Shown here piece after piece: positions 1 through 46,398 of a DNA stretch of 46,398 nt. Source of the stretch: an uncultured Collinsella sp. (GTDB taxonomy: Bacteria > Actinomycetota > Coriobacteriia > Coriobacteriales > Coriobacteriaceae); contig CANRSF010000017.1 of NCBI GenBank assembly GCA_947642445.1, forward strand, positions 1 to 46,398, read 5' to 3'. How positions within the stretch are numbered: position 1 is the first letter of the stretch; each line of letters starts with the position of its first letter. The position numbers and the translations under genes were made by a program. Under the pieces are notes generated by a model. The model saw nothing but the letters and a program-made list of their open reading frames with translations. It searched no databases and was not told where the DNA came from.

Positions 1-52
1 ATTTCCCGGTTCGACGAACAGCCGATCGTGTCAAATGTGGTCTAACAGAGCC
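1..52. repeat. Left copy of window-terminal inverted repeat
   Basis: Positions 1-34 are identical to the reverse complement of 46364-46397, and 38-52 match the reverse complement of 46346-46360. The three bases between (35-37) are the only mismatch: ATG here, CCT in the other copy read inwards. The arm contains a small dyad, TTCGACGAA. The copies are inverted, so they are not the overlap of a circular molecule. They could be recombination sites of an invertible segment or a repeat at which the assembly broke. Confidence 0.8.
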
Positions 53-892
53 AAAGAAAAAGCGTATGCAGCCATGCAGGAAGCGCTCAAAACCCTCGAG
101 GCCGCAAAAGACGCCGCAAGTCCTGAGAAACTTGCGGTAATCGATGATGACATTGCCGCTTTTCAAGAGATCTACGACATGGTGGTGACGGAAGCCGCCA
201 AATGGAGGAAACCCCTTCCCGCCATGCAAGCGAACGTCGATGCAGCCCAAGCCAAATACGATGAGGCCCACAACCGGACAAGCGGCCTTCAGTCAGAATT
301 AGATAAGGCACTTGAAGCACTCGGCGACGAGGAGCCCAGCACAGCTATTAAGGAGCATATTAAGCAGTTGCGCAGTGAGATCATGGCGGCAGAAAGGCGA
401 GAAAAATCTTGTGAAGATGATCTTCACCACTACCAACGCTGGCTCGAAAGCCAGGAAAAACAGGTTCAGTATTTCGAAAGTGAGGCGGAGAAAGCTAAAG
501 CCCACATCGACGAGGACATAGCCAAGCGAAATGCGCTCCTCGGCGATTTGGAAAAGGCGCAAGCGGCCTATGACGACGCCTGCAAGGCATACGAAGAGGC
601 GAAAGCCGCGGCAGACAAGGCCGCCTCGCCCGAGATAACGAAACCCGCCGAGACGACAAAACCCTCCAGCTCAGCGCAGCCGGCCGAGACGGCGCAGCCC
701 GCCAGCTCGCCCGCGACCGGTAAAGACGCTCCATCGAGCTCCACCAAGCAGGCGAACTCGAGCAGCGGCAAGCCCGGCAAGCTCGCGAACACGGGCGACA
801 CAGCACCGAGCGCAATCGCACTCGCGGGAATCACCGCCGCAGGACTCGGAATAACCACCGCAGCCACACGCCGCATCAAGAACTCAAAATAG
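2..892 (+). CDS. Partial LPxTG-like cell-wall-anchored coiled-coil surface protein
   Basis: This is the C-terminal part of a probable sortase-anchored surface protein. The frame is open to the window edge; the first ATG is at 35 but has no Shine-Dalgarno sequence, so the true start probably lies outside. Counting from that ATG (285 residues), residues 5-200 are Ala/Glu/Lys-rich with heptad character (coiled coil). Residues 200-248 are a Pro/Ser/Thr/Lys-rich wall-spanning linker. The end is a sorting signal: LANTG at 250-254, a hydrophobic stretch, and a basic tail with RR and K. The ligand-binding part, if any, is missing. The beginning of the frame lies in the terminal inverted repeat, so the 5' end may be variable. 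An intrinsic terminator follows. The sorting signal is clear; the function is unknown. Confidence 0.75.
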   Translation, partial: FPGSTNSRSCQMWSNRAKEKAYAAMQEALKTLEAAKDAASPEKLAVIDDDIAAFQEIYDMVVTEAAKWRKPLPAMQANVDAAQAKYDEAHNRTSGLQSELDKALEALGDEEPSTAIKEHIKQLRSEIMAAERREKSCEDDLHHYQRWLESQEKQVQYFESEAEKAKAHIDEDIAKRNALLGDLEKAQAAYDDACKAYEEAKAAADKAASPEITKPAETTKPSSSAQPAETAQPASSPATGKDAPSSSTKQANSSSGKPGKLANTGDTAPSAIALAGITAAGLGITTAATRRIKNSK

Positions 893-936
893 CTGCCAGC
901 GGTTATTGCCTTCGCCAATCCACAAGCCCAGAGAAA

Positions 937-976
937 AAAGAGGCCCGTTTCCCAACCTAGGGAAACGGGCCTCTTT
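937..976 (+). terminator. Intrinsic terminator of the surface protein gene
   Basis: A perfect 17-bp stem (937-953 with 960-976) has a 6-nt loop and a short T run at its 3' side. It lies 45 nt after the surface-protein stop codon. Confidence 0.8.
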
Positions 977-1202
977 AACTGCAAAAATTCAAGCAACAGC
1001 ACCGCCGCCTCTTGAACCACGTAGCCATCAATGCCCAGACAACACTAGCAAGCCGCATTCCGCAAGGGATAGATTAAATTAGATAAACGCACATTTACGG
1101 GTGATTTTTGGACGACGGGGCCCGGCCAGCGGCGAGGTGTTTGGTAGTCGAGCGATCCCGCAGGCAAAGCCGAGGACCAGCGAGACACCAAAAAAGCGCC
1201 CG

Positions 1203-1313
1203 TGCGCTCGATGGATTCGGATGCCCGACAGAGGCTCCTTATGGCTGCTTCCTTCCGGACCTGACCAGATTCGGAACATGTCGTCATCCGAACCCATCGA
1301 ACGCGCTAGGCGT
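1203..1313 (-). ncRNA. ffs: Signal recognition particle RNA, small bacterial (4.5S) type
   Basis: The minus strand carries the universal SRP helix 8 tip: GGTCAGGTCCGGAAGGAAGC, with CAGCC following. It is flanked by arms that pair over about 20 bases (around 1203-1223 with 1284-1307), giving one long hairpin. There is no room for an Alu domain, so this is the short 4.5S-like form that binds Ffh for co-translational targeting. The 5' end is placed about 7 nt downstream of a promoter at 1321-1349; the 3' end is approximate. Confidence 0.92.
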
Positions 1314-1320
1314 TCGGTAT

Positions 1321-1349
1321 ATCTTACCTGCTCCCGCCCGATGGGGCAA
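1321..1349 (-). promoter_or_regulatory. Promoter of the SRP RNA
   Basis: On the minus strand TTGCCC (1344-1349) and TAAGAT (1321-1326) are separated by exactly 17 bp. They lie just upstream of the SRP RNA stem, which fits a strong housekeeping promoter. Confidence 0.65.
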
Positions 1350-1394
1350 GACAGCTAATTTGGAACGGGGCTTTTTTGACTACTTTTTGACTTT

Positions 1395-3176
1395 TTAGAT
1401 GCGGCCGAGGTCGTAGGCTCGCGCGACAGACTCGCCAGCGCAGACGAGGTTCGCCTCGGCCTCGCGCGGATCGAGCGCTACCTCAAGGGACATGGGTTTG
1501 CGGCAGATCGTCAAAACCAGGTCGACGCCCTGCTCATACACCGCATCCAGGTTGTCAGCGCGACCGCCCACGACGGCGACCACCGGCTTGCCATAGCGCT
1601 TGGCACGGCGGGCCACGCCCACCGGCGCTTTGCCGGCGGCGGATTGCTCGTCCATATTGCCCTCGCCCGTTATGACCAGATCGACATCCCGCACGCGCTC
1701 GTCAAACCCAATCAGATCAAGCACCGTCTCCACGCCCGAATGTAGCTCTGCACCGAGCGCTAGCAGCGCGGCGCCCAGACCGCCAGCGGCACCGGCGCCG
1801 GGCACGCCGAGCACCGAGCCAAACGTCCGCGCACCCTCGGGCACGCGCAGTAACCCCTGAGCCCGTGCCTCGGCAATCGCCGTATCGAGCAGGTGACCGT
1901 AACCAACCATCCAGCTGTCGTACCCGCCCAGTGCTTCGACATCGTCTGTCGGCAGGCCCTTTTGCCCGCCAAACACCGCAAGTGCCCCGCGACGCCCCAC
2001 GAGCGGGTTCTCGACATCGGAAAGCACCACGACACGCGCGCCATTCAGTGCCCGTAGCGCCGGTGCCAAATCGATACTCGCCACGTGTTCAAGGCCCGCG
2101 AGCCCCGGCGCGATATCGCAGCCACGGTCATCGACAAGACACGCGCCCAGCGCCTGCAGCATGCCGGCGCCACCGTCGTTGGTGGCGCTGCCGCCCAGTC
2201 CTATATATAGAGTCCTCGCCCCCGCGCGAACCGCACGAAGCATCAGCTCGCCCACGCCATAGGTCGTCGCGGCCAACGCCGCCGACTCCGTGCACGGCGA
2301 GTACCCGATGCCCGCGGCTTCGGCCATCTCAATGACAGCCGACTCGTGCTCGCCGTCCACCAGCATCCGGGCAGCCACGCTCTTGCCCAAGGGACCTGCC
2401 ACCTCGCAGGTCACAATCTCACCGCCGCACGCGGCAACGGCATCGAGCGTTCCCTCACCGCCATCCGCCAGCGGCAGCGCGCTTACTTGGGCATCGGGCC
2501 ACACGCGGCGCACGCCCCCGGCAACTGCCGCCTCCGCCTGCGCGCTCGACACGCTGCCCTTAAAGGAGTCAATCGCCATCAGCACACGGCGGGGCCGGCG
2601 GCACGCAGGACCAAAGTCAACTGCCGCGCCAGCATCCTCACCGGCACCTGCAAGCGCTGCGGCGTGAGCGGCGTGTGCGTCAAGATCGGCCCCACAACCG
2701 CAGCCAGCACCATCGGTGCCACGCAGCCCACTAAAATAGTTGCTCAACACCTCACGACACTCGTCTGCCAGCACGCCGGCGGTCACGTTAAACCGATGAT
2801 TCAGGCGCGAATCGGCATTCAGGTCATACAGCGAACCCAGAGCGCCCGCCTTGGCATCAGCCGCGCCATACACGCAGTGTCCTACGCGCGCGTTAACCAT
2901 AAGCCCCGCACACATGCAGCAGGGCTCGAGCGTCACGTAGACCGTACAGTCGGAAAGGCGCCAGCGACCGAGCGACCGAGCGGCAGCGCACAGGGCCGCG
3001 AACTCTGCATGCGCCGAAGGGTCCTGATCGAGCTCACGACGATTATGCGCCCGCGCGACAATCTCACCCGCGCGCACCACCACAGCGCCAATGGGCACCT
3101 CGCCCACCGCCGCGGCGGCGCGCGCCTCCGCCAACGCCTCGCGCATGAACTTCTCGTCGATTTCGGTGCTCGTCAT
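1395..3176 (-). CDS. TadA-like tRNA adenosine deaminase fused to glycerate kinase
   Basis: A 593-residue fusion. Residues 1-150 are a TadA/CMP-dCMP deaminase domain with zinc ligands HAE (56-58) and PCCMC (85-89) and general acid E58. TadA makes inosine at the wobble base of tRNA-Arg(ACG). Residues 152-196 are an Ala/Gly-rich linker with several Cys and His. Residues 197-593 are a full-length glycerate kinase of the GarK/GlxK family, opening with AIDSFKGS and carrying the GGSATNDGG loop; it phosphorylates glycerate with ATP. An upstream in-frame start at 3227 exists, but the ATG at 3176 has AGGGAAGG 6 nt before it and starts where TadA proteins normally start. The frame is continuous, so this is not simply two overlapping genes. 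Whether both activities remain in one polypeptide cannot be seen. Confidence 0.9.
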   Translation of the reverse strand: MTSTEIDEKFMREALAEARAAAAVGEVPIGAVVVRAGEIVARAHNRRELDQDPSAHAEFAALCAAARSLGRWRLSDCTVYVTLEPCCMCAGLMVNARVGHCVYGAADAKAGALGSLYDLNADSRLNHRFNVTAGVLADECREVLSNYFSGLRGTDGAGCGCGADLDAHAAHAAALAGAGEDAGAAVDFGPACRRPRRVLMAIDSFKGSVSSAQAEAAVAGGVRRVWPDAQVSALPLADGGEGTLDAVAACGGEIVTCEVAGPLGKSVAARMLVDGEHESAVIEMAEAAGIGYSPCTESAALAATTYGVGELMLRAVRAGARTLYIGLGGSATNDGGAGMLQALGACLVDDRGCDIAPGLAGLEHVASIDLAPALRALNGARVVVLSDVENPLVGRRGALAVFGGQKGLPTDDVEALGGYDSWMVGYGHLLDTAIAEARAQGLLRVPEGARTFGSVLGVPGAGAAGGLGAALLALGAELHSGVETVLDLIGFDERVRDVDLVITGEGNMDEQSAAGKAPVGVARRAKRYGKPVVAVVGGRADNLDAVYEQGVDLVLTICRKPMSLEVALDPREAEANLVCAGESVARAYDLGRI

Positions 3177-3227
3177 CGTTCGCCTTCCCTGTTGCAAATT
3201 CAAAACGATGCTATCATTACGACTCAC

Positions 3228-3317
3228 GGAGAGATGGCAGAGCGGTTGAATGCGGCGGTCTTGAAAACCGTTGAGCGCGAGAGCGTTCCGGGGGTTCGAA
3301 TCCCCCTCTCTCCGCCA
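3228..3317 (+). tRNA. tRNA-Ser (anticodon UGA)
   Basis: A class II tRNA with 7-bp acceptor stem GGAGAGA/TCTCTCC, anticodon loop CTTGAAA (anticodon TGA), a long variable arm, the T-loop GGTTCGAATCC, and an encoded CCA at 3315-3317. It reads UCA and related serine codons. It lies head to head with the tadA fusion, 51 nt away. Confidence 0.95.
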
Positions 3318-3320
3318 CTT

Positions 3321-3917
3321 TTAATGATGCACCGGCGTCATGGTTCGCTCGAACAGTGCATCGACCACGTCGGCTATCTCAGGTCGACGCTCAAGATCGT
3401 GGCCCGATTCCCACCATATCGTGAAAAGTCGAATAATACCGCCGGCGACAAACTCAGACGTCGTCTCGAGTGACACGGGGGCCAGGGCATCCTCGGCAAG
3501 CACGTTCATCACACGCTCGCGGATGGAGCGGGCAATGCGGTCGCAAATAACGTTGGTCAACATGCCCGACATGCTGCTTGCCAAAATGTTATCCATGAGC
3601 TGCTCGTGCGCCAGAATCAAATCCATGGCATCGTCCAAAATCGCGTGCCGAAGCGCGCGCACGTCCTCGGCAGACACTGCGCCGGCCTCATCGGGCTGTT
3701 TTTGCGGCAAGCCCGACATGAGCTCATCGATATAAAAGGCAAAGTAATCGTTCTTGTCGCGAAAGTGCCTGTAGAACGTCGTGCGGCGAATCATGGCGCG
3801 GTCGCACAGCATGGCAACCGTCAGGTCCTCAAAACGATGCTCCTCGAGAAGTTCGGTGAAGGCATCGAACAGGGCGCGGTAGGTTTTCTTAATGCGAAGG
3901 TCCACTGGTATCGCCAT
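3321..3917 (-). CDS. TetR/AcrR-family transcriptional regulator
   Basis: A 198-residue regulator. The N-terminal TetR helix-turn-helix is at about residues 31-56 (LTVAMLCDRAMIRRTTFYRHF), followed by an all-helical ligand domain. The start is placed at the ATG at 3917 because the DNA-binding domain begins about 10 residues later; the upstream frame is low-complexity and shadows lemA. A GAGG motif touches the ATG directly, so initiation is uncertain by a few codons. The gene ends 3 nt after tRNA-Ser on the opposite strand and is divergent from lemA (200 nt between starts). No drug pump is adjacent, so its target is unknown. Confidence 0.88.
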   Translation of the reverse strand: MAIPVDLRIKKTYRALFDAFTELLEEHRFEDLTVAMLCDRAMIRRTTFYRHFRDKNDYFAFYIDELMSGLPQKQPDEAGAVSAEDVRALRHAILDDAMDLILAHEQLMDNILASSMSGMLTNVICDRIARSIRERVMNVLAEDALAPVSLETTSEFVAGGIIRLFTIWWESGHDLERRPEIADVVDALFERTMTPVHH

Positions 3918-4116
3918 CCTCAGGGCAAAGACAACACTCGACAATCTGTCGCATATCTTACACCTGTACCTCACGCGCTTTGCCCCGGGGCCAACCCCGC
4001 CGAAAACATAACGCTTACCGGAAAGTTCGGCACGACAAAACGTTGCGGGTATACTAGTAGCGTTATACCAACGGCAGCTGGCGCATGCCGCCGCGGCCAT
4101 TCGAAACGGAGACATC

Positions 4117-4668
4117 ATGATTACCGTCATCATCGGCATCGTTGTTGTCATTGTGATTGTCTGCGCCATCGCCGGCATCTACAACAACATGGTCACCAAG
4201 CGTAACCGCATCGATAACGCCTGGCAGAACATCGATACGCAGCTGCAGCGCCGCAACGACCTGATCCCCAACCTGGTCGAGACCGTCAAGGGCTACGCCA
4301 AGCACGAGCAAGAGACGCTCTCCGCCGTGATCAGCGCGCGTAACACCGCCGTCAAGGCCACCACGCCCGAGGCCAAGATGGAGGCCGACAACGTGCTGAC
4401 CGGTGCGCTACGCCAGCTCTTCGCCGTAGCCGAGGCCTATCCCGACCTTAAGGCAAACACCAACTTTACGCAGCTGCAGGCGTCGCTCGAGGATACCGAG
4501 AACAAGATTAGCTATGCACGCCAGAGCTACAACGACTGCGTGCTCAGCTACAACAACGCCATTCAGACGTTCCCGGCTGTCATCTTTGCCGGCATCTTCC
4601 AGTTTAAGGAGCGCCAGGGCTTCGAGGCCGCCGAAGCAGCCCGCCAGGCCCCGACCGTCAAGTTCTAG
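4117..4668 (+). CDS. lemA: LemA family membrane-anchored protein
   Basis: A 183-residue LemA protein. It has one N-terminal membrane helix (residues 2-22), then the family helical bundle with RNRIDNAWQNIDTQLQRR, DLIPNLVETVKGYA and ISYARQSYND, ending in the conserved FPAVIFAGIF and FxxRxxFE region. LemA proteins expose a helical domain outside the membrane; their role is poorly known. The ATG has GGAG 6 nt upstream. A strong terminator follows, so it is probably a single-gene unit. Confidence 0.93.
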   Translation: MITVIIGIVVVIVIVCAIAGIYNNMVTKRNRIDNAWQNIDTQLQRRNDLIPNLVETVKGYAKHEQETLSAVISARNTAVKATTPEAKMEADNVLTGALRQLFAVAEAYPDLKANTNFTQLQASLEDTENKISYARQSYNDCVLSYNNAIQTFPAVIFAGIFQFKERQGFEAAEAARQAPTVKF

Positions 4669-4704
4669 TAGTTTGGCAGCGCATCCTTAATCGGCCAAAT
4701 GCAT

Positions 4705-4743
4705 AAACCGCCCCGTCGAATGCATACTTCGACGGGGCGGTTT
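4705..4743 (+). terminator. Intrinsic terminator of lemA
   Basis: Perfect 16-bp stem (4705-4720 with 4728-4743), 7-nt loop and a T5 run at 4746-4750, 37 nt after the lemA stop. Confidence 0.85.
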
Positions 4744-4782
4744 CCTTTTTCGCGAAGCTCCCCCTCTAAGCGCCGTGCATTT

Positions 4783-4992
4783 TTAGGAGTATTCAACATA
4801 ACCAAGGGCTTCGGGCACCGCGATAAATGCCAAAGAGTGCAAATATCCCTGCAAATCAAACGCTGTCAGCCCATAACCCCGCCCATCATTCGTAGAAAAC
4901 ATCGAGAAATCCCGATTTTTTGCCCGAGGTCGGTATGCAGGGGCCTTCGATTGCAGAATACTCGCAAAAATGCACGTCGCCATCACCCCCAC
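4783..4992 (-). CDS. Small hypothetical protein (doubtful)
   Basis: A 69-residue open frame lies in the 435-nt gap between lemA and ilvE. The start is GTG at 4992, or ATG at 4983 with a GGGGGTG stretch just before it. The composition is plausible for a protein (mixed hydrophobic, ending in EALGYVEYS), but I recognise no domain. It could equally be an inert intergenic stretch or part of an interspersed repeat. Nothing else is evident in this gap apart from the two terminators. Confidence 0.25.
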   Translation of the reverse strand: MGVMATCIFASILQSKAPAYRPRAKNRDFSMFSTNDGRGYGLTAFDLQGYLHSLAFIAVPEALGYVEYS

Positions 4993-5013
4993 ATGGCGCG
5001 AAGCAAAACAAAA

Positions 5014-5034
5014 GCGCGGCCCAAAAGGCCGCGC
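5014..5034 (-). terminator. Intrinsic terminator of ilvE
   Basis: GCGCGGCC and GGCCGCGC form a stem. On the minus strand it is followed by TTTTGTTTT (5005-5013). It lies 70 nt past the ilvE stop. Confidence 0.8.
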
Positions 5035-5103
5035 GCCATCTTTAATTCAGATTAATTATTGTTCGTTGTGACATCGCCGAGCCCGCAGGGCGGGTAAGAC
5101 AAA

Positions 5104-6156
5104 TTACGCGACGGTGTAAACCCAGTTGTGCTTATCCTCAACAGCACCAGACTGGATGCCCGTCAGGGTCTCGCGAAGTTTCTTCATCACGGGGCCGATC
5201 TCGGTGTAGCCAGCCGGGAAGGTCACAGTCTCGTCGGCACCGTAGACCTTGTTGTCGATCTCGCCGACCGGGGAGATAACGGCAGCGGTGCCGCACAGGC
5301 CGCACTCAACAAAGGTGCCGGCCTTGACCTCGGCCCACTCGACGGGACGCTGGTCGACGGTCATGCCCAGGTCCTGAGCAACCTGAACGAGCGAACGGCG
5401 GGTGATGGAGGGCAGGATGGAGTCGGTGTGCGACTGCGGAACGACGAGGGTGCCATCCTCCTTCACGAACAGGACGTTAGCGCCACCGGTCTCCTCGACA
5501 TAGGTGCGGGACTCGGAGTCGAGATACAGGTTCTCGGCATAACCCTCGCGGTGAGCCTCCATCGTGGGCTTCAGGGACATGGCGTAGTTGAGGCCGGCCT
5601 TGATGTTGCCGGTGCCGTGCGGTGCGGCGCGGTCGTACTCGGAAACGCGCAGCTTGACGGGCTTAAGGCCGCCCTTAAAGTACGGACCGACCGGGGTCAC
5701 GAGAATGCGGAACGTGTACTCAGGAGCGGGAGCCACGCCGATCACGTCACCAGAGCCGATCATAAACGGACGCACGTACAGGGTTGCACCGGAGCCGAAG
5801 GGCGGAACCCAGGCGGCGTTGGCAGAAACGACCTGCTTGACGGCCTCGACAAACTTGTCCTTGGGGAACGGGGGCATCTCGAGGCGCTGGGCAGAGTTAT
5901 ACATACGCTCAGCGTTCATGTCGGGACGGAAGCAGACGATGCTGCCGTCCTCGGCGGTGTAGGCCTTCAGGCCCTCAAAGACCTCCTGGCAGTAATGGAA
6001 GATGCCGCCGCACTCGGAAACATGCAGGGTGTGGTCGGTGGTCAGGCCGCCCTCGTCCCACTTGCCATCCTTCCAATGAGCCTCGTAGCTGTAATCGGTT
6101 TTCATGTAGCCAAAGCCGAGGCTACCCCAATCGATATCCTTCTTCTCGACAGTCAT
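5104..6156 (-). CDS. ilvE: Branched-chain amino acid aminotransferase
   Basis: A 350-residue fold-type IV PLP aminotransferase that interconverts Leu/Ile/Val and their 2-oxo acids using 2-oxoglutarate. K186 in GNIKAGLNYA is the PLP-binding lysine. FEGLKAY (60-66) and the EETGGANVLF and CGTAAVISPVG segments are family hallmarks. The length is typical of the BCAT group. The start at 6156 follows AAGGAG with 7-nt spacing. The frame also stays open for 50 more Arg-rich codons to an ATG at 6306, which falls at the predicted transcription start; I treat that as leader. No T-box or leucine-rich leader peptide was visible. Confidence 0.95.
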   Translation of the reverse strand: MTVEKKDIDWGSLGFGYMKTDYSYEAHWKDGKWDEGGLTTDHTLHVSECGGIFHYCQEVFEGLKAYTAEDGSIVCFRPDMNAERMYNSAQRLEMPPFPKDKFVEAVKQVVSANAAWVPPFGSGATLYVRPFMIGSGDVIGVAPAPEYTFRILVTPVGPYFKGGLKPVKLRVSEYDRAAPHGTGNIKAGLNYAMSLKPTMEAHREGYAENLYLDSESRTYVEETGGANVLFVKEDGTLVVPQSHTDSILPSITRRSLVQVAQDLGMTVDQRPVEWAEVKAGTFVECGLCGTAAVISPVGEIDNKVYGADETVTFPAGYTEIGPVMKKLRETLTGIQSGAVEDKHNWVYTVA

Positions 6157-6309
6157 ATGTCGCTCCTTACATACACAGTTGCATACTCGCGAACCCGCAC
6201 GCAAGGACCGAGGCCGACCGCGTCGCAACGTCGCACGCCCGGAGCGTAGAGCCGGACGGGACACGCGGACGACATCGAAGCCGATGACACGTCGATTCGC
6301 ATGCACGAG

Positions 6310-6315
6310 ATTGTA
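6310..6315 (-). promoter_or_regulatory. Probable ilvE -10 box
   Basis: TACAAT on the minus strand, about 7 nt upstream of an in-frame ATG at 6306. It implies either a leader of about 150 nt before the Shine-Dalgarno start or a leaderless start at 6306. No convincing -35 box was found. The same hexamer occurs in front of glmS and rlmD. Confidence 0.4.
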
Positions 6316-6385
6316 CTCCGCACACGCATCGGATAAAACGTTTTTCTTTAACTAACTAAAGTATTTTCATTTGACCGAAGCTAGA

Positions 6386-6417
6386 GAGGCCCGCCACCGT
6401 AAACGGTGACGGGCCTC
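6386..6417 (-). terminator. Probable terminator after the DedA gene
   Basis: GAGGCCCG (6386-6393) and CCACCG pair with CGGTGA and CGGGCCTC (6404-6417). The T run on the minus strand is poor, so this is a weak terminator call. Confidence 0.45.
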
Positions 6418-6445
6418 AACGACACGATTTGTGCGCCGGCTCGAG

Positions 6446-7093
6446 CTACGCGTTCTTTTTGCCCAGCTTTGCCTTAACCAAACCGACCACGGTCGGAATA
6501 ATCGACACGGCAACAATGCCCACGATCAGCAGCTCAAAGTGCTCCTGCACAAAGGGAATGCCGCCAAAGAAATAGCCCAGCAGTGTAAAGACCGTCGACC
6601 AGGTGATACCGCCCAGCACGTTATAGATGACAAAGTTGCGCCAGTGCATGCCGCCCATACCGGCGATGAAGGGCACAAAGGTGCGGATAAACGGGAAGAA
6701 GCGACCCAGGAAGATGGCCAGGTGGCCCCACTTGTCAAGGAAGTCCTCGGACTTTTTAATGCGCTCGGGCGTCATGGCCTTGACCTTGCCCGAGGCGATG
6801 ATCTTTCGGCCAAAGAAATGGCCGATCATAAAGTTGCACTGGTCGCCCAAGATGGCGGCCGTCCATGCGACGGCCAACAGGGCCACGATGTTAAAGCCGC
6901 CGTTGTGGGCAAAGAAGCCCGAAGCGAACAGCAGCGAATCGCCGGGAAGGAACGGGAAGAACACCACGCCCGTCTCGATAAAGATAATTAGGAACACGCA
7001 GCCGTAGGCCATAAGCGGGCCGGCGGCGATCCAACTGGCGATCGCGGTGCGCGGGTCCTTGAGCAGCTCGGCGATAAAGTTAATGAAACCCAT
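6446..7093 (-). CDS. DedA family (VTT domain) membrane protein
   Basis: A 215-residue polytopic membrane protein. It has the DedA motifs: acidic E40 in a membrane segment, LPGD (49-52), and the arginine motif FLGRFFPFIRT (128-138) followed by PFIAG. Family members are linked to membrane homeostasis and lipid-carrier flipping (undecaprenyl phosphate or phosphatidylethanolamine); the substrate here cannot be assigned. The start at 7093 follows GAGAGG with 9-nt spacing and puts the first helix at the normal place. It is divergent from cysE. Confidence 0.9.
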   Translation of the reverse strand: MGFINFIAELLKDPRTAIASWIAAGPLMAYGCVFLIIFIETGVVFFPFLPGDSLLFASGFFAHNGGFNIVALLAVAWTAAILGDQCNFMIGHFFGRKIIASGKVKAMTPERIKKSEDFLDKWGHLAIFLGRFFPFIRTFVPFIAGMGGMHWRNFVIYNVLGGITWSTVFTLLGYFFGGIPFVQEHFELLIVGIVAVSIIPTVVGLVKAKLGKKNA

Positions 7094-7317
7094 GAAGTAA
7101 AACCTCTCAGTTGTGGGCGCGGACACGTCCAAGTTGACCAGTATACGGTTGCGGCGCCCCCTCGTGCGCAACCCCACAAAAGCATGACTCCATTACCAGC
7201 AAGTTTGCATAACTGACACTTGTCGCCCAAAGCAAAGCAAGATCGCCCTTCTTAATCCCTAGCGAATCGCTATACTTTATTGAATCGCATTGTCACGGCG
7301 CTGAGGGAGGGCGGCCA

Positions 7318-8022
7318 GTGAGCTTTATCAATACCATTCGCGAGGACATCAAGACCGTCCAAGCGCAGGACCCCGCCGCGCAAAACGGTCTGGTCATTTT
7401 TCTTTCGTACCCCGGCCTGCACGCCAAGTGGAACCACGTGCCCGAGCACTGGCTGTGGGAGCACGGCCATCGCTCGCTCGCCCGGGTGCTCTCGCAAATC
7501 ACCCGCCACATCACCGGCGTCGAGATTCATCCCGCTGCACAGATCGGCAAACATTTCTTTATCGACCACGCCATGGGCGTTGTCATCGGCGAGACCACCA
7601 TTGTGGGCGACAACTGCGTGCTCTACCAAGGCGTCACGCTCGGCGGTACCGGCAACGAGACCGGCAAACGCCATCCCACCCTGGGCAACAATGTCACGGT
7701 GGGCACGGGCGCCAAGGTGCTTGGCAACATCCACATTGGCAACAACGTCAAAATCGGCGGCAACTCGGTCGTCGTCAAGGACGTGCCCGACAACTGCACC
7801 GTCGTGGGCGTGCCCGGGCGCATCATCAAGCGCAACGGCTGCCGCGTGTTCGAGGAGAGCTTCGACGCCAAGCAGCATCGCGAGTACATGCCCGACGATG
7901 CCGCCGAGCAGAGCGCCCTCAACCGCCAGGGCATCAACGAAAACGCCCGTCGCGTCAAGGAACTCGAGCGAGAGGTGGCCGAGCTCAAAGCCCTCGTCGC
8001 CAAGCTCGTGGACGAGCGCTAG
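7318..8022 (+). CDS. cysE: Serine O-acetyltransferase
   Basis: A 234-residue left-handed beta-helix acetyltransferase that makes O-acetylserine from serine and acetyl-CoA, the first step of cysteine synthesis. Catalytic H84 (in [11 protein letters not shown]) and H119 (in GKRHPTLG) are present, with hexapeptide repeats from about 66 to 155. It lacks the long N-terminal domain of the E. coli enzyme, like the Bacillus short form. The C-terminus is a charged helix (residues 205-234). The start is GTG at 7318 with GGGAGG 8 nt upstream. No cysK is adjacent. Confidence 0.95.
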
Positions 8023-8060
8023 GGCCGTGGGCAGCCGCCACAGCATGAACGCCAGCACAA

Positions 8061-8095
8061 AAGGCGCGCCAGGGAATCAGCCCCCGGCGCGCCTT
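8061..8095 (+). terminator. Terminator between cysE and the ABC exporter operon
   Basis: A 10-bp stem (8061-8070 with 8086-8095) is followed by CTTTTC. It lies between the convergent cysE and exporter genes and serves cysE best. Confidence 0.75.
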
Positions 8096-8133
8096 CTTTT
8101 CGATGCGACATGCGGGACTGCCCCTTTGTCACC

Positions 8134-10134
8134 TTATGCGAACTGGCTTAGGTAGAGGTCGGCGTAAGCGCCCTCGGCAGCCAGCAGCTCCTTGTGCGTA
8201 CCCTGCTCGATGATATTGCCGTGATCCATGACCAGGATGAGGTCGGCATCAACAATCGTCGACAGACGGTGCGCGATCACAAAGCTCGTGCGCCCGCGCA
8301 TGAGCGCGTCCATGGCGCGGCCGATGGCAAGCTCGGTGCGCGTGTCCACGCTCGACGTCGCCTCGTCCAGGATGAGGATCGCCGGGTTGTTGAGCAGCAC
8401 GCGCGCGATGGTCAGCAGCTGACGTTGGCCCTGGCTGATGCTCTCGGCATCGTTAGCCACCCGTGTGTCGTAGCCCTGCGGCATAGTGCGCACAAAGAAG
8501 TCGACCTGAGCGGCACGTGCGGCCGCGACAATCTCCTCGCGCGTCGCCTCGGGACAGCCATAGGCGATGTTCTCGGCAATGGTGCCATCGAACAGCCAGG
8601 CGTCCTGCAACACCATGCCAAACTGCTGGCGCAGCTCGCCGCGAGCCATACGACTCGTATCCACGCCGTCGAGGGTAATGCGGCCGCCGTCGATCTCGTA
8701 GAAGCGCATGAGCAGATTGATGAGCGTGGTCTTACCCGCACCCGTGGTTCCCACCACGGCGATCTTCTGACCCGGCTCGGCGGCAAACGACACGTCGCGC
8801 ATGAGCGGCTTGTCGGGCGCATAGCCAAAGCGCACGTGCTCAAAAGCGACGCGGCCCTCCACCTTGCCCGGCAGCTTGGCAGCCTCGCCCGACTGCGGAT
8901 CGGCCTCCATCTCGGGCTCATCGAGCAGGTCGAACACGCGCTCTGCACTCGCCAGCGCGCTCTGCAGCGAGTTAAAGGTAAACGACAACTGCGTCATGGG
9001 TTCGGACGCCTCGTAGATAAACTGGAAGAACGCCTGGAACACGCCGACGGTCATATGCCCGGCAACCAGCATGCTGCAGCCCACCAGCGCAATCACGATC
9101 TGCGCCAGGCGACCGATAAAGCGCACCGCAGGGCCGACGGCGTTAATCATAAAGTCGGCCTTGGTGCTCACGCGCGCCAGCTCCTTCGAAGCCTCGTGTA
9201 CCTCGGCAGAGCTCTGGCGCTCGCGGTTAAACGCACGGATCACCAGACGGCCCGAATAGCCTTCCTCGACCGCGCTCGTAATCTTGGACACCCACTCCTG
9301 GCGCTCGCCCGTCACATCGTGCGTGCGGCGCGACACGACCTTCGTCACCAGCAGCGAAAGCGCCGTAAAGAACAAAAAGACGAGCGTGAGCGGCACGCTA
9401 AACACGAACATCACGCTCACGGCGCCCACCACGGTACCGATCGACACCAGCAACTGCAGCAGTCCGCGCTGCATGCTCTCGGACATCTTGTCCAAGTCGT
9501 TGGTCGCACGGCTGACGACCTCGCCGGGACGATGCGCGTCAAAGTAGGCAAGCGGCAGACGGTTGAGCTTTTGTGCGATGCGGTTGCGTAGACGCAGGTT
9601 GAGACGCTCGGCAACGCTCGACATCAAAAAGCTCTGGAGTGCGTAGAACGAGGCGGCGGCGGTCCAGATCATAAAGTAGATGAAGATGGTCCTGCCGCAG
9701 TTCTCCCAGGTAATGCTGAAGGTAGTGTTGTTGGCAAACGCCACCTTCATGTGCCCCCACAGTTCATCGATCACGCGGGCGCTGTAGGCCGGCGCCGCGG
9801 TGTTAAAGATGGCATAGAACACGATGCTCGCGAACACGATATAGAAACGCCAATGGTCGCCGGCGGCCTCGCTCCACAGGCGGCGCACCGTCGCCCAGGT
9901 GTCGCGGGGCGTCTCGTCCTCGTCCTCGTCGTCAACATCGCGCATGCGCTCTGCCTCGGCGCGGGCGCGCTCGTCCTCGGCGCGCTCGTTTTCCTCGTAG
10001 AGCGCCTGGCGGCGAGCCTCGCGCTCCGCCGCCTTGGCGGCTTCGTCCAGGCCGGGCGTGGCGCCCGTCTCCTCGACTGTCTCTGCAACCGCGGCGTCAT
10101 CGGCGATGCCCTGCTTCTTGAGCTCCTCGGTCAT
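8134..10134 (-). CDS. Heterodimeric ABC exporter subunit, canonical Walker B
   Basis: A 666-residue half-transporter (membrane domain plus nucleotide-binding domain). A charged, Glu/Arg-rich cytosolic extension fills residues 1-90. Six membrane helices span about 95-385. The NBD carries Walker A GTTGAGKTT (462-470), the altered signature ISQGQ (566-570), Walker B LILDE with catalytic E591, and the H-switch IAHRLS. The partner gene lies immediately upstream (its stop is 1 nt from this ATG) and has the complementary defects expected of asymmetric exporters such as TM287/288 and LmrCD. The ATG at 10134 has GGGAGGTG in front; a GTG at 10143 is an alternative. The substrate is unknown; the MarR linkage suggests drug or toxic-compound export. 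Confidence 0.93.
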   Translation of the reverse strand: MTEELKKQGIADDAAVAETVEETGATPGLDEAAKAAEREARRQALYEENERAEDERARAEAERMRDVDDEDEDETPRDTWATVRRLWSEAAGDHWRFYIVFASIVFYAIFNTAAPAYSARVIDELWGHMKVAFANNTTFSITWENCGRTIFIYFMIWTAAASFYALQSFLMSSVAERLNLRLRNRIAQKLNRLPLAYFDAHRPGEVVSRATNDLDKMSESMQRGLLQLLVSIGTVVGAVSVMFVFSVPLTLVFLFFTALSLLVTKVVSRRTHDVTGERQEWVSKITSAVEEGYSGRLVIRAFNRERQSSAEVHEASKELARVSTKADFMINAVGPAVRFIGRLAQIVIALVGCSMLVAGHMTVGVFQAFFQFIYEASEPMTQLSFTFNSLQSALASAERVFDLLDEPEMEADPQSGEAAKLPGKVEGRVAFEHVRFGYAPDKPLMRDVSFAAEPGQKIAVVGTTGAGKTTLINLLMRFYEIDGGRITLDGVDTSRMARGELRQQFGMVLQDAWLFDGTIAENIAYGCPEATREEIVAAARAAQVDFFVRTMPQGYDTRVANDAESISQGQRQLLTIARVLLNNPAILILDEATSSVDTRTELAIGRAMDALMRGRTSFVIAHRLSTIVDADLILVMDHGNIIEQGTHKELLAAEGAYADLYLSQFA

Positions 10135-10135
10135 G

Positions 10136-11872
10136 CTACTCACCTCCCTTCATCTGCGATTCCGCGATAGCGCGGTACACCTCGCAGGTTTCCATGAGCT
10201 CGTCGTGCGTGCCCAGGCCCACGATCTCGCCGTCCTTGAGCACCACGATCTGATCGGCATGCAAAATAGTCGAGATGCGCTGGGCGATGATGAGCACCGC
10301 GGCATCGCACGTCTCGTCCTGCAGCGCATGGCGCAGTGCCGCATCGGTCTTAAAGTCCAGGGCCGAAAAACTGTCGTCGAAGATATACAGGTCGGCGCGC
10401 TTCATGAGTGCGCGGGCGATTGCCAAACGCTGGCGCTGGCCGCCCGAAAAGTTCGTACCGCCCTGCGCCACCGGAGTGTCGAGCCCCTGCGGTTGATCGA
10501 GTACAAAGGTGCTCTGGGCAACCTGGAGCGCATGGAGCATGTCAGCCTCGGTCGCACCCTCGTTACCAAAGCGCAGGTTGCTCGCCACGGTACCCGAGAA
10601 CAGCCATGCCTTCTGCGGCACATAGGCGATACGCCCGCGGATGTCGTCTTGCGAAAGGTCGCGCAGGTCGGCGCCGTTCAGGCGAATGGCGCCCTTCGTG
10701 GCATCGTGGAAGCGAAGCAAGAGCTTGGCCACCGTTGACTTGCCCGAGCCCGTTGAGCCCACGATCGCGGTCGTCTGTCCACGGCGGCAGGCAAAACTCA
10801 GGTTGCACAGGGTGTCCTCGTCGGCATCGTCAAAACGGAACGACATGTGGTCGAACACGGCCACCACGTCGGCCCTATCTGCGGACTCAGGCGCCCCGTC
10901 GCCCAGCGTAGCCTTGCCGTCCACAATGCTCGGCTCGATTTCGAGCACCTGCTGCGCACGGTTGAGGCACGCCGCGGCGCGCGGAAGCGTCAGCACCACC
11001 ATCTGCGCCATCATCACAAAGAACAGGATCAGAATCGCGTACTCCAGCACGGCCGAGATGCTGCCGATTTGCATGGCATGGACGCCCACGCGGTTGCCGC
11101 CCACCCACAGCACCGCCACCTCGGCGATGTTCATCAGAAAGAAGCTGGAGCTGTCGAGACCCACAAACAGGTGGTTGACCTTGATGGCATTGGCCGCGTA
11201 ATCGCTAAACACCTCGTCCAGGCGCTGCTCCTCGTGGCGCTCCTTGTTAAATGCGCGGATGACGCGCACGCCCACGATGTTCTCGCGCAGCACCACGTTC
11301 ATGCGGTCGATAAAGCTCTGCAGGCGCATAAAGATCGGCGCGGCGTTGGCAACGGTAAAGACCGCCGCCACCAGCACGATCGCAACGACCACGCCCAGCA
11401 GCGTGCCCATGGCAGGATCGATAAACCAGGCAAAGATGATGCCCGCCACGGCCAAGAACGGTACCGGCAGCACCAGCTGAATCGTCTGCAGGATCGCTTG
11501 CTGGATCACGTTGATGTCGTTGAGCGAGCGCGTGATCATCGAACCCGTGCCAAAGCGCTCAAAGTCGCTGGCGGACAGCTCGAGCGATTTGTCGTACACG
11601 GCGTTGCGGATATCGCAGGCCACGTTGGCCGCCAGGCGGGCCGAAAGATAACAGCCCAGCACCGCACCACCGCTGGCCATGCCGGTCGCGATAAACATGT
11701 ACAGGCCGTTGCGCAGGATGTAGTCGACATCACCCGTCGTGATACCGGTATTGACCATATTCGCCAACATTGTAGGCACCAACAGCGTGCCGACGTTATC
11801 TATCAGCAGCACAAACATCGTCACCGCGATCAGACCGCGGTACGGCCTCATAAACCTCATTAAGAGTCGCAC
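10136..11872 (-). CDS. Heterodimeric ABC exporter subunit with degenerate ATP site
   Basis: A 578-residue half-transporter with six membrane helices (about 15-300) and an NBD. Walker A is GSTGSGKST (372-380) and the signature FSGGQ (475-479) is canonical. Walker B ends in D499-D500, so Asp replaces the catalytic Glu, and the H-switch histidine is Gln (IAQRIST, Q531). These are the marks of the non-hydrolysing site in heterodimeric exporters. The start overlaps the marR-like gene: GTG at 11872, or ATG at 11860 in a TAATG junction. Both exporter genes and the regulator therefore form one operon. Confidence 0.93.
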   Translation of the reverse strand: MRLLMRFMRPYRGLIAVTMFVLLIDNVGTLLVPTMLANMVNTGITTGDVDYILRNGLYMFIATGMASGGAVLGCYLSARLAANVACDIRNAVYDKSLELSASDFERFGTGSMITRSLNDINVIQQAILQTIQLVLPVPFLAVAGIIFAWFIDPAMGTLLGVVVAIVLVAAVFTVANAAPIFMRLQSFIDRMNVVLRENIVGVRVIRAFNKERHEEQRLDEVFSDYAANAIKVNHLFVGLDSSSFFLMNIAEVAVLWVGGNRVGVHAMQIGSISAVLEYAILILFFVMMAQMVVLTLPRAAACLNRAQQVLEIEPSIVDGKATLGDGAPESADRADVVAVFDHMSFRFDDADEDTLCNLSFACRRGQTTAIVGSTGSGKSTVAKLLLRFHDATKGAIRLNGADLRDLSQDDIRGRIAYVPQKAWLFSGTVASNLRFGNEGATEADMLHALQVAQSTFVLDQPQGLDTPVAQGGTNFSGGQRQRLAIARALMKRADLYIFDDSFSALDFKTDAALRHALQDETCDAAVLIIAQRISTILHADQIVVLKDGEIVGLGTHDELMETCEVYRAIAESQMKGGE

Positions 11873-12372
11873 GTCTCCCCCTCTTCTTGTTTTTCCACTT
11901 GGCTCTCGGCGGCTATCTGCTGTTTAAACGCTTCGCACTCCTCGTTGAGCACATGGGAAAACTTGCCGACCAGACGCATAATCTCACGCTGTTCCCAGGG
12001 TTCGAGCGCGCCAAAGGCACGCTGCTCGGCTTTAACCGCCGGCAACGCATAGTGCTCGGCGAACCGCCGGCCCTCATCGGTCAAACAAACAACCTTATTC
12101 TTACGGCTGCCTTCGGCAAATTCCAGCGTCGCGAGCCCTCGCGCCGTCAGGGTTTTAATTGCCGAGTTAATGGTCTGCTTGCTATAGAACCATTCGCTCG
12201 TGAGTTGGCTCACGGCAACGTCTTCGTCCGCCGTGCTGATATCGACGAGCATCCAATAGGCGCAATCCGAAAGGCCGCAGGCACGCGCGAACTCTGAATA
12301 AATACGGTCGAGCCCGTTGAGCATTCGGTCAAAATCGACCGACGTAACCGCGCTATCCATCTCTCCCACCAT
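11860..12372 (-). CDS. MarR-family transcriptional regulator
   Basis: A 170-residue MarR protein with a winged helix at about residues 40-115 (VSQLTSEWFYSKQTINSAIKTL recognition region, then the wing EGSRKNKVVCLTDEG). It is the first gene of the exporter operon. Two matching palindromic boxes lie just upstream (12377-12394 and 12410-12427), so it most likely represses its own operon until a ligand binds. The ATG at 12372 has no Shine-Dalgarno; the in-frame ATG at 12360 has GGGAG close to it, so the first four residues are uncertain. Confidence 0.92.
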   Translation of the reverse strand: MVGEMDSAVTSVDFDRMLNGLDRIYSEFARACGLSDCAYWMLVDISTADEDVAVSQLTSEWFYSKQTINSAIKTLTARGLATLEFAEGSRKNKVVCLTDEGRRFAEHYALPAVKAEQRAFGALEPWEQREIMRLVGKFSHVLNEECEAFKQQIAAESQVEKQEEGETCDS

Positions 12373-12376
12373 TCGA

Positions 12377-12427
12377 TAGTCCGAATTTTGACTAATTGAA
12401 GTTTCAGATTAGTCCGAGTTTTGACTA
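12377..12427. promoter_or_regulatory. Two palindromic operator boxes of the MarR regulator
   Basis: Two 18-bp boxes, TAGTCCGAATTTTGACTA (12377-12394) and TAGTCCGAGTTTTGACTA (12410-12427), differ at one base. Each has perfect TAGTC/GACTA arms. Their centres are 33 bp apart, about three helical turns, so two dimers would sit on one DNA face. They lie 5-55 nt upstream of the marR-like ATG. Confidence 0.75.
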
Positions 12428-12484
12428 TCGTCAAGGGCGGCCGTGCAAGACGTGCGACCCATAACAACATATCGACAAAAAAGA

Positions 12485-12511
12485 CCGCCGGCGCGGGGGC
12501 GGCGCCGGCGG
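12485..12511 (-). terminator. Intrinsic terminator of the 96-residue gene
   Basis: A 10-bp GC stem (12485-12494 with 12502-12511) is followed on the minus strand by TCTTTTTTG. It separates the small gene from the exporter operon. Confidence 0.85.
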
Positions 12512-12538
12512 TTGCAAGAAAATATCGATTGTTGGCTG

Positions 12539-12829
12539 TTACGCAGCGACGGCCTCGTAGACCGTGGCGCCCGAGAAGCTGTCGTGCAGGCTCTTGCCAC
12601 AGATCCACGGCAGTTCGACGACCTCGCAGACCGTGTTGACCAGCTCGGAGCAGTCAGTAAAGTGGCCCTTATCGTTGAGGGCCTCGCAATCCTGAACACG
12701 CCAATAGCCATCGGTATGCGTGATGTAGTACTCGTGATCGTTGATCGACACGAAAGCGCGCGTCTTGGAACGCAGCAGCTTCAGAAATCCTTCGAAGTCG
12801 GTTTCGACGACATCTCCAGCCTGGAACAT
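12539..12829 (-). CDS. Hypothetical 96-residue cytosolic protein
   Basis: A 96-residue acidic protein with no signal peptide or membrane segment. I recognise no family. Visible features are a beta-rich middle (FVSINDHEYYITHTDGYWRV) and three Cys in the second half. The gene is well supported: a perfect AGGAGGT lies 6 nt before the ATG and a strong terminator follows the stop. It is monocistronic. The 291 nt upstream, towards the nitroreductase gene, hold no gene; they contain an AT-rich stretch with GGGATAAAACGTTT near 12956, resembling GGATAAAACGTTT near 6330. Confidence 0.75.
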   Translation of the reverse strand: MFQAGDVVETDFEGFLKLLRSKTRAFVSINDHEYYITHTDGYWRVQDCEALNDKGHFTDCSELVNTVCEVVELPWICGKSLHDSFSGATVYEAVAA

Positions 12830-13120
12830 GATGTTACCTCCTGGCCCGGCGCCACCATGGCGCGCTGATAAACGTTGGTACCCCTTTAGTAAAACCTTTA
12901 TCAGAGCTTATGCGCGCATCATTTAGGCAAGTGGTAAAAAACCGCAGGGTAGACGGGATAAAACGTTTAATCATCCCACCGGTTTGTCACATTCTGGCTG
13001 AAGTTTTATGCAAACCAACTTTTCCACTTGGTAGCTTGCATTGTTTGAGGCCGACGGCGCGATTACGGTTTTGGTTCGGCGGGTAAGAACAAGGCATCGA
13101 AACCAACGTCAGGAGGACAC

Positions 13121-13642
13121 ATGGAGACCATCGAAGCGCTCATCCATCGCCGCAGCTGCCGTAACTACAGCGATCGCCCCGTCGAGACAGAAAAGCTCGC
13201 ACGCATTATCGAGGCAGGCCAGTACGCGCCCAGCGGCATGGGACGTCAGCCGGTCGCGTTCGTCGCCGTTACCGACCCCGCAACCGTCGAGCGCCTCTCG
13301 CAGCTCAACGCCCAAGTTATGGGCAGCGAGGGAGATCCCTTCTACGGCGCCAAAACCGTTGTGGTGGTGCTCGTCGACCGCAGTGTGCCCACGCACCTGG
13401 AAGACGGCTCGCTCGCCATGGGCAACCTGCTCAACGCAGCCTATGCGCTGGGCGTCGATTCGTGTTGGATCCACCGCGCGCACGAGGTCTTTGACTCACC
13501 CGAAGGCTTGGAACTGCTGGCGAGCTGGGGCCTACCCGCCGACGGTAGCCTACGCGGCGTCGGTCACTGCATTCTGGGCTATGCCGAAGACACGCTACCC
13601 GAGCCCAAACCCCGCCGCGACAACGTGGTGTACGTTAGGTAA
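13121..13642 (+). CDS. Nitroreductase family FMN oxidoreductase
   Basis: A 173-residue member of the FMN-dependent nitroreductase fold. The N-terminal RRSCRNYSDRPV motif binds FMN phosphate, APSGMGRQPV (residues 36-45) is the conserved flavin segment, and LAMGNLLNAAYALGVDSCWI is the family helix and strand. Such enzymes reduce nitroaromatics, quinones or other electrophiles with NAD(P)H. The ATG follows AGGAGG with 5-nt spacing. Repeat R1 copy A begins 4 nt after the stop. Confidence 0.92.
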   Translation: METIEALIHRRSCRNYSDRPVETEKLARIIEAGQYAPSGMGRQPVAFVAVTDPATVERLSQLNAQVMGSEGDPFYGAKTVVVVLVDRSVPTHLEDGSLAMGNLLNAAYALGVDSCWIHRAHEVFDSPEGLELLASWGLPADGSLRGVGHCILGYAEDTLPEPKPRRDNVVYVR

Positions 13643-13645
13643 TTA

Positions 13646-13790
13646 GTTCCGCCGTTCTAACGAACGGCGGACCTCTTGACGCTGCGCGAGCCGCATTCAC
13701 GCCAATCTGACGTTCAATTTCGAGGGCGCGACCAGAAGGTCAGCGCCCTCTCATTTCACGTCACCTTGGCGCAAATGCGGCTCGCTCGCT
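13646..13790 (+). repeat. R1 structured 3'-UTR repeat, copy A
   Basis: It starts 4 nt after the nitroreductase stop. Hairpin I is 13648-13671 (9-bp stem). The main hairpin has stem 1 (13686-13697 with 13774-13785, 12 bp perfect), CGCCAA/TTGGCG, TGACGT/ACGTCA (13708-13713 with 13758-13763), GAGGGCGC/GCGCCCTC (13722-13729 with 13743-13750), and GACC/GGTC closing an AGAA loop. Between the end of this copy and the next gene (13882, other strand) only a GGGCAGC/GCTGCCC dyad (13836-13871) was seen. Confidence 0.85.
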
Positions 13791-13881
13791 GTTGATGACT
13801 GACATCGACCGCGTCACTGTTGGCATCTGGCACTTGGGCAGCTAAAAGGCCCCGTCCCAAATTTGCTGCCCCGCTCGCAAC

Positions 13882-14457
13882 TTATCTTGCCGATGGAGTT
13901 GTCGTCGTTTCGTTCGTGCGAGTCGTTTCGGCGCCGTCGCCTTGTTCGTCCTCGTTCTTATGCGCATCGGCGATGGTGGAGGCCGCCGCAACGATACCGC
14001 GCTGGGGCGCGACGCCCGTCTGGATCTGAGCACCCTCGACAACTTCTGTGTCTGCATGCGCGAGCTCGGGCGATTTGAACATTGCGTCCAAGTTGGCACC
14101 GCCGCCAGCATATCCGAGTGCCGCGAGTGCGATGACGATTATCGCGGCAACGACCACGATCGGCACATATCGATGCCAGCCAGCAGGATTGAGCCCACTG
14201 CGGCGAGCCGCACCGCGGCTGATATAGCCCAGCGTTCCGTCGTGCTTGAGCTTAGAGCCCACCACGCGCTTGCGCCCCCGCAGCGACGACTCGGCCTGCA
14301 TGGCCAAGCGAGCGCTTGCCGAAGGATAGCCGTATTTGGTGCGCTTGAACGAACCGTCGAACCCCGACGCGTGCTTGCCCCACGTCCGGGACGTCGTGCG
14401 GCGGTTAACTGGAGCCGCGCTCCGTCTATTCCGGTTTGATTTTGAAGTCTCCGCCAT
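13882..14457 (-). CDS. Hypothetical single-pass membrane protein
   Basis: A 191-residue protein. Residues 1-95 are very basic and Ser/Arg/Lys-rich with no recognised domain. Residues 97-118 are a hydrophobic helix (VPIVVVAAIIVIALAALGYA). Residues 119-191 are a polar, Thr/Glu/Asp-rich tail. By the positive-inside rule the N-terminus is cytosolic and the tail outside. The ATG at 14457 follows a GGGGGCG stretch; ATGs at 14490 and 14511 are alternatives. It is in the same direction as the regulator upstream (stop at 14542, 84 nt away). No function can be assigned. Confidence 0.65.
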   Translation of the reverse strand: MAETSKSNRNRRSAAPVNRRTTSRTWGKHASGFDGSFKRTKYGYPSASARLAMQAESSLRGRKRVVGSKLKHDGTLGYISRGAARRSGLNPAGWHRYVPIVVVAAIIVIALAALGYAGGGANLDAMFKSPELAHADTEVVEGAQIQTGVAPQRGIVAAASTIADAHKNEDEQGDGAETTRTNETTTTPSAR

Positions 14458-14541
14458 ACGCCCCCGCACGCCGTAACGCAATCGAAACATTACTGCTTTG
14501 GACTGTAGCACACGCGCCGCACGCGGTCACGGGTGCCTCGC

Positions 14542-15759
14542 TCAGCGGTCGTCGTCCTTCAGCAAGCGCCACAGAGTCGTGCGGCTTATCCCCAGCACCT
14601 CGGCTGCGCGGGTCCGGTTGCCCTGGAGGTAGCCTACGACCAGCCGCGCGATGTCGCGTTCGGTATCGGCCAGTGGACGCAGGATATACAGGTCGCTGTC
14701 GAGCGTCGGGGCGCCAAAAGTTGCGGTTTTGATGACATCCTCCTGGGCGAGCACCTCCTCCGCCACCGCGCGCTCCGCCACACCCGACCCTACTAATATA
14801 TACAGTCGTTCCGATACCTCGCGAAGCTGCAGATAGTTTCGTGGCCAGCGATAGCCGTTGAGCGTCGAGGCGGCCTCCTCGGACATACTCGGAGCGGCAG
14901 TTCCAAAGACATCCGACAGATACGACAAATACTGCGCAACCTTTTTCGATGCGCCACCCTGCTCGGCAATCGCAGGCGCCACACTTACTGCGCACGCCAA
15001 GCGCTCGGTTACAAAAGCGGCCTGATCGCTTTCGCCACCGCCCGGCATATCGTTTGCCGTCAGAACCACATGGCAACGCGTGGCCAGCGCCGTGTCGGTC
15101 ATCGTAGAGACAAGCTCGCGCAGACACTGCGGCGAAAGTGCATGCCAGCCGCCAATACAAAGGGTCAGCCTTGCCTGGAACAGCGGCGATTCCGAGCTTT
15201 TGAGCAGATGGCGCCAGCCGCGATCCGTGAGCTCGTCAAGTGCCACGGACACAAAGGGTTCGTCAGCATAAGGCCCATCCAGATAGAGGCGTTTTGCAAT
15301 CTCTGCCTGGCCAGCACCCAGCTCGCCCTCTAACATGAGGGGCACGCCGCGGGCATAGCTTTCGCAGACGGGACCAGCGACCGCAGCGGCACCTTCGACA
15401 ATGCCGTACGCGCTTACCTCGTAGCGCGCCTCGACCTCATCTGCGTTAAGCCACTCAATACCCGCGTGTGCCGCCACGCCGTGCACCTCGCGGACCACGA
15501 CCACCCAAAGCGCACCGTATTCCTTGGCGACCGGACGCACCGTGAGGCTCAAGCGCCCTCCCGCATGCCCCATCACCAGGCGCGCGCCGTTGTCCACGCG
15601 TCCCAGGCGCTCGGCGACAAATGCCGCGACATCTTGCTCGAGCGCGGCATCATCCATGGTCGATATCGCCACGTGTCCATGCCCATCGATTGCCAACGCC
15701 GAGGCCCCGGCAGCAGCCAAGGCCTCGATCAAGATTTGAAGCTTGGCGTCACTGTTCAT
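14542..15759 (-). CDS. Degenerate NtrC-like regulator with Fis-type DNA-binding domain
   Basis: A 405-residue protein shaped like a sigma-54 activator: an N-terminal sensor-like region (1-120), a remnant AAA+ domain (130-330) and a C-terminal Fis-type helix-turn-helix (IARLVVGYLQGNRTRAAEVLGISRTTLWRLLK). The Walker A equivalent reads GELGAGQ, so the catalytic lysine is lost, and no GAFTGA loop is present. It therefore cannot be an ordinary ATP-driven sigma-54 activator and more likely acts as a simple DNA-binding regulator. The ATG at 15759 has GGGG 6 nt upstream. It lies downstream of, and in line with, the YeiH gene (265 nt gap containing a hairpin). Confidence 0.78.
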   Translation of the reverse strand: MNSDAKLQILIEALAAAGASALAIDGHGHVAISTMDDAALEQDVAAFVAERLGRVDNGARLVMGHAGGRLSLTVRPVAKEYGALWVVVVREVHGVAAHAGIEWLNADEVEARYEVSAYGIVEGAAAVAGPVCESYARGVPLMLEGELGAGQAEIAKRLYLDGPYADEPFVSVALDELTDRGWRHLLKSSESPLFQARLTLCIGGWHALSPQCLRELVSTMTDTALATRCHVVLTANDMPGGGESDQAAFVTERLACAVSVAPAIAEQGGASKKVAQYLSYLSDVFGTAAPSMSEEAASTLNGYRWPRNYLQLREVSERLYILVGSGVAERAVAEEVLAQEDVIKTATFGAPTLDSDLYILRPLADTERDIARLVVGYLQGNRTRAAEVLGISRTTLWRLLKDDDR

Positions 15760-15883
15760 ATTGCGCCCCGTCCTCGGCGCCACGCCGCCACCGACGGCCG
15801 CGCGGGCGAGTGTTTCAAAATTGAACGATATTGCTCACCAAACACTATAGGGCAGAAGCCGCCGTCCTGCGAGTATATGAGTT

Positions 15884-15909
15884 GCCCCGCATCGCCATCC
15901 TGGCGGGGC
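15884..15909 (-). terminator. Hairpin between yeiH-like gene and the regulator
   Basis: GCCCCGC (15884-15890) pairs with GCGGGGC (15903-15909). The T run is poor, so it is a possible weak terminator. Nothing else was recognised between 15760 and 16024. Confidence 0.4.
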
Positions 15910-16024
15910 GATAAGAGCTCTTCGGGACCTATAAACCTGCGGACAAGCCATACCCGCAAGAGCTCCTATCGCTCCACCGCGAGGATGCGCTCGCCAGCAC
16001 GCAGCACGCAAATAAGCTACTTCT

Positions 16025-17059
16025 CTACCAGATTCCCAGCACGTGCTGCATTCCCAAACTCATGCACGCAATGCCAATCCAGCAGCAAAAGCCCAATGCG
16101 ATGGGCTTGCCGCCCTTTTTGACCAGCTCGACGATATCGGTATTAAAGCCAATAGCCGCCATAGCCATCACGATAAAGAACTTCGACAGCTCCTTGATAG
16201 GCGCCGTAACGGATGCAGGAAGCTGAAGCACCGTGGTGATTACGCTCGCCAGCACAAAGAACAGCACGAACATGGGAAACGCGCGTTTAAGCGAGAACGT
16301 GCTTTTGGCGTCGCCGCCGGCCTTGCGCGCCAGATGCATCTGCCAGCATGCGAGCACCAACGTAATGGGAATAATGGCCAGCGTCCTGGTGAGCTTGACC
16401 ACTGTGGCGCTTTCGAGCACATTGGCGCCGGGATGCATGCTGTCCCAGGCGCTCGCCGCAGCCGTTACCGACGAGGTGTCGTTGATGGCGGTGCCGGCAA
16501 ACAGGCCAAAGCCCTCGTTGGTCAGCCCGAGCATGCCGCCGAGCGTCGGAAACACGAGCGCCGCGATAACGTTAAACAGGAAGATGACCGAAATAGCCTG
16601 GGCAATCTCGCGATCGTCGGCATCAATGACGGGCGCGGTCGCGGCGATGGCAGAACCGCCGCAAATCGACGAACCCAAACCCACAAGCGTCGCGATCTTG
16701 CCCGGCACGTTCATAACGCGGCAGAGCACGAAGGCGATGACAAGCGAGGTCGAAATCGTCGCCACGATAATCGGCAGCGACTGAGCGCCTTTGGACAGAA
16801 TCTGCGAGAGGTTCATGCCAAAGCCAAGCAGGATTACCGCGTACTGCAAGACTTTTTTAGACGTATAGGTGACGCCGGCAGCGAGCGGTTCGCGACGATT
16901 CTTGGGGAAGACGAGCGCCAGGACCATGCCAAAGAGGATGGCAAATACCGGTCCACCGACCACCTCAATTTGTTTGCCGAGCAACGTCGCGGGGATAGCG
17001 ATGATCAGGCAGAACAAGACACCCTTCCAGCGCTCGCGTACGATATTCGCCAGTTGCAT
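16025..17059 (-). CDS. YeiH/UPF0324 family putative sulfate exporter
   Basis: A 344-residue membrane protein with about ten hydrophobic helices. The family segments GPVFAILFGMVLAL, LLGFGMNLSQIL, GLGSSICGGSAIAA and the NDTSSVTAAA loop are present. Family members are predicted to export sulfate or related anions; the transport role rests on homology only. The ATG follows AAGGAA with 6-nt spacing. It is divergent from a GntR-family gene (163 nt apart), which may control it. Confidence 0.88.
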   Translation of the reverse strand: MQLANIVRERWKGVLFCLIIAIPATLLGKQIEVVGGPVFAILFGMVLALVFPKNRREPLAAGVTYTSKKVLQYAVILLGFGMNLSQILSKGAQSLPIIVATISTSLVIAFVLCRVMNVPGKIATLVGLGSSICGGSAIAATAPVIDADDREIAQAISVIFLFNVIAALVFPTLGGMLGLTNEGFGLFAGTAINDTSSVTAAASAWDSMHPGANVLESATVVKLTRTLAIIPITLVLACWQMHLARKAGGDAKSTFSLKRAFPMFVLFFVLASVITTVLQLPASVTAPIKELSKFFIVMAMAAIGFNTDIVELVKKGGKPIALGFCCWIGIACMSLGMQHVLGIW

Positions 17060-17222
17060 ATGGGATTCCTTCTTTCTATTTCACGTTTGCGACGGTTTAT
17101 GATACGGCAACATTGAGCATAGCCTTGCGTAAACAACGACTAAGACGCCGCAATAGTTCTCAGGCAACAGCCGAATTACCCACCGCGGAGAGCTGATTCG
17201 CGGCATAATTAACAACTGACAT

Positions 17223-17954
17223 ATGAGTGTGATAGAACAGTTGCGAGGCGCTATGGAAGAATCGATGCACGTCGGCGAGCAGGAAACGAGTCTACAGGAC
17301 CAGTCCTACCACACCATTCGACGCAAAATCGTCTACCTGGACTACAAGCCGGGCGAAAAGCTGGGCGTCAAGCAGCTTTGTGACGACCTTGATATGGGGC
17401 GCACTCCTGTGCGCGAGGCACTGGTGCGTCTGGCGCAAGAGGGCCTGGTGCGCACCGTGCCCCAAAGCGGCACCTATGTCTCGCCCATCAACCTCACCCT
17501 CGCCGAGAGTGCCTGTTACATCCGCGAGCATCTGGAAAAGCAAGTGATCGTGGAGTGCTGTGCGCGCGCCACGTCGGCCAGCATCGAGCAGCTCGACCGC
17601 TCCATCGCGCTGCAGGAAAAGGCCATGGCCGAAGAGGATCGCATCGGTTTCTTTTTGAGCGACAACCTCATGCATCACATGATTTTTAGCATCGCATGTC
17701 GCAGCACCGTGTGGTCGTGGCTCGAAGAGACCAATGCCGACCTGGAGCGCTTCCGCTGGCTGCGCGCCGCCACGCAGGTTCTCGACAATCAGGACATCGT
17801 GAACGAGCACAAGCAGATTCGCCGCGCTATCGCCGGTCGCGACCCCATCGAAGCGAGCTTTTTGGTCAGCAAGCACCTGCACATGATGTTCCGCAACCAG
17901 ACCGAGGTCCTGGACCAATATCCCAAGTACTTCGAGACCAGCAAGCTCCGCTAA
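17223..17954 (+). CDS. GntR-family regulator, FadR/FCD subgroup
   Basis: A 243-residue regulator. The GntR winged helix is at about residues 28-92 (KPGEKLGVKQLCDDLDMGRTPVREALVRL), followed by an all-helical FCD ligand domain with metal-site type His and Asp residues (FLSDNLMHHMIF, NEHKQIRRAI). FCD regulators usually sense small carboxylates. The ATG at 17223 has no Shine-Dalgarno; the in-frame ATG at 17253 has GAGG 4 nt upstream and could be the real start (233 residues). Its stop codon is the first part of repeat R2 copy a. Confidence 0.9.
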   Translation: MSVIEQLRGAMEESMHVGEQETSLQDQSYHTIRRKIVYLDYKPGEKLGVKQLCDDLDMGRTPVREALVRLAQEGLVRTVPQSGTYVSPINLTLAESACYIREHLEKQVIVECCARATSASIEQLDRSIALQEKAMAEEDRIGFFLSDNLMHHMIFSIACRSTVWSWLEETNADLERFRWLRAATQVLDNQDIVNEHKQIRRAIAGRDPIEASFLVSKHLHMMFRNQTEVLDQYPKYFETSKLR

Positions 17955-18001
17955 CCTGCCAAAAAGGGACAAGTTTATTTTGGCAGGTTTTATCTGGGCA
18001 A
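17952..18001 (+). repeat. R2 hairpin repeat, copy a
   Basis: AACCTGCCAAAA and TTTTGGCAGGTT form a 12-bp stem around an AGGGACAAGTTTA loop, followed by the invariant TTTTATCTG. The GntR stop codon TAA forms its first bases. A second GC hairpin (18011-18040) follows. Confidence 0.8.
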
Positions 18002-18010
18002 ACGCAACAA

Positions 18011-18040
18011 GGCCCGACTCCGCCACAGCGGAGCCGGGCC
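18011..18040 (+). terminator. Terminator-like hairpin after R2 copy a
   Basis: GGCCCGACTCCG (18011-18022) pairs with CGGAGCCGGGCC (18029-18040) with one mismatch, followed by CTTCTTGTT. It probably ends transcription from the GntR gene. Confidence 0.55.
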
Positions 18041-18089
18041 CTTCTTGTTAGCGCGTTTCGACAACGGAGCACCTGATGTCAGTCACCAA

Positions 18090-18236
18090 CAGCGAGCGAG
18101 CCGCATTTGCGCCAAGGTGACGTGAAATGAGAGGGCGCTGACCTTCTGGTCGCGCCCTCGAAATTGAACGTCAGATTGGCGTGAATGCGGCTCGCGCAGC
18201 GTCGAGCAGTTCCGGCGTTTGGTAAAACGCCGGAAC
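18090..18236 (-). repeat. R1 structured 3'-UTR repeat, copy B
   Basis: Minus-strand copy that starts 5 nt after the glmS stop. Hairpin I (18209-18236) has a different stem sequence from copies A and C but the same shape. The main hairpin is nearly identical to copy A, including the GACC-AGAA-GGTC tip, over more than 100 nt. Confidence 0.85.
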
Positions 18237-18241
18237 AACAA

Positions 18242-20089
<1,848 letters not shown>

Positions 20090-20163
20090 AGGATAAATCC
20101 CTTCGCTCGCGTGACTGCAAGACGTCCACGCACAGGGGGCGCTGAGACGTATAACGTTCGAGT

Positions 20164-20169
20164 ATTGTA
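20164..20169 (-). promoter_or_regulatory. Probable glmS -10 box
   Basis: TACAAT on the minus strand, 75 nt upstream of the glmS ATG, predicting a leader of about 68 nt. No good -35 hexamer is visible; the -35 position abuts the palindromes at 20191-20223. Confidence 0.45.
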
Positions 20170-20190
20170 CTCACGCAAGCGCAAGCTGAT

Positions 20191-20223
20191 ATACCAGAAG
20201 TGGTATCTCAACTTAGATACCAC
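20191..20223. promoter_or_regulatory. Overlapping operator-like palindromes upstream of glmS
   Basis: ATACCA-GAAG-TGGTAT (20191-20206) overlaps GTGGTATCT (20200-20208), which pairs with AGATACCAC (20215-20223). Both are perfect. The TGGTAT/ATACCA half-site resembles operators of HutC-type GntR regulators. The position over the -35 region fits repression of glmS, but the regulator is not identified. Confidence 0.5.
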
Positions 20224-20242
20224 CCGATGCACACATGCCCAG

Positions 20243-20295
20243 CCGGTCCAAACCACCACGAAGGGGACAGGCACCTTTGTGGTGGTTTGGACCGG
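20243..20295. repeat. R3 hairpin repeat, copy 1
   Basis: Perfect 17-bp arms (20243-20259 with 20279-20295) enclose a loop containing AAGGGGACAGGCACC. It is the left member of an inverted pair with 20479-20515. Confidence 0.8.
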
Positions 20296-20320
20296 GGCGG
20301 CGGCCTATCCCGGCGAAAGA

Positions 20321-20458
20321 TCTCAATCTGTAACATCTGGGCCGCAATAAGCCGGCTTAGTGTTACAGATCGAGACATTACGGTTCGGCCCCAGCACTAT
20401 GTCTCGATCCGTAACAGGTAGAGGCGGTTTTGCCGTCCAGATGTTACAGATCGAGACA
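20321..20458. repeat. R5: four alternating copies of a 17-bp motif
   Basis: The motif TGTTACAGATCGAGACA occurs at 20361-20377 and 20442-20458 on the plus strand, and in inverted form at 20321-20335 (15 bases) and 20400-20416, with one or two substitutions. Neighbouring inverted copies make two hairpins. The whole block is enclosed by the R3 pair. Confidence 0.8.
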
Positions 20459-20478
20459 ATTGAAGGCCCGGGCGTCTC

Positions 20479-20515
20479 AAACCACCACAAAGGTGCCTGT
20501 CCCCTTCGTGGTGGT
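20479..20515. repeat. R3 hairpin repeat, copy 2 (inverted)
   Basis: ACCACCAC (20481-20488) pairs with GTGGTGGT (20508-20515). The loop is the reverse complement of the copy 1 loop (GGTGCCTGTCCCCTT), so this copy is inverted relative to 20243-20295. Confidence 0.8.
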
Positions 20516-20537
20516 CGCGATGGCAACGGCGTTTTCG

Positions 20538-20584
20538 CAGATAAAACCTACCAAAATAAACCTGTCCCTAATTGGCAGGTTTTG
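20538..20584 (-). repeat. R2 hairpin repeat, copy b
   Basis: Minus-strand copy with loop AGGGACAGGTTTA and the invariant TTTTATCTG tail. It sits between R3 copy 2 and the lacI-type gene, within about 65 nt of its start. Confidence 0.8.
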
Positions 20585-20647
20585 ACACCCCAGGGACGGG
20601 CGATGCTACAATCTGGCTTGTACTTGAAACGCATCAAAGGGGCCGCT

Positions 20648-21781
20648 ATGGCAAAGGTAAAAATCAGCGACGTCGCGCGCGAGGCAGGGGTCTCGCTGGG
20701 CACGGTATCCAACGCGCTCAACCACCCCGAAAAGTTGCGCCCCGAAACCCTTAAGCTCATCAACGAGACCATTAATCGCCTTGGCTACCTGCCCAACCAA
20801 AGCGCCCGTCAGCTCGCAGGCGGCGCCACCAAGTCCTTTGGCCTGGTCCTCCCCCGTCTCGACCACGGCTTTTCGCTCCAGATTGCCAGCGGTGCCCACA
20901 ACGAGGCACGCAAGCACGGCTATGACTTGCTCATCGCTAACGCCGACAACGACGACATTCTCGAAGACCATTACCTGCGCTACTTTATGGGCACGCAGAT
21001 GTCCGGCGTCATGGTTCAGCCCATGGCATCCCCCGACTGGCACCCGGCCATGACTAAAGTGCCCGTGCCGATCGTCCATCTGGACATCCACTGCTCCGAG
21101 CCCGGTTATTACGTGGCTGCCGACAACGAGGCACAAGGCCGCATTATCGCCGAGCTCGCCGTTGCCCGTGGCGCACGCCATATCACCGTTGTGGGCAGAG
21201 CGGCATTTATGCAGCTCACTTTGCGCGTACTTGGCATCCATAAGGCCCTCGCCCTGCATCCCGATATCAAGATCGAAGTCATCGACGCCGGCGAATGGAA
21301 TACCGCTGCCGACGGCTACGGCATCGGTGCCCAAATCGCTGAGCGCCCCGCGGACGAGCGCCCCGACTTCGTGGTCGGCCTGACCGACGTATTGGCCTCG
21401 GGCGTTATCTCGGCGCTGACCGACAAAGGCATCTCCGTCCCCGAGCAGGTTCGCGTGGCCGGATGCGACGGCAACCCACTCGCTTGGAGCGGGGCGGTCC
21501 CGCTCACCACGGTAGCACCCCCAGGCTACGAGATTGGCCGCAAGGGCGTTCAATTGCTCATGGAGCAAATCGAGAACAAGGCGCCGGCGAAGACAAAGCA
21601 TGTCCGCATCGGCTCTGCCGCGCGCACCGTCACCGCGGTCACGGCCATCGAGGACATCAACCGTCAGGAAATCGTGCGTCCCTTCTTGCTCGAGCGCGTA
21701 AGCACCCAAAATGCCAAGCCGCATCCGACGGGCCAACCCATAGTCCCGACAACCGACATCAACCTGGGCGCCTACCTGTAA
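20648..21781 (+). CDS. LacI-family transcriptional regulator
   Basis: A 377-residue LacI/GalR regulator. The N-terminal helix-turn-helix is at residues 4-24 (VKISDVAREAGVSLGTVSNAL), then a hinge helix (YLPNQSARQLAGG) and a periplasmic-binding-protein-like sugar domain. The ATG at 20648 has AAAGGGG 5 nt upstream; the frame is open further 5' but that part lies in repeats. No transporter is adjacent, so the effector is unknown. A degraded second copy of its C-terminal part lies at 24272-24387. A terminator follows. Confidence 0.93.
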   Translation: MAKVKISDVAREAGVSLGTVSNALNHPEKLRPETLKLINETINRLGYLPNQSARQLAGGATKSFGLVLPRLDHGFSLQIASGAHNEARKHGYDLLIANADNDDILEDHYLRYFMGTQMSGVMVQPMASPDWHPAMTKVPVPIVHLDIHCSEPGYYVAADNEAQGRIIAELAVARGARHITVVGRAAFMQLTLRVLGIHKALALHPDIKIEVIDAGEWNTAADGYGIGAQIAERPADERPDFVVGLTDVLASGVISALTDKGISVPEQVRVAGCDGNPLAWSGAVPLTTVAPPGYEIGRKGVQLLMEQIENKAPAKTKHVRIGSAARTVTAVTAIEDINRQEIVRPFLLERVSTQNAKPHPTGQPIVPTTDINLGAYL

Positions 21782-21782
21782 A

Positions 21783-21822
21783 AAAAACGCCGCAACGGAA
21801 ACAGCCCCGCTGCGGCGTTTTT
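21783..21822 (+). terminator. Intrinsic terminator of the lacI-type gene
   Basis: AAAAACGCCGC (21783-21793) pairs with GCGGCGTTTTT (21812-21822), ending in T5, 2 nt after the stop. Confidence 0.9.
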
Positions 21823-22016
21823 GCTGACCCCACGGGCCTTCCCCGTTTAGCCGAACCTGCGGCTACGGATTTTTATGGAATGTAATCCATTTTTCATTAG
21901 CTTTTTTGCAAAAATGTATTCAATTCCATTTTTTAGAACAGCGCCTCCACGCAGGCGCCGTTACCGTCACCGTCCTGCGGGATCGGGCGCGGGGCATGGC
22001 GACTCGCGTGCAAACG

Positions 22017-22667
22017 CTAGCGCACGGCCTTGACCGCCGCCGTCAGATCGAACAGCGTATCGAGCACGGCCTCGCAGCCATCCACCACGTCCTGCGGCAG
22101 CGGCACGATATCGGGGACGGCAAAGACGTGGCAGCCGGCCGTGATGCCCGAGACGCAGCCGTTGCGGGAATCCTCGACCACGGCGCACTCCTCGGGAGCA
22201 AAGCCCGCGCGCTCGCAGGCGAGCAGATACATCTCGGGGTCGGGCTTGCCGTGTACGACGTCCTCGCCGCAGGTCACCGTCTCAAACTTATCAAAGAGGC
22301 CGACCGTCTTAAGGTTGCGCTCGGCGGTAACATGGCGCGACGACGTCGCGAGGTCCACGTGATAGCCCGCAGCCAGCAGTTCGTCCAGGCACTCGGCGGC
22401 GCCGGCCTTAAGCTCCAGATCGGTCTTGACCATCTCGTCGCGAATCTCCCTATGGCGACGATAGATTGCCTCAGCGGTTTCGCGGCTGCCGTAATGCCCA
22501 TCAAGGATCTTCATGACATCGGGCAGCGTGCGGCCGATAAACTGATGGATCAGCGCATCATCAATCGCGAATCCCAGCTCGGCCGCTCCCGCCTTCCACG
22601 CCTTGATACCCAAACGCTCGGTATCGACCAGCGTTCCGTCCATATCAAAAATAACAGCCTTGATCAT
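22017..22667 (-). CDS. HAD-superfamily hydrolase, beta-phosphoglucomutase-like (copy 1)
   Basis: A 216-residue HAD phosphatase or phosphomutase. Motif I is FDMDGTLVD with nucleophile D8 and acid D10. Motif II is ATSSR, the motif III lysine lies in GKPDPEMYLLA, and motif IV is VVEDSRNG. An alpha-helical cap (type C1) lies between motifs I and II, as in beta-phosphoglucomutase and small sugar-phosphate phosphatases. The start at 22667 has GGGGGA 5 nt upstream; the frame is open further upstream without a ribosome site. It is divergent from larE (174 nt apart) and convergent with the lacI-type gene. A close paralogue is at 24384-25034. Confidence 0.92.
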   Translation of the reverse strand: MIKAVIFDMDGTLVDTERLGIKAWKAGAAELGFAIDDALIHQFIGRTLPDVMKILDGHYGSRETAEAIYRRHREIRDEMVKTDLELKAGAAECLDELLAAGYHVDLATSSRHVTAERNLKTVGLFDKFETVTCGEDVVHGKPDPEMYLLACERAGFAPEECAVVEDSRNGCVSGITAGCHVFAVPDIVPLPQDVVDGCEAVLDTLFDLTAAVKAVR

Positions 22668-22840
22668 ATCGGTCCCCCATCGCTTCGCGCTGCTGTACTC
22701 CCGCAACTTTACCGCACTTGTAAACTTGTATATAACGTATATAGCATATTGCACTTTCGTTACATAGATAGAAGTCTTATGACAAGTGGCTCGGTAGGAT
22801 TATAGTTTTCGACCGAGTACTCAACGGCAAGGATCGATTC

Positions 22841-23719
22841 ATGCTTTCAGACACCACCGCACCTGCAGAGGGGCTTCAGGACAAACTCGCAGCGCTCGAG
22901 CAGCTGCTTTTGGCATACGGACGCGTCGCCATCGGCTTTTCCGGTGGCGTCGACAGCAGCTTTTTGGCCGCGGTCTGCGCCCGCATCATGCCCGCCAGCA
23001 CGCTTCTCGTTCACCTCACCACGCCGCTCATCGGCACGCCCGAGCAGGCTTCGTTTGAGCGGTCCGTTGACGGGCAGGCCGATGAGGGGCCGCATTTTAA
23101 GCTCCCCGTGCTCAATCTTTCGGTCGATCAGCTGCGGCTCCCCCAAGTAGCCTGCAACGATGCCGACCGCTGCTACCACTGCAAGCGCGCCGGCTTTACC
23201 GCCATCGTCAACCACGCCAAGTCGCTGGGCTTTCCCACCGTCATCGACGGCAGCAACGCAAGCGACCGCGGCGACTACCGCCCCGGCATGCGCGCCGCCC
23301 AGGAGCTCGGCGTGCGCTCGCCCCTCATGGAGGTCGGCTTTACCAAGGACGAAGAGCGCGAGCTGCTGCGCGCCTGGGGCTATCCCGTTTGGAACCTGCC
23401 GGCAGGAGCCTGCCTGGCCACGCGTGTCCCCACGGGCGAGGAGCTCACACGCGAGAAGGTCGATGTGATCCGCGCCTGCGAGGACTACCTGCACGATCTT
23501 GGCCTGGCGCAGATCCGCGCACGCCTCGTCGGCGGCTGCATGCATATCGAGGCCGCACCGGCAGACGTCGCCAAGATTGCCGCCCTCGGCGGTACCGCAG
23601 TCAACGACGAGGGTAAAGCCCCGCTTCCCGCCGCTATCGAATCTGCCCTGCGCAACCTAGGCTGCGGCCACATCTCCCCCGAGGTCACCCCCTACATCCA
23701 CGGCAACATGAATCTTTAG
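22841..23719 (+). CDS. larE: ATP-dependent sacrificial sulfur transferase LarE
   Basis: A 292-residue PP-loop enzyme. The adenylation loop SGGVDSS is at 34-40. CYHC (111-114) and C191 in GACLATRVP match the LarE cysteines; C191 corresponds to the cysteine that donates sulfur during synthesis of the nickel-pincer cofactor of lactate racemase. No larA, larB or larC is in this window, so the partner could lie elsewhere or the role may differ. R1 copy C starts right at its stop codon. A 41-codon relic of the same gene is at 25199-25321. Confidence 0.9.
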   Translation: MLSDTTAPAEGLQDKLAALEQLLLAYGRVAIGFSGGVDSSFLAAVCARIMPASTLLVHLTTPLIGTPEQASFERSVDGQADEGPHFKLPVLNLSVDQLRLPQVACNDADRCYHCKRAGFTAIVNHAKSLGFPTVIDGSNASDRGDYRPGMRAAQELGVRSPLMEVGFTKDEERELLRAWGYPVWNLPAGACLATRVPTGEELTREKVDVIRACEDYLHDLGLAQIRARLVGGCMHIEAAPADVAKIAALGGTAVNDEGKAPLPAAIESALRNLGCGHISPEVTPYIHGNMNL

Positions 23720-23865
23720 GTTACGCCGTTTTACAAACGGCGTACCTGCTCGGCGCTGCGCGGGCTCCGGGCACGGCAATCTGACGTTCAACTTCACGGG
23801 CGCGACCAAAAGGTCAGCGCCCGCTTGTTTCACGTCACCTTACCGCACCCGGAGCCCGCTCGCTC
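23719..23865 (+). repeat. R1 structured 3'-UTR repeat, copy C (covarying)
   Basis: It starts at the last base of the larE stop. Stem 1 is GCGGGCTCCGGG (23760-23771) with CCCGGAGCCCGC (23848-23859): still 12 perfect pairs although six positions differ from copies A and B. The TGACGT/ACGTCA stem and the GACC/GGTC tip are conserved (loop AAAA instead of AGAA). Confidence 0.85.
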
Positions 23866-23894
23866 ACATATGCTCAACCTGGACTGCGTTAACT

Positions 23895-23944
23895 GACCTG
23901 TCAATAAGGGACGGGTTTATTATGGCAGGTTTTATCTGGGGAAA
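23895..23944 (+). repeat. R2 hairpin repeat, copy c
   Basis: ACCTGTCAATA pairs imperfectly with TATGGCAGGT around an AGGGACGGGTTTAT loop, followed by TTTTATCTGGGGAAA. It lies 30 nt after R1 copy C. Confidence 0.75.
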
Positions 23945-24100
23945 TGTCACAAGACAACTGCCTCTCTAGCACCCCTCTAACTTCGAGAGGCACTGGAGAG
24001 GCGTCTCGGCCGCACCTACTTTTTCCGATAGCGGCGGTTACGGCTCGTCGATGAACCCATTACTTCAATGAGTCCTTTATCCGGCAGCATTGGCATTCCG

Positions 24101-24252
24101 TCTCTCTAAACCAATAGATTTATCTCTCTAACTTTAGAGAGATAAGCACTTTGTTTTAGAGAGACCTTTAGATAGATATATCAAATTCGCTGCTAGATTA
24201 CCTAAGACTGTCTCTCTAACCGACTTTATCTTTAGAGAGACATTTAGAGAGA
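24101..24252. repeat. Array of seven TTAGAGAGA motifs in an AT-rich stretch
   Basis: TTAGAGAGA occurs at 24134, 24156, 24232 and 24244 on the plus strand, and as TCTCTCTAA at 24101, 24123 and 24211. The pair 24123-24142 forms a perfect palindrome with a 2-nt centre. The stretch is much richer in A+T than its surroundings. Weaker related sequences (CCTCTAA, CGAGAGGC) flank it at 23965-23995 and 24264-24270. No gene was found between 23720 and 24271. Confidence 0.7.
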
Positions 24253-24271
24253 CGAGCGCGACCCCTCTAAT

Positions 24272-24387
24272 GAATGGAACACCGCAGCCGACAGCTACGG
24301 CATCGGCACCCAGATTGCCGAGTGCGCAGTACCCCGGCAAGCAACTACGCCGAAGCCACCGCCATCGGCTTCGGCGCATACCTTTAG
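24272..24387 (+). pseudogene. Relic of a second lacI-type gene (C-terminal pieces)
   Basis: The frame from 24272 reads EWNTAADSYGIGTQIAE, matching EWNTAADGYGIGAQIAE of the intact LacI protein. After an internal deletion and frameshift, 24357-24387 reads TAIGFGAYL-stop, matching its end TDINLGAYL-stop. Its stop overlaps the stop of the HAD copy 2 gene on the other strand. Confidence 0.85.
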
Positions 24388-25034
24388 CTCACGGCCTTGA
24401 CCGCCGCCCCCAGTTCGAACAACGTATCGAGTACCGTCTCGCAACCATCCACCACGTCCTGCGGCAGCGGCACGATATCGGGAACGGCAAAGACGTGGCA
24501 GCCGGCCGTGATGCCCGAGACGCAGCCGTTGCGGGAATCCTCGACCACGGCGCACTCCTCGGGAGCAAAGCCCGCGCGCTCGCAGGCGAGCAGATACATC
24601 TCGGGGTCGGGCTTGCCGTGTACGACGTCCTCGCCGCAGGTCACCGTCTCAAACTTATCAAAGAGGCCGACCGTCTTAAGGTTGCGCTCGGCCGCAACGC
24701 GGCGCGACGACGTCGCAAGGCCCACGTGATAGCCCGCGGCCAGCAACTCGTCTAGGCACTCGGCGGCGCCGGCCTTAAGCTCCAGGTCGGTCTTGGCCAT
24801 CTCGGTGTGAAGCTCAATGTTGCGGGCATAAATCGCGTCGGCGGTTTCGCCCTTGCCGTAATGCGCCTCAAGGATGCCCTTAACATCGGCATTCGAACGG
24901 CCGATAAACTGATGCGTCAGCGCATCATCAATCGCGAATCCCAGCTCGGCCGCGCCCGCCTTCCACGCCTTGATACCCAAACGCTCGGTATCGACCAGCG
25001 TCCCGTCCATGTCAAAAATAACAGCCCTGATCAT
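24384..25034 (-). CDS. HAD-superfamily hydrolase, beta-phosphoglucomutase-like (copy 2)
   Basis: A 216-residue paralogue of the HAD protein at 22017-22667. The last 100 residues are almost identical; differences cluster in the cap region (about residues 40-85: SNADVKGILEAHYGKGETADAIYARN here, LPDVMKILDGHYGSRETAEAIYRRH there). All catalytic motifs are intact (FDMDGTLVD, ATSSR, GKPDPEMY, VVEDSRNG). The cap contributes to substrate choice in this family, so the two copies may have diverged in specificity. The promoter region is duplicated too: CTTGTATATAACGTATATA is shared upstream of both. The start at 25034 is set by alignment with copy 1. Confidence 0.9.
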   Translation of the reverse strand: MIRAVIFDMDGTLVDTERLGIKAWKAGAAELGFAIDDALTHQFIGRSNADVKGILEAHYGKGETADAIYARNIELHTEMAKTDLELKAGAAECLDELLAAGYHVGLATSSRRVAAERNLKTVGLFDKFETVTCGEDVVHGKPDPEMYLLACERAGFAPEECAVVEDSRNGCVSGITAGCHVFAVPDIVPLPQDVVDGCETVLDTLFELGAAVKAVS

Positions 25035-25198
25035 ATCGGCCCCTTCATCGGCTTGCGTTACCGCAAATCTACTGCACGTTATAACTTGTATATAACGTAT
25101 ATATCATATTGCACGTTCGCTATATAGATGGGAGTCTCATAACGAGCGCTCGGTAGGACCATGGTTTTCGGTCGAGTGTCCAGCGGTGAGAAGCGTTT

Positions 25199-25321
25199 CT
25201 GCTTTCAGACACTACCGCACCCGCAAAGGGGCTTCAGGAAGAGCCCGGTGTGCGCATGTCAAGCTACTGCCATATCTCACCCGAGGTCACCCCCTACATC
25301 CACGGCAACATGAACCAGTAA
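25199..25321 (+). pseudogene. Relic of a second larE gene (internal deletion)
   Basis: An in-frame 41-codon remnant. The first 14 codons match LarE residues 1-14 (LSDTTAPAEGLQD region), but the start codon is CTG. The last 18 or so match the LarE C-terminus (HISPEVTPYIHGNMN). About 250 internal codons are missing. It lies divergent from HAD copy 2, exactly as larE lies to HAD copy 1. Confidence 0.88.
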
Positions 25322-25335
25322 CCTGCATCCCAATA

Positions 25336-25402
25336 AGTTGCGGTGGAATAGTTCCTGTTTTGCGGCCCATCGGGCCCCAACAGGAACTATTCCACCGCAA
25401 CT
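25336..25402. repeat. 24-bp perfect inverted repeat (R4)
   Basis: Arms 25336-25359 and 25379-25402 are perfectly complementary over 24 bp (starting AGTTGCGGTGGAATAG). The 19-nt loop has an inner GGCCC/GGGCC stem. It follows the larE relic by 14 nt. Confidence 0.85.
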
Positions 25403-25452
25403 GCGTTTTGTGAGCATGGACCCGCAAAGAAAGAAACGGTTTTATTATTGGA

Positions 25453-25474
25453 CGCGTTTGCCCGGGCAAACGCG
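25453..25474. repeat. 22-bp perfect palindrome after modD
   Basis: Half-site CGCGTTTGCCC followed directly by its reverse complement, with no loop. It lies 11 nt past the modD stop. GTTTGCCC also begins the arms of the 41-bp inverted repeat at 42277. Confidence 0.75.
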
Positions 25475-25484
25475 CGGCAACGCG

Positions 25485-26351
25485 CTAAGCGAACATCTTG
25501 ACGCTCATATCGACGGGATTCGCCGTATAGCAGGACGTGGTCACGAGGCCATCAACGCCAGTCGACGCGTACTCGGCAGCGTTGTCGGGGTGAATCCCTC
25601 CCGCCGCAACTAGGGCCACATGGGGATCGATTCCATGCAGCTCCTCGACGAGCGGCCCCAGCTCGGCAACCGACACTTTGTCGAACTGAATACCGTCGAC
25701 GCCCGCCTTCACCAGCCTGCGAGCATCATCGGCGCCCGCCTCGACAAACAGCTTTTTCTCGATGCAGCGTCGACGAATCTGGGGCAGAAGCTCAATAAAC
25801 GCATCGAGTCCCGTCGCTCCAGAAGGCGCTGTCATAAACCTGGTATGGTTGTCGAACACCAGCACGGTCTCGGAAAGGCCCATGCGATGCGGAAACGCTC
25901 CGCCCGCAACGATCGCCTTGGTCAGCAGATCTCTATTGCCCGGCGTGCTCTTTCGCGTCGTCAGCACCTCGCACATGGGATTGGCCGCATGCGCAGCGTC
26001 GACCATTTTGCGCGTCTTGGTTGCCACAGCCGAGTAGTGGTCGAACATATTTAGGCCGACTTTCCATAGCAGATGCAAATTGGCGGCCGAACCGCGTACG
26101 CGCATAAAAGATTGCCCGGCTTCAACCTTGGTTCCCGAGGGCTCAAACCACTCGACCGTCAAGTTCAGCATAGTGGCCATACGCGCAACCTCCTCCGTGC
26201 AACAAAGCACACAGTTCTCGCGTGTGTAATACTCCATCGCACCGAGCGCCTCACCGATTCCCAGGATATGCGTCGTAAGATCGATAAAGGGGACATTCTC
26301 GGCGATAAGCTCCTCGAGCCGCGTGTCGCTTATACGGATAATGTCGGACAT
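25485..26351 (-). CDS. modD: ModD-type pyrophosphorylase (NadC-like fold)
   Basis: A 288-residue protein of the quinolinate phosphoribosyltransferase fold. The signature TTRKSTPGNRDLLTKAIVAGGAFPHRMGLSE and LVFDNH (about 130-170) match ModD proteins, annotated as molybdenum-transport-associated pyrophosphorylases, rather than NadC. FVEAGADDARRL, GIQFDKVS and VAAGGIHPDNAAEYASTGVD complete the barrel. The reaction of ModD is not established. No molybdate transport gene is next to it. The ATG at 26351 is preceded by a GAGAGAAGG stretch (spacing 7 nt). Confidence 0.8.
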   Translation of the reverse strand: MSDIIRISDTRLEELIAENVPFIDLTTHILGIGEALGAMEYYTRENCVLCCTEEVARMATMLNLTVEWFEPSGTKVEAGQSFMRVRGSAANLHLLWKVGLNMFDHYSAVATKTRKMVDAAHAANPMCEVLTTRKSTPGNRDLLTKAIVAGGAFPHRMGLSETVLVFDNHTRFMTAPSGATGLDAFIELLPQIRRRCIEKKLFVEAGADDARRLVKAGVDGIQFDKVSVAELGPLVEELHGIDPHVALVAAGGIHPDNAAEYASTGVDGLVTTSCYTANPVDMSVKMFA

Positions 26352-26493
26352 GGGGCCTTCTCTCTCGCGTTGTTCTCAGCAAAAAAGCGTGCCGCTTTTC
26401 CAGCCTATACGGTACAACCTCATCAGCAGCGTTTGCCCCGCATCTTACGCATTCTGCCGAGCAAACGTCCTGCGGCGTCTCCCGCTAGACTGA

Positions 26494-26546
26494 TTAACCT
26501 GCTAAAAAGGAACAGGTTTATTTTGCCAGGTTTTATCTGGGGAAAC
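26494..26546 (+). repeat. R2 hairpin repeat, copy d
   Basis: AACCTGCTAAAA pairs with TTTTGCCAGGTT with a mismatch; the loop is AGGAACAGGTTTA and the tail TTTTATCTGGGGAAACGC. It is followed 8 nt later by a strong plus-strand terminator although no plus-strand gene lies upstream. Confidence 0.78.
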
Positions 26547-26553
26547 GCAGACA

Positions 26554-26586
26554 GGGCCGCGACGTCTATAGCGTCGCGGCCCTTTT
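26554..26586 (+). terminator. Intrinsic terminator after R2 copy d
   Basis: An 11-bp GC stem (26554-26564 with 26572-26582) is followed by TTTT on the plus strand only. It lies between two minus-strand genes, so the transcript it ends would be a short plus-strand RNA carrying R2. Confidence 0.7.
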
Positions 26587-26625
26587 CCTTGGAGAAGGAT
26601 CGATTAATGGAACGGAGAGCCCGTT

Positions 26626-27054
26626 CTAACCCTCGAGCCCGGCGTTGATGAGCTCGGCAATCTCGACAGGATCGGCGCTTTCGCGCACCTTGTCACGGAA
26701 GCCGGCATCCATCAGCATCACGGCAGCCTTGGAGAGCAGACGCAGGTGCGTGGTTCCCGCTTCGCCGGCGGGCACGTACAGCGCGAGCGCCACATCGACG
26801 GGCACGCCATCAAAGCTCGGCCACTCAACAGGCTCGGACAGCTTGAGCACGGCCACGCCCGGCGTATGGATCGCATCGCTCTTGGCATGCGGAACGGCAA
26901 AACCGGCGACGAGGCCAGTCTCGGCCTCGTTTTCGCGAGCAATAAAAGCCGCCTCTACAGCAGATGCGTCATCGGCAAAACCAAGCTCAACAGCCTGCTC
27001 GGACAGATAATGCAGCGCGTCCTCGCGCGAGGCGGCGGTATACCCGATCGTCAC
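26626..27054 (-). CDS. PTS EIIA domain protein, fructose/mannitol type
   Basis: A 142-residue EIIA of the fructose-mannitol family. H56 in AVPHAKSDAI is the phosphorylated histidine that takes phosphate from HPr. The start is GTG at 27054 with no clear ribosome site, 35 nt after the stop of the transketolase C-subunit gene, so translation may be coupled. It is the last gene of the sugar locus. A matching intact EIIB/EIIC of the fructose type is absent here; only an EIIB relic exists at 29060-29203. Confidence 0.87.
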   Translation of the reverse strand: MTIGYTAASREDALHYLSEQAVELGFADDASAVEAAFIARENEAETGLVAGFAVPHAKSDAIHTPGVAVLKLSEPVEWPSFDGVPVDVALALYVPAGEAGTTHLRLLSKAAVMLMDAGFRDKVRESADPVEIAELINAGLEG

Positions 27055-27089
27055 TTGGTTGGCAGATACAAACCCCGTGGGAACCTTCC

Positions 27090-28028
27090 TTACAACACGG
27101 ACCTGACCGCAGCCTCGATACCATCGGCGTCCAAACCGTACTTGTGCAGCAAATCGACCGCAGGGCCGGACTCGCCGTACACATCGCGCACGCCGACGCG
27201 ACGCATCGGCACCGGATGCTGCTCCGCGAGCACCGAGGCCACGGCCTCGCCAAGACCACCGATAATCGAATGCTCCTCGGCGGTGACCACGCGACCAGTC
27301 TTCTTGGCGCTGGCAACCACCAGGCGCTCATCAAGAGGCTTGATCGTGTGCATGTTGATGACCTCGGCGTCAATACCATCGGCAGCGAGGGCCTCGGCGG
27401 CCTCAAGCGCCTCGGCGACCATGAGGCCGCAGGCAATGATGGTCACATCGGACCCCTCGCGCACGACTACGCCACGGCCAATCTTGAACTCATAGTCCTC
27501 GCGATCGTTGATGACCGGTGTTGCCAGGCGGCCGAAACGCATGTAGACCGGACCCTCAAACTCATAGGCGGCGCGCACGCAAGCACGACCCTCGATGTCA
27601 TCGGCGGGAACGATCACCGTCATACCCGGGATCGTGCGCATGAGCGCGATATCCTCGCAGCACTGATGCGTGGCACCGTCTTCACCGACCGATATACCCG
27701 CATGCGTGGCGCCGATTTTGACGTTGAGGTGCGGATAGCCGATGGAATTACGCACTTGTTCGTACGCGCGGCCGGCGGCGAACATGGCAAATGTGCTCGC
27801 AAAGGCGATGTGACCCGTGGTCGCAACGCCGGCGGCGAGCCCCATCAAGTTGCTCTCGGCAATGCCGGCATCGTAGAAGCGCGCAGGATGCGCAGCCTTA
27901 AACTTACCCGTCTGCGTTGCGGCGGCCAGGTCGGCATCGAGAACCACAAAGTCATCGCGCTCATTGCCCAACTCGACAAGTGCCTCGCCATAGCTAACGC
28001 GCGTGGCGACTTTCTTGACGTCTGCCAT
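27090..28028 (-). CDS. Transketolase, C-terminal subunit
   Basis: A 312-residue pyrimidine-binding plus C-terminal domain of transketolase. The thiamine-activating Glu lies in the FYDAGIAESNLMGLAAG segment, and FASTFAMFAAGRAYEQVRNSIGYPHLNVKI and GATHQCCEDIALMR are typical. The ATG overlaps the stop of the N-terminal subunit gene by one base (TAATG). Together they equal one full transketolase, which moves two-carbon units between sugar phosphates. Split transketolases are common in Firmicutes and Coriobacteria sugar operons. Confidence 0.94.
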   Translation of the reverse strand: MADVKKVATRVSYGEALVELGNERDDFVVLDADLAAATQTGKFKAAHPARFYDAGIAESNLMGLAAGVATTGHIAFASTFAMFAAGRAYEQVRNSIGYPHLNVKIGATHAGISVGEDGATHQCCEDIALMRTIPGMTVIVPADDIEGRACVRAAYEFEGPVYMRFGRLATPVINDREDYEFKIGRGVVVREGSDVTIIACGLMVAEALEAAEALAADGIDAEVINMHTIKPLDERLVVASAKKTGRVVTAEEHSIIGGLGEAVASVLAEQHPVPMRRVGVRDVYGESGPAVDLLHKYGLDADGIEAAVRSVL

Positions 28029-28858
28029 TAGAGCTCCTCCCCTGCTGCTGCGAGCTCGGCCATTGCCTGCTCAAACTGTTCATCGTTGGGCGCCTTGCCG
28101 TGCCAGCCCACCTGGTTTTCCATAAAGGAGACGCCCTTGCCCTTCACCGTCTCGGCGATAATGGCCACGGGCGAGTCGCTCACTTTGCGGGCCTCGGCAA
28201 AGGCGGCTGCAATCTGCGCCATGTCGTTACCGTCGGCAAGCTCGATCACATGCCACTTAAAGGCGCGGAACTTGTCGGCAAGTGGCATAGCCGAGTTAAC
28301 TTCGTCGATACTGCCGTCAATTTGCAGGCCATTGTGATCGACGATAGCGACGAGGTTATCCAGGTCGTGGTTGCCGGCGAACATAGCCGCCTCCCACACC
28401 TGGCCTTCCTCGCACTCGCCGTCGCCCAACAGCGTGTAGACGCGGTAATTGTCACCCCAGTGCTTTGCGGCGAGTGCCATTCCAACCGCGGCGGAGATGC
28501 CCTGACCGAGCGATCCGGTAGACATGTCGACGCCCGGCGTGTCATTCATATTGGGATGGCCCTGCAGGCGGCTGCCGATATGGCGGAGCGTCTCGAGCTC
28601 CTCCTTGGGAAAGAACCCGCGCTCGGCGAGCACGGCGTAGAGTGCCGGAGCGCAATGTCCCTTGGAGAGCACAAAGCGATCGCGCTTAGCGCGGCTCGGA
28701 TTCGCCGGGTCGACATCCATTTCCTCAAAGTAGAGGTAGGTCATAATGTCGGCGGCGCCAAGCGATCCGCCCGGATGCCCCGACTTGGCGGCGTGAACCG
28801 CAGTCACGACACCCTTCCTGACCTCATTGGCGACCTTCGCCAGCTCCTGGTTGGTCAT
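28028..28858 (-). CDS. Transketolase, N-terminal subunit
   Basis: A 276-residue thiamine-diphosphate-binding subunit. KSGHPGGSLGAADIM and SKGHCAPALYA are the family motifs, and GDGECEEGQVWEAA with NGLQID is the TPP/Mg motif. The start at 28858 follows AGAGAGG with 6-nt spacing. It pairs with the downstream C-terminal subunit by a one-base overlap. Confidence 0.94.
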   Translation of the reverse strand: MTNQELAKVANEVRKGVVTAVHAAKSGHPGGSLGAADIMTYLYFEEMDVDPANPSRAKRDRFVLSKGHCAPALYAVLAERGFFPKEELETLRHIGSRLQGHPNMNDTPGVDMSTGSLGQGISAAVGMALAAKHWGDNYRVYTLLGDGECEEGQVWEAAMFAGNHDLDNLVAIVDHNGLQIDGSIDEVNSAMPLADKFRAFKWHVIELADGNDMAQIAAAFAEARKVSDSPVAIIAETVKGKGVSFMENQVGWHGKAPNDEQFEQAMAELAAAGEEL

Positions 28859-28922
28859 ACAAATTCCTCTCTTGAAAACAACCCCGGCACTGGATGATGC
28901 GATGTCGGGGCAATTCACTCGT

Positions 28923-29203
28923 TTAAGCCCGCACGACGACCTTTTTCCAGTCAGCCTCGAAGGAGGCGAGACCTTGATCGGTCAGCGGGTGGTGCAGCCA
29001 CTTCTTGAGCGCGGCCATAGGCACGGTCGCGATATCGGCGGAGTCAACATCTTCCCGCGTCAGCTCCTTCTCGATGCCCAGGCCACCCTGGTCTCAACCT
29101 TGTGCTCAATGCCACAGGCGGCGCATTCATTTTGAATCGCCTTCTGGGCCATATACGCGTAGGCGATACCCAAGGTACAGACGGCAACGCCTACGTTCTT
29201 CAT
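28923..29203 (-). pseudogene. Chimeric relic: fructose-type PTS EIIB joined to transaldolase C-terminus
   Basis: From the ATG at 29203 the frame reads MKNVGVAVCTLGIAYAYMAQ and KVETR, like the phosphocysteine region of fructose EIIB (ACPTGIAHTYMAAE-type). It stops at 29060 after 47 residues. A shifted frame continues the EIIB match (GIEKELTREDVDSADI), then passes directly into a transaldolase end (ATVPMAALKKWLHHPLTDQG, ending at 28923). The join lies in ADIA, which both families can carry. The piece is therefore a deletion-fused remnant of an EIIB gene and an FSA/TalC-like gene. It sits between the transketolase and an intact transaldolase. Confidence 0.75.
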
Positions 29204-29249
29204 TTTTAAGATGGCGTGCCAGGCGGTAATTTCACCCTAAAACACAAAA

Positions 29250-29292
29250 GCCCCAAGTCAACAAAAGCCAGGAGCCTTTGCCAACTTGGGGC
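29250..29292 (-). terminator. Probable terminator after the transaldolase gene
   Basis: GCCCCAAGT (29250-29258) pairs with ACTTGGGGC (29284-29292) across a 25-nt loop. On the minus strand CTTTTGTGTTTTAG follows. Confidence 0.55.
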
Positions 29293-29373
29293 ATTACGAG
29301 TCGCCGCCGTACAGGCAACGGCGACCCTTACTCCTTCTGCCATCAACCGATATGGACGACTCGGCTTGTCCGG

Positions 29374-30078
29374 TTACGGCAGGATGTGGAATCCAAGCGT
29401 TTCGATATCACGCGCGAAACCCTTAACGGTGTCGAGCGAATACTCCATGAGGTCCTTACCGACGTTCTTGCGCTTGGCCAGGATGCCGTTGGGAACGGTA
29501 ATGATCTGGCATCCCACGGACTCGGCCTGATAGATATTCAGCAGCTCACGGGTAGATGCCCAGAGCACCTCACACTGCGGCTTTGCCGCGGCCTTTTTGA
29601 CAGACTCAGCCATCAACGGCAGCGGATCAACGCCGGTATCGGCAATACGGCCGGCAAAGATAGAGATGATAGACGGCGTCTCAGCGGAGACAGCGTCCAC
29701 AAACTCATCGACCTGCTCGGGAGTAAAAATCGTCGTAACATTTACCTTGATGCCGTCGGCAGAAAGGCGCTCAACGAGCGCCGCGGTCGACTCACCCTTG
29801 GTGTTGAGTGCGGGAATCTTGACATACACATTGTCAGCCCAAGTCGCAATCTCGCGAGCCTCGGCCTCCATGCCCGCCTCATCGTCCGCAAAGACCTCAA
29901 ACGAAACCGAGACATCGGTGATGTGCTCGAGCACGGTCTTGGCGAACTCGCGGTAATCGGTCACGCCACCCGCCTTCATAAGCGATGGGTTAGTCGTAAA
30001 GCCCTGAACGTTACCGTTCTCGGCCATGTCGAGCATGCCCTCGAGATTGGCACCGTCGGCAAATACCTTGATTGCCAT
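29374..30078 (-). CDS. Transaldolase family protein (small FSA/TalC-like type)
   Basis: A 234-residue class I aldolase of the small transaldolase group. K87 in VYVKIPALN forms the Schiff base; GFTTNPSLM (26-34) and VTTIFTPEQ are family motifs. It may act as a transaldolase, or as fructose-6-phosphate aldolase; sequence alone does not decide. The ATG at 30078 follows AAGGAG with 6-nt spacing. It fits the transketolase, DeoC-like and class II aldolase genes around it as a pentose-phosphate module. Confidence 0.9.
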   Translation of the reverse strand: MAIKVFADGANLEGMLDMAENGNVQGFTTNPSLMKAGGVTDYREFAKTVLEHITDVSVSFEVFADDEAGMEAEAREIATWADNVYVKIPALNTKGESTAALVERLSADGIKVNVTTIFTPEQVDEFVDAVSAETPSIISIFAGRIADTGVDPLPLMAESVKKAAAKPQCEVLWASTRELLNIYQAESVGCQIITVPNGILAKRKNVGKDLMEYSLDTVKGFARDIETLGFHILP

Positions 30079-30170
30079 AATGTACTCCTTACATACATGA
30101 TGATATAGAAATGTACGGACTGAATTGTTTGTCAAAAGCGCCGCCGCATCAGAGTGGAACGGAGAGCCCC

Positions 30171-30911
30171 TTAATCGAGTTCGATCTCGAGGCGGTAGAG
30201 GTCGGCGCGGTAGAACGACTCCACATACTCACGGGGCACATTCTGCTGGTCATGAGAAACCCTCGTTATGTTGAGCAGCGGAGCCCCAACGTTGATGCCC
30301 AATAGCTCGGCCTGCTCGTCGGTAGCAACGCAAGCTCCAATCTTTTGGCTCACACGGCTCCAGCGAATATCGCACGAGTTATTGAGATAAGCGCGAAGCG
30401 ATTCCTTGGAAAAGTCGCGCTCCGCAATATGCGGGACATAGCCGTCTTCGTAATAAATCGTCTCCAGATAGAACGGACGATCGCCCGACACGCGCACACG
30501 GCGAAGGCAGAAGGCCTTTGCGCCCTCAGCCAAGCCCAGCTCGTGGGCAACGTGCTGAGGCATGGTTACAACGCCAGACTCAATCAAGCGTTTTTGCGGC
30601 ACTGCAAACTCGTCCACATTCTTCTTGATATAGCTCGAGACACGCTTAGGCGAGCTAAGTGGCACGTTGGCAATAACCTCGGATCCGCGGCCGCGCTTCT
30701 TCTCAATCAAGCCATTATTAGAAAGCAGTTCCATCGCTTTGCGCGCCGTTGCACGCGAAACGTCATAGCGCTTCATAAGATCGCTTTCGGAGGGAATGTA
30801 GTCGCCAATCTTGTAGGCACCGCTCGTAATTTCCTGGAACAAGATATCGTACAACTGAGAATACAGCTGTTCCTTGCCGCTAAAATCGAGCTCAGACGTA
30901 TCGGTCATCAT
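30171..30911 (-). CDS. GntR-family regulator, HutC/UTRA subgroup
   Basis: A 246-residue regulator with a GntR winged helix (about residues 15-80: YIPSESDLMKRYDVSRATARKAMELL) and a C-terminal UTRA ligand domain (about 100-243). UTRA proteins usually sense sugar phosphates. It lies inside the PTS/aldolase locus and is its likely controller. Two adjacent ATGs are possible (30911 and 30908); GGGGAGG spacing favours the second. A TTAACA/TGTTAA palindrome lies 53 nt upstream. Confidence 0.92.
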   Translation of the reverse strand: MMTDTSELDFSGKEQLYSQLYDILFQEITSGAYKIGDYIPSESDLMKRYDVSRATARKAMELLSNNGLIEKKRGRGSEVIANVPLSSPKRVSSYIKKNVDEFAVPQKRLIESGVVTMPQHVAHELGLAEGAKAFCLRRVRVSGDRPFYLETIYYEDGYVPHIAERDFSKESLRAYLNNSCDIRWSRVSQKIGACVATDEQAELLGINVGAPLLNITRVSHDQQNVPREYVESFYRADLYRLEIELD

Positions 30912-30963
30912 CCCTCCCCTGTCTGGACTAATTCTCTAAATCCTTGATATCAGGTACTGTCTT

Positions 30964-30977
30964 TTAACAAATGTTAA
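30964..30977. promoter_or_regulatory. Palindrome upstream of the UTRA regulator gene
   Basis: TTAACA-AA-TGTTAA, perfect 6-bp arms, 53 nt upstream of the regulator start. It is a candidate autoregulatory site; the A/T-rich sequence makes chance occurrence possible. Confidence 0.35.
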
Positions 30978-31065
30978 CTGCAAAATCTCAAAAGACACGC
31001 ATCGATAACGCTGCCCGCGTATATTCCACTCCAGCCGAGCATACTTCACCGACTCACCACCATCT

Positions 31066-31095
31066 TGGGGCATTCTCTATGCAAAGAATGCCCCA
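31066..31095 (-). terminator. Hairpin after the kinase-DeoC fusion
   Basis: TGGGGCATTCT (31066-31076) pairs perfectly with AGAATGCCCCA (31085-31095), 9 nt after the stop. It lacks a T run on the minus strand and may be a 3' stabilising hairpin or weak terminator that separates the upstream genes from the GntR unit. Confidence 0.5.
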
Positions 31096-31103
31096 GACTG
31101 CCT

Positions 31104-32408
31104 CTAGCGCGCGCCGAAAAGCTTGCGCGGGCTGGCACTCGCGCCGATACGATCGGCACCGGCGCCCGACATAAGTGCAAGATCTTCTTTCGTGCGAACG
31201 CCGCCCGATGCCTTGACCTTTACACGGCCGCCCGACTCTTGAGCAAACAGATAGACATCCTCAACCTGGGCACCAGCCGTACCAAAGCCCGTAGACGTCT
31301 TAATAAAGTCTGCGCCGGCAGCCTCGACGGCATGACAGATCGGCTTTTTGGTTTCCTGCGCCAGATAGCACGTTTCGACAATGACCTTGAGCGTCGCATT
31401 GGGCACGGCCTCGCGCACGACTCGAATATCGTCCTCGATCGCCTGGTAATCGCGGGCCTTGACCATTCCTTGATCGATCACCATGTCGATTTCGGAGGCA
31501 CCGTTGGCGTAGGCATCGGCCGCTTCGGCGGCTTTCGCAGCGCTCGTCATATAGCCAAGCGGGAAAGCGATGACCGTGGTAAGTGCAAGATCGGGATAGG
31601 CCTCGTGGGCACGGGCGATATACGAAGGCGGGATGCATGCGCTGGCACAACCGTACTCGAATGCCTCGGCACAAATGGCATCAATCTGATCCCAGGTCGC
31701 CGTCGGCTTAAGCAATGTATAGTCGATGCGCGAGCAGAGGTCCTCATCGGTAAGCTCTGCCCCCGCCTTGGCGGCAATGGCGGCAACCGACGAGGGATCG
31801 TCCAGATACTCATCAACCTTGGCCAAAAAGCCCGGATAATCAACGGCATCGACATTGGTCACGTCAAGCTCAATGGTATGACCCAGCTCAAACGTATCAT
31901 AGCCACGGTTTTTGATGCGGTCGACAAGGATATCCAGATCGACCAGATCGTCGCCCTTGCTACGATCTTCGAGCACATCGCCCTTGTGATAATGCGTCAC
32001 AATGTGCGCAAGATGACGCGTCGGCTTAAGATCGCGAGCACGGTAGCGCTTGCTGATCATAACGGGATCGGCGACAAGACGAATCGTGAGCACACGGTAG
32101 CCGTGCTTGTCTGCCAGCTCGGCGAGCCTGTCGTGCTGCTTAGCGGAAAACGGATAATCGCACATAATCTGCGGCCCATCCGCCATGGCGGCATCGAGGC
32201 GACGGAACCACTCCTGAAGTGCGTTCGCATCAACCCGTGCCTTTTCCTCGGCATTGTTAAAGCCGTACGTATCCCAATACTCTTCCTTAACGTCATCAAG
32301 CGAGACACTCAAAAAGCTCTCGGATGTATGGCGAGCCTTGATGCGATCTGCCAAATCGGTTTTGCCCGTTGCCGGCGGCCCGGCAAGCAAAATCAGCGTC
32401 TTTTCCAT
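31104..32408 (-). CDS. P-loop kinase fused to deoxyribose-phosphate aldolase (DeoC)
   Basis: A 434-residue fusion. Residues 1-190 are an AAA/zeta-type P-loop kinase-like domain with Walker A GPPATGKT (10-17), a D38-D39 pair and an arginine-rich lid (about 119-131). Residues 220-434 are a complete DeoC barrel: IDYTLLKPTAT (228-238), EIDMVID (306-312), Schiff-base K370 in FIKTSTGFG, and proton-relay K399 in VKVKASGG. DeoC cleaves deoxyribose-5-phosphate to acetaldehyde and glyceraldehyde-3-phosphate. The kinase half could phosphorylate a sugar before cleavage, but its substrate is inference. AAGGG lies 9 nt before the ATG. No stop or frameshift separates the two halves. Confidence 0.88.
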   Translation of the reverse strand: MEKTLILLAGPPATGKTDLADRIKARHTSESFLSVSLDDVKEEYWDTYGFNNAEEKARVDANALQEWFRRLDAAMADGPQIMCDYPFSAKQHDRLAELADKHGYRVLTIRLVADPVMISKRYRARDLKPTRHLAHIVTHYHKGDVLEDRSKGDDLVDLDILVDRIKNRGYDTFELGHTIELDVTNVDAVDYPGFLAKVDEYLDDPSSVAAIAAKAGAELTDEDLCSRIDYTLLKPTATWDQIDAICAEAFEYGCASACIPPSYIARAHEAYPDLALTTVIAFPLGYMTSAAKAAEAADAYANGASEIDMVIDQGMVKARDYQAIEDDIRVVREAVPNATLKVIVETCYLAQETKKPICHAVEAAGADFIKTSTGFGTAGAQVEDVYLFAQESGGRVKVKASGGVRTKEDLALMSGAGADRIGASASPRKLFGAR

Positions 32409-32434
32409 GCTAGGAAACCCTTCTTACTACCCGA

Positions 32435-32827
32435 TTATTTGCCACGAAGCTGGTCTTTGGAGATGGCAAGCATCTCAGTAACCTTGTCCATGTAATACTT
32501 GATGGCTTCATCGTCTTTCGCTTCGGCGGCAGCCGCACGCTTCTTGTTGTACAGCTTGACCAGTGCCGCAGACGCCTTGCCCATCGTGCGATTGACTTCC
32601 AGGCTTTGCTCGTATGCCTCAACGGCCTCGTCGACCATGTTGGCATCGGCGTAAAGCTTGCCAATCTCGTTTAGAACGTTTGCGGCAGCGACGCCCTCCT
32701 TGCCCTCGAGCTCGGAACGCTTTGCCTTAACGGCGTCGAGAACGGCATCTCGATCGAGAACGGGTGCGGTCTCGGCTGCAGCGGAGGCCACCTTCTCCTT
32801 TTTCTTGCCAAATCCAAACAAACCCAT
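32435..32827 (-). CDS. Small TPR-like protein in the PTS operon
   Basis: A 130-residue soluble helical protein. It opens MGLFGFGKKKEK, a myristoylation-like but here simply basic N-terminus. Residues 50-95 (LNEIGKLYADANMVDEAVEAYEQSLEVN) form one clear tetratricopeptide repeat with a weaker partner afterwards. GGAGG lies 6 nt before the ATG. It lies between the EIIC gene and the kinase-DeoC gene, so it probably serves as a scaffold or regulator for that pathway; this is inference from position. Confidence 0.8.
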   Translation of the reverse strand: MGLFGFGKKKEKVASAAAETAPVLDRDAVLDAVKAKRSELEGKEGVAAANVLNEIGKLYADANMVDEAVEAYEQSLEVNRTMGKASAALVKLYNKKRAAAAEAKDDEAIKYYMDKVTEMLAISKDQLRGK

Positions 32828-32858
32828 TGGAAACCTCCACTAGCAGTAATAAACGAAA

Positions 32859-32900
32859 GGGGTTGTTCCCCTGCCGGGGACCAGGCACAGGAACAACCCC
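32859..32900 (-). repeat. Intra-operon hairpin with GGGGAC-CAGGCAC core
   Basis: GGGGTTGTTCC (32859-32869) pairs perfectly with GGAACAACCCC (32890-32900). The loop contains GGGGACCAGGCAC, one base longer than the R3 loop GGGGACAGGCAC. It lies between the EIIC and TPR genes and could tune downstream expression or stabilise the EIIC message. Confidence 0.65.
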
Positions 32901-32943
32901 CTTGAAGAAAGACTTGGACCTTCGTCAGGCGCTACAAGAATCC

Positions 32944-34251
32944 TTATGCGATACCAAAGACGCTGAGGATGGACTTGATGGCCATGAAGAAGAAGCCGGT
33001 GACGACGGTGTCGACGTCGGTGCAGGTCATGTTCACGAAGCCAATCTGAGCGAGCATCGGGGACAGGAGCGCAGGCAGGATCATGATGAAGATGCCGTGG
33101 AAGATGCAGCCGATGATGGCGCCGCGACGGCCGTCGATGGCGTTACCGAAGATACCAGCAGTGCCGCCAGCGAAGAAGTTGGACATAACGCCGGGGATGA
33201 CGAGGGTGCCCATGAAGCCGGTAATAGCCATGCCGATCAGCGAGCCAAGCGTGGTGAACACAAAGCCGAAGATAACGGCGTTGGGGGCATAGGTGAACAG
33301 GACAGGGCAGTCCAGAGCGGGGCGCGCATCGGGGACGAGCTTCATCGAGATGCCCTGGAAGGCGGGGACGAGCTCGGCGAGCAGCAGGCGGACGCCGGCG
33401 AGCAGGACGTACAGACCAACGACGAACTGCATGGCCTGGAGGAAAGCGTAGACCATGAAGTTGGTGGCGCCGCAGTAGTCAGCAGCAGCAGCGGGACCAG
33501 CGAAAGCAGCGACGACCAGGTAGAAAACGATCATGACCAGGCCGACGGCAGCGTAGGTATCCTGGAGGAAGGACAGGGACTGCGGAATCTCGAGATCCTC
33601 GGTGGACTTGGACTCCTTGCCGCCAGCGAGCTTCTTGGTGATGCTTGCGACAAGAGCGGTGAACATATAACCAAAGGTGCAGAAGTGACCCAGGGCAATG
33701 TCATCGGACTCGGTGATCTTGCGGACAACGGGCTGAGCGAAGGCAGGCATGAGGGTAGCGAAGGCGCCACCGACGATGGAGCTGACGACGATCAGGGGGA
33801 TACCGCGCAGGCCGCAGAAGAAGGCGAACACGACGCAGAGCGTGGACTCCCACAGAAGGGCCTGGCCAGTCAGGAACACATACTTAAACTTGGTGAAACG
33901 AGCGAGGATGATGTTCACCACGAAGATGCCAGCGAGGCAGATGGCGATCTCGGAACCAAGGCCGAGGTCGGTCATTGCCTGACCGTTAATGCCCTCGATG
34001 GAAGCGACGACGGCGGTCATGCCGTTGAAGCCGAAGGCGGAGTTGAACATATCGCCAAAGTAGGCAAGAGACCCCTGCATGACGCTCGAGCCGGCAGCCA
34101 GAACAAGGAAGCCGAGCATCGTCTTAAACGTGCCGAGCAGCACGTCGTTGGCCGGCTTCTTCTGAAGCACAAGGCCCAGGCAGGCGACGAGACCGATAAC
34201 AACGGCGGCCTGCGTCAGGATGTTATTGATAATAAACTCAAGAACAGCCAT
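32944..34251 (-). CDS. PTS EIIC, ascorbate (UlaA/SgaT) family
   Basis: A 435-residue membrane permease of the UlaA type with about eleven hydrophobic helices. Typical segments are INNILTQAAVVIGLVACLGL, FKTMLGFLVLAAG, ARFTKFKYVFLTGQALLW and GGTAGIFGNAIDGRRG. UlaA transporters import L-ascorbate, but many homologues carry other pentoses or pentitols. The ATG at 34251 has AAGGGG 8 nt upstream; a GTG at 34260 is the alternative. It forms a complete transporter with the EIIB and EIIA genes just upstream. Confidence 0.92.
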   Translation of the reverse strand: MAVLEFIINNILTQAAVVIGLVACLGLVLQKKPANDVLLGTFKTMLGFLVLAAGSSVMQGSLAYFGDMFNSAFGFNGMTAVVASIEGINGQAMTDLGLGSEIAICLAGIFVVNIILARFTKFKYVFLTGQALLWESTLCVVFAFFCGLRGIPLIVVSSIVGGAFATLMPAFAQPVVRKITESDDIALGHFCTFGYMFTALVASITKKLAGGKESKSTEDLEIPQSLSFLQDTYAAVGLVMIVFYLVVAAFAGPAAAADYCGATNFMVYAFLQAMQFVVGLYVLLAGVRLLLAELVPAFQGISMKLVPDARPALDCPVLFTYAPNAVIFGFVFTTLGSLIGMAITGFMGTLVIPGVMSNFFAGGTAGIFGNAIDGRRGAIIGCIFHGIFIMILPALLSPMLAQIGFVNMTCTDVDTVVTGFFFMAIKSILSVFGIA

Positions 34252-34305
34252 GTTGTACACCCCTTTTTCTCATGTACATTTCTATCAATCTAGGTGAAAA
34301 GACCC

Positions 34306-34611
34306 TTACTCTAGGACGCCCATCTCCTTGAGCACCGGAGTCAACTTCTCCTCGATTTCCTTCTTATCGACAAGACGCTTGAGGAACACGCAGGGAAGAC
34401 CGGTGTTGTAGCTCTCGATCTGCGTCTTGAAGTTTTCGGCAGCGACAATCATGTCAAAGCCCTTGGAGGCACCCGCGGCGCTGGAAACACTGTCGTGGTC
34501 CATCTTGCACTGGACCCCGAGCTTCTTCATAACCTGCTCAATAGCCATCTGGCAGGCAAAGCTGCTTCCAAGACCATTGCCGCAGCAGCACAAAATCTTG
34601 ACCATGTTCAT
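34306..34611 (-). CDS. PTS EIIB, ascorbate (UlaB/SgaB) family
   Basis: A 101-residue cytosolic EIIB. The phospho-cysteine is in CCCGNGLGSS (C10 is the likely residue). It passes phosphate from EIIA to the sugar on EIIC. The start is one of two ATGs (34611 or 34605) behind AAAGGAA. It lies 54 nt before the EIIC gene. Confidence 0.92.
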   Translation of the reverse strand: MNMVKILCCCGNGLGSSFACQMAIEQVMKKLGVQCKMDHDSVSSAAGASKGFDMIVAAENFKTQIESYNTGLPCVFLKRLVDKKEIEEKLTPVLKEMGVLE

Positions 34612-34694
34612 TTCCTTTCCTTTCGGGGCACGCGCCCCACCTCGGGTTAATTGCGGACGAATACATGGACTCGCCCGCACCAAGCGGCGTTGTT

Positions 34695-35144
34695 TTACGC
34701 CGTCGCACCCGTAAATGCCTGATAAATCTCGTCGGCGTCATCTGAAGCGACGATCTGCGCAATCTTGTCCTCATCCATAAAGATGCCAGCAAGTACCTGC
34801 ATAGCCTCAATATGTGAATTGGAATCCTCGGCCGCAAGTGCGACCAAGAGACGAACATCAAAGCTGTCTTCCGAAAACTTAACGGGCTTCTTCAGGACCG
34901 TCACGGCAAGCTGACCTTTAATGCAGCCGTCTTCGGGGCGGCCATGAATCAGCGCAACGTCTTCGGTGAGCACGTAGTAGGGACCCATCTCGTTTGTTGC
35001 GCGGATGATCTCATCCGCATAGCGATCCTCGACGTAACCACCCTCGCTGAGCGGGGCGATCGCAAGCTTGATCGCGTCCTGCCAGGAATCGACAGAATCG
35101 GCAAGGCGAACGTTTTCGCGCTTGAGCATCTCCGTAATCTGCAT
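34695..35144 (-). CDS. PTS EIIA, mannitol/ascorbate (UlaC-like) type
   Basis: A 149-residue EIIA. H67 in VALIHGRPEDG is the phosphorylated histidine. The protein lacks the usual Pro before His found in many homologues (ALIHGRP rather than AMPHARP). The ATG follows GAGG. It starts 15 nt after the aldolase stop. Confidence 0.9.
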   Translation of the reverse strand: MQITEMLKRENVRLADSVDSWQDAIKLAIAPLSEGGYVEDRYADEIIRATNEMGPYYVLTEDVALIHGRPEDGCIKGQLAVTVLKKPVKFSEDSFDVRLLVALAAEDSNSHIEAMQVLAGIFMDEDKIAQIVASDDADEIYQAFTGATA

Positions 35145-35159
35145 CGGTGCGCCTCGTCC

Positions 35160-36011
35160 CTAAGCGACGATATTCTTGAACAGGCTGATGCGGTGCTCGA
35201 CAACCTCTTCGACGGCCTTCTGAGCAGGCATAACCATGTTGCGGTTGGAGGCGTTCTCCTTGAGCTCGTCATAGCACTGCTTGGAGGTCTTGTTCCAGTT
35301 GACGAGCAGATCGGTGCCAACATTGAACTTGCGGATACCCAGGTCGATGACGTGACGGACGTCCTCATCCTTAACACCGGTGCCGCCATGGATGACCAAG
35401 GGGAAGCCGTTCACGGCATCGCGGATCTTCTCGAGCTGATCGAAGGAAATGTTGGTCTTGGACTTGTACTGACCATGGTTGGTACCGATAGCGACGGCAA
35501 GGGCGTCGATGCCGGTCTTCTCGATGAACTCGACGGCCTGCTCGGGATCGGTGTAGCGCACATCGGCGTCGGCAACAGCGACGCCATCCTCGGTACCGCC
35601 GACGGTGCCAAGCTCGGCCTCGACAGAAGCACCGTGGGCTTGAGCCATCTCGACGATGCGCTTAGTGCCAAGGATATTCTCCTTGAAGGGAAGCGCAGAG
35701 CCGTCAAACATTACCGAGCTATAGCCGGCTTCGAGAGCCTTGCGGATCTCGTCGAAGTTCTTGGCGTGGTCGAGGTGAAGAACGACGTTCACGCCATACT
35801 CCTCGGCCATGGACTTGCACACAGCAACCAGGTTGCGGTGACCGACATAGCTGGCGGTGCCCTCGGAGGTCTGGATGATCACGGGGGTGTGCAGGCGAGC
35901 CGCAACACGGATAATCGACGGGCACATCTCGAGGTTATGGGTGTTGAAAGCACCAACGGCCATGTTGAGCTGGTTGGCCTCTGCCAGGACTTCGCGCAGG
36001 GTTACGTACAT
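35160..36011 (-). CDS. Class II ketose-bisphosphate aldolase
   Basis: A 283-residue zinc aldolase of the FBA/GatY/KbaY family. Catalytic D81 and zinc ligand H82 (HLDHAKNFD), E133 (EAELG), H179 (TNHG) and H208 (IHGGTG) are all present, as is NVGTD (230-234) for phosphate binding. It cleaves a ketose-1,6-bisphosphate (fructose, tagatose or sedoheptulose type) to dihydroxyacetone phosphate and an aldehyde. AGGAGG lies 8 nt before the ATG. It is the first gene of the PTS operon. Confidence 0.93.
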   Translation of the reverse strand: MYVTLREVLAEANQLNMAVGAFNTHNLEMCPSIIRVAARLHTPVIIQTSEGTASYVGHRNLVAVCKSMAEEYGVNVVLHLDHAKNFDEIRKALEAGYSSVMFDGSALPFKENILGTKRIVEMAQAHGASVEAELGTVGGTEDGVAVADADVRYTDPEQAVEFIEKTGIDALAVAIGTNHGQYKSKTNISFDQLEKIRDAVNGFPLVIHGGTGVKDEDVRHVIDLGIRKFNVGTDLLVNWNKTSKQCYDELKENASNRNMVMPAQKAVEEVVEHRISLFKNIVA

Positions 36012-36117
36012 AGTGTTTGCCTCCTGTTGTCTCCACTGGATGTATCAAGTGGCGACCGCACAGGGGGTGCCGGCCGCCGTCCTTGATCGACAATTAGATT
36101 ATCGCAAACGTCCGTAT

Positions 36118-36133
36118 ATTCGGTTGTCCGAAT
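36118..36133. promoter_or_regulatory. Operator-like palindrome upstream of the aldolase/PTS operon
   Basis: ATTCGG-TTGT-CCGAAT, perfect 6-bp arms, 107 nt upstream of the aldolase ATG. It is a candidate binding site for the operon regulator. It does not match the palindrome upstream of the GntR gene. Confidence 0.4.
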
Positions 36134-36199
36134 GATATTTCGTTTGATATGCTCCGCATTGACCGTTCACCTGAATTTTTCGACCGTTTACCCGTTAAA

Positions 36200-36230
36200 A
36201 AGGGCGCCCGCAACCCATGCGGGCGCCCTT
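36200..36230 (-). terminator. Orphan intrinsic terminator
   Basis: A 12-bp perfect stem (36200-36211 with 36219-36230) is followed on the minus strand by TTTTTAACG. No minus-strand gene ends here. The upstream 36231-36429 contains only a GGGACAAA/TTTGTCCC hairpin (36316-36344). It may end a small minus-strand RNA or insulate the operon. Confidence 0.7.
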
Positions 36231-36429
36231 GTCTGTCAGCCGCTCTCAACCAAAACGGAGTGCAAGCTCAACTGGCTCGGCCCCACCTCAATCTAGGCCA
36301 CGGAACAAATTACGCGGGACAAATTAATAGGTTGTGTTTGTCCCAAATCTTGAGTATTTGTTCGGCAGAACGCCCCCTGCCGGCTCCTGCTAGACTGGTA
36401 GATTCCCAACCGTCCATCCAGGAGCCTCA

Positions 36430-37413
36430 ATGTCGCGCAAGTCCGCCTACAAGCAAGTACTTTCCATCGGCACCGCCGTGGTGTTGGGGTTTGCGCTGTT
36501 CACAGGGTCGCTCGACGGAGCGCCCAAGCTGTTGTCGCCGCAAAGCGATGAGCAGGCGGCAGCTCTGGCCGAGAAGCAAAACGAAAGCCCCGGCCGCACC
36601 GACGACGAGGCAGACCTGGTTGCCCGGCTCGAATCGGGAACAGCGAGCTCCTCGGACTCTCAAAATAGCCAAGACTCCGGCGATGGCTCCGAATCCACCG
36701 CGACCAACACCAACGGTAACGTTGCCGAGGACAGCTCCGCCACCCCCATCGACGAAGTGGAAAACCCCGACCTCAACCGCGCCCGCGGCGTATATCTCAG
36801 CAGCATTCCCGACTACGCGGGCAACCCCTATGTTGCCCTGCGCGCCGATAGCACGCACCCGCTCGGCACGCCGTCATTCACACTCGATGAATACGAGCGC
36901 GCTACAGAAGAGGGCTGCTTTAAGAAATTCTCCAAGCTCGACAGCCTGGGCCGCACCCGCAAAGCGCTCGCCTGCGTGGGCCCCGAATCGCTCGGTCAAG
37001 GCAAGCGCGGCGATATCTCGCGCATCCACCCCGCCGGATGGCACCAACAGCGCTACGACTTTATTCCAGGCCAGAGCCTCTACAACCGCTGCCACCTCAT
37101 CGCCTGGTCGCTCTGCGGCGAGAACGCCAATCGCAAGAATCTCTTCACCGGCACGCGTTATCTCAACGAGACGGGCATGCTACCGTTTGAGGAGCAGATT
37201 CTCAACTATATTCGCGATACGGGCAACCACGTGCTCTACCGCGTCACGCCCATGTACAACGAAGAGGAACTCGTCTGTCGTGGCGTTCGTCTTGAGGCGC
37301 AATCGATCGAGGACCACGGCAAGACCCTGTGCTTCCACGTGTACTGCTACAACCTGCAGCCGCATGTGCAGATCGACTACGCCACCGGCCGCAACCAGGC
37401 CTCGGGAGACTAG
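36430..37413 (+). CDS. Secreted DNA/RNA non-specific endonuclease (EndA/NucA-like)
   Basis: A 327-residue exported nuclease. Residues 8-30 are a signal peptide or membrane anchor. Residues 40-110 are a low-complexity Ser/Asp/Glu/Thr linker. Residues 115-325 are an Endonuclease_NS_2 domain with the catalytic segment YNRCHLIAWSL (H222) and NLFTGTRYLNETGM metal-site region. It resembles streptococcal EndA and DNA-entry nucleases and probably degrades external DNA for nutrition or uptake. AGGAG lies 5 nt before the ATG. Single gene, convergent with the EF-G-like gene. Confidence 0.9.
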   Translation: MSRKSAYKQVLSIGTAVVLGFALFTGSLDGAPKLLSPQSDEQAAALAEKQNESPGRTDDEADLVARLESGTASSSDSQNSQDSGDGSESTATNTNGNVAEDSSATPIDEVENPDLNRARGVYLSSIPDYAGNPYVALRADSTHPLGTPSFTLDEYERATEEGCFKKFSKLDSLGRTRKALACVGPESLGQGKRGDISRIHPAGWHQQRYDFIPGQSLYNRCHLIAWSLCGENANRKNLFTGTRYLNETGMLPFEEQILNYIRDTGNHVLYRVTPMYNEEELVCRGVRLEAQSIEDHGKTLCFHVYCYNLQPHVQIDYATGRNQASGD

Positions 37414-37475
37414 GGCCGACCAAGCTGCCCCAAAACCTAACATGATCCGTTTTCCTCCGTCCCCCAGGGATCAAA

Positions 37476-37508
37476 AAGGGCCGCTCCGGATTACCCAGAG
37501 CGGCCCTT
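37476..37508 (-). terminator. Intrinsic terminator of the EF-G-like gene
   Basis: AAGGGCCGCTC (37476-37486) pairs with GAGCGGCCCTT (37498-37508); on the minus strand TTTTTGATC follows. It also lies downstream of the convergent nuclease gene. Confidence 0.8.
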
Positions 37509-37542
37509 GCATCGGCACGCATATTACAGGCAAAGCCACATG

Positions 37543-39618
37543 CTACTTAGCGCGGCCCTCCTCATAGCGCTCGACCAGCTTGGCCTGAACGTCATAAGGC
37601 ACCTGCTCATAGCCCGCGGGCTTCATGGTAAAGTCGCCCGTGCCGCGCGTGATGGAGCGCAGGCGCGTCGAATAATCCGTCAGCTCGGCCAGCGGTGCCT
37701 GGGCAATGACCACGGTATCGCCGCGCTCATCGGTCTCCATGCCCGTCACGCGACCGCGCGAGGCCGAGATATCGCCCATCACGGCGCCGGCGTAGCTCTC
37801 GGGGATAGTCACTGTGATTTCCTCGATGGGCTCCAGCACCACCGGGTCGGCATCGGCGCATGCCTTGCGCAGGCCGATGCGAGCCGCCGCGCGGAACGCC
37901 ATCTCGTTGGAGTCGACGCTGTGATACGAGCCGTCGTACACAGCCACGCGAATGCCCGTAAGCGGGTAGCCGGCAATGATGCCGTCTTTCATGGTCTCCT
38001 GGACACCCTTGTCCACGGCGGGAATGAGCGAACGCGGGATGCGGCCGCCCACGACCTCGTCTACAAACTCATAGCCGTCACTCGTGCCGTCGGGCCCAAT
38101 GAGCGGCTCAACACGCAGCCAGCAGTCGCCATACTGACCGGCACCGCCAGTCTGCTTCTTGTGGCGGCCCTGGGCACTTGCCGTACGGCGAATGGTCTCA
38201 CGATACGGAATGCGGATCGGCACACTCTTGGCCGCGACCTTGGTACGGTCCTCAAGGCGATTGAGCAGGACCGAAACCTGTGCCTCGCCCACCGCCGAAA
38301 TGATGGTCTGGCCGGTCTCCTCGTCGCGGTCGATGCTCATGGTCGGATCAGCCTTGCACGCCTTCTCGATAAACGTATAGAGCTTCTCCTCGTCACCGCG
38401 GTTCTCAGCCTCGATGGCAATGCGGTACTGAGAGTTGGGGAACTTAAACGCCGCCGCCTCGACCTTACCGGTAATGGAGAGCGTGTCACCCGTCTCTGCC
38501 GCCAGCTTGGGCGCCACGATAATGTCGCCGGCATAGGCGTGACCGACCTCAGTCATGTCGCGGCCGCACATCACATACAGGTGAGCCAGACGATCGCTCT
38601 TGCGGGTACGCGCGTTGATCAGCTCAAGGCCCGGCTCAAGCGTACCCGTCAGCACCTTGATAAAGCTGATGCGGCCCTGCTGCGGATCGGCCAGGGTCTT
38701 AAACACAAACGCCACCGGACGGTCATCGTCACTCGAGATCTTGAGCGAGTCGCCATCGATGAGCGGCATCTCGCCATAGTCGGTCGGTGCCGGGAAGTAC
38801 GTTGCGATGTCGTCCATCAGCGAGTTGACGCCCTGCTCCTTAATGCAGTCGCCCGCAAAGACCGGCACAAAGATGCGCTCGGCGATCGCCTTTGACAGCA
38901 GGCCTTCAAGCTCCTCCTGCGTCAGCGTCTCCTCGCCTTCCAGGTACTTCATCATCAGCTCATCGTCGGCCTCGGCAACGAGCTCGCACAGATGGTCATG
39001 GGCCTCCTCGGCCTGGGCACGATACTCCTCGGGAATCTCCGACTCAACGGCTTCGGTGCCGTTGCAATGGCGCGCCTTCATGCGCACGAGGTCGATGATG
39101 CCGTCAAAGTCCTCGCCCTCGGCCCAGGGAAGGGTCACGGCGCCCAGGCGCGTACCAAAGCGCTCCTGCAGCAGGTCCATGGTGGTCGTAAAGCTTGCCT
39201 CGGAGCGCGACAGGCGGTTTACGAACACCGCGCGAGCCAGGCGCAGGTCCTCGGCGGCATACCAGAGCTTAACCGTCGTAGGCTGCGGGCCGGCCTCGGC
39301 GTCGACCACAAACAGAGCCGTCTCGCAGACGCTCATAGCGGCAAAGGCGTCGCCGATAAAATCGGGGTAGCACGGGGCATCGAGCACGTTGATGCGGGCG
39401 CCCTTCCAGTCGATCGGCGCGATGGTCGTCGAGATGGAGAATGAACGCTTGACCTCTTCAGGGTCATAGTCGAGCGTGGGCTTGGTGCCGTCGTGGCCGC
39501 CCAGGCGGGCGGTCTTGCCAGAAAGGTGGAGCATGGCCTCGGCGAGTGAAGTCTTGCCCACCCCGCCTTGGCCTACGAGCACCACGTTCCTTACATTGCC
39601 GGTCTTGGGAGCACCCAT
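37543..39618 (-). CDS. Elongation factor G-like protein (EF-G2 type)
   Basis: A 691-residue translational GTPase with the full five-domain EF-G layout. G1 is GQGGVGKT (16-23). G3 reads DAPCYPDF instead of the usual DTPGH or DTPGY, and G4 reads NRLSR instead of NKxD, so guanine specificity and GTP hydrolysis are in doubt. Domain IV is present (QTGGAGQYGDCWLRVEPL, GYPLTGIRVAVYDGSYHSVDSNEMAF). These second EF-G copies are distinct from the main fusA next to rpsG/tuf; their role is unclear. AAGGAGGTC lies just before the ATG at 39618. It is monocistronic. Confidence 0.9.
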   Translation of the reverse strand: MGAPKTGNVRNVVLVGQGGVGKTSLAEAMLHLSGKTARLGGHDGTKPTLDYDPEEVKRSFSISTTIAPIDWKGARINVLDAPCYPDFIGDAFAAMSVCETALFVVDAEAGPQPTTVKLWYAAEDLRLARAVFVNRLSRSEASFTTTMDLLQERFGTRLGAVTLPWAEGEDFDGIIDLVRMKARHCNGTEAVESEIPEEYRAQAEEAHDHLCELVAEADDELMMKYLEGEETLTQEELEGLLSKAIAERIFVPVFAGDCIKEQGVNSLMDDIATYFPAPTDYGEMPLIDGDSLKISSDDDRPVAFVFKTLADPQQGRISFIKVLTGTLEPGLELINARTRKSDRLAHLYVMCGRDMTEVGHAYAGDIIVAPKLAAETGDTLSITGKVEAAAFKFPNSQYRIAIEAENRGDEEKLYTFIEKACKADPTMSIDRDEETGQTIISAVGEAQVSVLLNRLEDRTKVAAKSVPIRIPYRETIRRTASAQGRHKKQTGGAGQYGDCWLRVEPLIGPDGTSDGYEFVDEVVGGRIPRSLIPAVDKGVQETMKDGIIAGYPLTGIRVAVYDGSYHSVDSNEMAFRAAARIGLRKACADADPVVLEPIEEITVTIPESYAGAVMGDISASRGRVTGMETDERGDTVVIAQAPLAELTDYSTRLRSITRGTGDFTMKPAGYEQVPYDVQAKLVERYEEGRAK

Positions 39619-39860
39619 GATGACCTCCTTGCAGGGCCGCGCGCAATGCGCGACGCCAACGGGGAGAGTTCGCGGTCGGTGCCATCCCGGGAGCAGCATG
39701 GTCGGCAGCCGAGCCGACTCACCCTCCAAATGTCCTATGCCACCACCCTACCCTCACGGGCGACTGTCCATGCACACCTTTCGGCGCACGTATGAATACA
39801 GGCGGCGAGAGGACAGGGCAAGCATGCCAGGCGATTATTAAACCCCATCGATACAAATAA

Positions 39861-39894
39861 AAGCCGTCGCAGACCATAAGACCTGCGGCGGCTT
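39861..39894 (-). terminator. Intrinsic terminator of the amino-acid ABC operon
   Basis: AAGCCGTCGCAG (39861-39872) pairs with CTGCGGCGGCTT (39883-39894), and the minus strand continues with TTTTATTTG. The remaining 39619-39860 holds no recognised feature. Confidence 0.85.
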
Positions 39895-39915
39895 CTTCTC
39901 AATACATAGCTGAGC

Positions 39916-40680
39916 CTAGCCCTCGATACGGCTCAAGAACTCACGGGTGCGCTGCTCGCGCGGATGGTCGATAACCTGCTCGGCAGGACCCTCCTCGACA
40001 ATGCGACCGCCGTCCATAAAGACCACGCGGTCGGCAACATCGCGCGCAAACTGCATCGCATGGGTCACGATCACCATCGTCATATTCTGCGCGGCAAGGT
40101 CTTTAATGACACGTAGCACCTCGGCCGTTAGCTCGGGATCGAGCGCCGAGGTCGGCTCGTCAAAGAACAAGATCTCCGGGTCGAGCGCCAAGGCGCGGGC
40201 GATACTCACACGCTGTTGCTGACCGCCCGAAAGCTCACATGGCACCTTGTTCTCGTTTCCCGTAAGCCCCATCTGAGCAATCAGCTCGTGCGCACGAGCT
40301 TCCGCCTGCTCGCGCGGGCGCTTAAGCACGCGGATCGGCGCGTCGGTGATGTTTTTCATCACCGTATAGTGCGGAAACAGATTGTAGTTCTGGAACACCA
40401 GGCCGAATCGCGAGCGCGCCTGCTTGGGCACATCGCCCTTCGCATACACCGCGCCCGAACCCGCATCCGTCGCGACGGCAAGGCCGCCAAACGAGAGCGA
40501 GCCTCCGTCGAGCGTCTCGAGCAGTGTGGCGCAACGCAGTAGCGTGGACTTGCCGCCACCCGAAGGCCCGATAATCGCCACGACCTCGCCGCGCTTGACC
40601 TTGAGCGAGATATCCTTGAGCACCTCATTGCCGCCAAACGCCTTACGCGCGCTTTCGATTTTCATCACTGAGTTAGTCAT
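39916..40680 (-). CDS. Polar amino acid ABC transporter ATPase
   Basis: A 254-residue GlnQ-type ATPase. Walker A GPSGGGKST (38-46), the signature LSGGQQQRV, Walker B ILFFDEPTSALD and the H-loop VTHAM are complete. Its ATG lies in the stop region of the permease gene (8-nt overlap), so translation is coupled. It energises the importer formed with the next two genes. Confidence 0.95.
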   Translation of the reverse strand: MTNSVMKIESARKAFGGNEVLKDISLKVKRGEVVAIIGPSGGGKSTLLRCATLLETLDGGSLSFGGLAVATDAGSGAVYAKGDVPKQARSRFGLVFQNYNLFPHYTVMKNITDAPIRVLKRPREQAEARAHELIAQMGLTGNENKVPCELSGGQQQRVSIARALALDPEILFFDEPTSALDPELTAEVLRVIKDLAAQNMTMVIVTHAMQFARDVADRVVFMDGGRIVEEGPAEQVIDHPREQRTREFLSRIEG

Positions 40681-41326
40681 GATAATAGTCCAGCTTCTTT
40701 TCGGCGGCGCCCAGCAGCATCTCGACCACAAAGTTAAAGACCCAGTAGATCAGCGCCGCAATCGCAAACGGCACCATGCTCACTTGCGAGGCAACCAGCG
40801 CCTTGGCCGTCGAGAACATCTCCCCCACGCCGATGGCAAACGCCAGCGACGTGTCTTTGACCAGCGTGATGATCTCATTGCCCATCGCCGGCAAAATGCG
40901 CTTGGCGACTTGCGGCATCACGATGTACAAAAACGTCTGCGGACGAGAGTAGCCCAGCACCTCGGCTGCCTCGTATTGACCGCGCGGAATGGACTGCAGG
41001 CCCGAACGATAGATCTCGGCAAAATAGCCGGCATAGTTGATGATGAACGCTACGACGCACGCCGTCCACTTGGAATCGGGCGTGAGCGAAATGCCAAACA
41101 CGTAGTACGGGGCAAAGTAGATGGCAAACATCTGCAGCATGAGCGGCGTGCCGCGCATGACCGAGATATAGATGCGCGCAATCCAGCGAAGCATCGCGAT
41201 TTTGCTCATGCGCATAAACGCCACGGGGATTCCCAGCGGAATCGACCCCAGCAGTGTCAGCACAAACAACTGCAAACTGACCAAGAAGCCCTGGCCAAGC
41301 ATCTGCATCATGACCTGAATAGACAT
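40673..41326 (-). CDS. Polar amino acid ABC transporter permease
   Basis: A 217-residue HisM/GlnP-type permease with about five membrane helices. The EAA loop (YEAAEVLGYSRPQTFLYIVMPQ) contacts the ATPase. It overlaps the binding-protein stop by one base in TAATG. It is the only permease gene, so the channel is a homodimer. Confidence 0.94.
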   Translation of the reverse strand: MSIQVMMQMLGQGFLVSLQLFVLTLLGSIPLGIPVAFMRMSKIAMLRWIARIYISVMRGTPLMLQMFAIYFAPYYVFGISLTPDSKWTACVVAFIINYAGYFAEIYRSGLQSIPRGQYEAAEVLGYSRPQTFLYIVMPQVAKRILPAMGNEIITLVKDTSLAFAIGVGEMFSTAKALVASQVSMVPFAIAALIYWVFNFVVEMLLGAAEKKLDYYHD

Positions 41327-42186
41327 TACTTGAGCACCCAATTATCGAAAGATAGACCATAGCTTGAATACTTGTCGCACAGGTCCTTGACCGTGCCGTC
41401 CTCATAGAGTGCCTTGAGCGACTCGGTCACGGCGTCGGCGGACTTGGTGTCGCCCTTCTTAAAGCCGACGGCGTAGTGCTCGCTGGACAGCGGCTCATCA
41501 AGCTGCGTATAAGCATCGGGCTTGGCGGCAAGCTGATACTGGGCAATCGAAAGGTCGCACGCCACGGCATCGACCGCGCCGCTCTCGAGCTGCATAAAGG
41601 CCGTGTTGTACTCGCCGATCGTGTCGAGCGTGGCAAACGTCGCCGCCAGATCCTTCTGGTCACCCTCGAGTACATCCTGCGCAGCGGAATCGGTCTGGGT
41701 AATCACGGTCTTGCCGACAAGATCGTCCCAGCTCTTGATGCCCGCATCCTTCTTTACCACCAGCACCTGCTCGTTGAGCATGTACGGCTCGGAGAACGTG
41801 TAGTCGTCCTCGCGACCCTCCATGGTAAAGCCGTTCCAGATGCAGTTGATGGCACCGGAGTTGAGCAGCGTGTCCTTGGCATCCCAATCGATGGCCTCGT
41901 ATTTGACCTCCCAGCCCTGCTTATCGGCAACAGCCTTGGCAAGATCAAGGTCAAAGCCGGTGTACTCGCCATCGTCGCCCACAAAGCCGTACGGAGGATA
42001 GGACTTATCAAAGCCCACCACGAGCTTCTTGGACTCCGCAGCGCCCTTCACATCCTTGGCCGCGGCAGAGCCAGCAGCGGAGCCCTTGCCGGCACCACCG
42101 CCGCAACCGACAAGACCAAGGCCAAGCACCGTGGCGAGCGAGCCGGCTAGACCAACAAACTGACGACGAGACATATCGGTATTCAT
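41326..42186 (-). CDS. Amino acid ABC transporter substrate-binding lipoprotein
   Basis: A 286-residue type 3 solute-binding protein. The N-terminus has a twin-arginine motif SRRQFV (6-11) and a lipobox ending GLVGC (C28), so it is probably a Tat-exported lipoprotein. A Gly/Ala-rich spacer (29-50) precedes the binding domain (VGFDKSYPPYGF, GFDLDLAKAVA, DAVACDLSIAQY). This group binds polar amino acids or cystine; the ligand is not fixed by sequence. GGGGGGA lies 6 nt before the ATG. First gene of the three-gene importer operon. Confidence 0.94.
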   Translation of the reverse strand: MNTDMSRRQFVGLAGSLATVLGLGLVGCGGGAGKGSAAGSAAAKDVKGAAESKKLVVGFDKSYPPYGFVGDDGEYTGFDLDLAKAVADKQGWEVKYEAIDWDAKDTLLNSGAINCIWNGFTMEGREDDYTFSEPYMLNEQVLVVKKDAGIKSWDDLVGKTVITQTDSAAQDVLEGDQKDLAATFATLDTIGEYNTAFMQLESGAVDAVACDLSIAQYQLAAKPDAYTQLDEPLSSEHYAVGFKKGDTKSADAVTESLKALYEDGTVKDLCDKYSSYGLSFDNWVLK

Positions 42187-42276
42187 GGTATTCCCCCCTG
42201 GTGGCACTTTAGTTAAGTAAAGTGAGTCGTGTAACGTTCAGAATCATACACTTTACCTTGATAGAGTACAAGGGAG

Positions 42277-42427
42277 GGTTTGCCCGGCGTGGGCGGGGAG
42301 CGGCGCGTAATTAAGTTTCCTGCTCTACAGTCCTGCGCAAGACGGAAAGCACATTAAGTGCTTTCCTTTGCGTGCGGAACTCGCGATAAACTTAATTACG
42401 CGCCGCTCCCCGCCCACGCCGGGCAAA
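42277..42427. repeat. 41-bp perfect inverted repeat with nested hairpin
   Basis: Arms 42277-42317 and 42387-42427 are perfectly complementary over 41 bp. The 69-nt interior holds a second perfect hairpin (42343-42351 with 42357-42365). The element fills half of the 347-nt gap between the divergent ABC operon and rlmD. It encodes nothing and has the size of a small palindromic MITE. Confidence 0.9.
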
Positions 42428-42490
42428 CGTCGTTGGACTTCTCACTGACACGATTAAACCGCTTGTATATCGTCTGCTGGCTTGGCACGG

Positions 42491-42496
42491 TACAAT
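42491..42496 (+). promoter_or_regulatory. Probable -10 box of the rlmD-like gene
   Basis: TACAAT 38 nt upstream of the ATG, downstream of the 41-bp inverted repeat. A clear -35 was not found. Confidence 0.4.
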
Positions 42497-42533
42497 ACTT
42501 GCAGCTTTAATTCATGAATTAGTGGAGTTATTG

Positions 42534-43970
42534 ATGGCAGAATCTCGTGCGGAGCGTAGGGCTCGTCGTGCTTTGATGGAGGCGACTGAGGGGTCAGAGG
42601 AGAAAAAATCTTCTAAGAAATCCAAGTTGTCTCTGAATGCGAAGGGTAAGTCGGCTAAGGGCAAGCGTCCCGGCTCTCGTCGGAGCGAGGATAAGGCATC
42701 TCAGACTTGCTCCAAGCGCCCGTATAAGAATCCGGTTCCGTCTGCGCGCAAGGCCGTTGATCCCAAGTCTCCTTGTTCCATCATGAAAGCTTGCGGTGGG
42801 TGTACGGCGCTCAATCGTCCTTATAAGAAGCAGCTCGCCGCCAAGCAGGCTGCTATGGAGGAGCTTTTTGCTTCGCTTTGTGAGCGTGAGGGCATTGCTG
42901 TAGATCCTATTCGTGGCATGGGTGTCACCCTGGGCGACCCGGGCAAATATCCTGCGCCGCGTGGCTTTCGTCATAAGGCTGCCACTCCCTTTGCTCCCGG
43001 TAAGGAGGGCGCCGTCCGTTGCGGTTTCTTTGAGCGCGGCACGCACAAGATCGTTGCCGTACCCGAATGCCCCGTCGAGGCACCGGGCGCCCGTCAGATT
43101 CTCAACGGCATCGCACGCGAAGCTGAGCGGCTGCATATTCCCGCCTTTAATGAAGACAAGCATCTTGGTTTACTTCGCTATGCCGTCGTCCGCTGCGGTT
43201 GGCGTACCGACCAGGTCATGGTCACGCTCGTGACCGCTCAGCGCGACTTGCCTCATGCGCAGGAGTTCTTTGAGGCTGTCGCCGCACTCAATCCGCACAT
43301 CGTCACCGTCGCCCAAAACATCAACGGACGTCCCGGCAACGCCATCCTCGGCGAGGAAACCCGCATTGTATATGGCGCCGAGTGCATGCGCGACCAGCTG
43401 CTCGGCTGCGAGTTCGATATCTCCCCCACCGCGTTCTACCAGACCAACCCGCAGCAGACCGAGCTGCTCTATCAGCTCGCGATTGACGGCATGGACCTGC
43501 AGCAGGGCGACGTACTCATGGATGCCTATTGCGGTAGCGGAACTATCGGCCTGTGCGCAGCTAAAGATGCCCAGAACAAGGGTATCGGCATTATGCTGCT
43601 CGGCGTTGAGCGCAACCCGGCGGGCATTGCCGACGCACGTCGCAATGCCGAGCTCAACGGCCTCACCCGCAGCGCTTGGTTTATGGCCGACGACGCCACC
43701 GACTACATCCTGGATGCCGCCGACAACAACGAACGCGTCGACGTTCTTTCCATCGATCCGCCGCGCGCCGGCTCCACGCCCGAGTTCCTCGAAGCTGCCT
43801 GCGCGCTTAAGCCGCGCCGCATCACCTATATCAGCTGCAACCCCGTAACTCAAGAGCGCGACCTGCATCAGCTCCTCGACGGAGGCTATCGCCTGCTCAA
43901 GATCACGCCCGTCGACATGTTCCCTCACACCGACCACACCGAAACCGTAGCGGTCCTCGAACGCCGCTAA
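42534..43970 (+). CDS. 23S rRNA uracil-C5 methyltransferase (RlmD/TrmA family)
   Basis: A 478-residue SAM-dependent RNA m5U methyltransferase. C81, C87 and C90 (CSIMKACGGC) plus a Cys near 178 (VPECPV) are the iron-sulfur ligands of the RlmD/RlmCD group. SAM motif I is DAYCGSGTIGL, SIDPPRAG binds the base, and SCNPVTQERDL holds the nucleophilic Cys. An unusual Lys/Arg/Ser-rich N-terminal extension fills residues 1-75. GTGGAG lies 6 nt before the ATG. Codons in the first 140 residues end in T far more often than in the rest. Which uridine is methylated cannot be told. Confidence 0.9.
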   Translation: MAESRAERRARRALMEATEGSEEKKSSKKSKLSLNAKGKSAKGKRPGSRRSEDKASQTCSKRPYKNPVPSARKAVDPKSPCSIMKACGGCTALNRPYKKQLAAKQAAMEELFASLCEREGIAVDPIRGMGVTLGDPGKYPAPRGFRHKAATPFAPGKEGAVRCGFFERGTHKIVAVPECPVEAPGARQILNGIAREAERLHIPAFNEDKHLGLLRYAVVRCGWRTDQVMVTLVTAQRDLPHAQEFFEAVAALNPHIVTVAQNINGRPGNAILGEETRIVYGAECMRDQLLGCEFDISPTAFYQTNPQQTELLYQLAIDGMDLQQGDVLMDAYCGSGTIGLCAAKDAQNKGIGIMLLGVERNPAGIADARRNAELNGLTRSAWFMADDATDYILDAADNNERVDVLSIDPPRAGSTPEFLEAACALKPRRITYISCNPVTQERDLHQLLDGGYRLLKITPVDMFPHTDHTETVAVLERR

Positions 43971-43998
43971 CCAACCTCAGTAGATTTTTGGGACAAGA

Positions 43999-44028
43999 AA
44001 GGGGGCGACCCGCCTGGGCCGCCCCCTT
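43999..44028. terminator. Bidirectional terminator between convergent genes
   Basis: AAGGGGGC (43999-44006) pairs with GCCCCCTT (44021-44028). It lies between the rlmD-like and PHP genes, which converge. Confidence 0.6.
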
Positions 44029-44048
44029 CGCTTGGTTTATAAACTCCG

Positions 44049-44870
44049 CTACATCCCATTGCGCAGATCGCACACGTCGGCTGCCGCCATCTCGCGCAGC
44101 AGCGTCTCGCGATCGCGCGTCACGATCAGATCCAACGGGAAGTGAATCTCGTCGAGCATCTTGCGAGCGTAATCGAGCTTGCCAATGGCCATGCCAATGT
44201 GGGCATCGGTCGACACGCCAATGCCCACGCCCAGCTCGGCGCAGCGCTCGGCGATCTTGCGGCATACGGCCCAATGCTCAGTGTCGACACCGTGTTCAAG
44301 ACTATGGTTGTTGATCTCGATGATCTTATGCTTGGCCTTGGCCGCCAACAACACCTCATCGATATCAAACGGAACGCCCGAACGCCCCGTGTGACCCAGC
44401 ATGAACACCTTGGGGTGCTCCAGGGCATTGATATACATCTCGGTCGCCTGGGCAAGCGTCGCACCTTCGGCAATCTGCGGATTATGCACGCTTGCCACCA
44501 AATAATCCAAATTGCGCGTAACCAAATCGAACAGTGAATGCTGACGGCTGTACGAATCGCCGGCGATATCGAGCGTGACAGGAGTGTCCTCGCCAAACAG
44601 GCTTCCGTCCAGCGAAACGATATCGGCCTCGGCACCACGCAGCACCAGCACGCCGCTCCAAATGCGCGGCCAGATATCCTGGTTGATAAAGAATTGGTAA
44701 CTGCGCAGGTCATTGGGGCAAGCCGTAACCATAGAGCTCAGATGGTCGGCAGATCCGAGCACCTGCAGGCCACGCTCTGCCGCCCAGTACACATTCTCCT
44801 CAATGGTCGAATATGCATGCGCAGAGAACATCGTATGGGTATGAATGTCACAAGAAAGCAGGTAGGGCAT
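44049..44870 (-). CDS. PHP-domain phosphatase/hydrolase (YcdX-like)
   Basis: A 273-residue PHP metal-dependent hydrolase. Metal ligands appear in order: DIHTHT (8-13), H43 (ADHLS), E81 (AEAD), H128 (VASVHNP), H160 (GHTGR), and the terminal D-H pair (STDAHIG). This matches the YcdX group of trinuclear zinc phosphatases. The substrate is unknown. No ribosome-binding sequence is strong (AGGAGACC just upstream of ATG). It is monocistronic. Confidence 0.9.
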   Translation of the reverse strand: MPYLLSCDIHTHTMFSAHAYSTIEENVYWAAERGLQVLGSADHLSSMVTACPNDLRSYQFFINQDIWPRIWSGVLVLRGAEADIVSLDGSLFGEDTPVTLDIAGDSYSRQHSLFDLVTRNLDYLVASVHNPQIAEGATLAQATEMYINALEHPKVFMLGHTGRSGVPFDIDEVLLAAKAKHKIIEINNHSLEHGVDTEHWAVCRKIAERCAELGVGIGVSTDAHIGMAIGKLDYARKMLDEIHFPLDLIVTRDRETLLREMAAADVCDLRNGM

Positions 44871-44970
44871 CAGGTCTCCTTATCTGGCACGGCCGTCGCT
44901 TATATTCATTGTACGCATAGCCTTCGATAGTCGTAAAACTGCTTCATCCCAATCACACAACGACATAGAC

Positions 44971-45001
44971 AACGGGGTCCGGCTTAACACCAAACCCCGT
45001 T
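44971..45001 (-). terminator. Possible terminator after the aminotransferase gene
   Basis: AACGGGGT (44971-44978) pairs with ACCCCGTT (44994-45001), 35 nt after the stop. The T run on the minus strand is poor. Confidence 0.4.
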
Positions 45002-45035
45002 TCACGTAAAACATTGTAGGCAGAGCGCTTTACTT

Positions 45036-46220
45036 TTAACGATACTCGTCCGCCAACTGTTTCCAAGCGGGTAGCGAATTGACAATCGTTTCGTAGCTCA
45101 CGCAATAGCCCAGGCGGAACCAACCCGGCATACCAAAGCTGTCCGAGGGAACCGCAAGCAGCTCATACTTCTTTGCGCGCTCGCAAAACGCATTCGCATC
45201 GGGCTCCAACGCTTTCACCCATAGGTAGAACGCGCCATCCGGCTCAACATAGGTGTAGCCGTAGTCCGCCAAGGCATCGGTGAGCGCCGTGCGGTTGCGA
45301 GCATACGCCTCGACATCGCTCGGCTCATCAATACAATCGATAATCACGCGCTGGAAGAGCGCCGGTGCACATACAAAACCCAGCGTACGGGCAGCACCCG
45401 CAACAGCCGGCATCAGACGCGCAGCCTGCGGATTGGTGTTGGGAACCAAGATCCAGCCAACGCGCTCACCAGGCAGCGACAGCGACTTGGAGTACGAATA
45501 GCACACGACGGTGTGCTCGTAGATCGAGGGGACCCAAGGCACCTCGGCACCGTACACGATCTCGCGATACGGTTCATCCGAGATAAGCATAATCGGGTTC
45601 TGGGGATCGCGCTTAGCGTTGACCTCGCGCAGAACATTAGCCAGACGCGTCAGCGTGTCGCGCGTATACACGGCACCGGTCGGATTGTTTGGCGAGTCGA
45701 TAATGACAGCGGCCGTCTTATCAGTGATCGCCTTGAGCACATTACCCACACTCAGCTGGAACGTGTCTTCGTCGGCAAGCGCCTCGACACACGTGCAGCC
45801 GGCCTTCTCAATCCATACGCGATACTCCGGGAAGTACGGGGCGATAACAATGACCTCGTCGCCCGGGTTCGTAACGGCGTTGAGCGTGCAGGTGAGCGAA
45901 GCCGCAGCACCCACCGTCATAAAGACGTCCTTGCCCTCATAGCTCGTGCCAAAACGGCGGTTGAGCGATTCGGCGACGGCTGCTCGGCATTGCGGCAGGC
46001 CCGGCGCGGGCGTATAGCCGTGCAGCTGGTCGCTTGGCAGCTCCAGGGCCTTCTTTATGGACTCCGCCACGGCAGCGGGCGCCGGAACACTCGGATTTCC
46101 CAGCGAAAAATCGAACACGTTCTCTGCACCGATCTGCGCCTTGCGCTCAAGGCCATAGCTAAAGATCTCACGGATGATAGAGCTTTCCGCACCGCGAGCA
46201 TACATAGTTTCGTTGATCAT
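45036..46220 (-). CDS. Class I/II pyridoxal-phosphate aminotransferase
   Basis: A 394-residue fold-type I aminotransferase (AspC-like). DSPNNPTGAVY (about 184-194) and ISDEPYREIVY are conserved, and the PLP lysine is in CYSYSKSLSLPGERVGW. The terminal FRLGYCVS includes the carboxylate-binding Arg. Likely substrates are aspartate, alanine or aromatic amino acids with 2-oxoglutarate. AAAGGGGAACAG precedes the ATG at 46220. It is the last gene before the right window end; 46221-46345 holds no feature. Confidence 0.93.
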   Translation of the reverse strand: MINETMYARGAESSIIREIFSYGLERKAQIGAENVFDFSLGNPSVPAPAAVAESIKKALELPSDQLHGYTPAPGLPQCRAAVAESLNRRFGTSYEGKDVFMTVGAAASLTCTLNAVTNPGDEVIVIAPYFPEYRVWIEKAGCTCVEALADEDTFQLSVGNVLKAITDKTAAVIIDSPNNPTGAVYTRDTLTRLANVLREVNAKRDPQNPIMLISDEPYREIVYGAEVPWVPSIYEHTVVCYSYSKSLSLPGERVGWILVPNTNPQAARLMPAVAGAARTLGFVCAPALFQRVIIDCIDEPSDVEAYARNRTALTDALADYGYTYVEPDGAFYLWVKALEPDANAFCERAKKYELLAVPSDSFGMPGWFRLGYCVSYETIVNSLPAWKQLADEYR

Positions 46221-46345
46221 CTGTTCCCCTTTCGCATAGGCGGTATTGTACGCTTTAGCCGAGCAAAGTGCCGCAGCAATGTGACCCGAAATTTATCGGC
46301 TTCACCCGTAAGCAGCGGGCAGTCTCCATATCGCCCAAAAGAAAA

Positions 46346-46397
46346 GGCTCTGTTAGACCAAGGTTGACACGATCGGCTGTTCGTCGAACCGGGAAAT
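46346..46397. repeat. Right copy of window-terminal inverted repeat
   Basis: The reverse complement of 46364-46397 equals 1-34, and that of 46346-46360 equals 38-52; 46361-46363 is the mismatch triplet. Read inwards it also gives an open frame of about 60 codons, but without an ATG at the equivalent of position 35. Confidence 0.8.
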
Positions 46398-46398
46398 A

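Follow-up and report, generated by a model that had tools for sequence, protein, structure and literature searches.

A two-hairpin element beside stop codons in Collinsella and other Coriobacteriia

Integron attC sites are known to follow stop codons, and palindrome-associated derivatives of IS200/IS605 are hairpins without terminal inverted repeats. REPs are found downstream of coding regions, and those of the GTAG type often provide the stop codon of flanking open reading frames, as the accessible part of PMC3733652 describes. In E. coli, TnpA-REP requires mismatches in the stem of its target (PMC8266576, accessible part), and REPs lying no more than 15 nt from a stop codon stall ribosomes (PMC12306157, accessible part). 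The same part of the latter paper gives 446/4,072 for E. coli REPs that lie this close to a stop codon and quotes an earlier figure of 260/496. The longer enterobacterial elements ERIC (127 bp) and YPAL (~168 bp) are also palindromic, and ERIC-type units (RU-1) are sometimes fused to the 3' ends of genes, according to the available text of PMC2759123. Finally, 353 of 535 highly structured 3' ends in Streptomyces clavuligerus have no U-tract (PMC8269248, available text).

The element described here, R1, occurs three times in the window, by which we mean the whole analysed stretch of 46,398 nt from an uncultured Collinsella sp. (Table 1). In these copies it consists of two hairpins spanning ~145 nt, plus a short tail. 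Hairpin I (GTTNCGNNGTT...AACNNCGNA) is followed by a spacer and the junction CTYGRCGCTGC, which leads into hairpin II, a long hairpin of stacked stems that ends in CTCGCT and has a tail of ~25 nt behind it. Copies A and B share one sequence from GACGCTG to the end of hairpin II, even though they differ in hairpin I. The initial annotation had placed the three copies in sense behind the stop codons of nitroreductase, glmS and larE genes at a distance of 0-6 nt, and all three were located there, with gaps of 3, 5 and 0 nt, respectively. It was also correct about the GACC-(AGAA/AAAA)-GGTC tips and about six stem-1 changes between copies A and C, each of which is matched on the other arm. Its view that no named family fits R1 agrees with a search of Rfam 15, in which nothing matched R1 at gathering scores anywhere in the window and copy A found nothing up to an E value of 5; the only Rfam matches in the window are an SRP RNA and a tRNA, both away from R1.

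Table 1. Positions of R1 copies A, B and C and of their parts in the window
Feature	Position	Strand	Remark
Copy A, covariance-model span	13646-13790	+	
Copy A, hairpin I GTTCCGCCGTTCTAACGAACGGCGGAC	13646-13672	+	3 nt past nitroreductase-family stop codon (13640-13642)
Copy A, conserved junction GACGCTGC and hairpin II, as far as CTCGCT	13678-13790	+	
Copy A, 5' core arm CAATCTGACGTTCAA	13703-13717	+	contains both pyrimidine mismatch loops
Copy A, tip GACC-AGAA-GGTC	13730-13741	+	
Copy A, 3' core arm TTTCACGTCACCTTG	13754-13768	+	
Copy A, 3' tail	13791-13815	+	end not sharply defined
Copy B, covariance-model span	18091-18236	-	
Copy B, hairpin I	18209-18236	-	5 nt past glmS stop codon (18242-18244)
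Copy B, junction GACGCTGC and hairpin II	18091-18203	-	same sequence as in copy A
Copy C, covariance-model span	23720-23864	+	
Copy C, hairpin I	23720-23746	+	directly behind larE stop codon (23717-23719)
Copy C, junction GGCGCTGC and hairpin II	23752-23864	+	

A covariance-model search of Coriobacteriia, the check that the initial annotation had proposed, finds R1 dispersed, with matches in 53 of 197 genomes and 22 of 93 genera of the class (16 candidates were scored per genome). The source genome of the window (2.02 Mb in 47 contigs) has 28 places by BLAST and 35 covariance-model matches, some of the latter being fragments or the reverse strand of the palindrome. Within Collinsella, 36/43 genomes contain matches, the number per genome being 29-43 in 21 of the 43 and 0-15 in the remaining 22, and at the level of the family, f1, the count is 47/65 genomes and five of six genera. 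In a second family, f3, the number of matches reaches its maximum of 42 in genome G128. By these matches, R1 is present in at least two families of Coriobacteriia. In Slackia isoflavoniconvertens (Eggerthellaceae), a hairpin I lies 3 nt past the glmS stop codon with a second hairpin I and a hairpin II nested inside. This is the same occupied gene end as in the window.

R1 is not placed or oriented at random. Among the 50 strong copies, sense orientation and a start within -1 to +5 nt of a stop codon are the rule, holding for 38 (18/24 in the source genome and 20/26 in the one-contig genome G002), a minority lying elsewhere; the corresponding share of 280,478 control positions is 0.73%. These two sets keep only the top-scoring model hits, 24 of 35 and 26 of 36, and exclude weaker ones, fragments and matches to the reverse strand. 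The same spacing is seen in 18/19 other high-scoring Collinsella copies, many of which are mutual orthologs, and in 18/29 copies from family f3. Gene ends were called by a simple reading-frame test (the GC3 rule), and because this rule misses some real ends, such as those at L087, L091 and L095, the adjacency counts are lower bounds. In C. aerofaciens (NZ_OY725717.1), according to the NCBI gene table, queA, tyrS and the genes for DAHP synthase and hexose kinase end within -1 to +1 nt of R1 hits, and R1 is also found behind rpoC, lysS and the gene for a D-2-hydroxyacid dehydrogenase.

Copies that depart from this arrangement do so in several ways. By the GC3 rule, 10 of the 50 strong copies have no stop codon nearby. 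Some copies are nested in an older one (L093, L096), some lie 50-141 nt away from the stop codon (L082, L085), and at one site shared by G002 and G024 the element is antisense, between a stop codon and the start of the next gene. In some copies, among them L086 of the source genome and L412 and L413 of f3, the reading frame enters hairpin I and stops in its loop. The f1_other set, drawn from other genera of family f1, has 4/23 copies within -1 to +5 nt by model start and 6/23 without a nearby stop codon. Hairpin I is often absent from the other genera of family f1, and hairpin II then starts 2-7 nt past the stop codon in 7/13 copies.

The window copies fold far beyond chance: the z-scores are -11.2 (copy A), -11.8 (copy B) and -8.6 (copy C), and for each copy 0 of 200 shuffles were equally stable. 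In an alignment of 20 copies from the source genome, 95.8% of cells are pairing and 4.2% are non-pairing single cells, and two-sided changes are found in 32/51 pairs; shuffling the partners gives 23.4 ± 1.8 such pairs, and sliding them gives 6-13. Substitutions that break stems are thus rare, and the outer stem is broken in just one of 65 hairpins with recognizable ends, that of L194, a chimera of two versions.

Hairpin II also carries internal loops that persist as the sequence around them changes. When 85 distinct f1 hairpins were fitted under constraints that scored only pairs and unpaired loops and ignored base identity, 66 proved to have two 2x2 loops separated by a helix of 5-7 bp. Among these 66, 52 show TC/CC and 56 show TC/TC as loops, and the intervening helix occurs as 23 different sequence pairs. 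The other 19 fall outside the loop criterion, seven of them belonging to a single subtype in which the first loop is set differently and the second is TC/TC. The kept loops look like a recognition or folding motif. Covariation alone is no proof of selected pairing, since template switching can mend palindromes. R1 is more than a mended palindrome, as its pyrimidine mismatch loops persist on either side of a variable helix. Together with the single broken outer stem, the kept loops make a better argument for selected pairing than covariation does. The initial annotation had claimed that pairing is selected on the strength of the changes between copies A and C; the claim draws support from the loops and outer stems, but that covariation is insufficient by itself.

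Signs of which strand of R1 acts point both ways. Hairpin II is without wobble preference, its G-U and A-C cells numbering 75 and 82, and in 90/92 copies the antisense strand is predicted to fold more stably than the sense strand. The latter would suit a DNA role of the antisense strand, on which the pyrimidine loops read as tandem G-A or G-G. Wobble cells in hairpin I favor the sense strand, with 34 G-U versus 7 A-C cells; both wobble counts come from an alignment fitted to the model.

Twenty R1 sites of the source genome were compared with their orthologs in four relatives, and seven are occupied in all five genomes. From the site table only these all-genome-occupied sites are quoted, its 'not occupied' entries including nested, truncated or mis-assigned alleles such as L169 and L165. 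Of 45 comparisons, 19 place hairpin II nearer in sequence to a copy at another gene and 17 nearer to its ortholog, with nine ties, and in the exchanged cases its identity is up to 100% with the other-gene copy and down to 67% with the ortholog. As judged from these identities, hairpin II is swapped between gene ends that stay occupied. The rpoC site is stable, holding one version that is 99% alike in five genomes. In two alleles (L200, L203) hairpin II is lost, with hairpin I and the tail retained, and at glmS four relatives have no R1 and half of a hairpin I left ahead of the terminator; therefore, loss of R1 also occurs.

At two positions in the source genome (C5:85521 and C18:21720), R1 occupies the place that a strong terminator, a hairpin with a T-run, holds in four relatives, all of which lack R1 there. 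Comparison of the alleles by eye indicates that the native sequence is replaced by R1, not merely split. The stop codon at both positions is TAA, and TAG in 7/8 of the relatives' alleles, as though copying had started ahead of the stop codon. In a wider count, strong terminators (-14 kcal/mol or better) are present at 6/66 occupied versus 15/45 empty gene ends, which is only suggestive of R1 replacing terminators, as the cut-off was chosen after seeing the list and the alleles are not independent. A lax threshold for T-run terminators gives no difference (38/66 versus 27/45). Several occupied sites, glmS among them, keep a terminator further downstream that the T-run rule missed. In the three window copies, no T-run lies directly behind either hairpin, that is, R1 does not carry the U-tract of an intrinsic terminator there; L026/L100, with TTTTTT behind hairpin I, is the exception among copies of the source genome.

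We tentatively favor a reading in which R1 is transcribed and, as RNA, either makes the 3' end of the mRNA of the gene ahead of it or shields that end, which would make R1 a portable gene-end cassette. It is the best of the readings considered, at somewhat less than even odds: the sense orientation, stop adjacency, fixed-site exchange and terminator replacement all fit, and it is from placement, structure and exchange that we infer a function. As the polymerase leaves the gene, hairpin I would fold at the margin of the terminating ribosome, while hairpin II would be a highly stable barrier, blocking 3' exonucleases or aiding release with no need of a U-tract. Because the proposed barrier works without a U-tract, one cassette could serve any gene end. 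Copies would be spread and homogenized by recombination that copies the stop-proximal segment along with the element, a process for which no enzyme was found. The initial annotation had offered two possibilities, action as RNA within 3' untranslated regions or as a folded mobile unit, and both find support here: R1 is dispersed and exchanged as a mobile unit would be, and its placement is that of a transcribed 3' element.

Several forms of mobile DNA were considered. Phage cargo was rejected on finding no match in viral contigs (two exact patterns) or in phages (blastn), and plasmid cargo because the only plasmid-labelled hit is a 900-kb Collinsella contig. For a longer autonomous element bounded by R1, no carrier gene was identified. 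R1 copies are cut by the ends of four contigs, and L024 runs on into other sequence; contigs that end in this way leave room for an autonomous copy, none of which was identified. No transposon end was noticed at R1, and by-eye inspection of the compared alleles revealed neither terminal inverted repeats nor the target-site duplication of a simple insertion.

R1 might instead be a selfish, non-autonomous hairpin of single-stranded DNA that is moved in trans by an HUH (Y1) transposase, like REPs or IS200/IS605 derivatives, its loops being marks for the enzyme and gene ends merely tolerating insertion. We regard this as unlikely, though with a good deal in its favor. Near-identical hairpins are dispersed at unrelated genes, their presence differs between species, and the antisense strand folds better. 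Mismatches are kept in a varying stem, as TnpA-REP needs in E. coli (PMC8266576, accessible part), and GTAG REPs often supply stop codons as well (PMC3733652, accessible part). Y1-transposase genes are found in 37/43 Collinsella genomes, and the six genomes without one have only 0-1 R1 hits each; however, hits are equally few in 5 of the 37 genomes that have one, and relatedness among the genomes confounds the correlation. Moreover, the 20 RAYT-type Y1 loci that were fetched are all without an R1 match at an E value of 1 or better, and the flanks of the 18 examined show other palindromes or none, so that R1 was rejected as a RAYT cognate REP for the fetched loci. A pattern scan of eight further Y1 loci found a single R1, and this one is a target, with an IS200/IS605 copy inserted inside it (G026). 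Terminal repeats and target duplication are not visible by eye, native sequence is replaced, and mere tolerance leaves both the -1 to +5 nt spacing and the sense orientation unexplained.

The spacing could be accounted for if R1 acted on translation, with hairpin I in the footprint of the terminating ribosome slowing termination or recycling and so tuning the output of the upstream gene. Hairpin I begins no more than 5 nt from the stop codon in the 38/50 strong copies, hairpin II takes up a similar position in the 7/13 copies where hairpin I is missing, and the copies that supply a stop codon inside the hairpin I loop point the same way, as do the E. coli REPs that lie no further than 15 nt from a stop codon, which are reported to act likewise (PMC12306157, accessible part). 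Nevertheless, the long hairpin II and the replacement of terminators are left unexplained. The hosts also include rpoC and tRNA synthetase genes, which are essential elsewhere and for which lower output would be costly, and overall we consider this explanation improbable. A palindromic repeat without function, its arms kept complementary by template-switch repair and drifting by gene conversion, seems very improbable indeed. Perfect arms and rapid joint change are what palindrome mending would produce, and copies do recombine, as the chimera with a broken stem (L194) attests, yet mending would erase the pyrimidine mismatch loops that are kept here, and it would explain neither the placement and one prevailing orientation of R1 nor its presence in two families.

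The reading of R1 as a transcribed gene-end cassette can be extended further. Coriobacteriia might end many genes by a third kind of terminator, a stop-anchored two-hairpin cassette whose mismatch ladder (tandem G-A on the other strand) is read by a dedicated factor and which is traded between gene ends, though this stronger version is doubtful. If it were true, gene ends, rather than genes, would be the mobile part of Coriobacteriia genomes. R1 also provides a natural experiment in common human gut bacteria, in which the same gene is found with a cassette, without one or with another, so that the old question of what gene-end palindromes do becomes directly testable.

R1 resembles several known systems. 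Integron attC sites share its position after stop codons. Like intrinsic and U-lacking terminators of GC-rich bacteria, R1 is a stable GC-rich stem-loop structure at gene ends (PMC8269248, available text); those terminators are single short stem-loops, whereas R1 has two hairpins with conserved junctions and loops and is exchanged between genes. It shares length and palindromic character with the ERIC and YPAL elements of enterobacteria (PMC2759123, available text), but has fixed mismatch loops and close stop adjacency, shows no terminal repeat or target duplication by eye, and differs in sequence and hosts. With respect to IS200/IS605 derivatives, no transposase with R1 ends was found, and one IS200/IS605 copy instead sits inside an R1.

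A further likeness is to REP/BIME elements of E. coli and Pseudomonas, dispersed palindromes behind genes, some of which give or lie near the stop codon and have conserved stem mismatches (PMC3733652, PMC8266576 and PMC12306157, accessible parts). R1, like REPs, is found mostly downstream of coding regions. However, it is ~145 nt long with two hairpins, whereas REPs are 20-40 nt, and in place of a constant GTAG/CGTC tag there is a stop codon and 0-5 variable nt ahead of hairpin I. It is also absent from the fetched RAYT-type genes and sits tighter to the stop codon, at -1 to +5 nt in 38/50 strong copies, than the figures for E. coli REPs indicate (PMC12306157, accessible part). The accessible literature text on Collinsella, Eggerthella and Coriobacteriia, including part of PMC8040213, has no description of an R1-type element, which is weak evidence of absence as most subscription journals are outside its scope. 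Precedents exist for each part of the cassette reading, and none, in the parts of the papers compared, describes R1. Dispersed palindromes are already known; against that literature, what seems to be new in R1 is the combination of stop adjacency, a covarying two-hairpin body, fixed non-canonical loops, occurrence in two families and swapping at occupied sites.

At three of the sites where R1, the two-hairpin element found mostly in sense directly behind stop codons, was compared with orthologous positions in four relatives, the R1-free gene ends carry a different long hairpin near the stop, roughly GTTGCGGTGGAATAGTTCC...GGAACTATTCCACCGCAAC, which is an alternative occupant of the gene-end niche of R1. 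Another long hairpin, ACCTTCG...CGAATCTGCGGC, lies 3' of two stop codons in G037, an R1-poor Collinsella relative; it has a similar ACC/TCT internal loop, with the arms exchanged.

The C9 site of genome G002 (and of G024; loci L183 and L215) holds an antisense R1, in which hairpin I adjoins a TAATCACC motif upstream of the next start codon. At locus L045 (~1950-2040, G000:C8), hairpin I and GACGCTGCGCGGGC are followed by unrelated sequence in place of hairpin II, and in another genome an IS200/IS605 insertion splits hairpin II, leaving one half on each side. Two of the window's R1 copies, as well as orthologous ones, are followed at a short distance by the repeat GGGACRGGTTTATTNTGGCAGGTTTTATCTG.

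Coordinates of repeats, hairpins and an insertion at or near R1 sites and gene ends
Feature	Position or locus	Genome
Repeat GGGACRGGTTTATTNTGGCAGGTTTTATCTG	window ~23908-23939 (+); window ~17980-18000 (-); L207; L250	
IS200/IS605 within R1 hairpin II	L132 1100-2250	G026
GTTGCGGTGGAATAGTTCC...GGAACTATTCCACCGCAAC hairpin (approximate sequence)	L190, L195, L208, L222, L242, L199	
ACCTTCG...CGAATCTGCGGC hairpin	L167 and L186	G037
TTGGGGACAGACTTAAATGAGT-core repeat	L156 1514-1577 and 2509-2572; L202; L004, 3' of R1	

A palindromic repeat distinct from R1, with the core TTGGGGACAGACTTAAATGAGT or close variants, is found on both sides of a Y1/RAYT transposase gene and is also dispersed over gene ends. 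This palindrome is possibly the true REP of the RAYT gene that it flanks.
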